Assembly: GCF_007004735.1 (NCBI RefSeq)
Contig: NZ_SSNL01000004.1
Span: forward strand, 496,001-560,000
Origin: Salinigranum halophilum
GTDB taxonomy: Archaea > Halobacteriota > Halobacteria > Halobacteriales > Haloferacaceae
DNA length: 64,000 nucleotides
Reading direction: 5' to 3'
In this document: in pieces, positions 1 through 64,000 of the stretch
How positions within the stretch are numbered: position 1 is the stretch's first letter
Layout of the letters: every line of letters begins with the position of its first letter
Notes under the pieces: model-generated
The model's input: the letters and a program-made list of their open reading frames with translations, nothing else
What the model was told of the DNA's origin: nothing
Database searches by the model: none
Made by a program: the position numbers and the translations under genes

Positions 1-234
1 TTCGTCTTCGTCACCTCCACCATCGGGACGTTCAAGCTCTTCTCCGAGCCCGTCATCATCAACGGAGGCGGCGCGCCGCTGGAGTCGACGATCACCATCG
101 TGCAGTACATCTACCAGACGGCGTTCATCGACTTCCGCCTCGGCTACGCGAGCGCGCTCACCTACGTCCTCATCGGCGTGGTGAGCGTCCTCTCGATGGT
201 CCAGCTCCGGGTCGGGGGTGAGGGCGATGCGTGA
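1..234 (+). CDS. Sugar ABC transporter permease, MalF/UgpA type (5' end outside window)
   Basis: The open frame runs from the first base to a TGA at 232-234, so only the last 77 residues are seen. They contain the end of a membrane-protein frame with the stretch KLFSEPVIINGGG, followed by hydrophobic segments, which is typical of the C-terminal part of MalF/UgpA-type importer permeases. The stop overlaps the start of the next permease gene by 8 nt, and an ATPase gene follows, giving the usual order permease-permease-ATPase of a CUT1 carbohydrate importer. The substrate-binding protein would be expected upstream of this window. The substrate cannot be told from this fragment. Confidence 0.85.
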   Translation, partial: FVFVTSTIGTFKLFSEPVIINGGGAPLESTITIVQYIYQTAFIDFRLGYASALTYVLIGVVSVLSMVQLRVGGEGDA

Positions 235-1150
235 GGAGACCCGTCGCGAGGGCGTCTGGCAGTTCCTCACCTACACCTTCATCCTGCTGGGGACGGTCGT
301 GACGCTGGTCCCGCTGTACTGGATCGTCGTCGCGGCGACCCTCCCCGAGTCGGAGTTCCTCTCCTCGACGGACCCGCAGTTGATTCCGGGCGGGGAGTTC
401 CTCGGGAACTTCCAGTCGCTGCAGGCGCGCGAGAACGTCCAGTTCGTCGGCTCACTCGGCGAGATGCACGAGTACATCCAGCTCGGCCCGGTCTACTTCG
501 CGTACGACGTCTGGCACCTGTGGAACCCCGGTGCCATCGAGAACAGCATCTTCATCGCCGTCACCTACACGCTGCTGTCGCTCGTGCTCTGTTCGATGGC
601 CGGCTTCGCGTTCGCGAAGTACGAGTTCCGCTTCAAGAAGCCCATCTTCTACGCCATCCTCGCGACCCTCATCCTGCCCATCCAGCTGCTCGTCATCCCG
701 CTGTTCCTCCTGATGAGCCAGCTGGACATGACCAACACCTACTGGGCCATCATCTTACCGTGGGCGGCCAACCCGCTCGGTATCTTCCTCATGCGGCAGA
801 ACATGAAGTCCATCCCGGACGCCCTCTTGGAGTCGGCGCGGATGGACGGCGCGACGGAGTTCCAGCTGTACTACAAGATCGCGCTGCCGACGATGAAGTC
901 CTCGCTCGCGGCGCTGGCCATCATCCTCTTTCTGTTCCAGTGGAACCTCTTCTTGTTCCCGCTCGTCATCCTCGAACAGAGCAAGTACACTATCCCGGTC
1001 GCCATCAACCAGCTCGTCGGTGCCCAGCGCGTCTACTACGACCAGATCATGGTCGCGGCGACCCTCTCTATCGTTCCGATCTTCCTGCTCTTCTTGTTCC
1101 TCCAGAAACAGTTCGTCAGCGGTATCCTCGCGGGGTCGGTCAAGGAGTAA
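227..1150 (+). CDS. Sugar ABC transporter permease, MalG/UgpE type
   Basis: Inner-membrane subunit of a carbohydrate importer, 307 residues. A transmembrane helix at about residues 13-35 is followed by a long extracellular loop, then about five more helices. The conserved cytoplasmic EAA loop that docks on the ATPase is visible near residues 200-220 (ESARMDGATEFQLYYKIALP). I chose the ATG at 227 over the in-frame GTG at 218; both overlap the upstream permease stop, so translation is probably coupled. It sits 3 nt before the ATPase gene and forms one operon with it. The MalG-family assignment is firm; the sugar is unknown. Confidence 0.93.
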   Translation: MREETRREGVWQFLTYTFILLGTVVTLVPLYWIVVAATLPESEFLSSTDPQLIPGGEFLGNFQSLQARENVQFVGSLGEMHEYIQLGPVYFAYDVWHLWNPGAIENSIFIAVTYTLLSLVLCSMAGFAFAKYEFRFKKPIFYAILATLILPIQLLVIPLFLLMSQLDMTNTYWAIILPWAANPLGIFLMRQNMKSIPDALLESARMDGATEFQLYYKIALPTMKSSLAALAIILFLFQWNLFLFPLVILEQSKYTIPVAINQLVGAQRVYYDQIMVAATLSIVPIFLLFLFLQKQFVSGILAGSVKE

Positions 1151-1153
1151 CTC

Positions 1154-2275
1154 ATGTCAGGAATCACACTCGAGACGGTACGGAAGGAGTTCGGTGACGG
1201 CGGCGAGACGGTCCTCGCCGTCGACGACGTCGACCTCGAAATCGCCGACGGGGAGTTCCTCGTCCTCGTCGGCCCCTCGGGGTGCGGGAAGACCACGACG
1301 CTTCGTTGCATCGCGGGGCTCGAAGACGTGACCGCCGGGACCATCTCCTTCGGCACCCGCGACGTCACGCCGCTTCGAGCGCGCGACCGCGACGTGGCGA
1401 TGGTGTTCCAGAACTACGCGCTCTACCCGCATATGAGCGTGAAGAAGAACATCGGGTTCGGCCTCCGACTGTCGACGCAGCTCTCCTCCGCGGAGATCGA
1501 CTCGCGCGTCGAGGAGACCGCCGAGATGCTCGGCATCTCCGAACTCCTCGGCGACAAGCCGAAGGAACTCTCGGGCGGCCAGCAACAGCGGGTCGCGCTG
1601 GGTCGGGCCATCATCCGCGAGCCGGAGGTGTTCTTGATGGACGAGCCGCTCTCGAACCTGGACGCGAAGCTCCGCGCGCAGATGCGGACCGAACTCCAGG
1701 AGCTCCAGCACCAACTGGGCACCACGACGGTGTACGTCACGCACGACCAGACGGAGGCGATGGCGATGGGCGACCGCATCGCCGTCATGGACGACGGTGT
1801 CCTCCAGCAGGTCGGCCGGCCCGAGGAGGTGTACCTCTCGCCGACCAACGAGTTCGTCGCCGACTTCATCGGGAGCCCCTCCATCAACCTCTTCACCGCC
1901 GACGTCGACGGGACGACCCTCTCGGGGCCCGGAGGGTTCACCTACGACCTCTCGGCGGCCTCGCTCGTCGATGGCCGCGACCGGGTCAGAGTGGGAATCC
2001 GCCCGGAGGACGTGACGCTCGTCCCCGAGGGCGGCACGCAGGCGACCGTCAACGTCGCCGAACACATGGGGAACGAGAACTTCCTCTATCTCGACCTCGC
2101 CGGGCGGGAACTCACCGCTCGGATCGACAGCGCCATCCGCCCGGAGGCCGGTCAGACGATTCAGTTCACCTTCGAGGAGGAGGCGCTGTACCTGTTCGAC
2201 ACGCGGACGGGGGAGGCGGTGAAGACGAAGACCGACGACGCCGACGCGGACGTCAGAGCGCTCATCTCGGGGTGA
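1154..2275 (+). CDS. Sugar ABC transporter ATP-binding protein (MalK/UgpC/MsmK type)
   Basis: Cytoplasmic ATPase that powers the importer encoded just upstream, 373 residues. Walker A GPSGCGKTT is at 40-48, the Q-loop Gln at about 86, the signature LSGGQQQR at 139-146 and Walker B VFLMDE at 159-164, followed by the D-loop SNLDAK. The C-terminal 130 residues are a TOBE/OB-type regulatory region, as in MalK and UgpC, which in this family can bind sugar-specific regulators. It starts 3 nt after the permease stop and is the last gene of the operon; the next gene begins 77 nt later. Confidence 0.95.
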   Translation: MSGITLETVRKEFGDGGETVLAVDDVDLEIADGEFLVLVGPSGCGKTTTLRCIAGLEDVTAGTISFGTRDVTPLRARDRDVAMVFQNYALYPHMSVKKNIGFGLRLSTQLSSAEIDSRVEETAEMLGISELLGDKPKELSGGQQQRVALGRAIIREPEVFLMDEPLSNLDAKLRAQMRTELQELQHQLGTTTVYVTHDQTEAMAMGDRIAVMDDGVLQQVGRPEEVYLSPTNEFVADFIGSPSINLFTADVDGTTLSGPGGFTYDLSAASLVDGRDRVRVGIRPEDVTLVPEGGTQATVNVAEHMGNENFLYLDLAGRELTARIDSAIRPEAGQTIQFTFEEEALYLFDTRTGEAVKTKTDDADADVRALISG

Positions 2276-2352
2276 GCGCGCGGGGGACGGGAGTACCGGC
2301 AGTCCCGACAGCACACCACATCTGTTTTCCACCCCTCACGAGTGGCAGGGGT

Positions 2353-3630
2353 ATGGACCTGGACTGGCAGACGGCACGGACGCGCCGGTGGCTGATGTGG
2401 GGCGTGCTCGCGCTCGGGTTCTTCCTCGTGAGCTTCAACCGCGTCACGACGGGCGTCCTCGCCGAGGACCTCACCCGGGCGTTCGGGCTGACGGCCACCG
2501 AACTGTCCGTCCTCCACTCCTCGTTCTTCTACATCTACGCGCTGCTGCAGCTGCCGGCCGGCGTGCTCGTCGACCGCTACGGCCCGCGCCGCGTCAGTTC
2601 GACGGGAATCGTCGTGATGAGCGTCGGCGTCTGCGGCTTCGCGCTCAGCGGCTCGCTCGTCACGGGCTTTCTCACGCGGACGCTCGTCGGCCTCGGCGGG
2701 AGCGTCATCTACCTCTCGGTCCTCCGGTTCGGCGCGAACTGGTTCCGCCCAAACGAGTTCGCGACCGTCGTGGGAATCAGCATCGCCGTCTCCGGAATCG
2801 GTGGACTCGCCGCGACCACGCCACTCGCCGTCTTCGTCGCCGCCGCGGGGTGGCGGGTCGCGACGCTCACCGCGGGCGTCGGGGGACTCGTTCTCGGAGT
2901 GAGCGTCTACCTGGCCGTCCGGGACTCGCCCGCCCACGCCGGCCTCGACGCGCCGACGGGCGTCGCGAGCGGGGCGGACGTGACCGGGGAAGTGAACGTC
3001 CTCGCGAACACGCGCCGTGTGCTGTCGAGCCTCGACGCGTGGCTCCTGGGGGTGATGCTCTTTCTCGTCATCGGGACCAACCTCACCATCCTCGGGCTGT
3101 GGGGCGTCCCCTACCTCGTGCACGTCTACGACCTCGGCGTCCCGCGGGCGTCGACGGTCGTCCTCGTGGGAACGCTCGGCCTCGTCGTTGGCTCGCCGCT
3201 GTTCGGCTGGCTCTCCGACCGCGCGGGCACCCGTCTCGGCTTCGTCTTCGCGGGCACCGTCGCGTTCACCCTCTGCTATGCAATCATCGCGGTGACCGGG
3301 CGGCCGCCGCTCGTCGTCGTCGCGGGCGTCTTCTTCTTCGCGAACTTCGTCAGCGGGGCGACGTCGCTGTCGTACACGCTGATCAAAGAGCGGTATCCGG
3401 CGTCGGCCAGCGGTGTCGCAACGGGGGCGCTCAACAGCCTCGGCTACGCGGGCGCGGCCGTCGTCCCCGCGGTGATGGGCGTGACGCTCGACGCGTACTG
3501 GACCGGCCAGACCGTCGCCGGCAGCCGCATCTACAGCCTCGCGGGCTACCGCCTCGCGTTCGGCTTCGCGACGCTCGCCGGCCTCGTCGGCGTCGCCTGC
3601 ACCCTCCTGGTCGCCAGCCGGCGAGAGTGA
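2353..3630 (+). CDS. MFS transporter
   Basis: Secondary carrier of the major facilitator superfamily, 425 residues with about 12 predicted transmembrane helices. The loop between helices 2 and 3 carries the family motif in the form AGVLVDRYGPRR (about residues 70-81), and an equivalent GWLSDRAGTR occurs after helix 8. The same frame is open far upstream inside the ATPase gene, but the ATG at 2353 precedes the first hydrophobic helix and follows an AGGGG ribosome-binding-like stretch. Layout resembles nitrate/nitrite or organic-anion MFS carriers; the substrate is not recognisable. It may be co-transcribed with the ABC operon. Confidence 0.9.
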   Translation: MDLDWQTARTRRWLMWGVLALGFFLVSFNRVTTGVLAEDLTRAFGLTATELSVLHSSFFYIYALLQLPAGVLVDRYGPRRVSSTGIVVMSVGVCGFALSGSLVTGFLTRTLVGLGGSVIYLSVLRFGANWFRPNEFATVVGISIAVSGIGGLAATTPLAVFVAAAGWRVATLTAGVGGLVLGVSVYLAVRDSPAHAGLDAPTGVASGADVTGEVNVLANTRRVLSSLDAWLLGVMLFLVIGTNLTILGLWGVPYLVHVYDLGVPRASTVVLVGTLGLVVGSPLFGWLSDRAGTRLGFVFAGTVAFTLCYAIIAVTGRPPLVVVAGVFFFANFVSGATSLSYTLIKERYPASASGVATGALNSLGYAGAAVVPAVMGVTLDAYWTGQTVAGSRIYSLAGYRLAFGFATLAGLVGVACTLLVASRRE

Positions 3631-3640
3631 CCGAGCGGGG

Positions 3641-4930
3641 TCAGTCGACCGTCCCGCACCAGTCGACGGCCGTGAGCGCCAGCGCCTGGGCCGTCTCGAC
3701 GAGCGAGTCGATCTCGACGTACTCGTCCGCGCCGTGGATGTTCGCCCCCGACGGCCCCATCGTCGGTGCCGGGATGTCGTAGTAGCGGTTGTAGAAGCGC
3801 TCGTCGAGGCCGGCGTCGCCGCCGACGAAGCTCCCCTCGCGGCCGGTGACGCTCTCGGCGTGTCGCGTGACGAGCCGGGTGATCTCCTCGTCGACGCTCA
3901 CCTCGTGTGGGTCGGCGTTCCAGCCGAACCACTCGATGTCGGGGGGATGCGCCGAGAGCCACGGGTCGTCCTCGACGGCGGCGTCGATGGCGTCGAGTAT
4001 CTGCTCGCGAATCTCGGGTCGCGTCTCGCCCGGCGGCCAGCCGATACGGCACTCGAAGACGGCCTCGCTCGGGACCGTCGACGGCCACTCGCCCGAGTGG
4101 AAGGTGCCGACGTTGAGGTTGGTCGAGTCGGCGTCTGGGTCGCGGTTCAAGATGGGCTGGTACCTGATTCGTTCCTTCCGCTCCCGGTCGAGCGCGACGA
4201 GTTCCTCGATGATCGGGAGGGCCTTCTCGATGGCGTTGACACCCTCGTGGCCGCGGGCGGCGTGCGAGGACCGCCCCCCGACCGTGACCCGGAAGTACAT
4301 CGCCCCCGCGGAGGCGATGCCGACGTTGGGAATCTCCCACGGCTCGGAGATGATGGCCGCGTCGGGCTGGTAGCCGCGTTCGAGCGCCGAGAGGACGCCC
4401 CCGACGCCGCCGTCTTCCTCCTCGATGGTGGTCTGCAAGACGAGGTCGCCCGCGAGGTCGACGCCGAGGTCGTCGAGCATCTCGATGGCGTGGACGAACG
4501 CCGCGATGCCGCCTTTCATGTCGGCGCTCCCGCGACCGTAGAGCCGGCCGTCCGCGACCTCCGCTCCCCAGGGGTCGTACGTCCACTCGTCGGCGTCAAC
4601 CGGGACCACGTCGACGTGGCCGCTGAGTCCGAGCGACCGCCCCTCGCCGGCCCCCTCCCGGACGGCGGCGACGTTCGGGCGACCCTCGTAGCCGTGTTCG
4701 ACGAACGACGTCGTCTCGAAGTACGCCGGGTGGTCGCGGAGGACGTCGGGGTCCGGTTCCCACACGTCGGGGGTGAACCCCAGCGACTCGAACTTCTCGA
4801 CGACGTGCTCCTGGACGGCGGCCTCGTCACCCGTCACCGACGGCGTGCGGACCAGCGTCCGGAGGAAGTCGACCATCCGGTCGCGTTCGTCGTCGATTCG
4901 CGCGCGGAGTTCCTGCCTATCGACGGTCAT
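3641..4930 (-). CDS. M20-family metallopeptidase (ArgE/DapE/ACY1 type)
   Basis: Cytoplasmic zinc hydrolase that probably removes an acyl group or splits a small peptide, 429 residues. The metal ligands are in place: HVDVVP (His105, Asp107), GSADMKGG with Asp137, the catalytic Glu pair in TTIEEED (170-172), and a C-terminal GANIHGADE His. A dimerisation domain lies between about residues 200 and 320. The ATG at 4930 was preferred to upstream starts because homologous proteins begin near it. It is convergent with the MFS gene (10 nt between stops). The family covers acetylornithine deacetylase, succinyl-diaminopimelate desuccinylase and aminoacylases; sequence alone does not pick one. Confidence 0.9.
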   Translation of the reverse strand: MTVDRQELRARIDDERDRMVDFLRTLVRTPSVTGDEAAVQEHVVEKFESLGFTPDVWEPDPDVLRDHPAYFETTSFVEHGYEGRPNVAAVREGAGEGRSLGLSGHVDVVPVDADEWTYDPWGAEVADGRLYGRGSADMKGGIAAFVHAIEMLDDLGVDLAGDLVLQTTIEEEDGGVGGVLSALERGYQPDAAIISEPWEIPNVGIASAGAMYFRVTVGGRSSHAARGHEGVNAIEKALPIIEELVALDRERKERIRYQPILNRDPDADSTNLNVGTFHSGEWPSTVPSEAVFECRIGWPPGETRPEIREQILDAIDAAVEDDPWLSAHPPDIEWFGWNADPHEVSVDEEITRLVTRHAESVTGREGSFVGGDAGLDERFYNRYYDIPAPTMGPSGANIHGADEYVEIDSLVETAQALALTAVDWCGTVD

Positions 4931-5173
4931 CGTGGCAAGAGCTCGCACACACATCGTAACAGTGGTTTCGGTCTCACACGACGGCCGCGTCGGCCCCAGA
5001 CTGGCCGTCGGACGGCGCGATAAGTCCGGCTTAATCGGCGAATCGTCCGTGGGTCGCCCCGGCTTCGCTCGCCGGGGTCGCCGGACACCGTCACCGGCAG
5101 TCGTGATAGCGACACCGAAGGATAAGAGAGAGGATAACGCTGTGGCCGCGCTCGCTCGGCGGTGGAAACACAT

Positions 5174-5185
5174 GGTTTACTTTCC
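5174..5185 (+). promoter_or_regulatory. TATA-like promoter box before the 5209 lipoprotein gene
   Basis: The sequence GGTTTACTTTCC lies about 25-35 nt before the ATG at 5209. That spacing fits a leaderless haloarchaeal transcript. No Shine-Dalgarno stretch is seen before the start. Confidence 0.35.
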
Positions 5186-5208
5186 CCGTTACTTGCCAAC
5201 CGGGGTGT

Positions 5209-6219
5209 ATGAACCGGCGAACGTTCGTCGTACTCCTCGGGACAGTCACCGGCTGCAGTGCGCTCCCCTCGCCCGACGGGTCCGGCGAGGCGTCGATGGG
5301 GACACAGACGGCGACATCGCGTCCCGACGCGACCACCGCAACCGAGACGCCGACGGCCGCACCGACGGAGACGGCGACCCGGACTGCCACGGAGGAGCCG
5401 CCGCCGACGGAGACCGAGACGCCGACGCCGACTGCGGCCGAAGAGCGGGGCGCGGCCGCACTGGACCGGGCCGAGCAGGCGCTGACCGACATCGTCGAGA
5501 CGTTCACCGCCGAGTACGGCTCTGAGCTCACCGCCGTGGACGCGACGAGCGTCGAGTTCTTGAGCCTCGACTACGAGCTCCAGCTCGCGTTCGCCGATGC
5601 ACAGGGTGCGTACACCGACGCGCGACAGGTGGCGGCGAACGCAGAACAGGAGCAACGAGCCGCCTGGATGAGCGACTGCTGGCAGTTCCTGCAGGGGGCG
5701 CGAAAGACGCAGACGGAGGTCGTCCAGGGGTACGTCCGCCTCGACCGCGCACGGGAGGCGTTCGAGGCGGCCGAGCCGGACCCCGCGCGGACCGCTATCG
5801 ACGAACTCGCCACGCGGCGGCGGCGGGCGTCGACCCGCTACGAACAGCTCCAGGCCGAGTCGACGGCCGAGGCGGCCTCGGTCATCGGCCCGATCTCCGT
5901 CGAGGAGTACCGGAACAAGCTCGCACAGCTCGACGCAGACATCGACATCTACCACGAGTTGAACGGCACGCTCGACGAGTTCGCCGAGGGGATCAAGTGG
6001 TTCAAACTGGCCGAGATCGAGTTCGACGAGGAGAACCGGAACGTCCAGGACGCGGAGAACAAAGCCGAGACCGCGGAGGACATCCTCTACGACGTGACGA
6101 GCGACCTCCGCTCGATCATCAAGGCCGCCGACGACAACACCACGCTCGTCCCGATGGTCAAAGAGCTCCGGGCCGTCGCGCTCGACAAGGCCGAGACCGC
6201 GAGCGAGATGGACAACTGA
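5209..6219 (+). CDS. Thr-rich lipoprotein, haloarchaeal hypothetical
   Basis: Exported protein of 336 residues with no recognised function. The N-terminus has an Arg pair, a short hydrophobic stretch and a lipobox ending at Cys16 (VTGC), so a lipid anchor is likely. Residues 30-75 are a Thr/Pro/Glu linker of the kind that is often O-glycosylated at the haloarchaeal surface. The remaining 260 residues are charged and mostly helical, with several heptad-like stretches (for example LDRAREAFEAAEPD), suggesting a coiled-coil helical domain. The neighbours do not suggest a role. It runs convergently into the 6330-7790 gene, with a large hairpin in between. Confidence 0.75.
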   Translation: MNRRTFVVLLGTVTGCSALPSPDGSGEASMGTQTATSRPDATTATETPTAAPTETATRTATEEPPPTETETPTPTAAEERGAAALDRAEQALTDIVETFTAEYGSELTAVDATSVEFLSLDYELQLAFADAQGAYTDARQVAANAEQEQRAAWMSDCWQFLQGARKTQTEVVQGYVRLDRAREAFEAAEPDPARTAIDELATRRRRASTRYEQLQAESTAEAASVIGPISVEEYRNKLAQLDADIDIYHELNGTLDEFAEGIKWFKLAEIEFDEENRNVQDAENKAETAEDILYDVTSDLRSIIKAADDNTTLVPMVKELRAVALDKAETASEMDN

Positions 6220-6301
6220 TACTGTTTACTGGAACCGTTTACCGGCGCTCCGCCGACCTGTCTTGGCGGAGCGCCGGTAACGACTTACAATAAAGAGTAT
6301 G
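6218..6301. repeat. Long palindromic element between convergent genes
   Basis: A perfect 16-nt inverted repeat (TTACCGGCGCTCCGCC at 6239-6254 and its complement at 6265-6280) encloses a 10-nt loop. Outside it a second, imperfect pairing continues for about 20 nt on each side: of the 28 positions ending with the start of the perfect arm, about 20 match. The whole unit fills the gap between two convergent genes. It could be a bidirectional transcription terminator or a miniature mobile element. No terminal duplication was recognised. Confidence 0.75.
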
Positions 6302-6329
6302 AGGCTGTCGGCGCGGAGCGGCCGCGGGC

Positions 6330-7790
6330 TCAGTCGCGTCGGTGGTCGACGAGCCCGACGCCGACGAGGCCGAGCGAAAGGAGGGTGACGAGCAGCTGGA
6401 ACTCGCCGAACCAGATGGGCAGTCGCGGGACGACGGCCTTGATGCCGACGAGCAGGAGCGAGAGGCCGGGGATGTCGGCGGCGCTGAGCCCACCGCTCGA
6501 CGCGGGCTGCTGGGTGGGCGCGGCTGCTGCCGACGTCGCAGGGCCGTCGCCGGTCCCGTCGGTGGACGCGCTCGTGTCCGTCCCGTTCGTCGTCTGCGCC
6601 GAGGACGCGGGGTCGCCGGCGACCTCGCCGAGGGGGATGGGGTCCGCCTCGTACGGGATGAGCGGCGTCGCGTAGCTCCACACGACCTCGCCCCCGGGCG
6701 TCACCTCGAAGACGCGGCGGTTCAGCGAGTCGGTGACGAGCGTGTTGCCGTTCTCGAGGCGGTCGGCGTCGCGGGGCCACTGGAGCACGAGGCCGCCCGC
6801 CTCCTCGAGCGTCCAGGCCTCCTCCCACGAGCCCGACTCGGTCCGGTGGAGTTCGACGACGCGGTCGTTCTCGCTGTCGGCGACCAGCACGCGGCCGTCG
6901 CCGAGCCACTGCGGGTTGTGCTGGTGGTTCATCACGTCGGGATTGCCACAGCGGACGTCGCCGTCGTCGTCGAAGTCGGCGAGCTGACCACCTTTCGTAC
7001 AGGAGCTGTCGCTCCCGCCCGTGTCCTCGTTGATGACCTCGACGACGCCCTCGCCGCGCTCGACGACGAGCAACTGGTTGGCGTTGCGGACCGAGACGAG
7101 GAACCGTTCGTCGCCGAGGTAGTCGACGTCGTTGATGTGGAGCCAGTCGCGGCGGGTCACGTCCGGGGGCGCGTCGTAGAAGCCGCTCTCTTTCGCGTTC
7201 CACTCCCAGGTCACCTCGCCGTCGGCGACGATGGCGATGCGCTCGTACTCCATGTCGGCGAAGACGAACCGTCCGTCACCCATCGGCTCGACGTCGTGCA
7301 CCTCGCTGTGGGTCGGGCCGCGGATGGGGAAGCTGTACTCGGAGACGACCTCCGGAGTCGAGCCGTTGGAGGGGTCTAACACCCGGTAGCCCGTCTTCGT
7401 ACACGGTGGCTCGTAGGGGTCACACCCCGTCCGGTAGCCGTTGTGCATGAAGCCCGCGACGACGTTGCCGTTCGCCATCGTGGTCGCGTCGAAGTAGCTG
7501 TCGCGGTCGTTGATCTTCCAGACCACCTCCTGGTCGTCGAGGCGGTAGACGCTGCCCTGTTTCTGCCAGTTCGTGCCGCCGCCCTGTGAGCCGACGAGGA
7601 CGTGCGGGCCGCCGGTCGTCGGAGCCGTCGCCTGGCCGTCCGTCGCCTGTGTGGCGGGGCCGGTCCCGACCAGGCCGGACTGGGCCGCGGTCACGCTACG
7701 AGACGGTGCCGTCGCCGCGCTGACGACGAGCGTCGACGAGAGGACCACGAGTCCGACGATGGCGAGGGTGACGCCACGGGAGAGTCTCAT
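6330..7790 (-). CDS. Arylsulfotransferase-like secreted beta-propeller with C-terminal membrane anchor
   Basis: A 486-residue exported protein. An N-terminal hydrophobic signal (residues 7-27) is followed by a Thr-rich spacer. About 320 residues of propeller repeats follow, with blade motifs such as GNVVAGFMHNGYR, DGRFVFADMEYERI, NPQWLGDGRVLVADSENDRV and ENGNTLVTDSLNRRVFEV. This pattern matches the ASST/arylsulfotransferase_2 group. After an Ala/Thr/Ser-rich linker two hydrophobic segments at the C-terminus (about 430-480) should anchor it with the propeller outside. ASST enzymes move sulfate between phenolic compounds using an active-site His; the HxH in VMNHQHNPQW is a candidate. Whether it really transfers sulfate is unknown. 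Confidence 0.8.
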   Translation of the reverse strand: MRLSRGVTLAIVGLVVLSSTLVVSAATAPSRSVTAAQSGLVGTGPATQATDGQATAPTTGGPHVLVGSQGGGTNWQKQGSVYRLDDQEVVWKINDRDSYFDATTMANGNVVAGFMHNGYRTGCDPYEPPCTKTGYRVLDPSNGSTPEVVSEYSFPIRGPTHSEVHDVEPMGDGRFVFADMEYERIAIVADGEVTWEWNAKESGFYDAPPDVTRRDWLHINDVDYLGDERFLVSVRNANQLLVVERGEGVVEVINEDTGGSDSSCTKGGQLADFDDDGDVRCGNPDVMNHQHNPQWLGDGRVLVADSENDRVVELHRTESGSWEEAWTLEEAGGLVLQWPRDADRLENGNTLVTDSLNRRVFEVTPGGEVVWSYATPLIPYEADPIPLGEVAGDPASSAQTTNGTDTSASTDGTGDGPATSAAAAPTQQPASSGGLSAADIPGLSLLLVGIKAVVPRLPIWFGEFQLLVTLLSLGLVGVGLVDHRRD

Positions 7791-7853
7791 TGCGGCAGGG
7801 TAGACACCCCATGGGATGAAACCCTTCTGGTGTGTGGCGGCTGAGAGGTCGGG

Positions 7854-8768
7854 CTACGCCGACCCCGAGAGCCGGGGAAACGGCCGCGCCACGTCCTCGC
7901 CGGGCGGGGCGAACCGCTCGGGGTGGAGTACCCAGGCGAACGCCTCGAGCGTGTCGACGAGACGGGGACCCGGTCGGTTGACGTAGTGGTTCCCGTCGAC
8001 GACGACGGCGCGGTCGTCACGGACGGCGCGCAACTCGTCCCACCCGGGGCGTGTCGTGAGGTCAGCGAGCGACGCGATGGTGCGGTCGACGCCGAACCCA
8101 CACGGGGCGGCGACGAGCACGTCGGGGTCGGCGGTTCGTACCCGGTCCCACTCGACCGGACCCGACTCGTCACCCGCGGTCCCGAGTTCGAACCGACCGC
8201 CGGCGAGTTCGACCAGTTCGGGCACCCAGTGACCGCTGACCATCACGGGGTCGAGCCAGTCCAGCACGGTCGCCGTCGGTCGCTCGCCGTCGGGGACGGT
8301 CTCCCGGACGGCCGCCACCCGCTCGCGGAGGTCGGCGACGAGGGTCTGTGCCGCCGCGTCCCGGTCGAGCGCCCGGCCGAGCCTCGCGATGTCGTCGAAG
8401 ACGTCGTCGAGCGAGTGGGGGTGGGTCGCGACGAGGTCGGCGTCGAGGTCGAGGTCCGAGAGCGCCCCGCGCACGACGGACTCGTCGACGGCGCAGACGT
8501 CACACAGCCCCTGGGTGACGACCACGTCGGGGTCGAGTTCGCGGAGGCGGTCGCGGTCGAGTTCGTAGACGCCCCCGTCGTCGAGCGAGTCGTGGACCCG
8601 GTCGTCGATGTCGCGACTCGACCCGTCGGTGTCGATGCGAGAGCGGACGACCGTCGGGACGTCCGCGACACGGGATGGGTAGTCGCACTCGTGAGTGACG
8701 CCGACGGGGTCGACGCCGAGCGCACAGCAGATCTCCGTCGCCGAGGGCAGGAGTGAGACGACACGCAT
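7854..8768 (-). CDS. Cobalamin-binding / BtuF-like periplasmic-binding-fold protein
   Basis: A 304-residue protein of the class III metal/cobalamin-binding fold (PBP2-type, two lobes joined by a long helix). The start MRVVSLLPSATEI and the later stretch VVTQGLCDVCAVDE are typical of archaeal and bacterial cobalamin-binding BtuF relatives, and the PGWDELRAVRDDR stretch is typical of the second lobe. There is no signal peptide or lipobox, which separates it from true BtuF. Members without a signal often sit away from BtuCD; their role is not settled. The ATG at 8768 was used because upstream codons are Arg/Pro-rich and not homologous in character. It is divergent from the 8876 epimerase gene. 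Confidence 0.82.
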   Translation of the reverse strand: MRVVSLLPSATEICCALGVDPVGVTHECDYPSRVADVPTVVRSRIDTDGSSRDIDDRVHDSLDDGGVYELDRDRLRELDPDVVVTQGLCDVCAVDESVVRGALSDLDLDADLVATHPHSLDDVFDDIARLGRALDRDAAAQTLVADLRERVAAVRETVPDGERPTATVLDWLDPVMVSGHWVPELVELAGGRFELGTAGDESGPVEWDRVRTADPDVLVAAPCGFGVDRTIASLADLTTRPGWDELRAVRDDRAVVVDGNHYVNRPGPRLVDTLEAFAWVLHPERFAPPGEDVARPFPRLSGSA

Positions 8769-8842
8769 GCGTGTTGGGAGGGAACACACGCTCAAAAGCC
8801 CGCGGGCCGCGGCGGTCGGTGAACGTGGCCGAGCAATGACAA

Positions 8843-8852
8843 CTGATAAACT
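8843..8852 (+). promoter_or_regulatory. TATA-like box before the epimerase gene
   Basis: CTGATAAACT lies 24-33 nt before the ATG at 8876, in an otherwise GC-rich stretch. The spacing predicts a leaderless transcript. Confidence 0.45.
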
Positions 8853-8875
8853 CCCCTGCGGGACACCGTACGGAC

Positions 8876-9793
8876 ATGCAGGACGTGTGCGGGCCACGAG
8901 GGGAACGGATACTCATCACGGGCGGAGCGGGGTTCATCGGGAGCCACCTCGCCGACGCGCTCGTCGCCGAGAACGACGTCCGCGTCCTCGACGACCTCTC
9001 GACCGGCTTCCGTGCGCAGGTGCCCGACGGGGCCGAGCTATTCGAAGGCGACGTCTGCGACCCGGACGCCCTCGACGCCGCGATGGACGGCGTCGACACC
9101 GTCTTCCACGAGGCGGCGATGGTGAGCATCCCGAAGACGGTCGCGGACCCGCTGGCCTCGAACGAGGTGAACGTCACGGCGACGCTTCGGCTGTTAGAGC
9201 GAGCGAGAGCCGAGTCCGCCCGGGTCGTCTGTGCGTCCAGCGCCGCCATCTACGGGAACCCCGACCGCGTCCCCGTCAGCGAGACGGACCCGCTGCGGCC
9301 GACGTCGCCGTACGGCGTCCAGAAGCAGACGCTGGACCACTACACCCGGCTCTACACCGACCTCTACGACCTCGAGACCGTCGTGCTTCGGTACTTCAAC
9401 GTCTACGGCCCGCGCGCGGAGGCCGGCGAGTACGGCGACGTCGTCTCGGTGTTCTTCCGACAGGGGCGGGCGGGCGGTCCCATCACCATCGAGGGGTCGG
9501 GTGAGCAGACGCGCGACTTCGTCCACGTCGACGACGTCGTGCAGGCGAACCTCCGGGCGGCGACGACCGACGCCGTCGGCGAGGCGTACAACGTCGGCTG
9601 CGGCACCGAGACCACCGTCTCGGCGCTCGCCGAGAAGATTCGGGCGCTGACGGGTGGCGACGCGGAAATCACCCACGTCGACCGGCGGCCCGGCGACATC
9701 GACGACAGCCTGGCCGACATCTCGAAAGCCCGCGAGCGACTCGGGTACGAACCGACGGTCGACCTCGACGAGGGGCTCGACTCCGTCGTCTAG
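8876..9793 (+). CDS. NAD-dependent epimerase/dehydratase (UDP-glucose 4-epimerase-like)
   Basis: Extended short-chain dehydrogenase acting on nucleotide sugars, 305 residues. The NAD-binding motif TGGAGFIG is at 15-22, the catalytic Ser in SSAAIYG near 121, and the Tyr146-Lys150 pair in SPYGVQK. The C-terminal substrate domain has the RYFNVYGPRA and DFVHVDDVV stretches found in GalE and related 4-epimerases. It stands immediately upstream of the amino-uronic acid operon and most likely supplies an epimerised UDP-hexose or UDP-HexNAc to the same glycan. The exact substrate (UDP-Glc, UDP-GlcNAc or a uronate) cannot be read from sequence. Confidence 0.9.
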   Translation: MQDVCGPRGERILITGGAGFIGSHLADALVAENDVRVLDDLSTGFRAQVPDGAELFEGDVCDPDALDAAMDGVDTVFHEAAMVSIPKTVADPLASNEVNVTATLRLLERARAESARVVCASSAAIYGNPDRVPVSETDPLRPTSPYGVQKQTLDHYTRLYTDLYDLETVVLRYFNVYGPRAEAGEYGDVVSVFFRQGRAGGPITIEGSGEQTRDFVHVDDVVQANLRAATTDAVGEAYNVGCGTETTVSALAEKIRALTGGDAEITHVDRRPGDIDDSLADISKARERLGYEPTVDLDEGLDSVV

Positions 9794-10205
9794 GTGGGCG
9801 CTCACCCCTCGCGTCGTCCGTGTTCGCGGAGGACGCCCGCACCGCCGCTCGCTCCGCGCCGCCGCGCGCCCCGTCCGGCCCCGATAATGACCTCTTAACG
9901 CTGGACACGGTCGGACGCCGTCGAGAACCGCCGGCTCGCGCCCTCGTCGGCCGGTTTACGCACTGTCGGGAGCCGTCGTGGACACGGGTCGACGCCGAAT
10001 AGCTCGCCCGACGGCGCGGTGGCACGGACGCGGTTCGCCCGCCGTCTTCGTGTGTCACTGGTTAATCACTATTATAACAAACCCGATTCGGGCGAACCAC
10101 CGAACACCGTCAGGGATGGCGGGAGTGATCCCATGTTACGTATGCGCCATCGGAGTCCGGACCGGTTCGTTCGTGAGACGACGTCGTTCGAGGGGGTGAG
10201 TCCCG
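9794..10205. other. 412-nt intergenic region
   Basis: No convincing gene. The first 230 nt are GC-rich. The second half holds an A/T-rich segment (10060-10086) with a TATA-like ATTATAAC and the motif TAACAAACCCGA. If transcription starts about 25 nt downstream of it, the 10206 operon has a leader of roughly 100 nt. Confidence 0.5.
10060..10086 (+). promoter_or_regulatory. Promoter region of the amino-uronic acid operon
   Basis: GGTTAATCACTATTATAAC followed by AAACCCGA. The box ATTATAAC is the best TATA element in this gap. The 12-nt motif TAACAAACCCGA (10075-10086) recurs with one variable base before the genes at 24861 and 28038. The start codon is 120 nt further on, so a structured leader is possible. 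Confidence 0.45.
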
Positions 10206-10778
10206 GTGGCTGCGCGGCTCGGTGCTGACGCGACGGTAGACGACGACGTGCACCTCGGCTACGGGGACGGAGCGCCACCGGTCGTCGGCGACCGCGCGAC
10301 GATTCGCGCCGGCAGTATCATCTACACCGACGTCGAGATCGGCGACGACCTCACCACCGGTCACGGCGTCCTCATCAGGGAACAGACGACGGTCGGCGAC
10401 GACGTGGTCGTCGGGACGGACGTCGTCCTGGACGGCAACCTCACCGTCGGCTCCGGCGTCAGCCTCCAGACGGGCGTGTACGTCCCGCCGGCGACGACCA
10501 TCGGCGACGACGTGTTCGTGGGGCCGCGAGCGGTCCTGACGAACGACCCCTACCCCATCAGGACGGACGTCGACCTCGACGGGCCGACGCTCGAAGACCA
10601 CGTCTCCATCGGCGCGAACGCGACGCTCCTCCCCGGCGTCACCGTCGGCGAGGGCGCGTTCGTCGCCGCGGGTGCCGTCGTGACCGAGGACGTCCCGGCC
10701 GAGACCCTCGCCGTCGGCAGCCCGGCCCAGTCCCGCGACCTCCCCACGGAACTCGACGGGAGGAACCGAATCAGATGA
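10206..10778 (+). CDS. Sugar N-acetyltransferase, left-handed beta-helix (WbpD-like)
   Basis: A 190-residue hexapeptide-repeat acyltransferase, essentially all left-handed beta-helix: repeats such as VEIGDD, TTVGDD, LTVGSG, TTIGDDVFVG and VTVGEGAFVAAGAVV. The loop VGPRAVLTNDPYPIR matches the catalytic-loop region of WbpD/WlbB enzymes, which acetylate the 3-amino group of UDP-GlcNAc3NA with acetyl-CoA. The start is a GTG at 10206; the next in-frame ATG lies inside the repeats. Its stop overlaps the next ATG by 4 nt. First gene of a five-gene operon whose members fit the same pathway. Confidence 0.9.
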   Translation: MAARLGADATVDDDVHLGYGDGAPPVVGDRATIRAGSIIYTDVEIGDDLTTGHGVLIREQTTVGDDVVVGTDVVLDGNLTVGSGVSLQTGVYVPPATTIGDDVFVGPRAVLTNDPYPIRTDVDLDGPTLEDHVSIGANATLLPGVTVGEGAFVAAGAVVTEDVPAETLAVGSPAQSRDLPTELDGRNRIR

Positions 10779-11863
10779 CCATCCCGATCGCGAACCCACA
10801 GGTCGGCGACGCCGAACGAGAGTACGTCGAGGCGGTCCTCGACAGCGGCCAACTCGCCGACGGTCCCGAGGTCCGCCGGTTCGAGTCCGAGTTCGCCGCC
10901 TACTGTGACACCGACGACGCCGTCGCGACCAGCAACGGGACGACGGCGCTGCACGCCGCGCTCCACGCGCTCGGCATCGGCGAGGGCGACCGGGTGGTCA
11001 CGACACCGTTCACCTACATCGCGACGGCGAACGCCGTCTCCTTCTGCGACGCGACGGTCGAGTTCGTCGACATCGACCCCGAGACGTACAACATCGACCC
11101 CGCCGCGCTCGAACGACGGCTCCGCGAGGGGCCACCCGTCGACGCGGTCGTCGCGGTCCACCTCTACGGACTCCCGGCTGACATGGAGCGACTGGCCGAA
11201 CTCGCCGGCGCGTACGACTTCGCGCTCGTCGAGGACGCCGCACAGGCGCACGGGGCGACGGTCGACGGCGACCGCGTCGGGTCGCTGGCCGACGCCGGCT
11301 GTTTCTCCTTCTACCCGACGAAGAACATGACGACCGGAGAGGGCGGGATGATCACGACGGACCGGTCAGACGTCGCCGACCGAGCGGCCCGGTTCGTCGA
11401 CCACGGCCGGAGCGAGGGGTACGAGCACGCCGAAATCGGTCACAACTTCCGAATGACGAGTGTCGCGGCCGCGCTCGGTCGGGCCCAGTTACAGCGCCTG
11501 CCCCGGTTCACCTCGGCGCGACAGCTCAACGCGAGTCGGCTCTCGACGGCGCTCGAGCGGACGGCGGTCCGAACCCCGAGCGTCCCCGACAACCGAACGC
11601 ACGTCTACCACCAGTACACGATTCGGACGACGGACCGCGAGGCGCTGTGTTCGCGCCTCGACGAGCAGGACGTCGGTTACGGGGTGTACTACCCGGTCCC
11701 GGTCCACGAGCAGGCCGCGTACGACCACGTCGACGCCGTCGCGCCGAACGCCGAGCAGGCCGCAGAGGAGGTGCTGTCGCTGCCGGTGCACCCCGCCCTC
11801 ACGCGCGCCGACGTCGAGCAGGTCGCCACGGCCGTCCGCGAGTCGATGGAGGTGATCGCATGA
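10775..11863 (+). CDS. DegT/DnrJ/EryC1 sugar aminotransferase (WbpE-like)
   Basis: PLP-dependent aminotransferase that puts an amino group on a nucleotide-linked keto sugar using glutamate, 362 residues. The PLP lysine is Lys183 in FYPTKNMTTGEGG, the Asp that contacts the pyridine nitrogen is Asp154 in EDAAQAHG, and SNGTTALH near 53-60 is the phosphate-binding loop. Length and motifs match the WbpE/DegT group. It overlaps its upstream and downstream neighbours by 4 nt, so all are translationally coupled. With the acetyltransferase before and the oxidoreductase after, its substrate is most likely UDP-3-keto-GlcNAc uronate. Confidence 0.92.
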   Translation: MTIPIANPQVGDAEREYVEAVLDSGQLADGPEVRRFESEFAAYCDTDDAVATSNGTTALHAALHALGIGEGDRVVTTPFTYIATANAVSFCDATVEFVDIDPETYNIDPAALERRLREGPPVDAVVAVHLYGLPADMERLAELAGAYDFALVEDAAQAHGATVDGDRVGSLADAGCFSFYPTKNMTTGEGGMITTDRSDVADRAARFVDHGRSEGYEHAEIGHNFRMTSVAAALGRAQLQRLPRFTSARQLNASRLSTALERTAVRTPSVPDNRTHVYHQYTIRTTDREALCSRLDEQDVGYGVYYPVPVHEQAAYDHVDAVAPNAEQAAEEVLSLPVHPALTRADVEQVATAVRESMEVIA

Positions 11864-12822
11864 GCGGCATCGACACCGTCGACGTGGGTGTCATCGGCGT
11901 CGGTACCATGGGCATCAACCACGCCCGCATCTACGACGAGTTCAACTCGACCCGGCTCGTCGGCGTCGCCGACACGGACGCGGCCCGGGCCAGTGAGGTC
12001 GCCGACAGATACGACACCCGGCCCATGTCGCAGTCCGCCCTGGTCGACGCCGTCGACGCCGTCTCGGTGGTCGTCCCGACCCGACACCACGCCCGCATCG
12101 CCCGCGAGACTATCCAGGCGGGCGTCCACACGCTCGTCGAGAAGCCGTTCGTCAGAGACCCCGAGGTGGGCCGAGAGCTCATGGCGCTGGCGGACGAGCG
12201 GGACGTCGTCCTCCAGGTGGGACACATCGAGCGGTTCAATCCGGCAGTCTCGGCGGTCATGGACATCACGGAGGAGATGGACCTCGTCTCGGTCAGCGCG
12301 AACCGCCTCGGGCCGCCCGTCGACAGGGACGGGAACGACGGCGTCGTGATGGACCTCATGATCCACGACATCGACATCCTGTTGACCCTCGTCGACGCGG
12401 CGGTCGAGTCGGTGTCGGCGACCGGGACCGACGACGGTCGGTACGGCACCGCACAGTTCGCGTTCGAGAACGGGGTCGTCGGCACGCTGACCGCGAGTCG
12501 GGTGAATCAAAAGCGCGCCCGGACGCTCGACGTCGCCGACCCCGAACAGCTCGTCGAGGTCGACTACTTCGACCAGTCGGTCCGGATTCACCGCCAGGCC
12601 GACCCCTCCTACGAGCCGACGAACGGGGGCGTCACGTACCGCAACGAGCGCGTCACGGAACACCCCTTCGTCGACACGCGCGAGCCGCTGAAGTGCGAAC
12701 TCGAGGCGTTCGTCACGGCCGTGAACAACGGCACGGAGCCGCGGGTGACGCCCCGAGAAGCGCTGCGCGCGGTCGAGATGGCGCACACGATTCGCGACCA
12801 GATCGGAGACGGTCAGCCATGA
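11860..12822 (+). CDS. Gfo/Idh/MocA oxidoreductase (WbpB-like 3-dehydrogenase)
   Basis: NAD-dependent sugar dehydrogenase of 320 residues. The Rossmann motif GVIGVGTMG is at 10-18 and the family signature EKP at 94-96; a putative catalytic His is in MDLMIHDIDI. In the Wbp pathway this family oxidises C3 of UDP-GlcNAc uronate, with tightly held NAD recycled by 2-oxoglutarate, so that it works hand in hand with the PLP aminotransferase encoded directly upstream. Both ends overlap neighbours by ATGA junctions. The start ATG at 11860 is fixed by this overlap. A different Gfo/Idh gene at 15656 is not part of this overlap chain. Confidence 0.9.
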   Translation: MSGIDTVDVGVIGVGTMGINHARIYDEFNSTRLVGVADTDAARASEVADRYDTRPMSQSALVDAVDAVSVVVPTRHHARIARETIQAGVHTLVEKPFVRDPEVGRELMALADERDVVLQVGHIERFNPAVSAVMDITEEMDLVSVSANRLGPPVDRDGNDGVVMDLMIHDIDILLTLVDAAVESVSATGTDDGRYGTAQFAFENGVVGTLTASRVNQKRARTLDVADPEQLVEVDYFDQSVRIHRQADPSYEPTNGGVTYRNERVTEHPFVDTREPLKCELEAFVTAVNNGTEPRVTPREALRAVEMAHTIRDQIGDGQP

Positions 12823-14183
12823 CGAACGCGCACAGTCTCTACGGCGGAACCGACGGACAGCTGACGGACGACATCGCGAACGGCCGGGTCCAGGTCGCCG
12901 TCTACGGCCTCGGCAAGATGGGGCTCCCGCTCGCCGCCGCGCTGGCCGAGCGCACCGGGGACGTCGTCGGCGTCGACGTCGACGAGTCGGTCGTCGAGGC
13001 GGTCAACGCGGGCGAGAGCCACGTCGCGAACGAACCCGGCCTGGCCGACCTCGTCCACGAGACGGTCGACGATGGCTCGCTCCGTGCGACAACGGACGGG
13101 GAGCGAGCGGCCGCGCACGCGAGCGTCCACGTCGTCGTGGTCCCGACGAAACTCCACGAGGGCGCGCGGCCGGACCTCGACATCGTCCGGGCGGTGACCC
13201 GACAGGTCGCGGCGGGACTCGACGCCGGCGACGCCGTCTTCCTCGAGAGTACCGTCCCGCCGGGGACGTGTCGCGACGTGGTCGAGCCGCTGCTCGCCAC
13301 CGAGTCCGGGCTCGCTCCCGAGGCGTTCGGTGTCGCGTTCTGTCCGGAGCGCACCTCGAGCGGGCGCGCCCTCCGCGACATCCGGGGGGCGTACCCGAAG
13401 GTCGTCGGCGGGACGGACCCACGGGCGACCCGGACCGCACAGCGCTTCTACGAGGCGGTCACCGACAACGAGGTCATTCCGGTGAGCGACGCCGCGACGG
13501 CGGAGGCCGTAAAGGTGTTCGAAGGCGTCTACAGAGACGTCAACATCGCGCTGGCGAACGAACTGGGGCGGGTGAGCGAGCGGCTCGAAATCGACGGGCG
13601 GGAGGCGATCGACGTGGCGAACACCCAGCCGTACTGTGAGATTCACGACCCCGGGCCGGGCGTCGGGGGCCACTGCATCCCCTTCTACCCGCACTTTCTG
13701 ATGTCGGCGGTCGACACCGACACGCCCCTCATCAGGACCGCCCGGTCCGTCAACGAGTCGATGCCCGGCTACACCGCTGGGCTCGTCTCGGACCTCCTCG
13801 AAGCTGCCGGGCGGCGGGTCGACGACGCCACGGTGCTCCTCCTCGGCGTGACGTATCGCCCGGGCGTCGCGGAGACGACACACACCCCGGCGCTCCCGCT
13901 CGCACGCCGGCTCGACCAACTCGGCGCGGCGGTGGCCATCGCCGACCCGCTCGTCGAGCCGGCGGTCCTCGACGAGAGCCCCGCGACGCACCTCCCGCTG
14001 GAGACGGTCGAGTCACTCGCACCCGACGCCGTCGTGGTCGTCACCCCGCACGAGGAGTTCGAGTCGCTCGACTGGTCGGCCTTCGGCGACGCGGTCGTCC
14101 TCGACGCGCGGGACGGCCTCGACAGCCCACAGGGGACCCACACGCTCGGGAACGGGCGGCGGTCCGACGGGGGACGTGACTGA
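12819..14183 (+). CDS. Nucleotide sugar dehydrogenase (WecC / WbpA type)
   Basis: UDP-glucose/UDP-HexNAc 6-dehydrogenase family, 454 residues. It oxidises the C6 alcohol of a UDP-sugar to a carboxylate with two NAD. The N-terminal NAD motif YGLGKMGLP starts at 29, the catalytic Lys is about 232 (TAEAVKVFEGVYRD), and the catalytic Cys286 lies in GVGGHCIPFYP. The C-terminal domain has the VLLLGVTYRPGVAE stretch. The GVGGHCIP form with following PHF favours UDP-GlcNAc or UDP-ManNAc dehydrogenases over UDP-Glc dehydrogenase. It overlaps the upstream gene by 4 nt and the epimerase gene by 1 nt. Confidence 0.92.
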   Translation: MTNAHSLYGGTDGQLTDDIANGRVQVAVYGLGKMGLPLAAALAERTGDVVGVDVDESVVEAVNAGESHVANEPGLADLVHETVDDGSLRATTDGERAAAHASVHVVVVPTKLHEGARPDLDIVRAVTRQVAAGLDAGDAVFLESTVPPGTCRDVVEPLLATESGLAPEAFGVAFCPERTSSGRALRDIRGAYPKVVGGTDPRATRTAQRFYEAVTDNEVIPVSDAATAEAVKVFEGVYRDVNIALANELGRVSERLEIDGREAIDVANTQPYCEIHDPGPGVGGHCIPFYPHFLMSAVDTDTPLIRTARSVNESMPGYTAGLVSDLLEAAGRRVDDATVLLLGVTYRPGVAETTHTPALPLARRLDQLGAAVAIADPLVEPAVLDESPATHLPLETVESLAPDAVVVVTPHEEFESLDWSAFGDAVVLDARDGLDSPQGTHTLGNGRRSDGGRD

Positions 14184-15274
14184 TGTCGCTCGACGTCCTC
14201 ACCGTCGTCGGCGCTCGCCCCCAGTTCGTCAAGGCGTATCCGGTCTCGCGGGCGCTCCGCGAACGTCACGAGGAGACGCTCGTCCACACGGGCCAACACT
14301 ACGACGAACTCCTCTCGGACGTGTTCTTCGAGGAACTGGCCCTCCCCACGCCGGACTACCACCTCGAAGTCGGCTCCGCCCCGCACGCCCAGCAGCAAGC
14401 GACGATGATGCGCCGCCTCGACCACGTCGTCGCCGCCGAGGAGCCGGACGCGGTCCTCGTGTACGGCGACACGAACTCCACGCTCGCCGCCGCACTCGTC
14501 GCGGCCAAGCGCGGCCCGGCCGTCGTGCACGTCGAAGCCGGCCTCCGGAGCGACAACTGGGAGATGCCCGAGGAGGTCAACCGCGTCCTGACAGACCACT
14601 GTGCGGACGTCTGCTGTGCACCCTCCGAGCGCGCGGTCGAGAACCTCCGTGCCGAGGGCATCACCGAGGGCGTCTCCCTGACGGGCGACGTGATGTACGA
14701 CGCCGTCCTGGCGGTCCGCGAGCGCGCGCGAGAGCAGTCGACGGTCCTCGCGGACCTCGGCGTCGACCCCGGCGAGTTCGTCCTCGCGACGGTCCACCGC
14801 GCGGCGAACACCGACGACCCCGACCGACTCGTCGAAGTCGTCGACGGGCTCCTCGGGGTGTCGCTCCCGGTGGTGTTACCGGCGCACCCGCGGACCGTCG
14901 CGGCGCTGCACGAGCACGGGCTCTACGAACGGGCCAGCGCGTGTCTCCACCTCTGTGACCCGCTCGGCTACCTCGACTTCGTCCGACTCGTCGAGACCGC
15001 AGCCCGGGTCGCGACGGACTCCGGCGGCGTCCAGAAGGAGGCGTTCTACCTCGAGACGCCCTGTGTGACGCTGCGCGACGAGACGGAGTGGACGGAGACG
15101 GTCGACTGCGGCTGGAACACCCTCGTCGGTGCCGACGCGGGCGAGATTGTCCGGGCGCTCGAAGCGCCGTTCGAGGCGTCCGACCACCCGCCGGTGTACG
15201 GCGACGGCGACGCCGCGACACGCGTCGTCGACGCCGTCTCCGAGTTGGAAGCCGGTGTCCACGCGCGTCTCTGA
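14183..15274 (+). CDS. wecB: UDP-N-acetylglucosamine 2-epimerase (WecB/WbpI type)
   Basis: Non-hydrolysing 2-epimerase of 363 residues with a GT-B fold. Diagnostic stretches are VVGARPQFVKAYP at 8-20, HTGQHYDE, YGDTNSTLA, HVEAGLRS, and TDSGGVQKEAFYL near 270. WecB makes UDP-ManNAc from UDP-GlcNAc; WbpI makes UDP-ManNAc3NAcA from UDP-GlcNAc3NAcA. The operon context (acetyltransferase, aminotransferase, 3-dehydrogenase, 6-dehydrogenase) favours the WbpI reaction, but WecB with WecC would also explain the pair at the end of the operon. Last gene; 381 nt follow before the next start. Confidence 0.9.
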   Translation: MSLDVLTVVGARPQFVKAYPVSRALRERHEETLVHTGQHYDELLSDVFFEELALPTPDYHLEVGSAPHAQQQATMMRRLDHVVAAEEPDAVLVYGDTNSTLAAALVAAKRGPAVVHVEAGLRSDNWEMPEEVNRVLTDHCADVCCAPSERAVENLRAEGITEGVSLTGDVMYDAVLAVRERAREQSTVLADLGVDPGEFVLATVHRAANTDDPDRLVEVVDGLLGVSLPVVLPAHPRTVAALHEHGLYERASACLHLCDPLGYLDFVRLVETAARVATDSGGVQKEAFYLETPCVTLRDETEWTETVDCGWNTLVGADAGEIVRALEAPFEASDHPPVYGDGDAATRVVDAVSELEAGVHARL

Positions 15275-15655
15275 GAGGGCCGTGGTGGTGTCGATGCGCC
15301 TCGCAGCGTTCGGCTCTCGTCGTCACGCCGGGACGTGCACGGTCGAGACACCCACTCGCTGTGGCGAGCGCGAGGCGGCTCGTGAGGAGGATACGTCGGC
15401 TAGTCGTGAACGGTCGGTCGGCTGGTCGTGTCGTTCCCTCCACGGGTCGTTCTGGACCACCGGCACCGTCCCCTCGACGTGTCGGCCGGTGTCTGACTCA
15501 CGGGAACATCGTGGTGTTTCGCGGGACCGCGCGCGGCCGTCGCCGGTGGAAGGGAGAGACGGGCCGATTTCGTCCGCACGACGGGGGTCGGGGGAGACGA
15601 CGGAGCCGCTCTAACCAGTGATTAGCAATGCCCGTGTGGGCCGACGGTCCACGGG
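15275..15655. other. 381-nt intergenic region
   Basis: No gene supported; open frames here are Arg/Ser-rich shadows. Near the right end (15609-15634) a short A/T-rich stretch, CTAACCAGTGATTAGCAATG, lies about 25-45 nt before the ATG at 15656 and is the likely promoter. Confidence 0.45.
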
Positions 15656-16807
15656 ATGACCGACCGAATCGCGTTCGTCGGGGCGGGAGCGAACCCGAAC
15701 GACCCCGACACCGACGGGTACGCAATGGCGTACCGACACGCCGCGGGCTACCAGCGAATCGACGGCTGTGAACTCGTCGGCTGTGCGGACATCGTCAGGG
15801 AGAACGCCGAAGTGTTCGCGGACCGACACGGCATCCCCCCGAGCGGCGTGTACGAGTCGTACGAGACCATGCTGGACGAGACCGACCCCGACGTGGTGAG
15901 CGTCTGCGTCCCGCCGGCGGCGCACGCGGAGATCGTCGTCGGCTGTGCCGAGAGCGGCGTCCCCGACGCCATCCACTGTGAGAAGCCGATGGCGCGGACC
16001 TGGCGGGAGTGTCGGGAGATGGTCGACGTCTGCGGACGACGGGACGTCCAGCTGACGTTCAACCACCAGCGGCGGTTCGCGCGGCCGTTCAGGCGGGCGA
16101 AAGAACTCCTCGACGCCGACTACATCGGCGACCTCAGGCGCATCGAGGTCGGCGGCAAGAACCTCTACGACTACGGGACGCATCTGTTCGACTTCTGCAC
16201 CGACGTCGTCGACGAGACACCGGCCGCGTGGGTCCTCGCACAGGTCGACTACCGCGAGGAGAACGTCCAGTTCGGCGTCCACAACGAGAACGGCGCGCTC
16301 GTCCAGTGGGAGTACGAGAACGGCGTCTCCGGGCTCGCGTCGACCGGTCGGTCGTCGTTCGTCGACTGCCACCTGCGGCTCGTCGGCACGAGCGGCACCA
16401 TCGAAGTCCAGCCCGACGGCGGGCCGCCGCTCCGAGCCATCCGTGACGAAGACGACGGCTGGCGGACCGTCGACACCGACGGAGACGGCATCCACGGGCC
16501 GGTCGACGGCCGCGTCGGCGCTGCCCTCCGGAAGCTCGACGAACTCACCCCGACTGCGCTCACCGTCCCCGGCGTCACCACGGAACACACTAGCCGGTCG
16601 GTCGCGAACGTGGTCCACTGCTACCGGACGGGGACGGCGTCACCGCTCCGGGGTGAGGTGGCACTCCAGGGGACGGAGCTCATCTTCGCGGCGTACGAGT
16701 CTGCGCGGAGACGTGGCCGTGTCGACCTCCCGCTGGAGGTCGACGACCACCCGCTCGAGTCGATGGTCGACACGGGACTCGTCGCGGTCGACTCCGAGGC
16801 CGACTGA
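15656..16807 (+). CDS. Gfo/Idh/MocA family oxidoreductase
   Basis: A 383-residue putative sugar dehydrogenase. The N-terminal Rossmann part begins IAFVGAGANP and has an unusual insertion (residues 12-22) in place of the compact G-x-G-x-x-G loop. The EKP signature is at 109-111 and is followed by NHQRRFARPF, a variant seen in members that act on nucleotide sugars or glycosides. Inserted long N-terminal loops occur in subfamilies of unknown substrate. It starts a separate transcription unit after the amino-uronic acid operon and may modify another sugar of the same glycan. Confidence 0.85.
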   Translation: MTDRIAFVGAGANPNDPDTDGYAMAYRHAAGYQRIDGCELVGCADIVRENAEVFADRHGIPPSGVYESYETMLDETDPDVVSVCVPPAAHAEIVVGCAESGVPDAIHCEKPMARTWRECREMVDVCGRRDVQLTFNHQRRFARPFRRAKELLDADYIGDLRRIEVGGKNLYDYGTHLFDFCTDVVDETPAAWVLAQVDYREENVQFGVHNENGALVQWEYENGVSGLASTGRSSFVDCHLRLVGTSGTIEVQPDGGPPLRAIRDEDDGWRTVDTDGDGIHGPVDGRVGAALRKLDELTPTALTVPGVTTEHTSRSVANVVHCYRTGTASPLRGEVALQGTELIFAAYESARRRGRVDLPLEVDDHPLESMVDTGLVAVDSEAD

Positions 16808-16828
16808 CGGAGGCGAGAGGCGAGACGC

Positions 16829-17968
16829 TCAGGACTCGTTGTACCAGACGTCGACGTGGGTCGTCGGCGCGTACGACTTGCCGACGAGGTCAGGGCGTCC
16901 GTCACCGGTGAGGTCGACGGCCTTCGCCTCGTGCGTCGGGACGCCCCGGGAGATGCGCGTCTCGGTGAAGCCCGTCGAGTGCGGAGAGAAGACGACGATT
17001 TCGGCGTCGTCGTTGCCGCCGAGCCCCATCTCGGCGACACAGATATCCGGACGACCGTCTCCGTCGAAGTCGGCGACCTGGACGGTGTGAGGGTTCGAGA
17101 GGTCGTCTCTGAGCACTGTCCCCGACCAGTCTCGCGGGTCGAAGACGCCGAGTCGCCCCGGCACGTCGCCGTTGTACGGGCGGTCGCCCTCTGTGAGGAC
17201 GATTTCGGGACTCCCGTCGTCGTCGACGTCCGCGACGGCGACGCGGGTCCACTCCCAACCGGGCGCGAACTCCTCGCGCACCCAGCGGCCCTCACGGCGG
17301 GCGAAGACGTTCGGCCCGGCGACGAGTTCGTTCTCGCCGTCGCCGTCGACGTCGGCGATGGCCGCCCCTTCCACGGAGAGGCCCTCCGCGACGACGTGGC
17401 GGTTGGCGACCGGCCACGGCTCTCGGCGCGGGTCCTCGGGAATGTCGTAGTAGAAGACTGTCTCGCTCTCCTGTGAGAGCGCGACCACCTCGTCGTCGCC
17501 GTCGTTGTCGACGTCGCCGACCACGACGTCGTGGTACTTCACGAAGTCGTCGGTGACGAGCCGTCGGGGCCAGGGGTCGCGGGAGTCCGCCGGCTGTTCG
17601 AACCAGTACAGGTCGGTGTCGAGGTTCTGCCCGGTCACGAGGTCCTGACTGCCGTTTCCCGTGAGGTCGGCGAACGCGCCGCCGACAGAGAGGTCCGGGG
17701 CGCGTCCGACGTCGTGTCGCGCCCAGCCCGAGTCGCGGTTCTCGTACCAGAACACGTTGGTCTCGAGGCGGTGGATGAGCTCGCGCGTGCCGGGGAGGTC
17801 CCGGAGCGAGAGCGTCTTGCCGACGACGGGAACCGTGACCGTCGGCTTCCCGCCGACCGCGCCGACGAGGACGTCGGGGAGCCCGTTACCCGTGAGGTCA
17901 GTCGTGAGACAGAACGACATCCGACCGGCGGGTGGGTCGGTGTCGATCCGCTCGTGGCGGAACTGCAT
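16829..17968 (-). CDS. FG-GAP/VCBS repeat beta-propeller protein
   Basis: A 379-residue protein made of about seven repeats carrying calcium-loop motifs such as DLTGNGLPDVLVG, DLTGNGSQDLVTG, DVDNDGDDEVVAL, DVDGDGENELVAG, DVDDDGSPEIVLT, DFDGDGRPDICVA and DLTGDGRPDLVG. These are FG-GAP/VCBS-type blades of an integrin-alpha-like propeller. No signal peptide or anchor is visible from the ATG at 17968; a longer frame reaches 18037 but adds only a charged stretch. Function unknown; propellers of this kind often bind ligands or act as lyase scaffolds. It is codirectional with the cohesin gene 115 nt upstream. Confidence 0.8.
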   Translation of the reverse strand: MQFRHERIDTDPPAGRMSFCLTTDLTGNGLPDVLVGAVGGKPTVTVPVVGKTLSLRDLPGTRELIHRLETNVFWYENRDSGWARHDVGRAPDLSVGGAFADLTGNGSQDLVTGQNLDTDLYWFEQPADSRDPWPRRLVTDDFVKYHDVVVGDVDNDGDDEVVALSQESETVFYYDIPEDPRREPWPVANRHVVAEGLSVEGAAIADVDGDGENELVAGPNVFARREGRWVREEFAPGWEWTRVAVADVDDDGSPEIVLTEGDRPYNGDVPGRLGVFDPRDWSGTVLRDDLSNPHTVQVADFDGDGRPDICVAEMGLGGNDDAEIVVFSPHSTGFTETRISRGVPTHEAKAVDLTGDGRPDLVGKSYAPTTHVDVWYNES

Positions 17969-17992
17969 ACCACCCACTCGGGCAGGTCCCTC

Positions 17993-18003
17993 GTTAGTTA
18001 TAG
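17993..18003 (-). promoter_or_regulatory. TATA box of the FG-GAP gene
   Basis: On the minus strand the sequence reads CTATAACTAAC, 25-35 nt before the ATG at 17968. The position predicts a leaderless transcript and an independent promoter downstream of the cohesin gene. Confidence 0.5.
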
Positions 18004-18082
18004 TCGGTGTAACGTCACGACGCGCCCGTGGCCACACAGCCTCCCGGGTGTGACGGCGTCCCGGGCGGCGGTTCGGCGTCGC

Positions 18083-19492
18083 TCACTCCCGCCGGGTCAA
18101 CAGATACCCGAAGAGCGGGGCCACGAACGCGAGGACGACGACCGCGAGCGGGACCGGATAGCCGAACGTCGTCGACGTGACTGTGGGCGTCGCCGTCGGT
18201 TCGGGCGTCGTCCGTGTCGCCGTCGCGGCCGCTGTCCGTGTCGCCGTCGGCTCGGGCGTCGCTGTCGCGGCCGGCGTCCGTGTCGCCGTCGGCTGCTCGG
18301 TCGTACGAGTCACGGCGAAGAGACCGAACTCCGAGACGTTCGTCCGGAGTGTCACCGTCGTGTCCGTCGTCCGCGTCGTCCCGTCGACCGTGACCCAGTC
18401 GCCCGACTCCGGTCGATACCGCTCGACCTGCAGTCGGTCACTGTCGGCGTCCAGTCCCGACCGCGCGAGCGTGACCGTGAGCGTCCCGGGCTGGTCGGCG
18501 ACGGCGTCCGGCGCATCGATGTCGAGGACGGTGACGACGGTGTCGTAGTTGCGGGGGTACTCGGTGTCGGCCGGCGGCCGGCTCAGTTCGGCGACCTCGT
18601 AGGGACCGGCCGTCTCCTCGGAGAAGCCCAGGTCGACGGTCGTGACGGTCGGACTCGCCCCGCCGAAGTCGGCACTCACCGCCGAGCCGCCGAGCATCGT
18701 GTTGGACACCGCGACGATGGTCCGCGGCCCGAGGAGACCGCCACCCCCACCACCTCCGCCACCGCCACTACTGACGACGGCGTCGTCATCGTCGTCGTCT
18801 TCCGGGGTCGCAGTCGGTGTTGCAGTCGACGTGGTTGTCGACGTTTCTGTCGATGTCGCCGTCGGCGTGGCGGTCGGTGTGGCTGTCGATGTGGCAGTCG
18901 ATGTCGCCGTCAGCGTGGCTGTCGACGTTTCTGTCGGTGTTGCCGTCGGTGTGGCAGTCGGCGTCGGCGTCTCGGCCGACACCACCGAGACGGTCGTCCC
19001 GACGTACCGGTCGACACCGAGTTCGTTCGCCCCGCCGTCGGAGAGTTCGGTGTCGCCCTCCTCGAAGACGAGCGACGTCTGGCTCCCCGCCGCCCCGACG
19101 AGTTCGAGCGTGAGGCGGGCGAGGACCGGGTCGTCGGTGCCGGAGTCGCGGAGTTGGTTGAACGCGACCACTCCGGCGTCGGTGTCGACGCGAGAGACCG
19201 GTTCCGCGAAGTCGGCGGTCCCCGACACCGAGACCACCCGGACGACGTCGGGGTCGTACGAGAGGCTCGACTGGTAGCCGGCGACGTCCGAGGCGTTCGC
19301 CCAGACCGTCACGGTCACCTCGTCGCCGGGTCGTGCCGACACCGCGTCGGCAGTCGCAGACGGGGACGACCCGACGGTGATAGTTGGGGTGGCGGTCTGT
19401 GCCCCGACAGGCCCGACACCGTAAACGCCCGCCGTCACGACCACCAGACAGACCGCGAGGGCGGCACCGACCCGCAGGGCGAGGCGGGTCAT
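18083..19492 (-). CDS. Cohesin-domain surface protein with C-terminal membrane anchor
   Basis: A 469-residue exported protein. A signal peptide (residues 8-31, ending VGAQ) precedes a cohesin-like beta-sandwich at about 37-172, with the typical pattern VTVWANASDVAGYQSSLSYD and later VLARLTLELVG. A Thr/Pro-rich linker (about 176-228), a run of Asp and a run of ten Gly follow. A PGF-pre-PGF-like domain (about 255-400) ends in NVSEFGLFAVTR. A second Thr/Pro linker leads to a final transmembrane helix and an Arg-Arg-Glu tail. Cohesins bind dockerins; the dockerin enzyme is encoded by the overlapping upstream gene. The anchor lacks a clear PGF tripeptide, so archaeosortase processing is uncertain. 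Confidence 0.85.
   Translation of the reverse strand: MTRLALRVGAALAVCLVVVTAGVYGVGPVGAQTATPTITVGSSPSATADAVSARPGDEVTVTVWANASDVAGYQSSLSYDPDVVRVVSVSGTADFAEPVSRVDTDAGVVAFNQLRDSGTDDPVLARLTLELVGAAGSQTSLVFEEGDTELSDGGANELGVDRYVGTTVSVVSAETPTPTATPTATPTETSTATLTATSTATSTATPTATPTATSTETSTTTSTATPTATPEDDDDDDAVVSSGGGGGGGGGGLLGPRTIVAVSNTMLGGSAVSADFGGASPTVTTVDLGFSEETAGPYEVAELSRPPADTEYPRNYDTVVTVLDIDAPDAVADQPGTLTVTLARSGLDADSDRLQVERYRPESGDWVTVDGTTRTTDTTVTLRTNVSEFGLFAVTRTTEQPTATRTPAATATPEPTATRTAAATATRTTPEPTATPTVTSTTFGYPVPLAVVVLAFVAPLFGYLLTRRE
18740..18970. repeat. Low-complexity coding repeats (poly-Gly, poly-Asp, Thr/Pro)
   Basis: Trinucleotide-like runs encode the Gly and Asp tracts (about 18740-18800) and 6- to 12-nt repeats encode the Thr/Pro/Ala linker (about 18806-18970) of the cohesin protein. 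They are in-frame repeats and can vary linker length without a frameshift. Confidence 0.7.
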
Positions 19493-21342
19493 CGGTCGCT
19501 CCGTCTGTCGTCGATTGCGACGGCGTCCGCGATGTCGACGTCACCGTCCCCGTCCACGTCGGCGGCCGACTCGTCGATGGCGTCGTCGTAACCGGCGAGG
19601 TGGCGCTGGACGAGTTCCACGTCGTCGGCGTCGACGTCGCCGTCCCCGTCTGCGTCGCCCGCGGTGGGTTCGTCCTCCGGGGCGGTGTACCTGACCGTGA
19701 GCGTCGGCGGGACCACCCCCTCGCTCGCCGCGAAGTCCCAGCCGTCGTCGCCGACGGGGAGGAACGCCCAGCCGTGATTCGGTGCGCCGTCGAGCCACGC
19801 GCCGACGCTCGCGGTCACGTCGAGCGCGGTCGGCCCCTCCGAGACCGACCCCGTGGTCGTCACCGGGTCGGCCGCCGCCTGCGTCCCGTCGGCCTGGACA
19901 CCGTCGCCGAGGCGCTCCCAGGTGTCGTCGCCGTCCCACGGTTCGAGCATCCGGTGGACGGCCGCTCCGTCGCCGTCGTCCGTCGTCTCCAGCGTGAGCG
20001 TCGCGCTCACCACGGTCGCGCCGAGGGGTACCTGGCCGGCGTCGGCACCGACGACGTCGGCGAACCGTATCAGTGCGTGGACGGCCTGTCCGGTCCCCAG
20101 TGGCTCGTCGCCGTCGACGTTGAGTGTCGTGGCCGACGTCCCCGTCGACGTCGGCTCGGCCTCGCGGACGTCGGTGTCGGTCGTCCCGTCGTAGCCGTCC
20201 GTCCCCTGTCGGAAGGTGACGGACTCGGTCGTGTCGAACGGGCCGAACCGGGCGTCGAAATCGAGGTCGAACCCGAACTGGCTGCTCTCGTCGGTCGCGT
20301 ACTCACCGCGGGTGGGCGAGTAGGTCTCGACGGCGAGGCGGTCGGCGTCGCCGCTCCCTCCGCCGGGTTCGAAACGGAGCAGTCGGAGCCAGCCGTCGCC
20401 GCCGCGGTCGTAATCCTGGTAGTTCGCGACCATCTCGTAGACGGCGAGTCCGGCGTCGTTCGTCGACGTCTGGTGGTACTCCCCCGTGGCCGTCCCCCCA
20501 CGGTCGTGAAAGTGGCCGTTGAGGACGGCGAATATCTGCGGGTTCGGCGCGACGAGTTCGCGCCACACCGTCTCGCCCGCGTTGCCGTTCCCGTTCGCCT
20601 CCTGGACGACGTCGGCACGCTCGCCCGGTTCGTCTCGGAGGTACGAGTGCGTCGTGAGCATCGTCGGCCGGTCGGAGTAGCGGTCGAGGACCTCTTGTGC
20701 CCAGCCGAGCGTCGTCGAGGGGTCGTCGACCCGACCCGGAGGCTCCCACTCTAGGGCGAGGTGGAGAAAGTCGTAGCCGCCGCCCGAGAACAGCTGGTAG
20801 GTGCTGAGGCCGTCGTCGCCGGGTCCGTTCCCGCCGAACCAGCTCCGTCCCTCGAAGCGCGAGGGACCGAAGTACTGCTCGTAGAGCGCGGTCGACGAAC
20901 CCCGGTCCCACAGCGTGGCGTAGTCGTGATTCCCCGTCACGACCGAGTACGGGAGTTCGCCGTCGAGCGTCGACATCGCATCGTCCATCCGCTCCCACTC
21001 CAGTTCCCGGTCGCCGTTGTCGACGATGTCTCCCTCGTGAGAGACGAACCGGATGTTCTCCGCCTCGCGGTTGTCGAGGATCCACTGCGTCTGTGCCGCC
21101 GGAATCGACGCGCGGCGCGCCCGCTCGGCGTACTTCTGGGTGTCGGGGAGCGCGACGACCGTCCACGGGTCGCCGGGGGCCGCCTCCGTCTCCCCGCTCG
21201 AAACCAGCGGTGCCGTCGACACTACACAGAGCGCCCGTAACAGCGTCCGCCTCGACAGTGTGCGCCCGCCCCCTCCCGTCCCGTCTTCGGACACGCCCCG
21301 GTCGGAGGCGTGCCCAGTCGGAGTCCCTGAAGCGAATGTCAT
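19489..21342 (-). CDS. Secreted metallophosphoesterase with DNRLRE-type domain and C-terminal dockerin
   Basis: A 617-residue enzyme. A twin-arginine signal (LSRRTLLRALCVVS, residues 29-42) directs export. A calcineurin-like phosphoesterase domain (about 55-340) has LPDTQKY, GDIVDNG, TGNHDYA, TTHSY and NGHFHDRG as metal-site motifs. A DNRLRE/CBM96-like beta-sandwich spans about 385-555, and residues 560-617 form a type I dockerin with two calcium loops (DADGDGDVDADD and DVDGDGDVDIAD). The stop overlaps the start of the cohesin gene by 4 nt, so both are made together. Role inferred: a phosphatase or phosphodiesterase docked to the cell surface through the cohesin. Confidence 0.88.
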   Translation of the reverse strand: MTFASGTPTGHASDRGVSEDGTGGGGRTLSRRTLLRALCVVSTAPLVSSGETEAAPGDPWTVVALPDTQKYAERARRASIPAAQTQWILDNREAENIRFVSHEGDIVDNGDRELEWERMDDAMSTLDGELPYSVVTGNHDYATLWDRGSSTALYEQYFGPSRFEGRSWFGGNGPGDDGLSTYQLFSGGGYDFLHLALEWEPPGRVDDPSTTLGWAQEVLDRYSDRPTMLTTHSYLRDEPGERADVVQEANGNGNAGETVWRELVAPNPQIFAVLNGHFHDRGGTATGEYHQTSTNDAGLAVYEMVANYQDYDRGGDGWLRLLRFEPGGGSGDADRLAVETYSPTRGEYATDESSQFGFDLDFDARFGPFDTTESVTFRQGTDGYDGTTDTDVREAEPTSTGTSATTLNVDGDEPLGTGQAVHALIRFADVVGADAGQVPLGATVVSATLTLETTDDGDGAAVHRMLEPWDGDDTWERLGDGVQADGTQAAADPVTTTGSVSEGPTALDVTASVGAWLDGAPNHGWAFLPVGDDGWDFAASEGVVPPTLTVRYTAPEDEPTAGDADGDGDVDADDVELVQRHLAGYDDAIDESAADVDGDGDVDIADAVAIDDRRSDR

Positions 21343-21382
21343 GAGTTGAACGTCGCTCGGGGTGGTGTACCCGACGGACCAG

Positions 21383-21393
21383 TAAAATTATAG
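21383..21393 (-). promoter_or_regulatory. TATA box of the dockerin-cohesin operon
   Basis: The minus strand reads CTATAATTTTA, 41-51 nt before the ATG at 21342. A start about 25 nt downstream of the box would give a leader of roughly 20 nt. Confidence 0.55.
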
Positions 21394-21584
21394 ACCGGTT
21401 TCCCCACCGGACCCGTCCGCAGTGGCCGGCCGTCGCCGTCGTCCAGCCGCGGTGATGCGGCCGTCGTGGTCTCACGGCTGTGAGTGCCGTGTGGTCCCGT
21501 CGTGCGGAGAGGATGACCAGCGGGCGTCACCCGCGAGTGCCCCGGATAAACACGAGCTTATTCGAAGCGAGCGGTCGCGAGCGG

Positions 21585-22535
21585 TCAGTGCGAGGTGGGC
21601 CGCTCGCTCGACTCGACGCCACGCTCGAACCCATCGACTGCCGTCGGGTCGCTCGTGATGGGGTCGGTGCCGCGGTCGTAGTCGAGTCGCTCGTAGAGGG
21701 CCCTCGGTGGGCCGACCCACGCACCCAGTTCCAGCGCGTGTTCGACGAGACGGCGGTACAGCCGCCGATACCCCGGGAACTCCCGTTCGTTGAAGTATCG
21801 CGGGTGCCAGAGGACGGTCATCACCGCGTCGTTCCGGGCGGCCTCGACGAGCAAGTCACGACACGCCTCCCACGCGTCGACGAACCGTTCCCCGGGGTCG
21901 GGGAGGGCGACCTCCATCGCGGTCAGCGGGAAGACGACGAAGTCGTCGTCGAACGGGCGGCGCGGGCGATACCCCCATCGGAACCCGTACGAACTGCTCG
22001 ATCCGAGGCTCGCGTCGTACCGGAGCCCGATGGCTCGGTGGTGGTGCCAGGAGTCCGCGCCGAGCCGGAGGTGGTGCTGTCGCCCGCCGACGACGGGTCG
22101 GTCGGTCATCGACTCGAGCACGCGTTTCTCCCGTCCGAGGCGTCCGGGGTCGCCCGGAGAGTGGTACGACCCGTGCAGTCCGACCTCCCAGCCCCCCGCC
22201 TCGAGTCTGTCGACGAGCGCGCGGATGTCGTCGGCGGTCACGTCGTACCGTCCGAGGTGTTCGAGCCAGTGAGTCGGCTCGGTCCACGCGCGCCACGGCT
22301 GGCGGAACAGGCTCGGCTCGTTGAGGAGGTAGAAGGCCGACCGGACACCGAGGTCCGATTCGAGCGCCGTGATATCGTCGAACTGCCAGAAGGGGTTGGT
22401 CCGCGGGGCGAACGCGCGAAGCGGGCGGAGCGAGCGCTCACGCAGCGCGTCGTACAGCGCCTGATACGTCTTGTACGGCCGGTCGACGTCGTGGGTCAGA
22501 CAGAGCGCGAACGAGCCGTCCACGTCGGCGTGCAT
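21585..22535 (-). CDS. Polysaccharide deacetylase-like (NodB fold) protein
   Basis: A 316-residue putative carbohydrate deacetylase without a signal peptide. The first motif CLTHDVDRP (residues 12-20) gives the Asp pair, and the second, GLHGSYHSP (about 118-126), gives the two metal-binding His. A third motif may be VLWHPRYF near 255. This fits the intracellular NodB-like group often found in surface-glycan clusters. It would remove an acetyl group from an amino sugar of a lipid-linked or soluble intermediate. It follows the glycosyltransferase gene by 53 nt in the same direction, so the two are probably one operon. Confidence 0.85.
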   Translation of the reverse strand: MHADVDGSFALCLTHDVDRPYKTYQALYDALRERSLRPLRAFAPRTNPFWQFDDITALESDLGVRSAFYLLNEPSLFRQPWRAWTEPTHWLEHLGRYDVTADDIRALVDRLEAGGWEVGLHGSYHSPGDPGRLGREKRVLESMTDRPVVGGRQHHLRLGADSWHHHRAIGLRYDASLGSSSSYGFRWGYRPRRPFDDDFVVFPLTAMEVALPDPGERFVDAWEACRDLLVEAARNDAVMTVLWHPRYFNEREFPGYRRLYRRLVEHALELGAWVGPPRALYERLDYDRGTDPITSDPTAVDGFERGVESSERPTSH

Positions 22536-22588
22536 CGGTGGTCACCGTCCCCGAACGGGCCGCGGCGTCGGCCGGCCGGCACGGCGAG

Positions 22589-23746
22589 TCATCGCCCGCC
22601 GCCGTGCCGTCCGCTGGCGTCCGTCGGGCCGTGCTCGCGGCCGAGGAACGGATCGTCGTCCACGCGCTCGGTCGCGTTCTCGCGCCCACGCTCGGGTGCG
22701 CGTTCGTGCGTATCCCCGGAGGTGTGTTGGTCCTCGGAGCGGTCGTCGGACCGGACGCTCCCGTCGGTCCGTACGACTAGGTCCTCGTTTTGCTCCATAT
22801 CGAACACGAGCGCCAGCACGAGGAACAGCGACCCAAGCAGGAAGACGGCGAACGAGAGGAACCGCTCGGAGTGCGCCCCCGAACGTGTGACGGACTCGCG
22901 ACCCGGACGGAACGTCGCGAGCGCCCTGGCCGCGGACGACACCGTACCGACGACGCCGAGCACGTAACAGAGGACCGTCGGGTGGAAGTTCAACACGAGG
23001 TAGTTCGTCTTCAGCCGCCAGCAGAAGTCGCGGAGGAGCAACACCGACAGCTGTGGGACGAACGAGGCGTACGCGATGTCACTCTCCTCGTCACCGTAGA
23101 CCGCCTCGTGCGGCACGTCGGCGATGCGGAGGTCGTTCACGTTGAGGTGGACGAGGAGGTCGTTGGCGAAGCCGTAGTCCTCGTAGAGGTCCTCGAGGGG
23201 GACCGTCTCCAGGGCGTGTTTCGAGATCGCCGTGTACCCGTTCTGCGGGTCGGACATCTCCCAGTAGCCGCTCGCGATGCGGGTCAAGAGCGTGAGGAGG
23301 CGGTTGCCGAACTGCCGCCAGCCGGACATCGACTCCCAGTGGTCGCGCCGCCACAGTCGGTTCCCTTTGGTGTAGTCGGCCCGACCGTCGATGATGGGGT
23401 CGAGGAACCGCTCGAGTTCGTCGGGGTCCATCTGGCCGTCGCCGGCCATGACCGCCGTCACGTCGACGTCGTCGTCGCGCGCCCGCTCGTAGCCGGTCTT
23501 GATCGCCCCGCCGACGCCGCGGTTCTCCTCGTGCGCGAGGGCGACGACGCGGTCGAAGCTCCCACCGGTCCGTGCGTTCAGGTCGGCGGCCGTCCGCTCG
23601 ATCTCCCGCCGCGTATCGTCGGTCGAGCAGTCGTCGACGGCGTAGATGCGGTCGACGTACTCGGGGACGTCTCTGAGCACGTCCGCGATGAACGACGCCT
23701 CGTTGTACGCTGGTACCACCACCGCCACGCTACTGTTCCGGTACAT
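22589..23746 (-). CDS. Family 2 glycosyltransferase with C-terminal membrane segments (dolichyl-phosphate sugar synthase-like)
   Basis: A 385-residue GT-A enzyme. The N-terminus VAVVVPAYNEASFIADVL and AVDDCSTDDT are the nucleotide-binding part, AGDGQMDPDE near 100 is the metal-binding motif, and NRLWRRDHWESMSG with DPQNGYTAISK match dolichyl-phosphate mannose/glucose synthases. Two hydrophobic helices at about 250-275 and 290-315 anchor it in the membrane. The last 70 residues are very rich in Asp, Glu, Arg and His and look disordered. It probably moves a sugar from a nucleotide to a polyprenyl phosphate on the inner face. Archaeal AglJ/AglD-type enzymes have this plan, but I do not assign one. 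Confidence 0.88.
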   Translation of the reverse strand: MYRNSSVAVVVPAYNEASFIADVLRDVPEYVDRIYAVDDCSTDDTRREIERTAADLNARTGGSFDRVVALAHEENRGVGGAIKTGYERARDDDVDVTAVMAGDGQMDPDELERFLDPIIDGRADYTKGNRLWRRDHWESMSGWRQFGNRLLTLLTRIASGYWEMSDPQNGYTAISKHALETVPLEDLYEDYGFANDLLVHLNVNDLRIADVPHEAVYGDEESDIAYASFVPQLSVLLLRDFCWRLKTNYLVLNFHPTVLCYVLGVVGTVSSAARALATFRPGRESVTRSGAHSERFLSFAVFLLGSLFLVLALVFDMEQNEDLVVRTDGSVRSDDRSEDQHTSGDTHERAPERGRENATERVDDDPFLGREHGPTDASGRHGGGR

Positions 23747-23906
23747 GATGGGTCAGTCCGTCGGGTCCCGGCACGCGGTGTGCGTTGTGGTCTCGACCAT
23801 CTGGCTGTCCGAATCATGTGTCCGCCCCATCATCGTTATGCGCCGTGTATACGGGCTCGGGCCGGGAGAACCGGAGAGGCGACCGGGAGCGATACCGACG
23901 TGACCG

Positions 23907-24476
23907 TCACTGGCGGCCGGGACGAAGCGTCGGGAACGGGCGTCCGTCGGCGACCCAGCGGACGACGGCCCCGCCGAGCAGCGTCGCCTCGAACAGCAGG
24001 TACGCGGTCGCCTCCGGCCGCGCGACTGCGGCCCGATACAGCGTCACGTACCCCTCGATTCGCCCGAACAGTTCGACAGACCGCGTCACGGTCTCGGGTG
24101 GGCGGACGAACGGCCAGAGCAGCGCGTCGACCGAGACGTCTCGGCCGAGCAGGAGCGGCCCGTAGAGGATGTCGCCCGGGAGGTGGAGCAGATAGCCGAC
24201 GACGAACGCGGCGGCAGCGGCCGTCCACCCGTACCGGCGGGCGGCGACGAGGACGAAGACGGAGAGGGGGACGGCCACGAAAAGCGAGTGAGCCATCGAC
24301 GTCCCGGAGCTCAGAACGGCGAAGACCCACGCGAGCGGCTTGTCGACCAGGTCCGGAAACTGCGTCCCGAGGGCGACGAGGAGACACTCCGCTCCCGTGG
24401 GCGGTCGGCGCAGCGTGAGGTGGACGAGCACGGAGAACGCGAGGTAGCCAATCGCGAGGTGTTCCCAGGGCCACAT
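23907..24476 (-). CDS. YdjM-like (DUF457-type) membrane-bound metal-dependent hydrolase
   Basis: A 189-residue membrane protein with four to five hydrophobic helices. The conserved pattern is WEHLAIGYL at the N-terminus, GTQFPDLVDKPLAW, SMAHSLFVA, and LLHLPGDILYG, giving the His/Asp residues thought to bind metal. Haloarchaea often encode such proteins with polysaccharide genes. Biochemical function is not established. It ends 160 nt before the glycosyltransferase start and may belong to the same transcript. Confidence 0.8.
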   Translation of the reverse strand: MWPWEHLAIGYLAFSVLVHLTLRRPPTGAECLLVALGTQFPDLVDKPLAWVFAVLSSGTSMAHSLFVAVPLSVFVLVAARRYGWTAAAAAFVVGYLLHLPGDILYGPLLLGRDVSVDALLWPFVRPPETVTRSVELFGRIEGYVTLYRAAVARPEATAYLLFEATLLGGAVVRWVADGRPFPTLRPGRQ

Positions 24477-24860
24477 ACTCAGACCGACGCTCCTGCGGTC
24501 ACGTCGCCGAGACGTCTCGTCGTGCGGGCGAGTCGGCGGGCGCGGGCGGCGCTGAGGGGAGCCACGTGACCAACTGGTCCGTACGTCGGTGGGTGGTCCA
24601 CTTCACTAATCCGCTGTTAACGCGACGGCCACGTCGGTCGTCGGGGTCGCTCGACCGCGCCGAGGAGTGGCCGAACGCACGACGAGAGTGGTCCCGCGCG
24701 TCCGTTCGCGGCCGCGAGCGGACGAGCGAACCCACGAACGGCGAAGTCGGGCGGGCCACGGACGGTGCGTCGAGCGCGCACGCACGGCGGTTCGTGCGGT
24801 CGGCGGCCACTATGTCCTCATTAACTAACCCGAACGGTTGTCAACTACGGCCACAGCAAC
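24477..24860. other. 384-nt intergenic region between divergent genes
   Basis: No gene supported. Left part holds the promoter of the minus-strand YdjM-like gene, with a CACTAATCC/GTTAACGCG patch at about 24603-24623. Right end holds the promoter motif of the 24861 gene. Confidence 0.4.
24820..24836 (+). promoter_or_regulatory. Promoter motif ATTAACTAACCCGAACG
   Basis: This 17-nt stretch lies 25-41 nt before the ATG at 24861. It differs by one base from the copy before the glycosyltransferase at 28038 (27990-28006), and a 12-nt core recurs at 10075-10086. The ATTAAC part may be the TATA element and the AACCCGA part a shared regulator site. Confidence 0.5.
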
Positions 24861-26741
24861 ATGAGCGGCCAGGAATCGAGCGGCGGCCGGCCGGTAACGA
24901 TGGGCGAGGACCGCCGTCGGGTCGCGCTCAAACTCGTCCTCGCAGTCGGCTTCTTCGCCACGACAGTCGCGCTCGTCCTCGCGTATCTGAACCCCGCCGC
25001 TCGCTACGAGGTCGACCTCTACGCGGCGACACCGCTCGCGGTCTGGGTCGCCCTCGGCGTCGGCTTCGCCTGTGCGGTGAGCGTCTGGGTGTATCGGGAC
25101 CGGACCCGCCTCGGCTCCGTCGCTGCGGTCCTCGCCATCGCCGCTGCGGCCACCGTCGCGGCGATGCCGTTGCTCCGTGGCTACTACTTCTACGGGACGG
25201 CCGACTCGCTGGTCCACCTCGCGTGGACCCGTGCGATGAACGCCGGCAGCATGCAGTTCGTCGACCTCGTCTACCCCGGCACACACACGTTCAGCATCTT
25301 CCTCTCCCACGCTGTCGGCTGGTCGCTCCGGCGGGCGATGGTCTTCGTCGTGTTCGTCTTCGCCCTCACCTTCCTCGTGTTCACGCCGATGGCGACGTAC
25401 ACCTACACGCAGGACCGCCGGGCGCTCGCAGTCGGCGTGCTGTCGGCGGTGCTGTTCTTCCCCATCACGAACGTCAACACGGTGCTGTTCTTTCACCCGT
25501 ACTCGATGGCGATGCTGTTCTTCCCGATGGTGGCGTACGCAGTGCTTCGGCACATCACCTCTGACGGGGCGTCGTCGCTCTGGTCGGCTCACGGTGTGGT
25601 GGTGGTGCTCGCCGGCCAGGCCGTCGTGTTCTTCCACCCCCAGGTGGCGGTCAACGTCATCATCGTCCTGGCGGCCATCGCGACGGTCCAGTTCTGGCAC
25701 CGACGCAGACAGGTCCGCGGCATCGACACGAGACACATCTACGTCCACGTGCTGGTCGTCGCCGCCGTCTTCTTCCTCTGGAGCACGAGCCACCAGGCGT
25801 TCTTCGACCACTTCGAACAGCTCGGCGACAACTACCAGACCCTGTTCGCCCAGGAGACACAGGCGGGCGAGATCGTCGGCGACAGACAGCAGTCGACGCA
25901 GTCGCTCGGGACGAGCCTCACCGAGCTGTTCTGGAAGATATACTCCGTCGGCGCGGCGTACGTCCTCGTGTCGGCGGGAGTGCTCCTGAGCGTCCTCTGG
26001 CGCCGCCGCTCCGACGACGTCCGGCTGTTCGTCGTCTACTTCGGCTTCAGCGGCCTCGCGCTGTCGCCGTTTTTCTTCCTGGTGTTCCTCGACGACACCT
26101 CTCACTACTTCTTCCGACACGTCGGCTTCGGGTTGACCGTCGCGGCGCTCATGGGCGCGGTGTCGCTGTATCTCCTGCTCCGTGACGTCGACGGGCCGGA
26201 CCTCCCGGTCGACCTCCGACCGGCCGTCGTCGTCCTGGTGGTGGTGGTCATCGCCGTGTCGCTCGTCACCGTCTTCCCGTCGCCGTACATCTTCAAATAC
26301 AACCAGCACGCGACGGAGGCCCAGTTGGACGGGTACGGGTCGGTCTTCGAACACCGCCAGGACGACCTCGTGGTCACCGGTATCCGGCGGGCACCGCTGC
26401 GGTACTGGGAGGTCGACCACAACTTCTCGCGGGTCCCGCGGGACATCATGGGCCCGGGGTACTGGGGGACCGACGTGGAAGACGAGTTACAGCCGAAACT
26501 CCAGGCGGACCACTACCTCGTCGTGACCCGGCTAGACCGCGAGCGGGAACTGGTCGCGTACCGCGGGTTCCGGTTCGACCGGGCCACCTTCGAACGGATC
26601 CAGACGACGCCCGACGTCCATCAGGTCAAATCGAACGGCGCGGTCGAACTCTACTACGTCGAGGGGGCGGAGCCGGGCGAACTCGACCCGCAGCCGAACG
26701 AACGGCTCCGTCCGCCGGCCACGGCCACAGGAGTGCGGTGA
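24861..26741 (+). CDS. Large polytopic membrane protein, possible GT-C type glycosyltransferase or polymerase
   Basis: A 626-residue protein with about 12 hydrophobic helices from residue 22 to 475, then a soluble C-terminal domain of about 130 residues. After the third helix, the loop YYFYGTADSLVHLAWTRAM contains acidic and His residues placed as in the first external loop of GT-C glycosyltransferases. No family signature was certain. Its place in the glycan cluster and the 1-nt overlap with the BNR protein gene suggest a membrane step in assembly, such as polymerisation or transfer from a lipid donor. Those roles are inference. Confidence 0.7.
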   Translation: MSGQESSGGRPVTMGEDRRRVALKLVLAVGFFATTVALVLAYLNPAARYEVDLYAATPLAVWVALGVGFACAVSVWVYRDRTRLGSVAAVLAIAAAATVAAMPLLRGYYFYGTADSLVHLAWTRAMNAGSMQFVDLVYPGTHTFSIFLSHAVGWSLRRAMVFVVFVFALTFLVFTPMATYTYTQDRRALAVGVLSAVLFFPITNVNTVLFFHPYSMAMLFFPMVAYAVLRHITSDGASSLWSAHGVVVVLAGQAVVFFHPQVAVNVIIVLAAIATVQFWHRRRQVRGIDTRHIYVHVLVVAAVFFLWSTSHQAFFDHFEQLGDNYQTLFAQETQAGEIVGDRQQSTQSLGTSLTELFWKIYSVGAAYVLVSAGVLLSVLWRRRSDDVRLFVVYFGFSGLALSPFFFLVFLDDTSHYFFRHVGFGLTVAALMGAVSLYLLLRDVDGPDLPVDLRPAVVVLVVVVIAVSLVTVFPSPYIFKYNQHATEAQLDGYGSVFEHRQDDLVVTGIRRAPLRYWEVDHNFSRVPRDIMGPGYWGTDVEDELQPKLQADHYLVVTRLDRERELVAYRGFRFDRATFERIQTTPDVHQVKSNGAVELYYVEGAEPGELDPQPNERLRPPATATGVR

Positions 26742-27937
26742 TGCGCCGCCAGACACAGGTCGCGGCGGCAGCCGGCGGCAGTACCTCACCGCTCCGACTG
26801 CACGGGACGGACGGGACTCGCATCGACGCGACCCGCGGGCGAACGCTCTACCGGGCACCGCTGCGGGCAGACCACACCGTCCAGTCGGCGTTTCGCCGCG
26901 TCGGACGCCTCCCGAACCCCCGGGCGGGGGTCGACCGCCTGCGCTACGCGCTCGAGACGTCGCGGCGGTGGAAACCCGCACTCGGACGCGTCGTCGGCCG
27001 GTTCACGAAGACGAACGTCTTCCGCGTCGACGACCGGACCCTCGTCGCCACCGTCGGGACCGGCCTCTTCACGTCGCACGACGACGGCCGGACCTGGCGA
27101 CACCGCACGGACCTCCCGGCTTCGGCGAGCCCGATGGGTGTCCTCCCGTCGGCGCTGTGTGTCGACGGCGACCGCATCTACCTCGGGGAGTACCCGTTCG
27201 ACGACGACGTGACTCCCCGTATCCTCGTCTCCACCGACGCCGGCCGCTCGTGGTCCACCGCGGCGGCGCTCCCGTGGGCCAGACACGTCCACGCCGTCCA
27301 GCGCGACCCCTACACCGGGGACGTCTGGGTGACGACGGGCGACCGAGACGACGAGAGCCGACTCGGTCGCCTCCGCGACGGGAGGGTCGACCGGGTCGGC
27401 GGTGGCTCACAGCGATGGCGGGCCGTCGAACTCGCCTTCACCCCGACGGCGGTCCTCTGGGGGATGGACTGCGGCTACGCCACCGAGAACCACCTCTTCA
27501 GGCTAGACCGGGCGGCACTCGACGGAGACAGCGACGGTGACCCCGACCCGACGGTCGTCCACACGCTCGCAGACTCCGTGTACTACAGCGCGGCGTTCAC
27601 GCACGACGACACCCGCTGGGTCCTCTTCTCGACGGCCGCGGAGTCGGGGACCGACAGCACCAACCCGGACGCGGAGACGTCGGTGACCGACCGGGCGCGG
27701 GTCGTCGTGGCGACCGCTCGGAGCGACTACACCGACTGGCACGAGGTGGCGACCTACCGGCGACGACGCGCCCCCACGGAGTCGGTCCCGCCGCTCTCGG
27801 CGCTGAGTTCGAACGCGTACGTGTTCCTCGCGGCGGCCGGCGACGCCGGCGTGCTCGTCAACCCGTTCAACACGGTCCGCGACGACGGCCACGTTCGCGC
27901 GCTCACCGTCGACCACCTCCGGACGTGCGTCTCGTGA
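26741..27937 (+). CDS. BNR/Asp-box beta-propeller (sialidase-like fold)
   Basis: A 398-residue protein without a signal peptide. Two clear Asp-boxes are seen, SHDDGRTW and STDAGRSW, and propeller strands such as GDVWVTTGDRDDESRLGR and NAYVFLAAAGDAGVL recur. This is the BNR fold of sialidases and other glycan-acting or glycan-binding propellers, but the catalytic Arg triad, Tyr and Glu of sialidases cannot be located with certainty. I chose the ATG at 26741 over the GTG three bases earlier. It overlaps the membrane-protein stop by 1 nt, so the two proteins are likely made together. No secretion route is visible. Confidence 0.78.
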   Translation: MRRQTQVAAAAGGSTSPLRLHGTDGTRIDATRGRTLYRAPLRADHTVQSAFRRVGRLPNPRAGVDRLRYALETSRRWKPALGRVVGRFTKTNVFRVDDRTLVATVGTGLFTSHDDGRTWRHRTDLPASASPMGVLPSALCVDGDRIYLGEYPFDDDVTPRILVSTDAGRSWSTAAALPWARHVHAVQRDPYTGDVWVTTGDRDDESRLGRLRDGRVDRVGGGSQRWRAVELAFTPTAVLWGMDCGYATENHLFRLDRAALDGDSDGDPDPTVVHTLADSVYYSAAFTHDDTRWVLFSTAAESGTDSTNPDAETSVTDRARVVVATARSDYTDWHEVATYRRRRAPTESVPPLSALSSNAYVFLAAAGDAGVLVNPFNTVRDDGHVRALTVDHLRTCVS

Positions 27938-27989
27938 TGTCGGGGCGGACCATCGGGGGGTCACCGGTCGCGGGCCCGAGAAACGACCG

Positions 27990-28006
27990 ATTAACCAACC
28001 CGAACG
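27990..28006 (+). promoter_or_regulatory. Promoter motif ATTAACCAACCCGAACG
   Basis: Near-identical to 24820-24836 (one base differs) and 32-48 nt before the ATG at 28038. Both genes lie in the glycan region and on the plus strand. Confidence 0.5.
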
Positions 28007-28037
28007 CGGGGGAACCGAGGGGTGTCACGACTATCTC

Positions 28038-28976
28038 ATGCTGGTGAGCGTCATCATCCCGACGTACGGGCGGCCGGACCTGCTCTCGGACGCCATCGAG
28101 AGCGTCCGGGCACAGACGCACGACCCGGTCGAACTCGTCGTCGTCGACGACCACTCGCCGGTTCCCGTCGAGTCCGAACTCGACGTCGCCGCCGGCGACG
28201 ACCTGCGACGGCTCCGATTCGTCCGCCACGACGAGAACCGCGGGGCGAACGCCGCGCGGAACACCGGGATTCGCGCGGCCGAGGGCGACGTGCTCGCCTT
28301 CCTCGACGACGACGACGTGTGGAAGCCGACGTTCGTCGAGCGGGTCGTCGGGGCGTTCGAGACGGTCCCGTCGGAACCGAACGTCGTGACGACGGGCGTC
28401 GAATCCGTCGACGGGAACGGCGAGCTGTTGAGCGTCATCCGCCCCTCGTTCGGTGACGACCCGCTCGACGACCTGCTCGCGGGGGAGCTGGCGGGGTCGT
28501 TCTCGCGGTTCGCCGTGCGGGCGTCGGTCGTCGAGGCGGCCGGCCTCCCCGACGAGCGATTCCCCTGCTGGCAGGACTGGGAGTGGCAGTTCCGGCTCGC
28601 CCGACACGGGGCGTTCCACGCCATCCCCGACGCGCTCGTCGTCCATCGAATCGGCGACCACGACCAGATCACCGACGACTACGAGGCGCGACGGGACGTC
28701 GCGTACCCGCTCTTCCTCGAGAAACACCGCGACCACGTCGCCGAACGGGGTCGCTGGGCCGAACGGCGGTTCCTCGCGCTGTTGTCGCGGTCGCTCGGAC
28801 AGAGCGCGCTCCGCAACGGGTACCGCGGTGAGGCGGTCCGGCTCCTGGCTGCCTCGCTCCGGTGGAACCCGCTCGCGCCCCGGACGCTCCTGTTCTTCGG
28901 CTTCGCCGTGGCCGGGCGGTCGGGCCTCGAGACGGCCCGCAGCGTCAAGCAGGGCGTCGTCCGGCGACTGCACTGA
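28038..28976 (+). CDS. Family 2 glycosyltransferase
   Basis: A 312-residue soluble GT-A enzyme. The N-terminus SVIIPTYGRPDLL, VVVDDHSPV at about 35-43, NAARNTGIRAA and FLDDDDVWKP (about 91-100, the DxD metal site) are typical of GT2. The acceptor side has CWQDWEWQFRLARHG. There are no membrane helices, although the C-terminal 40 residues are mildly hydrophobic and basic and could touch the membrane. It adds one sugar to a growing lipid-linked glycan; donor and acceptor are unknown. Its own promoter is likely, using the motif at 27990-28006. Confidence 0.9.
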   Translation: MLVSVIIPTYGRPDLLSDAIESVRAQTHDPVELVVVDDHSPVPVESELDVAAGDDLRRLRFVRHDENRGANAARNTGIRAAEGDVLAFLDDDDVWKPTFVERVVGAFETVPSEPNVVTTGVESVDGNGELLSVIRPSFGDDPLDDLLAGELAGSFSRFAVRASVVEAAGLPDERFPCWQDWEWQFRLARHGAFHAIPDALVVHRIGDHDQITDDYEARRDVAYPLFLEKHRDHVAERGRWAERRFLALLSRSLGQSALRNGYRGEAVRLLAASLRWNPLAPRTLLFFGFAVAGRSGLETARSVKQGVVRRLH

Positions 28977-29000
28977 CGCGCCCGCGGCCTCGGTTTCTGG

Positions 29001-30770
29001 TCAGTCGTCGAGCACCATCCGGACGAACAGTTCGACGGTCGTGATGGCGGAGATAATCGGCGTGCGGTCGGTGCCTTCGTGGAACTGTTCGTGCCGCAGG
29101 CGATGGATGGTGCTCGCGTCGAACAGGTCGCGGTCGGCCGCGCCGAGGAGGAGGTCGTCGACGTAGCGGCGGAGCGTCTCGTCCGACTGAAGCCACCGGG
29201 TCCCGGTGGGCTGGGTCCCGACCCGGTCGATCGTCTCCTTGCAGAGGAACGCCGCCGTGTGGAGCGCGTGGGGTGCCGTCGGCGGCAACTGCGTCGCCTC
29301 GTACTTGATCTTCGAGAGGTCGGTGTCGAGTGCCCGGAGCAGTTGGAGCTTCATCGGAGCCGGCACCGACAGGACCGGGGTTCCGAGCGCGGCCGTGAAC
29401 GGCACCCGTCGACGGCGACCCGACCGCGGGACCTGGTTCATCACTCGGAGCACCCGCTCGGTGGTGAGCGGCATCCGCGTGCCGACACGGGCGCGGGCGA
29501 CCTTGTTGCCGAGGTAGTGGTTCTTGAAGTAGTAGTTCGTGTTGGTCGCGTGGAGGATGGTCTCCGCCCGCGTCTCGCGGCGGCACCGCACCGCCTCCTC
29601 GAAGAAGGTGTCTTTCGGCTCCACCTCGGGGGTGAGAAGCGCCTTCACCAGCCCGTCGGGGTGGCGGGCGTGCATCTCGTGGAGTGCGTCCGCCGGGTGG
29701 CTCACGCCCGAGAGTGCGTCCTGCGTGACGTGTGCGCCGATGAGCGGGTCCGAGGCCTCGAACACGGCGTCGACGGCCGACGGGTCGAGTTCGAAGACGG
29801 CCGAGACGTTCGCGAGGGGCCGCCAGGCGACCATCCCGTCGGTGAGTCGGACCAGCTCGTCCAGCCGCTCATGGAGCGACTCGGGGGTGATCTCGAGCGG
29901 TTCGTTCGGGACGGACAACGCGGTGGCGACCCGTTCGGCGAGGGTCCGGTCCGTCGCGAAGTGAGCCGAGTCGTACCCCATCGGGCGGCGGTACGTGTAG
30001 GTGACGAGGTCGTCTCGTGCCTTGCACATCCCGGCGGCCATGGTTCTGCTGTCCAACCCGCCGGACAGCCAGAGCCCGGGCGCACCCTCGACGGTGTCGA
30101 GCGTCGCCTCGATGGCCTCGGTGTAGGTGTCGACGAGGTCGGGAACGTAGCCGTCGTCCGTGCGCTCACCGAACGTCGGTGTCCAGTACGACTCGACGGA
30201 GACCTCGCTCCCGTCGTACCACAGGTAGCTCGCCGGGCGGAGCGCTCGGACCGTCTCGAGGAGTGTCCGTTCGCCCCACACGCACAGCATCGAGAGCATG
30301 TCGGCGACGGCCCGGACGTCGAGCGAGGGATCGTCGAGAAACGGGACGAGCGCGGTCAGTTCGGAGCCGAAGACCAGCCCGGACGCGTCCGGTTCGGCGT
30401 AGTAACACGCCCGCGTGCCGCGCTTGTCCGTCGCGACGAGGAGGCGGTCCGACGTCCTGTCTGCGACGACCAGCAAGAACGGGCCGTCGATGCGAGGCAG
30501 GACCTCCTGTGGCGACTCGAGGACGCCGCGGACGAGGTCGGGGAGGTCGTCCGTCGGGACCCGCGTGAGTGCCCCGTACACGAGGCCGAGCACGTCGGCC
30601 TCGTCGACGACCGTGTGTCCGCCGGGGTCGACGTCGCCGTGGTGGGTGAGGCCGAGCGCGCGCCCATCGAGGGCGAACCGCGCCGTCTCGTGGACGTCGC
30701 CCGCGTAGGTCTCGTCGGCCATCGTGCGTAGTTCATCGGGACCGACGGTCCCGCCGAACAGCCCTGGCAT
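29001..30770 (-). CDS. Asparagine-synthetase-like protein lacking the catalytic Cys
   Basis: A 589-residue protein with an N-terminal Ntn-hydrolase-like domain (1-160) and a PP-loop ATPase domain with LSGGLDSRTMA (235-245). Class II glutamine amidotransferases begin Met-Cys-Gly; here the start is MPGLFGG, so Pro replaces the nucleophile and glutamine cannot be cleaved in the usual way. The synthetase part could still adenylate a carboxylate and use free ammonia or another amine. In surface-glycan clusters such proteins (WbpS-like) amidate uronic acids, which would match the uronic acid operon here. The ATG at 30770 gives the canonical start; a longer frame reaches 30809. Confidence 0.88.
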   Translation of the reverse strand: MPGLFGGTVGPDELRTMADETYAGDVHETARFALDGRALGLTHHGDVDPGGHTVVDEADVLGLVYGALTRVPTDDLPDLVRGVLESPQEVLPRIDGPFLLVVADRTSDRLLVATDKRGTRACYYAEPDASGLVFGSELTALVPFLDDPSLDVRAVADMLSMLCVWGERTLLETVRALRPASYLWYDGSEVSVESYWTPTFGERTDDGYVPDLVDTYTEAIEATLDTVEGAPGLWLSGGLDSRTMAAGMCKARDDLVTYTYRRPMGYDSAHFATDRTLAERVATALSVPNEPLEITPESLHERLDELVRLTDGMVAWRPLANVSAVFELDPSAVDAVFEASDPLIGAHVTQDALSGVSHPADALHEMHARHPDGLVKALLTPEVEPKDTFFEEAVRCRRETRAETILHATNTNYYFKNHYLGNKVARARVGTRMPLTTERVLRVMNQVPRSGRRRRVPFTAALGTPVLSVPAPMKLQLLRALDTDLSKIKYEATQLPPTAPHALHTAAFLCKETIDRVGTQPTGTRWLQSDETLRRYVDDLLLGAADRDLFDASTIHRLRHEQFHEGTDRTPIISAITTVELFVRMVLDD

Positions 30771-30810
30771 ACTATCTGCCGGTACTCGTCCATCGGTGTT
30801 CGTTATCACC

Positions 30811-30820
30811 TACATAATAC
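30811..30820 (-). promoter_or_regulatory. TATA-like box of the asparagine-synthetase-like gene
   Basis: The minus strand reads GTATTATGTA, 41-50 nt before the ATG at 30770. A leader of about 15-20 nt is predicted. Confidence 0.45.
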
Positions 30821-30999
30821 GGACGCGCGAACGAGGGCCGTCGTCGTGACGGGGCGGACAGCCCGAAAGCGAGCCGGCGTGGAGGAGTCGAGTCACGGGG
30901 CGCGGTCAGTGTCGGCAGGCGAACCATCCCACACGCCCGTCGCCGGGAGTCGTGACCGAAACCGGGTGGGACGCGAACGCGTCACCCGGACCCGGTCGC

Positions 31000-33900
31000 T
31001 CAGTTGTTGAACTCGACGCTCGCACCGCCGTCGACGTCGAGGCGAAGCAGGTCGCCCGAGAACCGGTAGGCGTCGACGTCGCTCCCGACGACGCCCTCGA
31101 TGTCGCCGTCGCCGACGGCGTCTGCGGCCTCCGCCGAGGCGACGTCCGGACTCTTCTGGGCGTAGCCGGAGACCTCGAACAGGTACTCCGTCGACCCGTC
31201 CACGGACGAACCGTCGATGAGGAGGAGGTTGTCCAGCACCGTCGGCTCGTCGCTCGTGAGGCTCTCGGGGGCCACCTGCTTGCCGTTGTAGTAGACCGCG
31301 GCCGACCCCTCGAGAGTGAACGCCGAGACGTCGCCCGAGAACCGGTAGGTGACGCCGCTGTCGGCGACCGTCCCCTGGACGCTGTCCCCGACGACCGGGG
31401 CCTCGTCGACGGAGGGAGGCGACGCAATCCGGTCCGTGACCGTGACCTCGTACCGGGCGGTCTCACCGGTCGGCACGATGGAGAGGCTGTTCGGCAGGCC
31501 GAGGCTCGCGAGGTCGACCGTGCTGTCGTCGACCGAGGCCACGCCCTCGCCGCTGAAGCTCGCCGCGAGGACGTCGCCGGTGACGGTCCACGTGTCACCG
31601 GTGTTGTTCGTGACGCCGTCGACGACGGTCCCGGTCTCAAACGAGAGGACGTCGTCGAAGTCGCCGCCAGCGGCGGTCCCCTCCGTCACCGGTTCGACCG
31701 TCCCGTCGACGAGAAGCTGGTAGCGGAAGATGCTGGAGCCTTTCGCCGCGAACTTCAGCGTGAACGATTCCTCGGGAACCGGCGTCGGTTCGGGTGTGGG
31801 CTCCGGCGTGGGTTCCGGCGTCGGTTCGGGGGTCGCCGTCGGTTCTGGCGTCGGCTCCGGGGTCGGCTCGGGCGTCGCCGTCGGTTCGGGTGTGGGCTCC
31901 GGCGTCGGTTCGGGGGTGGGCTCCGGGGTGGGTTCCGGCGTCGGTTCGCTCACGGCGTACTCCTCGCCGTTCAACAGCACCGTCGCGTCGGCGTCGAGGG
32001 TGAGGTCCGCGAGCGTCCCCTGGACGTACCAGCCGTCGCCGTTGCCGTTGCTAGTCACGCCGTCGACGACGGTCTGGCCGTCGGCCTCGGTGACGTCGTC
32101 GTAGTCCCCACCCACGTACTCGCCCTCCGTCTTGGGCGTCACCGTCCCGTCGACGGTCATCGTGTACCGGACGACGGTGTCCGCCGGCGCGATGACCTCG
32201 AAGAGGTCGGTGACGACGGCGTCGGGGGCGACGGGGTCGCCGTTCAGGACGACGTCGGCGGCACCGTCGAGTTCGAACGCCACGGGGCGTCCCGAGAAGC
32301 TGAACTCGACGGGGTCGGCGTCGGTCAGCGTCCCCTGGACGAGTTCCGACGCCGCGGTGCTCGAGAAGCTGAAGTCGCCGTCGGTCACGGCCGCGAGGTC
32401 GCCGTCGACGCCGAAGGTGAAGTCCACGGCGTCGGTGCCGCCGCGGACGAGTTCGAGCGAGCCGTCGTACGGTGCGGTGGGAACCGGTTCGGGGATGTCG
32501 CTGTCGGGGAGCGGGCAGACCTCGCTGTTCGTGACCTGTCGGGTCTCGACCGTCGCGTTGTCGAAGACGGTCGCCTCACCGGGCACGTTGATGCTGGTGT
32601 TCTCGATGGTACAGCCGCCGGAATCAGCGATGCGCACGCCGTCCTGTCCGTTCTCGGACAGCTGGATGCAGCAGTTCCGGAGCACCGAGTCGGACCGCTT
32701 CTCGATTTCGACGGCCGAGTCGACGTTCGCGGTCCCGGTGATGCTGACGTTGTCGAGGACGACGCGGTACGGCGGCTCGTTGACCTTGTTCCCGCCGCTG
32801 AGGTCGACCGGCTCGGCGCGGAACGGCGGCACGTCGTCCTGTTCGGTGTAGATGCGGACGTCGCGGTAGGTCGCGCCCCCGTGGTTGTGTCGGACGCCGG
32901 TCACGAGCTGCGTCGGTGGTGCCGACTTGTAGACGATGTCGACGTTCTCGACGAGGACGTCGCTGTTCCCCCCGTTGAGACGCCTGCTCCCGCCGGACTC
33001 GTGGAGGATGGCGCGGGCGTTCTCGTAGCCGTTGTACTCCCCGCCGTAGGCGTCACCACCGGGGACTTGCTTGCCCGTCGCGTTCATCACGTCGACGACG
33101 ACGGTGCAGTTTTTGACCCAGCTGTCCTTCTCGGGGTGGTCGCCGCCGTCGATGCGAATGTTGACGTTGTCGTTGTTCTCGAAGTAGCAGTTCTCGATGC
33201 GCGTACACCCGTCGTGCTGGGTGAAGTACATCGCCGACGAGCCCAGGTTCCGGATGTCGGAGTTGACGAGACGGAGTTCGCCCTCGTGGTCCGCTCCGAG
33301 GAAGACGCCGCCGCGGCGGTCCGGGTACGACCCGATGACGCCCCCGTCCTTCGTGACGAAGCCGTCGATGAGTCCGTAGCCGTCCGTGGTCTCGATCCGC
33401 GCGGCGAGACACCGCCCGTCGGCGTGGGCGAGCGGTGGGTGGAACCCCGCCCACTCGACGTCCTTGATGTACAGGCCGTCGTCCATCGGCAGGATCATGG
33501 TGGCCCCCGTCACCTCGTCCATCGTCTGCTGGACGGTGACGTTCTGCAGCACGAAGCCCTCTCCACCCCGTTTGATGAGCATGAAGAACCGGTCGGGGTC
33601 GCTCGCGCCGGCGTTGCCCTTCGGGAAGACGAACTCGACGTCGTTCTTGTCGTCTCCGAGCCCGACGATGCCGATCCGGTCCTCGCCGTTCTTGACCTGC
33701 GTCTGGGTCCAGAGGTACTGCCCCGGTGGGAACTCTAGTTTCGTCCCCGTGACGAGGTGGTCGTCGAGGATCGAGTCGATCGGCGTCGACCCCGTCGGGT
33801 CCGCGCCGAGGTCGTCGACGACGTTGAGCGTCCTGTCGAACTGCACGTCGGGGACGGGATGGGTCGACGAGGCCGCCGCCGCGGTCGAGACGGCGTCCGT

Positions 33901-34038
33901 GGTCCACGACAGCGTCGAGACGCCGGCGAGGGCCGTGACTCCCTGGAGGAACCGCCGCCGACCGACTGCCGCCCGCTCTCGGTTCGGTTCGCTGTCCGCA
34001 CCGCTCTCGCTCCGCAGATTTGCTGGTTCGCGTGCCAT
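31000..34038 (-). CDS. Large exported right-handed beta-helix protein with PTPEPT linker and C-terminal beta modules
   Basis: A 1012-residue secreted protein. A twin-arginine signal ([20 protein letters not shown], residues 26-45) is followed by a beta-helix domain (about 65-530) with turns such as [19 protein letters not shown] and [16 protein letters not shown]. Residues 540-690 and 760-1012 hold repeated beta modules with a YRFSGD...NG pattern, separated by about 60 residues of PTPEPT repeats. No C-terminal anchor is visible. The beta-helix fold is shared with pectate, alginate and other polysaccharide lyases, C5-epimerases and hydrolases; I cannot place catalytic residues. The gene at 35722 encodes a paralogue of its N-terminal half. 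Likely role: binding or trimming the surface glycan. Confidence 0.85.
31780..31960. repeat. Coding tandem repeat for a PTPEPT linker
   Basis: Repeated units of 12-18 nt encode alternating Pro-Thr-Pro-Glu with Ala interruptions in the beta-helix protein. The reverse frame of the repeat gives Gly/Val-Ser-rich shadows. It links two beta domains and may be glycosylated. Confidence 0.75.
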
Positions 34039-34339
34039 TGCACTCGTTAAGTTCTAATTAACGTATATAACGATGTCGTCTTTGGTCTCCGTGAAGATAA
34101 TTAGAATCAGTAAATAATCAACTAAAATAACGCTTGGTCGCGGACTATCCTATTCCTCATAGAATATATACTCTGAAAATAAGTTGATTGTCCAATTCTT
34201 ATTCGTAGCAATCAGCAGTCATGTCTGATAATATGTCATCCAGTCGGTGACGGGTCCGCCGTCGCCGATGGCCGGACGAACACGTCACCCGACCGGATAA
34301 TCGGCTCCTAGCTAAGGGACGCGGATTGGAAGGGCGTGT
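34039..34339. other. A/T-rich intergenic island between divergent genes
   Basis: This 301-nt gap is far more A/T-rich than anything nearby, especially 34041-34238. It holds the promoter of the minus-strand beta-helix gene. AATCAACT at 34116-34123 and AGTTGATT at 34182-34189 form an inverted repeat. The part next to the sulfatase-like gene (34239-34339) returns to normal composition and contains GGATAATCGG about 35-45 nt before the ATG. No ORF is supported. Confidence 0.6.
34063..34071 (-). promoter_or_regulatory. TATA box of the large beta-helix gene
   Basis: The minus strand reads GTTATATAC, 25-33 nt before the ATG at 34038, as expected for a leaderless mRNA. Confidence 0.55.
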
Positions 34340-35707
34340 ATGGGAACGAAACCGGACGTCCTGTTCGTCGTCCTCGACTCCATGCGGCGCGACCGGGTCT
34401 CCGCGTACGACCACCACCGACGGACGACACCCGAACTCGAGTCGCTCGCGACGGAGGCGACGCGGTTCGAGAACGCGTACACTCCCGCGCCGTGGACGCT
34501 CCCCTCTCACTGCTCGATGTTCACCGGCCTCACCCCGTCCGAACACGGGGTCACGAACGGGTTCACCGACCGGTCGATCGGACTGCCGGGGTCGCTGCAG
34601 ACCACCGCGGAGACGCTGCGAGAGCGTGGCTACCGGACTGCCGGGTTCTCGAACAACCCCTGGGTCGGCCAGCTCTCGGGGCTGTCGCGCGGCTTCAACT
34701 CGTTCGTCGAGTGGGACCTCGAGGTGAGTCGCGACGACGAGACGACGTCCAACAGGCTTCGTGACGCGCTGTACTCGCGGGGGCACACACTCCTCGGTTA
34801 CGCCTCGCGCCAGCCGCTCGCCCTGCTCAAACGCCCGTTCTTCACCAGCACCCTCGTCGACCGAGCGTCGCGCTGGCTGACCCAGCAGGCGGCCCGGCCG
34901 GAGCCGAGCTTCGCCTTTCTGAACCTGATGGAGGCACACAGCCCGTACTATCCGCCGAGTTCGGCCTTCCGTCGGCTCGACCTCGACCCGCCCAACTTCC
35001 TCGAATCACGGCTGCTCAACACGAACCTGCTGGCGTACACGATGCGGCGGACCGACCTGAGCGAGGCCCAGCGGGCCCGCACGCTCGAGTTCTACGACGC
35101 CTGCCTCCGGTATCAGGACCGACAGCTCGGCGTGCTCTTCGACGCGCTCCGGGAGGCGGGGACCTACGACGACACGCTGATCGTCGTCTGTTCGGACCAC
35201 GGCAAGACCCTCGGCGACTTCGACCGCGACGCGGGTCTCACCCACTACATGCGAAGCATCAACACCAACGTCCCGCTGTTCGTGAAGTGGCCGGGGCAGG
35301 AGGAGGCCGGCCGCGTGACGGCGCCCACCGAACTCACCGCGATTCACGACGTCATCTCGCACCCCGACGTCGACGAGACGGCGGCGCTGACGGACGACGA
35401 GCCGGCGCTCACAGAGGACTTCATCCCCCACACGGGTAAGACGAGCGCGGAGACGACTCGCTGGCGGGCCGTGAGCGGTGAGTCACACCGATACCTCCGG
35501 AACACCGCCGGCGAGGAGTACGTCCTCGGGGGCCGCGGCCCCGACGAACACGTCGTCTCGCCGGAGGAGGAGGTGACGCGGACCCTCCGGGAACAGTTCG
35601 AAGCGCGGGTGTCGACGCTCGCCCCCCCGCCGACGGACGAGGCCGAGACGCCGTCCTCGCTCGGCCGAAGTGTCGAGGGCCAACTCGAAGACCTCGGATA
35701 CCTCTAG
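34340..35707 (+). CDS. Sulfatase/phosphotransferase of the alkaline phosphatase superfamily (Thr at the active-site position)
   Basis: A 455-residue protein of the sulfatase fold. Metal residues include Asp13 (VVLDSMRRD) and the VVCSDHGKTLGD motif. At the nucleophile position sulfatases have Cys or Ser for formylglycine (C-x-P-x-R); here it reads TLPSH with Thr53, followed by CSMFTG. A Thr nucleophile is typical of LtaS-, EptA- and MdoB-type phosphoglycerol or phosphoethanolamine transferases. No signal peptide or helices are seen, so a cytoplasmic or unusually exported enzyme is implied. It ends in LEDLGYL, a tail shared with the 38455 and 43299 proteins. It lies between two beta-helix paralogues. 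Confidence 0.85.
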   Translation: MGTKPDVLFVVLDSMRRDRVSAYDHHRRTTPELESLATEATRFENAYTPAPWTLPSHCSMFTGLTPSEHGVTNGFTDRSIGLPGSLQTTAETLRERGYRTAGFSNNPWVGQLSGLSRGFNSFVEWDLEVSRDDETTSNRLRDALYSRGHTLLGYASRQPLALLKRPFFTSTLVDRASRWLTQQAARPEPSFAFLNLMEAHSPYYPPSSAFRRLDLDPPNFLESRLLNTNLLAYTMRRTDLSEAQRARTLEFYDACLRYQDRQLGVLFDALREAGTYDDTLIVVCSDHGKTLGDFDRDAGLTHYMRSINTNVPLFVKWPGQEEAGRVTAPTELTAIHDVISHPDVDETAALTDDEPALTEDFIPHTGKTSAETTRWRAVSGESHRYLRNTAGEEYVLGGRGPDEHVVSPEEEVTRTLREQFEARVSTLAPPPTDEAETPSSLGRSVEGQLEDLGYL

Positions 35708-35721
35708 GCCAGCGCGCGCGG

Positions 35722-37200
35722 TCACTCGCCACCCGTCTGCACGTCGACCGACGTCGGGTTCGACCGGGTCAACACGACGGGCTCGCCGGGGACGTTCACC
35801 AGGGTGTCCGAAATCTCACAGCCGTTACACTCCTGCAGGTGGATGCCGTTCTGGTCGTGGTCGTACAGGTGGAGGTAGCTGTCCCGTACCACGGACTCGT
35901 CCCGGCCGGTGACCGTGATGGCGTGCTCGACGTCGGCCGGTCCCACGACGTTGACGTCCTCGAGCGTGAGGTCGTACGGCTCCTTCGCCAGCCGTTCGTC
36001 GGCCTGTTCGGCCACGAACGGGGCGACGCCGTCGGCCCTGGTGAACACCTGGAGGTGTCTGAACGTCGCAGAGCCGTGGTTGTCGCGGACGGCCACGATG
36101 GCCGCGGCGGTGGAGTTGACCGGCATCGACTGGACGTGAACGTCGACGTCGTCGAACAGGACGCCGTTGTTGCCCCCGAACGAGCGATTCTCGCCCCCGG
36201 ACTCACACAGGATGGCCCGCGTCTTCAGATACTGTTCGCCCTCCGGCACCCGTGCCGCGTTCTCCGTGTCGAGGAAGACCTGGCAGTTCTTGACCCAACT
36301 CTGCTTCTCGGGGTGGCTGCCGCCGTCGATGCGGATGTTCGTGTTGTCGTTGTTCTCGAAGTAGCAGTTCTCGATGCGCGCACAGCCACGGTGCTGGGTG
36401 AAGTACATCGCCGACGAGCCCATGTTCCGGATGTCGGAGTTGAGGAGGCGAATCTCGCCGCGGTGGGCGCTCCCGAGGTAGATCCCCCCTTTCCGCGCGG
36501 GGTACTTCTTTACGATGCCGCCCCCGCGGCAGTGGAAGCCGTCGATGACGCCGAGGCCGTCGGTCTCGGTGATTCGAACCCGGAGACAGCTCCCGGGGTC
36601 GTGTTCCTCGGCCGGGTTGAAGCCGGCCCACTCGACGTTGGTGATCGAGAGGCCGTCCCGGAGGGCGACGACCATCCCGACACCGGTGACCATGTCCTGT
36701 GTCTGCTGGACGGTGAAGTTGTCCAGCAAGACGTTCTCGCCGTCCCGGATGTTGAACATCAGGTAGTCGCCGGGGTCCTCCGACCCCTCGTTGCCCTCGG
36801 GGAAGACGAACTCGACGTCGCGTCGGCTCTCGCCCAGCCCGCGCATCCCGAACGTGTCGACCTCGAACAGGACGTGCGACTTCGTCGCCAGATACTGCCC
36901 CGGGGGGAACTCGATAAGCGTCTTCGGCTCGAGCGCGGCCTCGAGCGCGCCGTCGATGGGTTCCTCGCCGTCCGGGTCCATCCCGAGGTCCGCCACCGCA
37001 TCGAGCGTCCGCTCGAACGCCTCCTCCGGGACGACCGGCTCGTCGACAGCCGTCGGCGACGGTGTCTCGGTCGACTGGCTCGCCGGCGTCTCGGTGCCCG
37101 TCGCGGCCGACACGTCCCCCGCCTTTCGGCCGCCGCACCCGGCGAACAGGCCGGCAGCGGTGGTACCCGCCGCCGCGCGCAGGAACGTCCGTCGCTTCAT
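35722..37200 (-). CDS. Beta-helix lipoprotein, paralogue of the 31000-34038 protein
   Basis: A 492-residue exported protein. The start KRRTFLRAAAGTTAAGLFAG with Cys21 is a twin-arginine signal with lipobox, so it should be lipid-anchored. After a Thr/Ser/Pro spacer the beta-helix runs from about residue 60 to the end. Long stretches match the large protein, for example [32 protein letters not shown] and SHPEKQSWVKNC. The C-terminal beta modules of the large protein are absent. The stop faces the phosphotransferase-like gene (14 nt apart), and the ATG overlaps the stop of the glycosyltransferase at 37197 by 4 nt. Confidence 0.88.
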   Translation of the reverse strand: MKRRTFLRAAAGTTAAGLFAGCGGRKAGDVSAATGTETPASQSTETPSPTAVDEPVVPEEAFERTLDAVADLGMDPDGEEPIDGALEAALEPKTLIEFPPGQYLATKSHVLFEVDTFGMRGLGESRRDVEFVFPEGNEGSEDPGDYLMFNIRDGENVLLDNFTVQQTQDMVTGVGMVVALRDGLSITNVEWAGFNPAEEHDPGSCLRVRITETDGLGVIDGFHCRGGGIVKKYPARKGGIYLGSAHRGEIRLLNSDIRNMGSSAMYFTQHRGCARIENCYFENNDNTNIRIDGGSHPEKQSWVKNCQVFLDTENAARVPEGEQYLKTRAILCESGGENRSFGGNNGVLFDDVDVHVQSMPVNSTAAAIVAVRDNHGSATFRHLQVFTRADGVAPFVAEQADERLAKEPYDLTLEDVNVVGPADVEHAITVTGRDESVVRDSYLHLYDHDQNGIHLQECNGCEISDTLVNVPGEPVVLTRSNPTSVDVQTGGE

Positions 37201-38327
37201 GCCTGGCCTCCGTCGGCGGTCCGGACGACGGTCTGCCAGTCCCGGCGCGCGCCGTCGTACGAGTACCGCTCTCTGATCGACGTCGCGTTCGCGGCCAGGC
37301 GGGCGTGTCCGTCCGCGTCGGCCGACAGCGCCGCGAGCGCCGCGGCGAGCGCCTCGCCGTCCGCGTCGGCGAGGACGCGTCCGGCGCGGGTCTGGTCGAC
37401 CACCTCGGGAATCGCACCGACGCGTGGTGCGACACAGGGCAGGCCACAGGCCATCGCTTCGACCAGCGTGAGCGGGAGCGCGTCGCGACTGGACGTCAGG
37501 ACGAACGTCGACGACGACTGGTAGTACTCGACGGGGTCGTCGACCCAGCCCGGGCGGTCGACCCGGTCGGCGATCCCGGCCGCCTCGAGGGCAGCGTCGA
37601 CCTCCGCTTCGAGCGGGCCGTCACCGAGCATCACCGCCTCGAACGACCGCTCCTCGTCGAGTGCGGCGAGCGCCCTGACGAACGCGAGCGGCTGTTTCTC
37701 CGCACTGAACCGGCCGACCCAGATGTAGTCGTACTCGGTTGGGGTCTCGGTCGGTGCGGGCTCGTACTCGTCGACGTCGACCGGGTTCACGAGAACGACC
37801 GCGCGACCCTCGTCGACGCCCATCTGGATCAGTCGGCCGCGATACACCTCACCGGGCACCGAGACGACGTCGAACGCTCGGAACAGCCGAATCGTGAGCG
37901 GGCCGTACCATCGCTCGGCGTGGACGTCGATGTCCGAGCCCATCACGCCGAGATGGACCGGCGTCCCCGAGAGGCGACCGACCGCGAGGGCGAACAGGCC
38001 GTAGGGCACCATCGAGAAGGAGACGACGAGGTCGTACTCGTCGCGTCGCGCGAGCCAGGCGGCATACACGAACTGGACGAGGAGTTCGACCAGTTTGTGA
38101 CCGACCCGCGGCACGTACCGGTAGGTGACGCCCGGGAGCCGCTCGTACCGCATCCGCGAGACGACCGAGAGGTGCGAGACGAGGTCGACGAGCGGGCCGA
38201 CGTGCCGTGTGAACTTGTCGGGGTTGCGGGTGAAGCCCGTCACTGCCAGGACGGCCGTCTCGTCGGCCTCGTCGGCCTCGTCGGCCTCGCCGGTCGGTGT
38301 CGGGTTGGTGCTCATCGCGGCCGACAC
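37197..38327 (-). CDS. Family 4 glycosyltransferase (GT-B)
   Basis: A 376-residue retaining glycosyltransferase. The C-terminal nucleotide-binding half has WVGRFSAEKQPLAFVRAL, MLGDGPLE, and the family motif SSRDALPLTLVEAMACGLP (about 283-301) with the two Glu of the E-x7-E motif replaced or shifted at the first position. The N-terminal half has MGSDIDVHAERW. The first 20 residues are Glu/Ala/Asp repeats from a threefold 9-nt repeat at 38261-38287. Starts at 38327 or 38315 are possible. It is translationally coupled to the beta-helix lipoprotein. It adds a hexose-type sugar; specificity is unknown. Confidence 0.88.
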   Translation of the reverse strand: MSAAMSTNPTPTGEADEADEADETAVLAVTGFTRNPDKFTRHVGPLVDLVSHLSVVSRMRYERLPGVTYRYVPRVGHKLVELLVQFVYAAWLARRDEYDLVVSFSMVPYGLFALAVGRLSGTPVHLGVMGSDIDVHAERWYGPLTIRLFRAFDVVSVPGEVYRGRLIQMGVDEGRAVVLVNPVDVDEYEPAPTETPTEYDYIWVGRFSAEKQPLAFVRALAALDEERSFEAVMLGDGPLEAEVDAALEAAGIADRVDRPGWVDDPVEYYQSSSTFVLTSSRDALPLTLVEAMACGLPCVAPRVGAIPEVVDQTRAGRVLADADGEALAAALAALSADADGHARLAANATSIRERYSYDGARRDWQTVVRTADGGQA

Positions 38328-38454
38328 CGCCCGTGGGCGTCGCCGGAGCGGTCGGTCGGCACAGGGTGTGGAGGGACTGCTACGGTCATCGGAGTTGTGC
38401 GTGCTGTCGCGGTCGGAAGGGTATTGTTATACACGGGTTGACCTCCGTCGTCGC

Positions 38455-39873
38455 TCAGATGTACCCCAGGTCGGACAGTTGCTCGCGCATCTCGGGGGTG
38501 AAGTTGGTCTCGTCGGCGCTCGGTCCGGCCGTCGGGTGGGGGTTGTCGATCCGGCGCCCGAGTTCGGCCCGGAGGCGAGCGGCGGTGTGTGGGTAGTGCG
38601 CTTCGACGTCCTCGGTCTCGTCGGGGAGTCGGAACAGTTCGGTCCGGGCCTCGCTCTCGAGGTATTTGAACTCGCCCGTCCGGACTGCCGAGACGGGGTC
38701 GGCGTGGAACCGGTCGGTGTCGAACCCGGGGTCGACGTCGAGGTACGACTCGAACTGCGCGACCCCGCGCTGGGAGATGACGGTGTCGTACGGCGTCTCG
38801 GAGAGGGGCCGTCCCTGGAACTGTTCGTGGTCGCAGCCGAGGCGAGCGGCGACCGTCCGGGTGACGTCGATGTGCTGGACGAGACTCTCCGTGTCCACCT
38901 CGTCGGTGTCGAGGTTGTGGGTCACCAGCGGGACGTTCGTCAGGCCGTCGTCGAGGACGAGGTTGTGTCCGACGAGACCCTGTTCGCCGAAGAGGTCGCC
39001 GTGGTCGCCGGTGACGACGAAGACCGTCTCGCGTCCGTCCAGCGCCTCGACGGTGTCGAACAGTCGGCCGACGAGTTCGTCCGCGTAGGCGATTTCGGCG
39101 TCGTACAGCGCCTCGATGGTCCGCCACTCGCGGTCGGTGAAGTCCGCACCGTCGGCGATATTCTCGATGACTCGCTCCTGTGAGCCGTAGCGTTCGAACG
39201 AGAGGTCGAGGGCCGCCTCGGGCGCGAACTCGTCGTCGGTGAGATACCGGTCGATGTACTTCTCGGGGGGCGTGTAGGGGAGGTGGGGGTTCGGGCAGTG
39301 GACGTAGAGGAAGAACGGGTCGTCCCCGCGACCGAACGACTGCACCCACCGCTGGAGCACCCGCTGCATCACGTAGGTGAGGTTGTGTTCGTGGCCCTCC
39401 AGCGAGAAGCCGTGGGCGTAGGTTCGCAGTCGCGCGATGTACGCCAGCATCGGTAGGACCGTCTCACGGTGTTTGTACAGGTGTTTCAGGCTCAGCCAAC
39501 TGAACTTCTCGAACCCTCTGTCGAGCCCGGTCGCGGCGCTGAGATACGGGTTCGAGGACAGACAGGCGGTGAAGTACCCGTTCTCCCCGAGGAGTTCGGG
39601 GACCGTGCGGAGGTCCGAACGCAACGGCTCCTCGGCGTTGCCGTCGAGGCCGACCCCGTGGCGGAACAGGTGCGTCCCGGTCAGCATCGAGGCGCTCGAC
39701 GCCGGCGTCCAGATGGACTGCGAGAAACAGTTGCCGAAGCGCGCGCCGTCCGCCCTGGCCGCGATGCGCTCGAGGTTCGGTGTCGTGTCCCGCCCGTAGC
39801 CGTGTACGGACGTGTGGTCCGCCCGCACGCTCTCGAGCGTGACCCAGACGACGTTCGGTCGTGACTCCGTCAT
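38455..39873 (-). CDS. Sulfatase-like enzyme of the alkaline phosphatase superfamily
   Basis: A 472-residue sulfatase-fold protein without signal peptide. The N-terminal metal residue is Glu14 (VTLESVRADH), where sulfatases have Asp and LtaS-like enzymes have Glu. The active-site loop reads SIWTPASSASMLTG, with Thr56 and no Cys or formylglycine consensus. VVTGDHGDLFGEQG is the second metal motif, and YVHCPNPHLPY is the usual HxPxxP-like turn. The protein ends in LSDLGYI. A phosphotransferase or phosphodiesterase role is therefore at least as likely as sulfate release. It has its own promoter upstream. Confidence 0.82.
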   Translation of the reverse strand: MTESRPNVVWVTLESVRADHTSVHGYGRDTTPNLERIAARADGARFGNCFSQSIWTPASSASMLTGTHLFRHGVGLDGNAEEPLRSDLRTVPELLGENGYFTACLSSNPYLSAATGLDRGFEKFSWLSLKHLYKHRETVLPMLAYIARLRTYAHGFSLEGHEHNLTYVMQRVLQRWVQSFGRGDDPFFLYVHCPNPHLPYTPPEKYIDRYLTDDEFAPEAALDLSFERYGSQERVIENIADGADFTDREWRTIEALYDAEIAYADELVGRLFDTVEALDGRETVFVVTGDHGDLFGEQGLVGHNLVLDDGLTNVPLVTHNLDTDEVDTESLVQHIDVTRTVAARLGCDHEQFQGRPLSETPYDTVISQRGVAQFESYLDVDPGFDTDRFHADPVSAVRTGEFKYLESEARTELFRLPDETEDVEAHYPHTAARLRAELGRRIDNPHPTAGPSADETNFTPEMREQLSDLGYI

Positions 39874-39896
39874 TCAGGGCGACCAACCACGTCCAC

Positions 39897-39922
39897 GGGT
39901 AAAGATAATTCATCGATAAAAC
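39897..39922 (-). promoter_or_regulatory. Promoter region of the 38455-39873 gene
   Basis: Two A/T boxes are read on the minus strand: TTTTATCGATG at 39910-39920 and AATTATCTTTAC at 39899-39910. The nearer one is 26-37 nt before the ATG at 39873. Confidence 0.45.
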
Positions 39923-39950
39923 ACGACGCAGCGACACGTCCTCGGTTAAG

Positions 39951-39964
39951 CGGGTGTTTACCCG
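39951..39964. terminator. Short GC hairpin downstream of the DUF1616 gene
   Basis: CGGGT-GTTT-ACCCG forms a five-pair stem with a four-base loop, about 60 nt beyond the stop of the 40024-41055 gene. No T-run follows strongly, so terminator function is only a possibility. Confidence 0.25.
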
Positions 39965-40023
39965 GTCGGGACCGACGCGAGGACCCCCGGACGGGGACGG
40001 CTGCGGCAGTAGTCACGACGGTG

Positions 40024-41055
40024 TCACTCCGGCGGCGTGACCTCGACCCAGAGCGTGAGGGTCCGGTACGCCGAGTCCGTCCCTGGGTCCTCTGGAGGGG
40101 TGCCACGATAGACGAGGTAGGTGAGTCGGAGTCGGTCGCCGTACCGGTCGGGTCGGAGCGTGTGGCGGACGGTCCGGGTCTCACCGTCCGCGACGGCGAC
40201 GTCCAGTCGCCTGAGCGTGCTGGTCTCGACGGGGTCGCCGGCTTCGGAGAGTCGCTGGAGTTCGACGACGACCGAGTACTCGACACGCGCGCCCTCGTGG
40301 TTCTCGAGCGAGAGCACGTACTCACCCGAGTCGCCGCCGGAGAACGTCGACTGGTACCCGCCGGCGACGAGTTCGCCCGCCTCGTTCTCCGTGAGGAGCG
40401 ACGCCTGCGTGTACGTCGACCCGACCTCCGGCTCGACCACGGCGAAGGTGAAGGCGAACAGCGTCGAGACGGCGGCGACGACGAGGAGGAGGTTCACTGC
40501 CACCTCGACACGGTCGCCCGCGAACGCCGACTGGGCGCGCCGGGCGAGTCGGTCGGACGGGAGCGTGTACCGCTCGTCCGTCGCGAGTCGCGCCCGGCGG
40601 ACGACGCCGAACAACAGCCCCACGACGATGACGCCGCCGACCACGAACACGACCGTGAGCGTCGTGAACGGCACTCCCGCGGCGGCCATCAACAGCCCCA
40701 TCGGCGGGACGAGCGCGACGCTCAGCCCGAACGAGAGGACGAACCGCTCCCAGTCGGTTATCGCCGGACTGGTCAGTCGGTGGACCGGGGGCCCGCGACG
40801 ACGAGCATCGCCGTCCGGGTCCCCGTCGTCGTCGGCTCCGTCCGAGGGGGTCCGCTCGGGAAACAGCGCCGTCGTGAGCGTGTACCCCGGGAGGAACAAC
40901 AGCGCGACCACGGCGACGACGCCGCGCGGCAGTCCCGGCTCGAAGAGCGAGACGCTCACGACGAACAGGGCGACGAGCGAGAGAACGACGGCCGCTTCGA
41001 CGACCATCGGTGCTCGGGGCGACGGCACGGGACCGGTGGCGTTCGTCGACGACAT
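40024..41055 (-). CDS. DUF1616 family membrane protein
   Basis: A 343-residue membrane protein. Two helices at about 18-62 (the second with LLFLPGYTLTTALFP) and WERFVLSFGLSVALVPP are the DUF1616 signature. Two more helices follow near 115-150, then a cytoplasmic or linker stretch, one helix at about 185-210 and a C-terminal external beta domain (about 215-343). The family is common in archaeal surface-polysaccharide clusters, but no activity is known. It stands alone on its strand. Confidence 0.82.
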   Translation of the reverse strand: MSSTNATGPVPSPRAPMVVEAAVVLSLVALFVVSVSLFEPGLPRGVVAVVALLFLPGYTLTTALFPERTPSDGADDDGDPDGDARRRGPPVHRLTSPAITDWERFVLSFGLSVALVPPMGLLMAAAGVPFTTLTVVFVVGGVIVVGLLFGVVRRARLATDERYTLPSDRLARRAQSAFAGDRVEVAVNLLLVVAAVSTLFAFTFAVVEPEVGSTYTQASLLTENEAGELVAGGYQSTFSGGDSGEYVLSLENHEGARVEYSVVVELQRLSEAGDPVETSTLRRLDVAVADGETRTVRHTLRPDRYGDRLRLTYLVYRGTPPEDPGTDSAYRTLTLWVEVTPPE

Positions 41056-41291
41056 CTATCGGCCCACGCGACGGCGCTCGGCCGCGGGGACACTCGTGTG
41101 ACACGACGGGGCAGGTGGGGTCATCCGGTTACCCGACGTACGGGGAGCGAACCCGTTTGTTATGGACGCTGTAACGAGCGCTCACGGGACGTGGCTGGTC
41201 GCGCAGCCTTCGTGAGCGTCGCCGACCGACGACGGTATAAGCGGTCCATAGTTAACCCGCCGTCTCGCGTCGTGGCGCGCACGGCCCCACA

Positions 41292-42065
41292 ATGACGGAG
41301 TTAAGTGTAATAATACCGACACTGAAGCCCGAGGACGAGATCGAGAGCCTCAGGCGACTCGAACGGCTGGCGTTCGACGACTACGAGGTCATCGTCCGCG
41401 ACGACGACCGCGCCACCACCGCGCGGAACGAGGGCATCGAGCGCGCCGAGAGCGACAAGCTGGTGTTTCTCGACGACGACTCGCTCCCCGCGGAGGGGTA
41501 TCTCGAACGGGCCGCTGAACTGCTCGACCGCGAGGCCGCGGTCGCCGGGCGAGTGGTCCACCCGCGCGACGACGTGGTGAAGCGGTTCACCGGCCACTAC
41601 GCGCTGGCGGACTCGGCGAAGTACGTGTCGCGGTTCTGGGGCTGTAACATGCTGGTGCGACGGGAGGTGTTCGAGGACGTCGGGATGTGGGACGAGGAGA
41701 TCACGTGGGGCCACGAGGAGAAGGAACTCGCCGAGCGCGTCCTACACGAGTACCCCATCTACTACGACCCCGACCTGTTGGTGTATCACGCCTACGCGGA
41801 CTCGATTGTGGACCTCTGGCGCAAGGCCTACCGGATGGAACGCCAGACGCCACACTACTGGGACCGGGTGGGCCGGCCGCGCTCGCAACAGTGGGTCGAC
41901 ACGGTGCGGTTGCTCCTCGACCCGTTCAAGTACGTGGGCTACTCCGCCCCGCACACGGTCGCCCGTGCCGGTCGCACCGTCGCTCGCGTCGCCGGTCGGA
42001 CCAGTGGCCTGCTCGACTCGGCGTCGACGGGCGGTGGGCGACGGCGCGACCTCCCGTTCTTCTGA
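41292..42065 (+). CDS. Family 2 glycosyltransferase (short)
   Basis: A 257-residue GT-A enzyme. The motifs are SVIIPTLKPEDEIESL, VRDDDRATTARNEGIE, and the metal site FLDDDSLP (about 57-64). WGCNMLVRREVFEDVGMWDE and WGHEEKELAERV form the acceptor and catalytic loop region (the ED/EE base). No transmembrane helix. Probably adds one sugar to a lipid-linked or nucleotide-linked acceptor of the glycan. Its upstream region holds GGTATAAGCGG and TAGTTAACCCG, 30-60 nt before the ATG, as promoter candidates. Confidence 0.9.
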   Translation: MTELSVIIPTLKPEDEIESLRRLERLAFDDYEVIVRDDDRATTARNEGIERAESDKLVFLDDDSLPAEGYLERAAELLDREAAVAGRVVHPRDDVVKRFTGHYALADSAKYVSRFWGCNMLVRREVFEDVGMWDEEITWGHEEKELAERVLHEYPIYYDPDLLVYHAYADSIVDLWRKAYRMERQTPHYWDRVGRPRSQQWVDTVRLLLDPFKYVGYSAPHTVARAGRTVARVAGRTSGLLDSASTGGGRRRDLPFF

Positions 42066-42098
42066 GTCGCCGTGGGGTCGATACAGACGCGCACTCGC

Positions 42099-43298
42099 TC
42101 AGGAAGCGTCGGGAGCGCCCGCCGCGATGCTCGGTCCGGTCGCCCGCTCGTCGGCGGCCAGCAGGTAGTGTGAGAGGGCGTGTGCCATCGTCGCCTGACA
42201 CCAGCGCATGCACGTGATGCGTTTCGTGTAGTACCGCCGCTTCTCGAGGTAGAAGGCGCCGTCCCCGTCCGACAGGTTGGTCGTTCCCCAGTCGAGGATC
42301 CGCCGGGCGAACGAGAGGTCGCCCAGGTCGGTGAAGACGACGGCCCCTTCGGCGACCGCGTGGACGTCTCGCGGATACGGTTGCCGCTCGTCGTAGTTCG
42401 GCGAACCGTCGGCGTTGAACAGGTGCTCGCGGTGGAACGTCGCGGCCCGTTCGATGGTCCGCTCGAACCGGTCGTCGACGAGGTCGGCGTAGCGGAGGAA
42501 CGTCTCGAGGACGAAGCCGTTGTGGAAGTTGTCCATCGAGAGGTGTGACGCCGACGGCGGGTCCATGTACTGCCACCCGCCGAGGTCGGTCTGCTGTGCG
42601 GCCACGTAGTCGAGAATCCGGGTCGCGCGCTCGCGGTAGCCGTCGTCGTCGAACCGCTGGGACAGTTCGAGCAGGAGGCGCGCGCCGAGCGCGTTCGCGT
42701 TGAGCGTGTACGCCTCGCCGCTGTCGTTCGGCGTGTACAGGATGCGCGCGCCGGGGCCGTCCGGGACGTCGTGGTACTGGAGGTCGTCGACGACGAACGC
42801 CGCGGCCGTCCGGGCGATGTCGGCGTAGTCGCGTTCGAGATGGCTGTCTGCGGCGAGCAGCGCGCGGACCGCGTAGGAGGTGCCGACGATTCCGGGGACG
42901 TTCGGGCCCGTCCGCGCTTCGAGGCCCTGAAGCGGGTGCTTGTGGCCGCCGCAGAAGCCGCTGTAGCCGTCGCTTCGGTGCTCGACGAGCCACGCTGTCA
43001 GCGCGCGGGCGTCGTCGAGATACCGTCGTTCGCCCGTCAGTTCGAACATCGCCGTGTTCGCGAGCACGAACATCGAGACGCCCATGAAGTTGCGTCGCTG
43101 TTCGACGAGGAGGAGCGGGCGAACGTTCACCGGGGCCCGCCTGACGAACTGCTGGAACGCCAGGTTCAGCCAGCGGTTGTCGACCGGTAGCCGCCGCAGC
43201 AGGGCGCTCGACTCGCCGTCGTAGAGGTCCCAGCCGGTGTAGTCGCGTTCGCGCGCGTACGAGAGGACGTCCGCGAGCGTGGAGCGTGTCGGCTGCAT
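42099..43298 (-). CDS. Alpha/alpha-toroid protein of unknown function
   Basis: A 399-residue, mostly helical protein with repeated helical hairpins and aromatic/acidic loop residues, consistent with an (alpha/alpha)6 barrel as in glycan lyases, unsaturated glucuronyl hydrolases and C5-epimerase-like enzymes. Notable stretches are YSGFCGGHKHPLQG, GWQYMDPPSASHLSMDNFHN and FYLEKRRYYTKRITCMRWCQ. It starts exactly where the phosphodiesterase-like gene stops (43299), so it belongs to the same mRNA. Similar proteins are sometimes mislabelled as transporters, but no membrane helix is visible. A glycan-modifying role is inference. Confidence 0.75.
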   Translation of the reverse strand: MQPTRSTLADVLSYARERDYTGWDLYDGESSALLRRLPVDNRWLNLAFQQFVRRAPVNVRPLLLVEQRRNFMGVSMFVLANTAMFELTGERRYLDDARALTAWLVEHRSDGYSGFCGGHKHPLQGLEARTGPNVPGIVGTSYAVRALLAADSHLERDYADIARTAAAFVVDDLQYHDVPDGPGARILYTPNDSGEAYTLNANALGARLLLELSQRFDDDGYRERATRILDYVAAQQTDLGGWQYMDPPSASHLSMDNFHNGFVLETFLRYADLVDDRFERTIERAATFHREHLFNADGSPNYDERQPYPRDVHAVAEGAVVFTDLGDLSFARRILDWGTTNLSDGDGAFYLEKRRYYTKRITCMRWCQATMAHALSHYLLAADERATGPSIAAGAPDAS

Positions 43299-44825
43299 CT
43301 ATTCGAGGTAACCGAGGTCTTCGAGCCGGCGCTTCAGTTCGTCGCTGTCGTCCGCATCGCCCGCCGGGCCCGGCTGGAGCGGTGGTCGCGTCCGCCGCCG
43401 ACCCAGTCCGTCGGCGAACGCGTCCGTGACCGCCTCGCCGTCGACGTCGTCGGGGACGGGACAGTCCAGATACCGCAGGACGGTCGGCATGACGTCGAGC
43501 AACGACCGCTCGGCGAGCGTCCCCGGTTCGACCTCGTCGCCGTGAAGGAGCAACATCCCGCGCGGGTGGTTCCCCGACGTCCAGGAGGTGACCTGCGTCT
43601 CGAACACCGACGGCGTCACGCCGCCGTAGATCTCCCAGCCGTCGGCCGCAACGAGCACGAGGTCGGGCGCGTCGTCGACGTACTCGCCCGTGTAGACCTC
43701 CTCGGCGGGGGAGACGTGGTCCAACACCGGCTCGCCATCGACGGTGAGTGCCGAGAGTTCCGCGGCGAGGTCGTCGCGGAACGACTCGTAGCGGTCGCCG
43801 AGCGCCTCGCGGTTGAGATAGACGGGGCCCTGGCTCACCGCGAGCGCCGTCGTGTGCTCCCAGTCGACGCGAGCGGACAGCTCCGACGTCGGCACCGGGT
43901 AGCCGGAGGTCACGAGGTCGTCGTACACCGACGCCGGGAGCACTGCCTTCGCGAGCTTCGCCATCCGCCGCGGGGAGAGCGAGAGGCGTTTCAACAACGA
44001 GTAGGCCCCGCCGCTCGCGCTGTCGGACAGCCCCGTGTCGAACGAGAGGTACCCGTTCTCGATGAGATACCGGTTGACGACGAAGGTGCGGTCGACGGTG
44101 TCGTGGCCGTGGTCTGAGTAGAGTATCGTGAGGACGTCCTCGTCGTCGAGTCGGCCGAGGTGTTCGTCGATGCGGCGCCAGGCCTCTCGCGTCTCCGGGC
44201 CGTCCCCGTACTTGTGCTGGAGGACGTTGATGTAGAACACCGTCAGGTGGAGGTAGTCGTAGTCCGCTTCGAGGAGGTCGCCCAGCAGCTCGAACCGCGA
44301 GTCGATGAGGTCGTACGCCCGCTCCAGCCCCTCCGCCGTGGTGACGTCGTCGACGCCGATGTCCCAGTCGTATTCGGCCGCGAGTCGCTCCTGGACGTCC
44401 GGCGGGTGCGTGATGCTCCGGTCGAGGTCGACGCCGAACGGAGCGCCGAAGCCCGAGACCATCAGCCCGTCGACCGGCTCCGGGGGGTAGGTCATCGGGA
44501 CGTTGACCACGGCCGACCGCTTGCCCTCCGCGGCGAGGTAGTCCCAGACGTCCGCCGTCGCGAACGACCGCGCGTCGGGCGAGGTCAACTCGCCGCTCGC
44601 CCGGTCGAGGTTCAGCCACCAGTAGACGCCCAGTTTCCCCGGGTTCTTCCCCGACGTCGAACAGCGCCACGCCGGACAGGTGACCGGGGGGTCGACCGAC
44701 CGAAGCGGTGCGCGCGCGCCCTCCTCAACGAGTGCGGCCAGATTCGGCAGGTCGCCCGCCGCCATGAGACGGTCGAGTTTGTGCCACGCGGCACCGTCGA
44801 GCCCGATCGAGAGGACCTGTGTCAT
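43299..44825 (-). CDS. Type I phosphodiesterase/nucleotide pyrophosphatase-like enzyme (AlkP superfamily)
   Basis: A 508-residue enzyme. The first metal Asp is Asp10 (SIGLDGAAW), the nucleophile is Thr49 in PPVTCPAWRC as in nucleotide pyrophosphatases and phosphodiesterases, and YSDHGHDTVD holds the Asp-His pair. The long central insert and the C-terminal LEDLGYLE tail match many haloarchaeal family members found in glycan clusters. No signal peptide. Its ATG overlaps the stop of the GNAT-like gene at 44822 by 4 nt and its stop abuts the toroid gene. Substrate unknown: it could release or transfer a phosphate-linked group on a glycan intermediate. Confidence 0.86.
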   Translation of the reverse strand: MTQVLSIGLDGAAWHKLDRLMAAGDLPNLAALVEEGARAPLRSVDPPVTCPAWRCSTSGKNPGKLGVYWWLNLDRASGELTSPDARSFATADVWDYLAAEGKRSAVVNVPMTYPPEPVDGLMVSGFGAPFGVDLDRSITHPPDVQERLAAEYDWDIGVDDVTTAEGLERAYDLIDSRFELLGDLLEADYDYLHLTVFYINVLQHKYGDGPETREAWRRIDEHLGRLDDEDVLTILYSDHGHDTVDRTFVVNRYLIENGYLSFDTGLSDSASGGAYSLLKRLSLSPRRMAKLAKAVLPASVYDDLVTSGYPVPTSELSARVDWEHTTALAVSQGPVYLNREALGDRYESFRDDLAAELSALTVDGEPVLDHVSPAEEVYTGEYVDDAPDLVLVAADGWEIYGGVTPSVFETQVTSWTSGNHPRGMLLLHGDEVEPGTLAERSLLDVMPTVLRYLDCPVPDDVDGEAVTDAFADGLGRRRTRPPLQPGPAGDADDSDELKRRLEDLGYLE

Positions 44826-45826
44826 CGGAGCCTCCGGTAGACGCCGGATGCCATGTTCATCGTCCGTGTTCCGCGCTCGATCTCGTAGTACTCCGCGAGC
44901 GTCGGGTTGAACCGCGATTTGTACGTAGCGATCCGCTGGGTGTTCGCCCCCACGAGGTCGTACGTCTCGACCCCGTCCTCGATGGCGTCAGTGATGATGC
45001 GCCAGTGGATGAGGTCGTTGATCGGCAGCGACGTCTCGGGCTTGACACCGCCCTGCCAGTAGTGGGCCCTGTCGCCGAGTCGAGGGACGATGATGCCGCT
45101 CTCGCGGACCCCGTCGACCTCGCCGACGTACGGCTTGAGGTCGCCCTCCGGAAACGCCTCGTAGAGGTCTTTCACGTACGCGGCGTCGACGGGGAACGTC
45201 TTCTCCTGCGCCTCGTACCGCTCGCGGACCTGCCCGATGATGAACTCGATGGCGTCGGTCCCGCCTCGGGTGATGCGGTAGTCGGCGTCGTCGTGCCCGC
45301 GGACGTTCGACCGGAGGTCGCTCTTGAACCGCCCGAGGACCTCGTCGGGACCGCCCGAGAGGTCGACCTCGTAGGTGTACTTCGGCGTCACGTCGAACTC
45401 CCGCCAGAGGAACGGTCGGGCGTCCCCGTAGTGGACGCTGGTCTCGACGTGGGTGTACTTCGGGCCGATGGCGTCGGCAGCCCAGTCGAGTACGCCCTCG
45501 ACGAACCGTCGATTCAGGCGGTCTCGCTTCCGCTGTTTCAGCTTGCGGTAGTTCGTGAGGACCGGCCCGAGCGTCGGCACACCCAGCCGCGGCGGCGGCG
45601 AGAAGACCGTACTCACCGGCCCCTTCGAGAGTTCGAACAGCGGGAACAGCCCGACGACCTCCTGTCCTTTGTATCCGACGAGGGGGTAGAGCGTCGAGTC
45701 GGAGTGGGCTTCGAGGACGCGTAGCACCGCCAACCGGTGGAACGCCGTCCCCATCGGCGACCGTGCGACGTGGTCGTCCCACGACGCGAGCGCGGCGTCG
45801 TCCGCGCGTTCGACTTGGATGCTCAT
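44822..45826 (-). CDS. FemAB/GNAT-type acyltransferase
   Basis: A 334-residue protein with a duplicated GNAT fold (Acetyltransf_6 type). Recognisable features are the N-terminal GTAFHRLAVLRVLEAH, GYKGQEVVGLFPLFEL, the central KSDLRSNVRGHDDADYRI, and the acetyl-CoA-side GGVKPETSLPINDLIHWRII, all typical of the FemAB-like glycan-cluster group. Such proteins attach an acyl or aminoacyl group to an amino sugar. The ATG at 45826 was chosen; a longer frame to 46186 has an untypical Arg-rich start. First gene of the triad with the phosphodiesterase-like and toroid genes. Confidence 0.85.
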   Translation of the reverse strand: MSIQVERADDAALASWDDHVARSPMGTAFHRLAVLRVLEAHSDSTLYPLVGYKGQEVVGLFPLFELSKGPVSTVFSPPPRLGVPTLGPVLTNYRKLKQRKRDRLNRRFVEGVLDWAADAIGPKYTHVETSVHYGDARPFLWREFDVTPKYTYEVDLSGGPDEVLGRFKSDLRSNVRGHDDADYRITRGGTDAIEFIIGQVRERYEAQEKTFPVDAAYVKDLYEAFPEGDLKPYVGEVDGVRESGIIVPRLGDRAHYWQGGVKPETSLPINDLIHWRIITDAIEDGVETYDLVGANTQRIATYKSRFNPTLAEYYEIERGTRTMNMASGVYRRLR

Positions 45827-46160
45827 CTGTCTGACCCGCGCCCATCGTGACCCACGGTCGTCGACGCGACGGTCCCCGCGGTGCAACTGCCATCCAGACG
45901 CATTGTGCCACGATGCACATGCCGGAGATTTGTTATAAACGGCATAATCGTCGACGGACCGGATACGGCAGTGGCGTCGGGGCGACCAGTGTGTCGGACG
46001 CGCCCTGTGGGCCCGCCTCGCGGCGCGACGGTACGACGAGTCGGACGCTCGTTGGGCGCTCGCACCCGTCCGCGCGTCGACGCGGGCGGAGGGGACGCCG
46101 CACGCCGTTAACTCGTGGTTACTAATGGCCTCACGCCACGGTACGCCTCGTATAGCCCAG
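45827..46160. other. 334-nt intergenic region between divergent genes
   Basis: No gene seen. At 45930-45944 the minus strand reads CCGTTTATAACAAAT, a TATA-like box about 105 nt before the GNAT-like gene. On the plus side, GTTAACTCGTGGTTACTAATGG (46108-46129, here as two overlapping parts GTTAACTCGTGG and GGTTACTAATGG) lies 32-53 nt before the 46161 start. Confidence 0.4.
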
Positions 46161-47258
46161 ATGAGATACCTGTTCTTCACAAACACGCCCGCGCACGTGC
46201 ACCTCTACCGGCACGCAGCGACGTCCCTCGAGCGGCAGGGACACGAGATACTCGTGCTCGCGCGCGATTACGGCTGTACGGAGGACCTGCTCAGTTACTA
46301 CGGACTTCCGTACCAGATTTACGGCGTGTGTGACACGACGAAGGGGTCGTTCTTCCGGTCGCTCCCGGGCCACTACGCCTCGATCTTCCGGAAGACGCTC
46401 CGGTACGACCCGGACCTGGTGTTCGGGATCGGCGGCTACGCGGCCCACGCGGGGGCAGTGGCGCGGACGCCCGCGGTGTTGATCCACGACTCCGAGCCGA
46501 CGACCCTCGACCACCTCGTCTCGCGGCCCTTCGCGAGCATGATCTTGACCCCCCACGCGTTCCAGAAGGACCTCGGCGAGAAGCATTACCGGTTCACCGG
46601 CTTCAAAGAGACGGCGTATCTGCACCCGGACGTCTACGAACCGGAGGGCGACGTCAGGGCGCAACTCGGCGTCGACGCGTCGGAGCCGTACGCCATCGTC
46701 CGACTCAACGCGTTCGGGTCACACCACGACGTCGGTCACGGCGGGTTCACGGCCGACCAGCGACGCACGCTGATCGAGCGCCTCAGCGAGCACACCACCG
46801 TGTTCGTCTCGGACGAGGGGGGCGACCTCGACCTCGCAGGGCTCGACGCGCAGGCGTTCGACGTCCACCCCGCGTTGATGCACGACGCACTGGCCGGAGC
46901 CACCGTCGTCGTCGCCGACACCCAGACCGTCGCGACCGAGGCGGCCCTCCTGGGGACGCCGGTCATCCGGTCGAACTCCTTCGTCGGCGACGACGACATG
47001 GGGAACTTCATCGAACTCGAAGCACAGGACCTCATCCGGAACCTCGAGACGTTCGATTCCGTGCTCGACACCGCCGTCGAGTTCGCCCGCGACGACGACG
47101 TCGGGCGACGCTGGGAGCGGCGACGACGGGCGTACCTGGGCGACCTGGTGAACCTCACCGAACTCATCACTACCCTCGCGACGGAGATGGACTCCGCTCG
47201 GACACTCGACCGCGTGCTCGATACGAGCCTGCGCGGCGACCCCTCGAGCGCCACCTGA
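46161..47258 (+). CDS. DUF354 family protein (GT-B-like)
   Basis: A 365-residue protein of the DUF354 family, which has a GT-B fold related to UDP-GlcNAc 2-epimerases and glycosyltransferases. Landmarks are FFTNTPAHVHLYRH at the start, FGIGGYAAHAGAVA, HDSEPTTLDH, and in the second domain VRLNAFGSHHDVGH and VVADTQTVATEAALLGTP (about 252-269, matching the nucleotide-binding part). Common in archaeal polysaccharide clusters; no proven reaction. Start ATG at 46161 was used, as the frame upstream has no family-like residues. Confidence 0.85.
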   Translation: MRYLFFTNTPAHVHLYRHAATSLERQGHEILVLARDYGCTEDLLSYYGLPYQIYGVCDTTKGSFFRSLPGHYASIFRKTLRYDPDLVFGIGGYAAHAGAVARTPAVLIHDSEPTTLDHLVSRPFASMILTPHAFQKDLGEKHYRFTGFKETAYLHPDVYEPEGDVRAQLGVDASEPYAIVRLNAFGSHHDVGHGGFTADQRRTLIERLSEHTTVFVSDEGGDLDLAGLDAQAFDVHPALMHDALAGATVVVADTQTVATEAALLGTPVIRSNSFVGDDDMGNFIELEAQDLIRNLETFDSVLDTAVEFARDDDVGRRWERRRRAYLGDLVNLTELITTLATEMDSARTLDRVLDTSLRGDPSSAT

Positions 47259-47334
47259 CACGCGCCGTTCGCGCTGCACTGCTGGGCGGGTGTGTCGGTG
47301 CCTCGTTCCGGTCGACCCCCTCTCGGAGTGGGTG

Positions 47335-48840
47335 TCAGTCGCTGAAGCTCGACCGCACGAGGTCGACGTTCTGCTTGATGCCGACGTCGAACAGACTCTC
47401 GAACAGCCCCATCAGCCCGAGGTAGAGAGCGGCGCCGACGAGGACGCTCAGCGCGAGGCTGAACGGGGGGGACAACGCGAGGGTGGAACGGACCGCCCAG
47501 ACGCCGCCGGCCATGAGGACCCCCGCCACGAACGGGTAGACGGCTTCGCCGAGGATGTCGCCGTACCCCGTGCCGATCTCTCGCTTCATGACGTAGATGT
47601 CGAGCGGGACCATCGGGAAGACGTACAGCCCGGTGATGAGCCCGGCGGTCCCGACGGTGCCGAACCGCTGGGTGAGCGGGAAGATCAACAGCGCGATCAG
47701 CACGACCCGTACGGCGGAGAGTTTCGTGACGTAGTCGGGACGGCCGACCGCCTTCCACACCGACCCGAACACCTTGGTGAACGCCCGCATCATCCCGTAC
47801 ATCGCCAGGATCTGCATCACAGGGATCATCGGTGTCCACTCGGTGCCCAGGAACGTCCGCACGAAGTCGGGGGCGACGACGACGATGCCGAACGAGACGG
47901 GGAAGGCGACGAGCGCGTTGATGCGGATGGTCTTGAGAAAGGCGTCGCGGAGGACGCTCAGGTCGTCTTGCATCTTCGAGAACGTCGGGAACATCACCGA
48001 GGAGACGACCTGGGTGAGTTCCGTCGCGGGCGCGTTCGACAGGCGGTAGGCGTACTGGTAGAAGCCGAGGGCGGCCGGGCCGAGAAACCAGCCGACGAAC
48101 GCGTCGTCGCCCTCGCTGTAGAGGAAGTAGAGGATGGACGTGCCGGTGAGCCACTTGCCGTAGCCGACGAGGTCCGCAGCGACGTCCCGGTCGAACGACA
48201 GCCGGGGGCGGTAGTCGTGGATGAGATACGAGACGAGCGCGCGGAAGACGTTCGAGACGACGTAGGCGACGACGAACGCCCACGCCGTTGGCCACACCAG
48301 CGCGTAACCCACCGCGATGACGAACTGGAGCACCTCGCCCGAGATACGGTAGACGAACTGTTTGTGGAACTCGAGGTTCTTCTGGAAGTAGACGACGCCG
48401 GGGTTCTTCAGCCCCAGAACCAGCGGCGAGACGGCGAGGACGCGAATCATCGCCGTCGTTTCGGGTTCGCCGAACAGGGTCGCGACGAAGGGAGCCGCGA
48501 GGACCATCGACAGGGCGATGATGGCCCCTCGCGCACCCATGAGCACCCAGGCAGTGCTGAGATGGCCGTCGACGTTCTCCTCGCGCTGTTGGACGAGTGC
48601 GGCGTTGAAGCCGAGGTTGGTGAACTGCTTGAGCGCGCTGAGCGTCAGCAGGACGATCCCGATCAGCCCGACCTGCGCCGGCCCGATGAGCCGCGCGAGG
48701 ATGACGAGCATGACCAACTGGATGACGCGCCCGACGGCGTTCTGGCTCAGCACCCAGAGCCCGCTCTTGACGGTACTTTCGACGACGTCTCCACTGGGAA
48801 CCATCCGCGCGAGGAGTCGCTTCAGTTTCGAGCGTGCCAT
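47335..48840 (-). CDS. Wzx-like polysaccharide flippase (MATE/MVF superfamily)
   Basis: A 501-residue membrane protein with about 14 helices. The pattern SGLWVLSQNAVGRVIQLVM at the first helix, ARLIGPAQVGLIGI, and NLGFNAALVQQREE is typical of the Wzx/RfbX polysaccharide export family, which moves lipid-linked glycans from the inner to the outer face. The long frame to 48918 was cut to the ATG at 48840. It is the only flippase in the window, so it is the likely exit for the glycan built by this cluster. It is convergent with the DUF354 gene (76 nt apart). Confidence 0.9.
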   Translation of the reverse strand: MARSKLKRLLARMVPSGDVVESTVKSGLWVLSQNAVGRVIQLVMLVILARLIGPAQVGLIGIVLLTLSALKQFTNLGFNAALVQQREENVDGHLSTAWVLMGARGAIIALSMVLAAPFVATLFGEPETTAMIRVLAVSPLVLGLKNPGVVYFQKNLEFHKQFVYRISGEVLQFVIAVGYALVWPTAWAFVVAYVVSNVFRALVSYLIHDYRPRLSFDRDVAADLVGYGKWLTGTSILYFLYSEGDDAFVGWFLGPAALGFYQYAYRLSNAPATELTQVVSSVMFPTFSKMQDDLSVLRDAFLKTIRINALVAFPVSFGIVVVAPDFVRTFLGTEWTPMIPVMQILAMYGMMRAFTKVFGSVWKAVGRPDYVTKLSAVRVVLIALLIFPLTQRFGTVGTAGLITGLYVFPMVPLDIYVMKREIGTGYGDILGEAVYPFVAGVLMAGGVWAVRSTLALSPPFSLALSVLVGAALYLGLMGLFESLFDVGIKQNVDLVRSSFSD

Positions 48841-49551
48841 TGGGGTGGATGCCGTGTTGGGGCGGGGGTGGAAAAACCGGTGAGCGGATTGATACGTTCT
48901 ACGTGCTATGTCATTCATCCAATCCTATGTATAGTTTGTCATGACTGGTGGTCGAACACGCCGGGTCAGGCCCGCCCGCCGCCCGGGGTGGGCCGCGTAC
49001 CGACGACCTGACCCGACGCGGTCGGTCGCCGACGACACGCCGACGGCGATAGCGGCCGCAGAACCCCCCGATAGCTCCGAATAATATGATAAAAATAGCC
49101 GAGACTATCGGTGGTCGAACAGTCCAGTCACACGGCAGGAACGACAGATTCCGCCGTCAACGTGGTTCTGCGGGCGGGACAGCCGGGACGGTGTCGACGC
49201 CCGACCTCGACAGGCGGGTCTGGCAGGTCGAGCGGACACGGATGCGCGGGGACGAACCGGCGTACGACGTCGACTCGCGCGGCGAGATGCTAACCAGCTT
49301 ATAATTAAGCCCGACGCTTCCGCACGGTTTGCTGACGATGCAGCCGGGACGGACGGGACGACCCCGACAGTCACCGCGCGCGACTGACGGTCCGCCCTGT
49401 CCGCGACCGCAGCACACCCGATCATGTTAGACGAGCCCTCGAATCACGGACGTGGACGAACGGCCGCCCACCCCGAGTCACAGTCGCACCGAGTTCGCCG
49501 TTCGAGTTCGATCAACACTGGCCATCGTATCGAACGAAGGAGAGTCGTCTG
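48841..49551. other. 711-nt intergenic region with repeats and A/T-rich boxes
   Basis: No convincing CDS; short frames (for example 49086-49304) lack homology-like features. A 12-nt direct repeat GGTGGTCGAACA occurs at 48947-48958 and 49110-49121, each just after an A/T-rich patch. A TATA-like TTATAATTAA at 49299-49308 is about 245 nt before the 49552 start, so a long leader or an unannotated short RNA is possible. Confidence 0.45.
49299..49308 (+). promoter_or_regulatory. TATA-like box in a long intergenic region
   Basis: TTATAATTAA is the best TATA match in the 711-nt gap. Transcription would begin near 49330 and reach the HprK-like gene after a leader of about 220 nt, or end earlier as a small RNA. 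Confidence 0.35.
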
Positions 49552-50691
49552 ATGCGGTCGACGAGCTACGACTTCTTCGACACGCTCACACTGAGCATCC
49601 GGGGTACCGGTGGACGTGCCGTCACGCAGTTACGCGAGATGTACGACCACTTCGAGGTGCCGAGCGTCGACGACCCCGACGTCGTCTGCGAGCTCACGAC
49701 GGTCGAACCCGACCCCGAGGCGGTCCTCGGCGGGCCGGAGAACTACTACGGCCGCGAGGGTGACGCGTTCGTCATCCGAACCCCGTCGGGGTTTCTGCGG
49801 ACCGACACCGACCTGACACGGATTCAGACGTCGCCCAACTGGGAGCCCTTCTGGACGATTTATCTCGTCGAGTTCCGCATCCGACGACGGCTGGCCGATC
49901 GGAATCGGGCGCTCGTCCACGCCTCCGGGGTCGAACTCGACGGCCACACGACCCTGTTCCCCGCGTGGCGCGGGGCCGGAAAGACGAACACGCTGTTGTC
50001 GCTGTTGCGGGCGGGCGGTGACTACCTGTCCGACGACCGCCTCTGGGTGGGCGCGGACGGGAGCGTCCAGGGGTATCCGCTGTCGGTCAACATGCAGCCG
50101 TACAACCTCGAGTCGTTCCCCGACCTCACGCTCGACGACGAACCGGACGAGGGGATTCGCCAGCGGGTCAGCGACTACATCGACGCCAACTGTGAGGTGG
50201 GTGGCTCGGTCGTCGAGAAGGGGCTGGTGTTCCTCAACCGATACTACCTCGAAGCGGACGGTCGCAGTTTCGTCGACGTCGAGGAGATGCTCCCCCACAC
50301 GACGTACGTCGATACCGGCACCGTCGACGACGTGGTCGTCCTCCAGGCGGCGCCAGACGCCGACAGCGTCTCCGTCGAACCCATCTCGCCGCGGGAGGCG
50401 GTCACGGAGACGGCGACTATCTCGTCGTACGAGTGGAACGCCCGCCTCCGCGAGTACTTCATGGCGCTCGACAGTCTCTTTCCCAGTCAGGACCGGGCGG
50501 GCGAACTGGAGACGCTCATCGACACCGAACGGCGGGTCTTCGACACGCTGTACGAGCAGACCGGCACGTACCGAGCGTCGATTCCGCGCGACCGGGACTG
50601 GAACACGACGGGCATCAGCCGACAGGTCGTCGAGGCGGTCCGCCGACTGAACACGCAGGCCGACGACGCGACGGTCAGCCGACAGCACTGA
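49552..50691 (+). CDS. HPr-kinase-like P-loop protein
   Basis: A 379-residue cytoplasmic protein. A P-loop PAWRGAGKTNTLLS spans 137-150, preceded by LVHASGVELDG, and LSDDRLWV (159-166) gives the acidic pair. This order (HASGV, P-loop, LSDD) is that of the HPr kinase C-terminal domain and of HprK-like proteins in glycan and peptide-maturation clusters. No HPr partner gene is nearby. Such proteins may phosphorylate a Ser/Thr or sugar hydroxyl. The N-terminal 115 residues are not recognised. It ends the glycan region. Confidence 0.8.
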   Translation: MRSTSYDFFDTLTLSIRGTGGRAVTQLREMYDHFEVPSVDDPDVVCELTTVEPDPEAVLGGPENYYGREGDAFVIRTPSGFLRTDTDLTRIQTSPNWEPFWTIYLVEFRIRRRLADRNRALVHASGVELDGHTTLFPAWRGAGKTNTLLSLLRAGGDYLSDDRLWVGADGSVQGYPLSVNMQPYNLESFPDLTLDDEPDEGIRQRVSDYIDANCEVGGSVVEKGLVFLNRYYLEADGRSFVDVEEMLPHTTYVDTGTVDDVVVLQAAPDADSVSVEPISPREAVTETATISSYEWNARLREYFMALDSLFPSQDRAGELETLIDTERRVFDTLYEQTGTYRASIPRDRDWNTTGISRQVVEAVRRLNTQADDATVSRQH

Positions 50692-50732
50692 TTCTGCCAC
50701 CCTCGCTCCCGGCACGCCGGCCCGAGACGCCG

Positions 50733-51227
50733 TCAGGTGTCGACCTCGGCGAACGAACCCTGCGTGTCGTCCTGGGCCGCCCGATAGCTGTCGTGCAGCT
50801 GTTCGAGGGTCTCGTCCCCCATCGAGAGCGTCACGGTCGCGGTCCCCTCCTCGAAGGAGAACTCGGCTTCGCTCACGTCGACGCAGTCGAGAAAGATCGA
50901 GAGCGCGGCGTCGAGTTCGTTCTCCGCTCGGCGGACGTCGAACCCGTTCGAAGAGAGCACGAGGACGAGCGCGCGGACGTCCGTCCGATAGCCGGTCTCG
51001 GACGACGGCCCCTCGCGGACGTCGGTCACCTCGCGGATGAAGCCGAGGTCGGCGAGGCGGTTGAGGCGTCGGTACACCGTCGCCGGCGCGACGTCGAACG
51101 AGTCGGCGAGCGTGCTCGCGGTGACGACCTCCGTGGTCGCCCGGGTGAGCACCTGCCGAGACAGTTCGTCACCCAGTGTCGCGAAGACGTCCTCCATCAC
51201 TCCCCCCGTCCTGTCATCGGAAGACAT
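50733..51227 (-). CDS. Winged-helix transcriptional regulator (ArsR/TrmB-like)
   Basis: A 164-residue regulator. The N-terminal helix-turn-helix is recognised from VFATLGDELSRQVLTRATTE and ATVYRRLNRLADLGFIREV (about 30-70). A C-terminal beta-alpha domain (75-160) of unknown ligand follows, with TATVTLSMGDETLEQLHDSY. Start ATG at 51227 was chosen over an upstream TTG at 51242. It ends 42 nt from the HprK-like gene, convergent with it. Targets are unknown. Confidence 0.78.
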   Translation of the reverse strand: MSSDDRTGGVMEDVFATLGDELSRQVLTRATTEVVTASTLADSFDVAPATVYRRLNRLADLGFIREVTDVREGPSSETGYRTDVRALVLVLSSNGFDVRRAENELDAALSIFLDCVDVSEAEFSFEEGTATVTLSMGDETLEQLHDSYRAAQDDTQGSFAEVDT

Positions 51228-51400
51228 TGTTCTCCTTGTCAATCATGTGTACAAAAAAATGTTTTGATGAATACACTTTTCTCGACAGCGACGGCCGTCC
51301 GTGGACCGGGCGGACAGTCGAAGCCAGAGGGCCGCTGCGCCTGAACCAGGGCGCGTGGTGTCTGCCGTCGGCGAGTCACGACGGTCGTCGCGTGCGGTGG

Positions 51401-52036
51401 TCAGTCGTGGAGGACCGCCACGCCGTCGGCCCACAGCGACGGGAGCACGTCGACCGTCTCGATCGCGGCGAACGTGACCGCCGCGGCCCCGCCGATGACT
51501 CCGACCGGGGGGAGACCCGCGATGCCGGCCACGGAGAGGGCCGCGAGCAGACAGAGCGTCCATCCCAGCCCCAGTTTCACCGTGGTGTTCACCGTCCAGG
51601 GGGTCGTCTCTTCGGCCGTCGTCTCGCCGGCCGACTCCTCCTCGTCGTCCTCGTCGTCGATGTAGGCGAACAGTTGGTCCGCCTCGGGGCGGAGCCTCAC
51701 ACCTCCACTTCGCTTTTCGAAGTCTATCACGCGCGCGTCGTCCATCTTCGGCAGGTGGCACTGATAGAGGCCGATGTACACCCGCTTGCGCTCGTCCGAC
51801 GAGAGCAGGCGGCGTTCGACCCCGTTCTCCTTCGCCGCGATGAACTCGGCAAGGTCGCTCAGCGTCGACTCGTCGTCGTTCTCGCGGAGGTACCGCAAGA
51901 TGTCTCGGCGACGTCGGTTCTTCAGCATCCCGAACTGCGTGTCTTTCGAGATGGGTTTCGGTTCCTCGTCGTCGGTCTCGTCTCCCGTTGAGTTCCCGTC
52001 GGAAGGCGTCAACGTAGACCCGTTCTCAGTACTCAT
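51401..52036 (-). CDS. DUF7344-type winged-helix regulator with two transmembrane helices
   Basis: A 211-residue protein with the haloarchaeal layout of a winged-helix domain (about 32-120: FGMLKNRRRRDILRYLREN, LSDLAEFIAAKENG, YIGLYQCHLPKMDDARVIDF), then an acidic linker and two C-terminal hydrophobic helices (about 158-200). The plan implies a membrane-tethered DNA-binding protein that could sense a membrane or surface signal. Start is the ATG at 52036. It is a diverged paralogue of the 52335-52898 product. Confidence 0.82.
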   Translation of the reverse strand: MSTENGSTLTPSDGNSTGDETDDEEPKPISKDTQFGMLKNRRRRDILRYLRENDDESTLSDLAEFIAAKENGVERRLLSSDERKRVYIGLYQCHLPKMDDARVIDFEKRSGGVRLRPEADQLFAYIDDEDDEEESAGETTAEETTPWTVNTTVKLGLGWTLCLLAALSVAGIAGLPPVGVIGGAAAVTFAAIETVDVLPSLWADGVAVLHD

Positions 52037-52117
52037 TGGTGGGACCGTGTCCACACCTGGTGGACTCGTTGTCTGGGCATCCTTACTCCTCTCCGGGTGG
52101 CAGAAAGAGAGACAGTG

Positions 52118-52205
52118 TCAAATAATTCATCTTTATTCACTGACAGCGAAACCACGCCTCGGTGATTTTTAAAATTCATGTAATATAATTATTATAGAAA
52201 ATACG
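52118..52205. other. A/T-rich intergenic patch
   Basis: An 88-nt stretch with runs such as TTTTTAAAATTCATG and TAATATAATTATTATAG, in a gap between two codirectional regulator genes. The arms TAATA and TATTA at 52181-52194 make a short dyad. It may hold promoters or a regulator site, or be a remnant of foreign DNA. Confidence 0.5.
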
Positions 52206-52334
52206 GTCGTCGAGAGGTGTAACTCGCGTTCGAGCCAGTTCGAGCGCGAGAGCGGGCTATCGACGCCGATTCGACGTGCGGCTGTCGCTCGGGACAGGGG
52301 GACGCAGCGGCCCGGCGAAACGACCGGTTCGGGC

Positions 52335-52898
52335 TCAGACGAGGTCGTCGACCGAGAGGTACGAACCCTCGTCGTCGCATCGCCGCATCGAGCGCGTGTG
52401 GGCGACGACGACCCCTCCGAGGCCCGTGAGAGCGAACAGCGAGACCATCCCCAATCCGGCAGCGCCGTTCAACAGCCAGGCCACCCCCCCGACGAGGAGG
52501 CCACCGAAGGAGAAGACCGCGTAGTAGCGGTTCCACTGCGGCGGTGCCAGTTCCTCCGAAGGGACGATCGCGTGGTCGGCGTGCGGCGTCAGCGAGATGG
52601 TCCGCTCGTCGGTGTCGTACTCCACGAGCCCGAAGCTCGTGAGTTTCGGAAGGTGGGTCTGGTACAGCGAGATGTACATGCTCTGGCTCAGGTCGTCGTC
52701 GATGTCGTCCGGAGGGGTACCCGTCTCGTACGACGCGACTTTGTCCACGAGGACCGGGAAGGCGAGTTCGCCCCCGTTCCGATAGAGGGCGTACAGCACG
52801 GACCGACGTCGGTAGTTACTCAAGAGCGTGAACACCTCGTCACGGTCGTTCTCGGCGCACAGGGCGTCGACGTCTAGGTAGTGTGGTGTGTCCGGCAT
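52335..52898 (-). CDS. DUF7344-type winged-helix regulator with two transmembrane helices
   Basis: A 187-residue protein. The winged-helix part (about 14-115) has FTLLSNYRRRSVLYALYRNG, FPVLVDKVASYETG and YISLYQTHLPKLTSFGLVEYD. Two hydrophobic helices follow at about 128-168 (VFSFGGLLVGGVAWLL and LFALTGLGGVVVAH). It shares the LYQ-HLPK stretch with its neighbour at 51401, so the pair arose by duplication. Regulated genes are unknown; the glycan cluster next door is a candidate. Confidence 0.82.
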   Translation of the reverse strand: MPDTPHYLDVDALCAENDRDEVFTLLSNYRRRSVLYALYRNGGELAFPVLVDKVASYETGTPPDDIDDDLSQSMYISLYQTHLPKLTSFGLVEYDTDERTISLTPHADHAIVPSEELAPPQWNRYYAVFSFGGLLVGGVAWLLNGAAGLGMVSLFALTGLGGVVVAHTRSMRRCDDEGSYLSVDDLV

Positions 52899-53214
52899 CG
52901 GTGACCAGTTCCGGGCGTGATGCGTGTACCCACAAGATGTTCGTACTTTGTTACGAGCGGGTTATCGGCGACGTTCGAATCGTCGTTCGGTTTCTCGTCG
53001 GGGGCGTCCGGGACACGAACGTCTGCCGACAGGAACGCTCGCCCCACCCGGCTGACGTCCGCCCCGACAGACGGCGGCCGGCGACGTCGCACTGCCGTTC
53101 GCCTGCGACGCCGTCGTTCGAATCGACCGGGGGGTCGCGGCGGAATTAAACATCAATTATCCGGGTAGTACGGGAGTTAACAAAGTCGATTGGTGGTGTG
53201 TTAGGGCGTAGCGG
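52899..53214. other. 316-nt intergenic region between divergent regulators
   Basis: No gene seen. It carries the promoter of the PadR-like gene at 53146-53165 and near 52930-52970 a stretch GTACTTTGTTACGAGC that could serve the minus-strand gene. Confidence 0.35.
53146..53165 (+). promoter_or_regulatory. A/T-rich promoter region of the PadR-like gene
   Basis: TTAAACATCAATTATCCGGG lies 50-70 nt before the ATG at 53215. The following GGGAGTTAACAAAGTCG (53171-53187) is a second A/T box, closer to the expected -27 position. Confidence 0.4.
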
Positions 53215-53493
53215 ATGTTCCAGCTCACCGGCTTCCAACGTGACCTCCTGTACGTTATCGCCTCACTCGACCGGCCGTCCGGACAGGCAGTCAAAGAACT
53301 CTTCGAGGAGGACGTCGGCGAGGTCAACCACGGCCGACTCTATCCGAACCTCGACACCCTCGTGAACCGCTCGCTGGTCGACAAGGGACAGCTCGACCGA
53401 CGGACCAACTACTACGAGATCACGGACCGGGGGCTCGAGATGATACGCGAACGACGAGCGTGGGAGAACCGCATGGTCGACTTCCTCGAGTGA
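53215..53493 (+). CDS. PadR-family transcriptional regulator (short)
   Basis: A 92-residue winged-helix protein covering only the PadR DNA-binding domain. Landmarks are LTGFQRDLLYVIASLDRPSG, the recognition part VNHGRLYPNLDTLVNRSLVD and YYEITDRGLEMI. Full PadR regulators carry a C-terminal helical dimerisation domain, which is absent here; single-domain forms are frequent in haloarchaea. No neighbour indicates the ligand. Confidence 0.85.
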   Translation: MFQLTGFQRDLLYVIASLDRPSGQAVKELFEEDVGEVNHGRLYPNLDTLVNRSLVDKGQLDRRTNYYEITDRGLEMIRERRAWENRMVDFLE

Positions 53494-53574
53494 CTCGTCG
53501 ACGGGGAGCGGGCATCCGGCCGCTGTCGTGGCCTCCGAACAGCGCGTCGTCTGTTCTCGACGACTGCTGAGCCA

Positions 53575-53919
53575 TCACCGGTCGTGCCGACGACGACGGA
53601 GAGCGAGTTCTGTGCCGACGACGACGGCGAAGAACAGTCCCCACATCGCGAGCGACCGTCGCGGGTCGTCACCGGGGTCAGAACGGTCGATGAGCCGGTG
53701 GAACCAGAACACGTCCGCGAACGCGGAGTCGTGAAGCGCACGCCACTGCGTCTGGAGCGTCGGAACCCTGTCGAGCGCGTGGTGGCCGTCGGGGAGAACA
53801 GCCCAGAACGCGCTCGCGACGACGACGACACCCCGGTACCGCGTCCCAGGCGCGACGAGGAACAGGACGAGCACCGTCGTGATACCCGCGACACCGACGT
53901 GAACACCCCACAGAGACAC
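53575..53919 (-). CDS. Small membrane protein, haloarchaeal hypothetical
   Basis: A 114-residue protein with two hydrophobic helices at the N-terminal half (about 8-48), then AVLPDGHHALDRVP, a mostly polar middle and a third helix near 90-105. The PDGHH motif resembles the metal-site Asp/His patch of YdjM-like proteins, but the similarity is weak. It is 50 nt from the MATE gene's stop in the same direction. Function unknown. Confidence 0.6.
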   Translation of the reverse strand: MSLWGVHVGVAGITTVLVLFLVAPGTRYRGVVVVASAFWAVLPDGHHALDRVPTLQTQWRALHDSAFADVFWFHRLIDRSDPGDDPRRSLAMWGLFFAVVVGTELALRRRRHDR

Positions 53920-53969
53920 GAGACGTCATTCGCTCCCGGGACACATAAGCGGACGGCACCGCGGTCGGC

Positions 53970-55409
53970 TCAGTCCTGTCCGACCCGCTCGCCCTGGTCG
54001 GGGCGGTAGCCACGACTCACCGCCTTCCAGGTGCCCGCGCGGAAGCGGGCGTAGTTGACGACCATCGGAACGAACGTCTCGGCGACGAGCGCGGCCATGA
54101 GTCCGAGGACACCCCACGCCGTCACCGTGCCGAGCCACGCGAGCGGCAGGGCGACGAGATAGAGCCCGCCGAGCGTCGCGAGGAACGGGACCCGCGTGTC
54201 GCCGGCCCCGCGGAGCGTTCCGGTGACGGAGCCGTCGATGCCGAGTGCGACGACGCTCACGGCGGCGACACGGACGAACCGGGTGGTCGTCGCCACCCCC
54301 TCACCGTCGACGAACACCCGGGCGATGGGTTCGGCGAAGCCGAGGACGAGGACGGCGACGGAGACGTAGACGAGACACGAGAGCTTGGTTATCTCCCAGC
54401 CGTACGCGGCCGCGGTAGCTTCGTCGCCGCGGCCGAGCGACTGGCCGACGAGGGTCGAGGTGGCGATGGAGAACCCCCAGCCGAAGCTGTCGAGGAGCGC
54501 GCGGACCTGCCGGGCGACACCGATTGCAGCGACCACGAGCGGGCCGAAGACGGCCGCGAGGGCCAACAGCGGGAAGACGACGGCGGCCTGGGCGATGCGG
54601 CGTGCGACGAGCGGCGTCGCGATGCTGAGGAGCTGCCTGAAGAGGTCACGGTCGGGCCGCGCGTCGAACCGGACGGGGATGGGGCTGGCGCCGCTCACTC
54701 CCTGTCGTGGGAGGTACGCGCGCCCGGACATCCCCCAGGCGAAGGCGACGGCGACGAACACCGTCGAGAGCGTCGTCCCGATGGCGGCCCCGGCGACGCC
54801 GTACCCGAGGCCGAGGACGAGCCCCGCACTGAGGACGATGTTGAGCACGGCTCCCGTCGCCCGGAGCGCCATCGGCGTCAGCGTGTCACCGACGCCCGCG
54901 TAGGTCCGCGAGGCGACGAGGTTGAGCGCCTCGAACACGAGTCCGGGCGCGACGACCGCGAGGTACGTCGCGCCGTAGGTCAGCGTCCGCGCGTCGTTTC
55001 CGAGCAGTTCGACGAGCGGGCGCGCACCGAACACGAAGAGGACGACGAGCGGGAGCGAGGCGACGGTGGCGACGATGAGGCTGGCTTCGACGGCGCGGGC
55101 GGCGCGGGTGGAGTCGCCCCCGCCGTAGTTCTGTGAGACGAGGGCGATGGTGCCGCCGGACAGCCCGATGAACGCGAACTTGCCGACCGTCCAGTAGGCG
55201 TTGGCGACGGTGAGGCCCGCGACGGCCGTCGGCCCGATGGCGAGGCCGACGACGGCCAGGTCGACGGTCCGCTTCGACATGATGGCGAACCCCGTGAGGA
55301 TGCGCGGCCACGCGAGGTCCGTCGTCTCGCGGAGCCGCGTCTCCTCGATGACGCCCGCGCGGGCGAGCAGACCGGCCAGCACGGTCAACAGTCGGTGGAG
55401 GGCGCTCAC
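53970..55409 (-). CDS. MATE-family efflux transporter
   Basis: A 479-residue membrane protein with about 12 helices in two homologous halves, typical of MATE cation-coupled drug exporters. Family features are AWPRILTGFAIMSKRTVDLA at the first helix, SQNYGGGDSTRAARAVEASL (first half) and VGQSLGRGDEATAAAYGWE in the second half. Expected to expel cationic compounds using a Na+ or H+ gradient. Not linked to the glycan genes. Upstream is the 55549 gene, divergent. Confidence 0.92.
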   Translation of the reverse strand: MSALHRLLTVLAGLLARAGVIEETRLRETTDLAWPRILTGFAIMSKRTVDLAVVGLAIGPTAVAGLTVANAYWTVGKFAFIGLSGGTIALVSQNYGGGDSTRAARAVEASLIVATVASLPLVVLFVFGARPLVELLGNDARTLTYGATYLAVVAPGLVFEALNLVASRTYAGVGDTLTPMALRATGAVLNIVLSAGLVLGLGYGVAGAAIGTTLSTVFVAVAFAWGMSGRAYLPRQGVSGASPIPVRFDARPDRDLFRQLLSIATPLVARRIAQAAVVFPLLALAAVFGPLVVAAIGVARQVRALLDSFGWGFSIATSTLVGQSLGRGDEATAAAYGWEITKLSCLVYVSVAVLVLGFAEPIARVFVDGEGVATTTRFVRVAAVSVVALGIDGSVTGTLRGAGDTRVPFLATLGGLYLVALPLAWLGTVTAWGVLGLMAALVAETFVPMVVNYARFRAGTWKAVSRGYRPDQGERVGQD

Positions 55410-55548
55410 GACAGCGTGTTCGAGAGGAGCGTGAAACCGGTTTTCATCCGTCGGTCCGGTGGCCGTTCGACGGCGACGTCGACCGGTTCGTCCGCGACCG
55501 CCGATACGGACAAGTCGGTCCCCGCCCTCGTTCGGACGAGGAGAGCCG

Positions 55549-55905
55549 ATGAATCACGTCCCGAACGAGGCGCTCGCCGCGCTCGAGCGGTTCGGCGACG
55601 GCGTCCTGACCGGCGCGGTGCCCCCGGTCGCCGTCCGCCTCCGCTCTGACCTCCGCCTTCGCGTCGACGGCGGCCCGGCGGTGCTGGAGACGGGGACGGC
55701 TCGCGTCGCGTTCCACCTCGACCACGGCCGCCGTGAGGCGACGCTGCGGGGGTACGGCTCGTTCGTACAGACCATCGCCGACGGTGTCGACGAGACGCTC
55801 CGGGCGTGGGGCGTCGAGCCCCCGCCGGCGTATCGTCTCGAGGGGACCGACGGTGGGTGGCTCGTCTTCGCGGGTACCGCACAGGTACTCGCCGTCTCGG
55901 ACTGA
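55549..55905 (+). CDS. Conserved haloarchaeal hypothetical protein, 118 residues
   Basis: A small soluble protein with N-terminal EALAALERFGDGVLTGAVPP and a strand-rich middle (VRLRSDLRLRVDGGPAVLET), giving a predicted alpha+beta fold with no known domain. An in-frame extension to 55459 is Arg/Pro-rich and unlikely to be translated; the ATG at 55549 follows a GAGAG stretch. It stands 99 nt before the aglF-like gene on the same strand. No function can be suggested. Confidence 0.6.
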   Translation: MNHVPNEALAALERFGDGVLTGAVPPVAVRLRSDLRLRVDGGPAVLETGTARVAFHLDHGRREATLRGYGSFVQTIADGVDETLRAWGVEPPPAYRLEGTDGGWLVFAGTAQVLAVSD

Positions 55906-56004
55906 GGCCGGTCACAGCGGGCAGGCGGCGCGCCGTCGTGTCTCGACAGAGACACGTCTCGGCAATCAAGGGATTGATACGGGGTGAGCGGGATAGCCCA
56001 AGCG

Positions 56005-56730
56005 ATGAAAGCTGTCGTACTCGCCGCAGGGAAGGGGACTCGTCTGCGACCGCTCACCGACGAGAAGCCGAAGGGGATGGTTGAGGTCGACGGAAAACCG
56101 ATTCTCACCCACTGTCTGGACAAACTCATCGACCTCGGTGCCGAGGAGTTCGTCGTCGTCGTCGGCTACATGAAAGAGAAGATCATCCAGTACTACGGCG
56201 ACGAGTATGAGGGTGTGCCCATCACCTACAGCCACCAGCGCGAGCAGAACGGGCTCGCCCACGCGTTGCTCACCGTCGAGGACCACATCGACGACGACTT
56301 CATGCTCATTCTCGGCGACAACATCTTCAACGCGAACCTCAAGGACGTCGTCCGCCGGCAGCAAGAAGACCGCGCCGACGCGGCGTTCCTCGTCGAGGAG
56401 GTGCCGTGGGAAGACGCCTCTCGGTACGGGGTCTGTGACACCAACAAGTACGGCGAGATCGTCGAGGTCATCGAGAAGCCCGACGACCCGCCGTCGAACC
56501 TGGTGATGACCGGATTCTACACCTTCACGCCCGCCATCTTCCACGCCTGTCACCTCGTCCAGCCCTCGAACCGCGGCGAGTACGAGATCAGTGAGGCCAT
56601 CGACCTGCTCATCCGCTCGGGGCGGACCATCGACGCCATCAAACTGGAGGGGTGGCGGATGGACATCGGCTACCCCGAGGACAGAGACGAGGCCGAGAAG
56701 CGACTCCAAGAGGCGCGCGAGGCGGAGTAA
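56005..56730 (+). CDS. aglF: UTP-glucose-1-phosphate uridylyltransferase-like nucleotidyltransferase (AglF)
   Basis: A 241-residue sugar-nucleotidyltransferase that makes UDP-glucose-type donors for protein glycosylation. The signature GKGTRLRPLTDEKPKGM is at 9-25, the EVPWEDASRYGVC loop and IEKPDDPPSNLVMTGFYTF in the middle, and WRMDIGYPEDRDEAEKRLQE at the end, all as in AglF of haloarchaea. From the family (Haloferax volcanii AglF) it should act on glucose-1-phosphate with UTP. It is outside the main glycan cluster but would feed it. The ATG at 56005 is preferred to the in-frame start at 55984. Confidence 0.92.
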   Translation: MKAVVLAAGKGTRLRPLTDEKPKGMVEVDGKPILTHCLDKLIDLGAEEFVVVVGYMKEKIIQYYGDEYEGVPITYSHQREQNGLAHALLTVEDHIDDDFMLILGDNIFNANLKDVVRRQQEDRADAAFLVEEVPWEDASRYGVCDTNKYGEIVEVIEKPDDPPSNLVMTGFYTFTPAIFHACHLVQPSNRGEYEISEAIDLLIRSGRTIDAIKLEGWRMDIGYPEDRDEAEKRLQEAREAE

Positions 56731-56797
56731 CGCCGACGTCGTCGCATCTCCCGCACCAGCGCAGCCAGGTTCGCTCCGGGTCGTTCCACACCAGGCG

Positions 56798-58018
56798 TCA
56801 CGCGTCAGCCACGGCGCTGGCGCGACGCCACGCCCAGACGCCGAGACCGAGCGCGCCGACGCCGGCCACGCCCGCCGCGGCACCGAACACGCCGCGAACG
56901 CCGACGAGCGGGACGAGCGGGCCGAAGAGAAGCGGCGAGAGGAACTGCCCGGTGTACCCGAACGACGCGATGTACGAACTGAACTGCCCCGTCTTCTCGG
57001 CGGGCGCGAACCGCTCGACCCAGGCGAACGTCGACGGGAACACCAGTCCGACGCCGAGTCCGAGCAGGACGACGGGGACGACGGCCCCGGCGCGCGTCTC
57101 GACGACTGCGGCGAGGGCGAACCCGACAGTCCAGCACACGAGCGCGACGAGAACCAGTGTCGAACGGGCGGCGCGGTCGACGAGTCGATCGTAGCCGACG
57201 GCCGCGACGCCACCCGCAGCACCGTTCGCGGCGAGGTAGAGGCTGATCGCGAACGAGGACGACACGCCGACGCGGGAGAGGAACTGCGGGTAGAACACCA
57301 CGACGACGTACAGTAACGCGTTCGCGCCGAACGCGAGGAGATACACGAGCGGCAGCCCTGGTCGGTCGCGGAACGTCGCGAGCGTCGCGGCGAGCCGCGT
57401 CGACAGGCTCGCTCTGGACCCCGCGCTGCCTCCGGCTTCGCTCGTCCCGTCCGGTGTCGACCGCGTCTCGGGGACCGTCGCCGCGGCGACGAGTCCGAGC
57501 GGGAGCGCGACGAGGTAGATACCGAACGGGACGTTCCACGCGACGACACCGGCCGCCCCGCCCACGAGCGGCCAGACGGCCGCACCGAGGCTGTTCGCGC
57601 TGCTCCGGTAGCCGAGGGCGCGTTCCATCGCCTGCCCCTCGTACAGGTCGTAGATGAGGACTGTCACCGCGGTGTAGACGGCCGCTGTCCCGACGCCGAG
57701 GACGACGCGAGACGCGAGCAGCGGGCCGAAGCCGTCGGCCACGAACCCCGCGCCGCCGCCGAGTCCGTAGACGACGAGGCCGCCGACGAACGGGCGACGG
57801 GGGCCGACCCGGTCGACGAGCGCACCCACCAGCGGGCTCGCGAGGACAATCACCCCGCCGTGTGTCGTGATGATGAGGCCGGCCGCCGTCCCCGAGACAC
57901 CGAGTTCGCGCTGAATCTGCGGGACGACGGGCGCGACGATAGCGCCGGCCATGACGGTCAGCGTCGCAGCCGCGACGATGACCCACAGCTCTCGTCCGTG
58001 TGTCGTCGAGGGAGCCAC
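56798..58018 (-). CDS. MFS transporter (drug/H+ antiporter type)
   Basis: A 406-residue major-facilitator carrier with 12 predicted helices. The loop after helix 2 carries the family motif as GALVDRVGPRRPFVGG (about 61-76). Helix 5 has RSSANSLGAAVWPLVGG, resembling the antiporter motif C region. Begins at a GTG (58018). Convergent with aglF (67 nt). Substrate not predictable; multidrug or sugar efflux are possible. Confidence 0.88.
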   Translation of the reverse strand: MAPSTTHGRELWVIVAAATLTVMAGAIVAPVVPQIQRELGVSGTAAGLIITTHGGVIVLASPLVGALVDRVGPRRPFVGGLVVYGLGGGAGFVADGFGPLLASRVVLGVGTAAVYTAVTVLIYDLYEGQAMERALGYRSSANSLGAAVWPLVGGAAGVVAWNVPFGIYLVALPLGLVAAATVPETRSTPDGTSEAGGSAGSRASLSTRLAATLATFRDRPGLPLVYLLAFGANALLYVVVVFYPQFLSRVGVSSSFAISLYLAANGAAGGVAAVGYDRLVDRAARSTLVLVALVCWTVGFALAAVVETRAGAVVPVVLLGLGVGLVFPSTFAWVERFAPAEKTGQFSSYIASFGYTGQFLSPLLFGPLVPLVGVRGVFGAAAGVAGVGALGLGVWAWRRASAVADA

Positions 58019-58301
58019 ACGCGACGGGTGGGAGGCGATCGGCTGGAGTGTTACGATTCACGCACGGCGACGGGCCAGGACCCACCGCGAGCCTTCCGGT
58101 GGAGTCTCCGAGCCGCTCCGGTCATCAAGCGTGATAGCCGGCGGCGAACGCTTACAAGGGTCCGCGAGGTCACCCCGGTAGGGATAGCGGACGGGCGCCA
58201 CTCGAAACGAGGACGTTTCGACTGACGACCATGCATCGTTCGCCCCACGCTGTCCCGCTCGGCTCACCCTGCCGAGTCACCGCTCAGAGACCCCGTCGAG
58301 G

Positions 58302-59303
<1,002 letters not shown>

Positions 59304-59479
59304 ACCACGGCCGTCGCGCGCCGTCCGCAAAACTGTGTGTGTCGGTCTCGGCTGGTCTGTTCGGCTCGAATACGACAGCGAGCGTGCTCGGCTGGTGCGT
59401 CGCTGTCGGCAGTGTGAGCGCCCTATCGTCGACTCCCGGTTTGTTCCGAAACGACCAGGGGACACAGAGGCCGGCCACC

Positions 59480-59941
59480 TCACTCGCCGGACGTCTCGTC
59501 TTCGAACTGTCCCGCCCAGACGTCGTCGTCGGGTCCTACCTCGCTCCAGTCCCCGTAGGTGCTCTCGAGGAGTTCGAGCACCGTGTCCGCGAGGTCCGTC
59601 AGTTCCGCCGTCACCCGCGCCGCGAACTCGCCCCCGTCCGCCCAGGCGTCAGGGGGAGGCGGCACCTCCGCGCGGAGTCGCTCCTCGGCGGGGTCCCAGT
59701 AGAAGTCCAGCGCCGTGAACAGCCCCGCGTCGTTGACGGTTCGATACTCCGCCTCCGAGAGGTCCGCGTACGCGGCCCACTCGTTGAACGCCTCCTCCCA
59801 CGCCCCGTCGAGCAGCACGTCCTCGACGGCCTCGCGGTAGCGGTCGGCCTCGTCCCCGCCGGCCTCATCGGGGTCGACGTCGGCGGGCAGGCCACGGTTC
59901 GTCAGGTCCGGGGGGGTCGGTGTCTCCACGTCGAGTGCCAT
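59480..59941 (-). CDS. Conserved acidic haloarchaeal hypothetical protein
   Basis: A 153-residue highly acidic soluble protein. It has no recognised domain. Helical predictions dominate, with YREAVEDVLLDGAWEEAFNE and LTDLADTVLELLESTYGDW as amphipathic stretches. It is codirectional with and 176 nt upstream of the aldo/keto reductase. Function cannot be inferred. Confidence 0.6.
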   Translation of the reverse strand: MALDVETPTPPDLTNRGLPADVDPDEAGGDEADRYREAVEDVLLDGAWEEAFNEWAAYADLSEAEYRTVNDAGLFTALDFYWDPAEERLRAEVPPPPDAWADGGEFAARVTAELTDLADTVLELLESTYGDWSEVGPDDDVWAGQFEDETSGE

Positions 59942-60053
59942 AGCACAGAGTTGTCAGACGAGAATAAATATGTGGCCGCCCCTCGCCGACGGGTCGGGTG
60001 TCCCGTACGGATGGGCGCGGCTGGGACGGGAGTCGACGCGCCGCAGCGCCTCG

Positions 60054-60674
60054 TTAGTCGAGGTAGCGCATCGCCTCGTCGTCCGACACCTGCGTGAACG
60101 ACGCGTAGAACTGCCCGACGGCCATGAACGAGGGTGGCGTCTCCACGCAGAGGACCTCGTCTGCCTCCGCGCCGAGCCGCTCGATCGTATCCGGGGGGCC
60201 GACGGGGACGGCGAGGACGACGCGCGCCGCGCCCGCCTCACGAATCTGGCGCAGGCACGCGATCGTCGTGGCACCGGTCGCGACCCCGTCGTCGACGACG
60301 ACGACGGTCTTGTCGTGCAGGTCGAGCGGAGGTCGGTCGCCCCGATAGCGGTCGACTTTCTCCTGTGCGGCCGCGCGCTCGCGTTCGATGGCGTCGTCGA
60401 CGTACGACTCGTCGACGCCGAGTTGGTCGATGTACTCGTCGTTCAAGAAGACCGTCCCGTCGGACGCGACGGCCCCGATAGCGAACTCGGGGTTGCCCGG
60501 CGCGCCGAGCTTCCGGGCCGCGACGATGTCGAGCGGGACCGCCAAGGCGTCGGCGACGGCGCGCCCCACCGGGAGGCCACCGCGCGGAATCGCCAACACG
60601 ACGTCGGCCTCGACGTCGTGGCCCTCGATGAGGTCGGCGAGCTGTCGTCCCGCATCGGTGCGGTCGTCAAACAT
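60054..60674 (-). CDS. Phosphoribosyltransferase family protein
   Basis: A 206-residue PRTase-fold protein. The PRPP motif is VVVVDDGVATGATT at 124-137 with the paired acidic residues, and the N-terminal VVLAIPRGGLPVGRAVAD stretch is typical of the PF00156 group found next to stress or dienelactone-hydrolase genes. No base-specific hood can be identified, so the substrate is open. The ATG at 60674 replaces a longer frame to 60785. Confidence 0.88.
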   Translation of the reverse strand: MFDDRTDAGRQLADLIEGHDVEADVVLAIPRGGLPVGRAVADALAVPLDIVAARKLGAPGNPEFAIGAVASDGTVFLNDEYIDQLGVDESYVDDAIERERAAAQEKVDRYRGDRPPLDLHDKTVVVVDDGVATGATTIACLRQIREAGAARVVLAVPVGPPDTIERLGAEADEVLCVETPPSFMAVGQFYASFTQVSDDEAMRYLD

Positions 60675-61030
60675 CGACGTGCCCTCCGGTCCACCGCCCA
60701 CCGCGTCCGCACCAGTGTCGGGAACGACGGCTCGCCGCCCCCGGTCGTTCCGCCTCGCACTCGTCTCGGCTCCGTGACTGGACACTCATGGACTCGTCTC
60801 CCCACAACACTTGGCGCGACGATGACAAATACGCACCGCCGTCGGCGGGGTGCGCACGCGCATCGGTCGCCCGCTGTGTCCGACGCCAGCTCCGATAAAT
60901 ATCACTAAGAGAGACTGTATCGGTTCGGATAACGGACTGCTGTGCGTGAGAGAGAGTCGTTTCAACGTCGTGAGAACCGACCGCAGATTTATGCGAACCA
61001 CCGTCGTATCAACTAAATGGGGTGAATGAC
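60675..61030. other. 356-nt intergenic region between divergent genes
   Basis: No gene seen. The right half holds the hsp20 promoter and a purine-rich stretch GTGAGAGAGAGTCG (60948-60961). The left part holds the start region of the phosphoribosyltransferase gene. Confidence 0.4.
60984..61024 (+). promoter_or_regulatory. hsp20 promoter box and Shine-Dalgarno
   Basis: AGATTTATGCG (60984-60994) is a TATA-like element about 40 nt before the ATG at 61031. GGGGTGA at 61018-61024 is a good Shine-Dalgarno, 6 nt before that ATG, and decides the start against the GTG at 61022. Confidence 0.5.
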
Positions 61031-61474
61031 ATGAACGAACGCACCAACCCGTTCGAGGAACTGGAGCGACTGTTCGACCGGATGAGCCGGCAGTTCGGGG
61101 AGGCGTCGACCCGGTGGGGTGGCATCGAGCCGTTCCAGGGGACGTCGCCGCTCGAGTCGATGGCTGTCGACCTCGTCGAACACGACGAGGAGTTCGTCGT
61201 GAGCGTCGACCTGCCGGGGTACGAGCGTGACGACGTCGACATCCAGGTCACGAACCACACACTCCGGATCGACGCCGAGCGCGAGGCCGCCGTCGACGAG
61301 GCGGAGGAGAACTACATCCGCCGCGAGCGGCGACACGAGTCCATGCAGCGGTCCATCCAACTGCCCGACGAGGTCGACACGGAGAACGTCGCGGCGACGA
61401 TGAAAAACGGCGTGCTGACCATCACGATGCCGAAGCTCGAGGTGGAAGCGGCCCGGCAGATCGAGATCGAGTGA
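61031..61474 (+). CDS. Small heat shock protein Hsp20 (alpha-crystallin domain)
   Basis: A 147-residue chaperone. The alpha-crystallin domain fills residues 48-147: MAVDLVEHDEEFVVSVDLPG, VTNHTLRIDAERE, the Arg-rich YIRRERRHE, and the C-terminal NGVLTITMPKLE. The N-terminal arm (NPFEELERLFDRMSRQF) sets oligomer assembly. It holds unfolded proteins during heat or salt stress, and the upstream promoter is probably heat-inducible. Its stop overlaps a possible GTG start of the VanZ-like gene by 4 nt. Confidence 0.94.
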   Translation: MNERTNPFEELERLFDRMSRQFGEASTRWGGIEPFQGTSPLESMAVDLVEHDEEFVVSVDLPGYERDDVDIQVTNHTLRIDAEREAAVDEAEENYIRRERRHESMQRSIQLPDEVDTENVAATMKNGVLTITMPKLEVEAARQIEIE

Positions 61475-61542
61475 GCGCCGCCGCCGACCTCGCTTCTTGC
61501 GACGACCCCGACAGCAAAGAGCCCAGAGCGCAGAGCGATGGT

Positions 61543-61929
61543 ATGGGTCGTCGCTGCTCGGAGTGGCTGTGTGCAGTCGGGCTCACACTCGTCCTCCTCG
61601 TCGCATCGCTCGTGCCGTCACCGCTCGAGCGACACCCGGAGTGGGAGTGGCTGGGGCCGGACAAGTTCTTGCACTTGGTGGGACACGCGGGGTACGCCGC
61701 GGTGCTCGCCGAGGCACTCAGTACGAGGCGGTGCTCTCGCGGGGAGGCCGCCGTCGGTGCGGTCTGTCTCTCGACAGTGCACAGCCTCGTCACGGGGCGA
61801 CTCCAGACGTACGTACCCGGCCGCGCGTTCGAGCCTGCCGACGTCGTCGCGGGCGTGTTGGGCTCGGTGCTCGCCGCCGCCGGCTGGTACGTCCAGACTG
61901 CCCCGGCCGGTTCGGAGACGTCCGGGTGA
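61543..61929 (+). CDS. VanZ-like membrane protein
   Basis: A 128-residue protein with three to four hydrophobic helices. The first (CAVGLTLVLLVASLVPS) and the motif PDKFLHLVGHAGYAAVLAEA identify the VanZ-like family. Its role is unknown; related proteins influence resistance to glycopeptides in bacteria, which is unlikely to apply here. A GTG at 61471 would extend it by 24 polar residues and overlap hsp20 by 4 nt; the internal ATG at 61543 gives a normal family start. Confidence 0.75.
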   Translation: MGRRCSEWLCAVGLTLVLLVASLVPSPLERHPEWEWLGPDKFLHLVGHAGYAAVLAEALSTRRCSRGEAAVGAVCLSTVHSLVTGRLQTYVPGRAFEPADVVAGVLGSVLAAAGWYVQTAPAGSETSG

Positions 61930-62008
61930 ACGGTCGGGTCGGACTCCGCCCACAGCTAACGCCGTGGGGCTCTGCCGGACATCCGCTGGTGAGTCCGGCC
62001 ACCGCCGC

Positions 62009-62446
62009 TCAGCCGTCCGTGTCTCCTCGGGTCCCCTCCCACCCGCCCGCGTCGACGACGGCGAACAGCTTCTGCCAGTTCTCGTCGTCCTCGGCCTCGG
62101 GGAGCTGGTTGCGGAGCTGCTGGAAGTCCGACGCCGGGACGAGCGTGGCCACCAGGTCGACGATGACCTGTGCGTGATACGCCGCCGTCGACGGGTCGAC
62201 CCCCTCGATGGCGGCGACCCGGTCGACGAATTCGTGCCAGTCGAACCGCTGGCTGTGTGTCTCGACGGCCCCGGTCAGGTACCAGTTGATCTCCATCGGG
62301 AGCGACGCCGCGAGGTCCTCCGCCCCGCCCGCCGGGATTCGCTGTCCCAGGGTCAAGAGCGTCGCTCGGATGGCGCGGACCGTCTCGCCGGTCCCGGGCA
62401 GTTCGAGTCGGTGCTGGACCGTGCCGGTGAACGTATCGAAATTCAT
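62009..62446 (-). CDS. DUF2267 domain protein
   Basis: A 145-residue soluble helical protein. The pattern VQHRLELPGTGETVRAIRAT, LTLGQRIPAGGAEDLAASLP and MEINWYLTG matches DUF2267, often found beside stress and phosphoribosyltransferase genes. Function unknown. It is a single gene on its strand. Confidence 0.85.
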   Translation of the reverse strand: MNFDTFTGTVQHRLELPGTGETVRAIRATLLTLGQRIPAGGAEDLAASLPMEINWYLTGAVETHSQRFDWHEFVDRVAAIEGVDPSTAAYHAQVIVDLVATLVPASDFQQLRNQLPEAEDDENWQKLFAVVDAGGWEGTRGDTDG

Positions 62447-62568
62447 ACACGGCTAGTTGACATCGAGGCGTCATTAATGTGCGCACGTGTGCCTTACGCA
62501 AGAGAGAGAGAGAGCGAGGCGCACGGCGTGACATCGCCGCGGCGTCAGCGGGCGGCGAGAGCGCGTCC

Positions 62569-63588
62569 TCAGCCGTCGGCCGTCGACGGGTCGCTCCGGA
62601 TCGCCCGTCTCCGTTCGGGAATCACGTCGAACGCCTCGTTCGTGTCGCCGAGGACCAACAGCGCGTAGTAGCGCAGGAACGTCTGGACCGGGACGGCGAC
62701 GAGCAGGGTGAGGACGAACAGCGCGACGACGAACAGCGCGACGGCGAGGCCGATGAGGACCCACCCCACGACGTGGACGACGCCGAGGAGGGCCCCACCG
62801 ACGAGGCCGACGATGGCGAGGGGGATGCCGACGGCGATCGCCCCGACCAGCGTCGCCAGCGCGGTGACGATACCGCCCGCGAGGGCCAACACGAGAGACA
62901 TGAACAGGTACGCGAGGTACTGCTTCCACTCGCGCCGCACCGTGGGCCAGAACCGCCGCCACGACGCGAGCACGCCGCGCGCTTCGAGCAGCATCACCGG
63001 GACGACGAACATCGTGGTGAAGCCGTCGAGGATGCCGCTGAGAATCACGACTAAGACGAGGACGGGCACGGCGAGGAACAAGAGGCCGAGCGCGGCGACC
63101 TCCCCACCCAGGAAGACGGGGGCGAACACGGCGACGAGGACGCCGCCGACCACGCCGATGGTGACGACCGAGAGGGCGAGTCGGAACCCGAAGAGGCGGA
63201 GGCCCTTCCGCCAGTGCTCGCGCCAGTACTGCCTGATGCTGACCGCCTCTTCTCGCAGGGACTGGACGAAGACGAACTCCATGACCGACCCCACGAAGAG
63301 AAAGCCGAGGAAGACGAGCGCGATGATGGCGATGATGGCCGCGATGATGGCGACCTCGGGGGTGCCCAGCGACGGGAGTTCGGGACTCGGCGTCGGGCCC
63401 GGCCCCGGGGTGCTGGGTGTCGACGGCGTGCTGCTCCCCGAGAACTGGAACGGGTTGAACCCACCGACGCCGCCGGTGAAAAAGAGGACGACGGCGAGTC
63501 GGAGCCACCGTCCCCGCTCGATGGGCCAGAGGAACTCTCTGGTGGCGTCGATGGCATCTTCGATGTCGTCGAGCGCATAGAGCGTCAT
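62569..63588 (-). CDS. DUF7544-like polytopic membrane protein
   Basis: A 339-residue membrane protein with seven to eight helices. The start TLYALDDIEDAIDATREFL, followed by WLRLAVVLFFTGGVGG, is typical of this haloarchaeal family. A Pro/Ser/Thr/Gly-rich external loop (about 55-85) precedes a cluster of long hydrophobic helices. No enzymatic motif. I chose the ATG at 63588; an upstream ATG at 63615 adds nine charged residues. Confidence 0.72.
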   Translation of the reverse strand: MTLYALDDIEDAIDATREFLWPIERGRWLRLAVVLFFTGGVGGFNPFQFSGSSTPSTPSTPGPGPTPSPELPSLGTPEVAIIAAIIAIIALVFLGFLFVGSVMEFVFVQSLREEAVSIRQYWREHWRKGLRLFGFRLALSVVTIGVVGGVLVAVFAPVFLGGEVAALGLLFLAVPVLVLVVILSGILDGFTTMFVVPVMLLEARGVLASWRRFWPTVRREWKQYLAYLFMSLVLALAGGIVTALATLVGAIAVGIPLAIVGLVGGALLGVVHVVGWVLIGLAVALFVVALFVLTLLVAVPVQTFLRYYALLVLGDTNEAFDVIPERRRAIRSDPSTADG

Positions 63589-63755
63589 CGAGTCGACACC
63601 CCGTCGGGAAGGCATCGGAACTGTTCGGTCGGATGGAGGGGACCACAGTCGGGCATACGCAGTGGAGATGTCACGATAGTGGGATAAAACTGCTTCGTCT
63701 GGCGACGCTCGACGTTTCGGTGTCGTTTTCAGCGGTCGTCCGCAGGGCCTAGGCG

Positions 63756-64000
63756 ATGGACTTCGACACAGGTCGCCGCCGGTTTCTGGAACTCGCCGGA
63801 ACCGGGACCGCACTCTCGCTCGCTGGCTGTAGCGCCCTCCAAGACGACGCCGCGCCGCAGACGACGGCGGAGACCGCCACTGCGGCGGGTTCCGAAGGCG
63901 GCACCCGTCGGGTGACCGTCGCCCTCCAGGCCGACCAGCAGGCACTCCAGCGCCGCCAGCAGGAGATCTCGTCGGAACTCCGCGCGGGCAACCTCACCCG
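63756..64000 (+). CDS. Twin-arginine lipoprotein, 3' end outside window
   Basis: The first 81 residues are seen. RRRFLELAGTGTALSLAGC (residues 7-25) is a twin-arginine signal with lipobox Cys25, then a Thr/Ala spacer and TVALQADQQALQRRQQEIS, the start of a helical mature domain. The family and function cannot be named from this part. Confidence 0.8.
   Translation, partial: MDFDTGRRRFLELAGTGTALSLAGCSALQDDAAPQTTAETATAAGSEGGTRRVTVALQADQQALQRRQQEISSELRAGNLT

Follow-up and report, generated by a model that had tools for sequence, protein, structure and literature searches.

A dockerin-tailed metallophosphoesterase and a membrane-anchored cohesin protein form a candidate surface-docking unit in haloarchaea

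The window, a stretch of 64,000 nucleotides from Salinigranum halophilum, contains two overlapping genes that most probably (at a rough probability of 0.78) specify a one-to-one surface-docking unit, in which a phosphoesterase would be held at the cell surface by the cohesin of its operon partner. The enzyme is probably retained there without a covalent bond, because its relatives either keep dockerin and cohesin together or lack both. The enzyme, P0002 (617 aa; 19489..21342, minus strand), is composed of a Tat signal, a Metallophos domain, a DNRLRE/CBM96-type module and a dockerin. Its gene runs into that of P0001 (469 aa; 18083..19492, minus strand), which consists of a Sec-type signal, a cohesin, a Thr-rich linker, a beta-rich domain and a C-terminal TM helix. 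The genes share 4 nt, as had been noted in the original prediction, of which the coordinates, strand, overlap and loop sequences were all exact; the shared bases are the start/stop sequence ATGA at 19489..19492 (minus strand). An overlap of 4 nt was present in 16 of 19 homologous pairs, and translation of P0002 and P0001 would be coupled through it.

The cohesin of P0001 was recognised by the Pfam model (PF00963) over residues 46-160 with an E-value of 1.4e-9 and a score of 38.7 bits, the cut-off being 24.1. In an AlphaFold2 model of P0001 this domain had a pLDDT of about 95 and adopted the jelly-roll fold of cohesins with a C-terminal helix. Comparison with solved cohesins (Foldseek / VIA-align) gave 4uyp_A as the top match (Z 17.2), and Archaeoglobus fulgidus 2xdh could be superimposed at 1.9 A over 124 residues (Z 16.2); the likeness in sequence to solved cohesins was weak (profile E 9.8e-6). 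The module (residues ~34-174; 18971..19393, minus strand) is separated by the Thr-rich linker from the beta-rich domain (~258-398), which is followed by the TM helix (449-466) and RRE. The C-terminal hydrophobic stretch with its basic residues reads TTFGYPVPLAVVVLAFVAPLFGYLLTRRE. Such an anchor, a hydrophobic stretch followed by basic residues and often of the PGF type, was found in 17 of the 19 cohesin proteins. In the other two (L059:4427-4948, minus strand, and L061:6758-7807, plus strand) the anchor is missing, apparently through a loss of frame within the Thr-rich repeat or ahead of it, and an assembly error or phase variation may be the cause. The cohesin-like domain that had been proposed was thus confirmed by profile and by fold, and the C-terminal helix is its predicted surface anchor.

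The enzyme was resolved into modules in the same way. Metallophos matched at ~58-367 with an E-value of 1.8e-7 (32.3 bits; Pfam cut-off 21.5), and DNRLRE_dom matched a module at ~375-552 above the NCBIfam cut-off (E 1.3e-11). The latter is considered to be of the carbohydrate-binding type, because a close paralogue of P0002 matches Pfam CBM96, the equivalent of the DNRLRE model, at 8e-16. The modelled structure of P0002 resembles purple acid phosphatases and GpdQ (1ute, 2dxl), with which it has in common the fold and the dinuclear-metal motifs (GD, GNHD, H and GHxH) of calcineurin-like metallophosphoesterases (PF00149), here D67, GD104-105, GNHD137-140, H232 and GHFH276-279. It differs from these enzymes in that the first metal motif is D-x-Q in place of D-x-H and in the possession of the extra glycan-binding-type module and the dockerin. 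Among 19 relatives, 5 have an incomplete GHxH motif. Dockerin_1 (PF00404) matched residues 561-610 (19513..19662, minus strand) over positions 1-52 of its 57, with an E-value of 1.5e-6 and 28.8 bits against a cut-off of 22.9. Both EF-hand-type Ca2+ loops are intact, DADGDGDVDADD at 563-574 and DVDGDGDVDIAD at 595-606, and loop positions 1, 5, 9 and 12 are occupied by Asp in all or almost all of the 19 relatives. The enzyme is therefore what it had been taken for, a metallophosphoesterase with a DNRLRE domain that ends in a two-loop calcium dockerin.

The pairing of the two modules was studied across the family (GTDB f1; 170 genomes, the named relatives being Halogranum and Halobellus), where the enzyme is present with and without a dockerin. 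The enzyme loci were fetched and every frame was searched with models derived from the two modules of the window's pair, and cohesins were searched for in the genomes with the Pfam cohesin profile. A conserved-peptide search based on the enzyme alignment returned 7 loci, 4 of which were bacterial dockerin matches because one of the two peptides was a dockerin motif. Nineteen dockerin-bearing copies of the enzyme were found in 16 Haloferacaceae genomes of 7 genera, and in 19/19 the enzyme gene was directly followed by a cohesin gene. None of the 8 dockerin-less paralogues had an adjacent cohesin gene (Fisher p 6.4e-7 for 18 vs 8 loci, related sequences being treated as independent and with no phylogenetic correction). 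The possibility that these paralogues are lipoproteins was rejected, as no lipobox was found in them. On the enzyme tree the dockerin/cohesin label changes 3 times, and at least 2 of these changes are required by branches with good support. G045x is the most informative example: it has neither dockerin nor adjacent cohesin, yet is sister (99/97) to the dockerin-bearing G045. The adjacent ligand-receptor pair of the original prediction is hereby strengthened: because the coupling is conserved and both elements are absent together in the paralogues, a pairing of dockerin and cohesin, as judged from sequence, is strongly supported and goes far beyond what adjacency would allow to be concluded.

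Chance adjacency was ruled out by a family-wide count. Of 66 cohesins, 46 lay near a same-strand dockerin (within about 1.5 kb), including some that share one protein with the dockerin (upstream matches), against 0.08 expected within 1 kb. Between the end of a dockerin and the start of the cohesin there were typically 150-200 nt, which corresponds to the start of the next gene plus its signal peptide. The pair itself is patchily distributed, as is expected for an accessory surface locus; the other three genomes of the window's genus (G165, G166 and G167) gave neither an enzyme nor a cohesin match.

If the two genes were neighbours for the sake of co-regulation only, the dockerin of P0002 could bind another cohesin and the adjacent cohesin could hold another cargo. 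Cross-binding is possible because the genome contains a second dockerin/cohesin locus, L073 on C4, and encodes a third protein with a terminal dockerin, L074 on C2. At the C4 locus (L073:4417-7907, plus strand; G000:C4:92416-95906) a PhoX-like phosphatase of the Tat type has cohesin-dockerin at its end, and its gene is followed by an anchored-cohesin gene, whose product, with its C-terminal anchor, was matched by the model built in this analysis and not by Pfam. The C2 protein (L074:6756-9089, minus strand; G000:C2) is a choice-of-anchor-I protein that also ends in cohesin-dockerin, and no cohesin gene comes after it. An exchange of partners is nevertheless unlikely. Dockerin and cohesin are jointly present or absent at 27 loci, and a model of the C4 cohesins does not pick up the cohesin family of the window, which implies that the two cohesin lines have diverged. 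Moreover, in G039, G040 and G042, which have two pairs each, the paralogous pairs retain their own partner lineages and no partner swapping was seen. The distance matrices of enzymes and cohesins were correlated (Mantel r 0.81, p 1e-4); part of this agreement comes from the co-inheritance of neighbouring genes alone. Beyond the enzyme tree the correlation between dockerin and cohesin was modest (partial r 0.24), which is too weak for a claim of interface-specific co-evolution.

Less probable still is the absence of any docking, the dockerin-like tail being a Ca2+-stabilised terminal module of a secreted enzyme in high salt and the cohesin a generic surface beta-sandwich. Haloarchaeal dockerins have been mentioned, without cohesins, as presumed substrate-binding modules (PMC10963439, PMC13260240), and 111 of 150 dockerins among the family matches listed had no cohesin nearby, so a dockerin by itself does not predict a pair. 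However, this would leave unexplained why in the present enzyme family the dockerin tail occurs only beside a cohesin gene.

The preferred reading, a docked enzyme, had originally been accompanied by the claim that the partners have matching export routes. The sequence motifs contradict this: a twin-arginine (Tat) motif was found in 19/19 enzymes (in P0002 as RRTLL at residue 31) and in 0/19 cohesin proteins, which have a hydrophobic N-terminus, in P0001 a Sec-type signal. The two routes are consequently predicted to differ, and it is more likely that a Tat substrate is captured outside the cell by a Sec-exported anchor. The phosphoesterase would leave the cell folded, by Tat, and the cohesin protein would be exported by Sec and stay anchored through the membrane helix at its C-terminus, with a predicted and probably glycosylated Thr-rich spacer between helix and cohesin. 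Given the identity of the modules and their co-conservation, the Ca2+-loaded dockerin would then be expected to bind the cohesin of its operon partner, and the enzyme would be retained at the surface rather than lost to the brine. Should this be true, enzymes and anchors are joined despite their predicted passage through different translocons, and the unit represents a Ca2+-dependent haloarchaeal surface display that works in near-saturated brine and possibly a salt-stable affinity pair.

That the pair is the remnant or the beginning of a multi-enzyme scaffoldin-type complex is very improbable, for although multi-cohesin scaffoldins and dockerin-tailed proteases occur in another haloarchaeal genus, P0001 contains a single cohesin, each homologue has one clear cohesin (in L065 a second stretch matches marginally, E 2e-4) and no multi-cohesin protein turned up when the genome was searched. 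Membership of a cellulosome was rejected as well: besides the single cohesin there is no scaffoldin, the dockerin set of the genome includes no cellulase and the cargo is a metallophosphoesterase, not a plant-cell-wall hydrolase. The unit is thus non-cellulosomal, as had been suggested. It shares with the clostridial cellulosome (type I cohesin/dockerin) the two module families by Pfam and by fold, and differs from it in that each anchor bears one cohesin, that a cellulase and a cellulose-binding scaffold are lacking and that its location is an archaeal surface.

The idea of an adjacent pair is not new in itself, because in A. fulgidus the products of the neighbouring ORF2375 (dockerin) and ORF2376 (cohesin, 2xdh) are cited as binding each other specifically and strongly and have been used for surface display (PMC9705933). 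The two genes in the window resemble this pair in being adjacent archaeal genes with a single cohesin, a dockerin on the first protein and a non-cellulosomal nature. They differ in that the dockerin is carried by a recognisable Tat-exported phosphoesterase, that the cohesin protein is membrane-anchored, and that the unit is found repeatedly among haloarchaeal genera, where paralogues lacking the dockerin offer a natural contrast. In ANME archaea many dockerin and cohesin domains occur, and a role in fastening functional proteins to the outer layer of the cell was proposed for them (PMC9012536). Surface attachment is suggested for these archaeal proteins as for the window's, but the ANME cargo consists mainly of substrate-binding proteins and some proteins have several cohesins, in contrast to the present pair, in which one enzyme is matched with one cohesin from its own operon. 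No account of paired haloarchaeal cohesin/dockerin genes was found in a literature search, and earlier mention of haloarchaeal modules in older reviews is possible. The concept was known from A. fulgidus, and what is new is a predicted haloarchaeal surface-docking version with an enzyme cargo, differing predicted export routes and the repeated occurrence of the arrangement with PhoX or subtilases as cargo. What is added is an enzyme-specific docking unit, presumably translationally coupled, that is conserved over haloarchaeal genera and comes with the contrast of its paralogues. Most earlier mentions of non-cellulosomal cohesin and dockerin modules concern scattered domains for which no role had been demonstrated. 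As the dockerin-bearing enzymes always occur with a cohesin and the dockerin-less ones never do, the docking hypothesis becomes a simple question of binding between two proteins in genetically accessible organisms.

Other cargoes appear to be treated similarly. In relatives (L086, L088-L092) the gene after that of a subtilase with cohesin-dockerin encodes a further cohesin protein, and this order, which is also that of the C4 locus, recalls ORF2375/2376 of A. fulgidus. A class-wide search further revealed multi-cohesin scaffoldin-like proteins in genus g45 (G196 and G300; family f4). The one in G300 (L104:7162-13425, minus strand) has 2087 aa, a Sec-type signal, 14 cohesins and a PGF-type anchor, and about eight dockerin-ended subtilases (Peptidase_S8) lie in about 36 kb of the region (L104, L105; G300:C1:74000-112000). 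The version in G196 (L103:1566-5342, plus strand) has 8 cohesins and is accompanied by several dockerin-ended subtilases (L102, L103; G196:C1:466000-496000). From its domain composition this looks like a haloarchaeal protease scaffoldin, which would form a cellulosome-like multi-protease complex at the surface; no publication on it was found in the literature search. We lean towards the broader view that haloarchaea generally employ operon-encoded pairs to hold hydrolases exported by Tat or Sec (phosphoesterase, PhoX, subtilases) non-covalently on Sec-exported membrane anchors, one lineage having scaled this up to multi-cohesin protease scaffoldins independently of plant-polymer degradation.

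The best guess for the target of the enzyme is a phosphorylated surface or extracellular glycan, which is tentatively suggested by the DNRLRE/CBM96-type module, by the surface-glycan genes around the pair and by a recurrent HprK-related kinase. The pair is surrounded in the window by genes for a nucleotide-sugar dehydrogenase, a UDP-GlcNAc 2-epimerase, an aminotransferase, a hexapeptide transferase and glycosyltransferases. Alternatively, such surface-polymer neighbourhoods may be just where accessory surface genes accumulate. An HprK-related P-loop kinase was found within about 5 kb in 15/18 relatives vs 0/8 control loci; in the window it is located at about 49552-50691 (plus strand), about 28 kb from the pair. 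This kinase family (for example L055:6937-8115, minus strand, and 14 other loci) had no Pfam match and matched TIGR04355/TIGR04352 weakly. Directly downstream of the cohesin gene (16829-18037, minus strand) lies a gene for a repeat protein of the FG-GAP/VCBS type, rich in D-x-D-x-D-G motifs of the Ca2+ type, a homologue of which was nearby in only 1 of 18 relatives.
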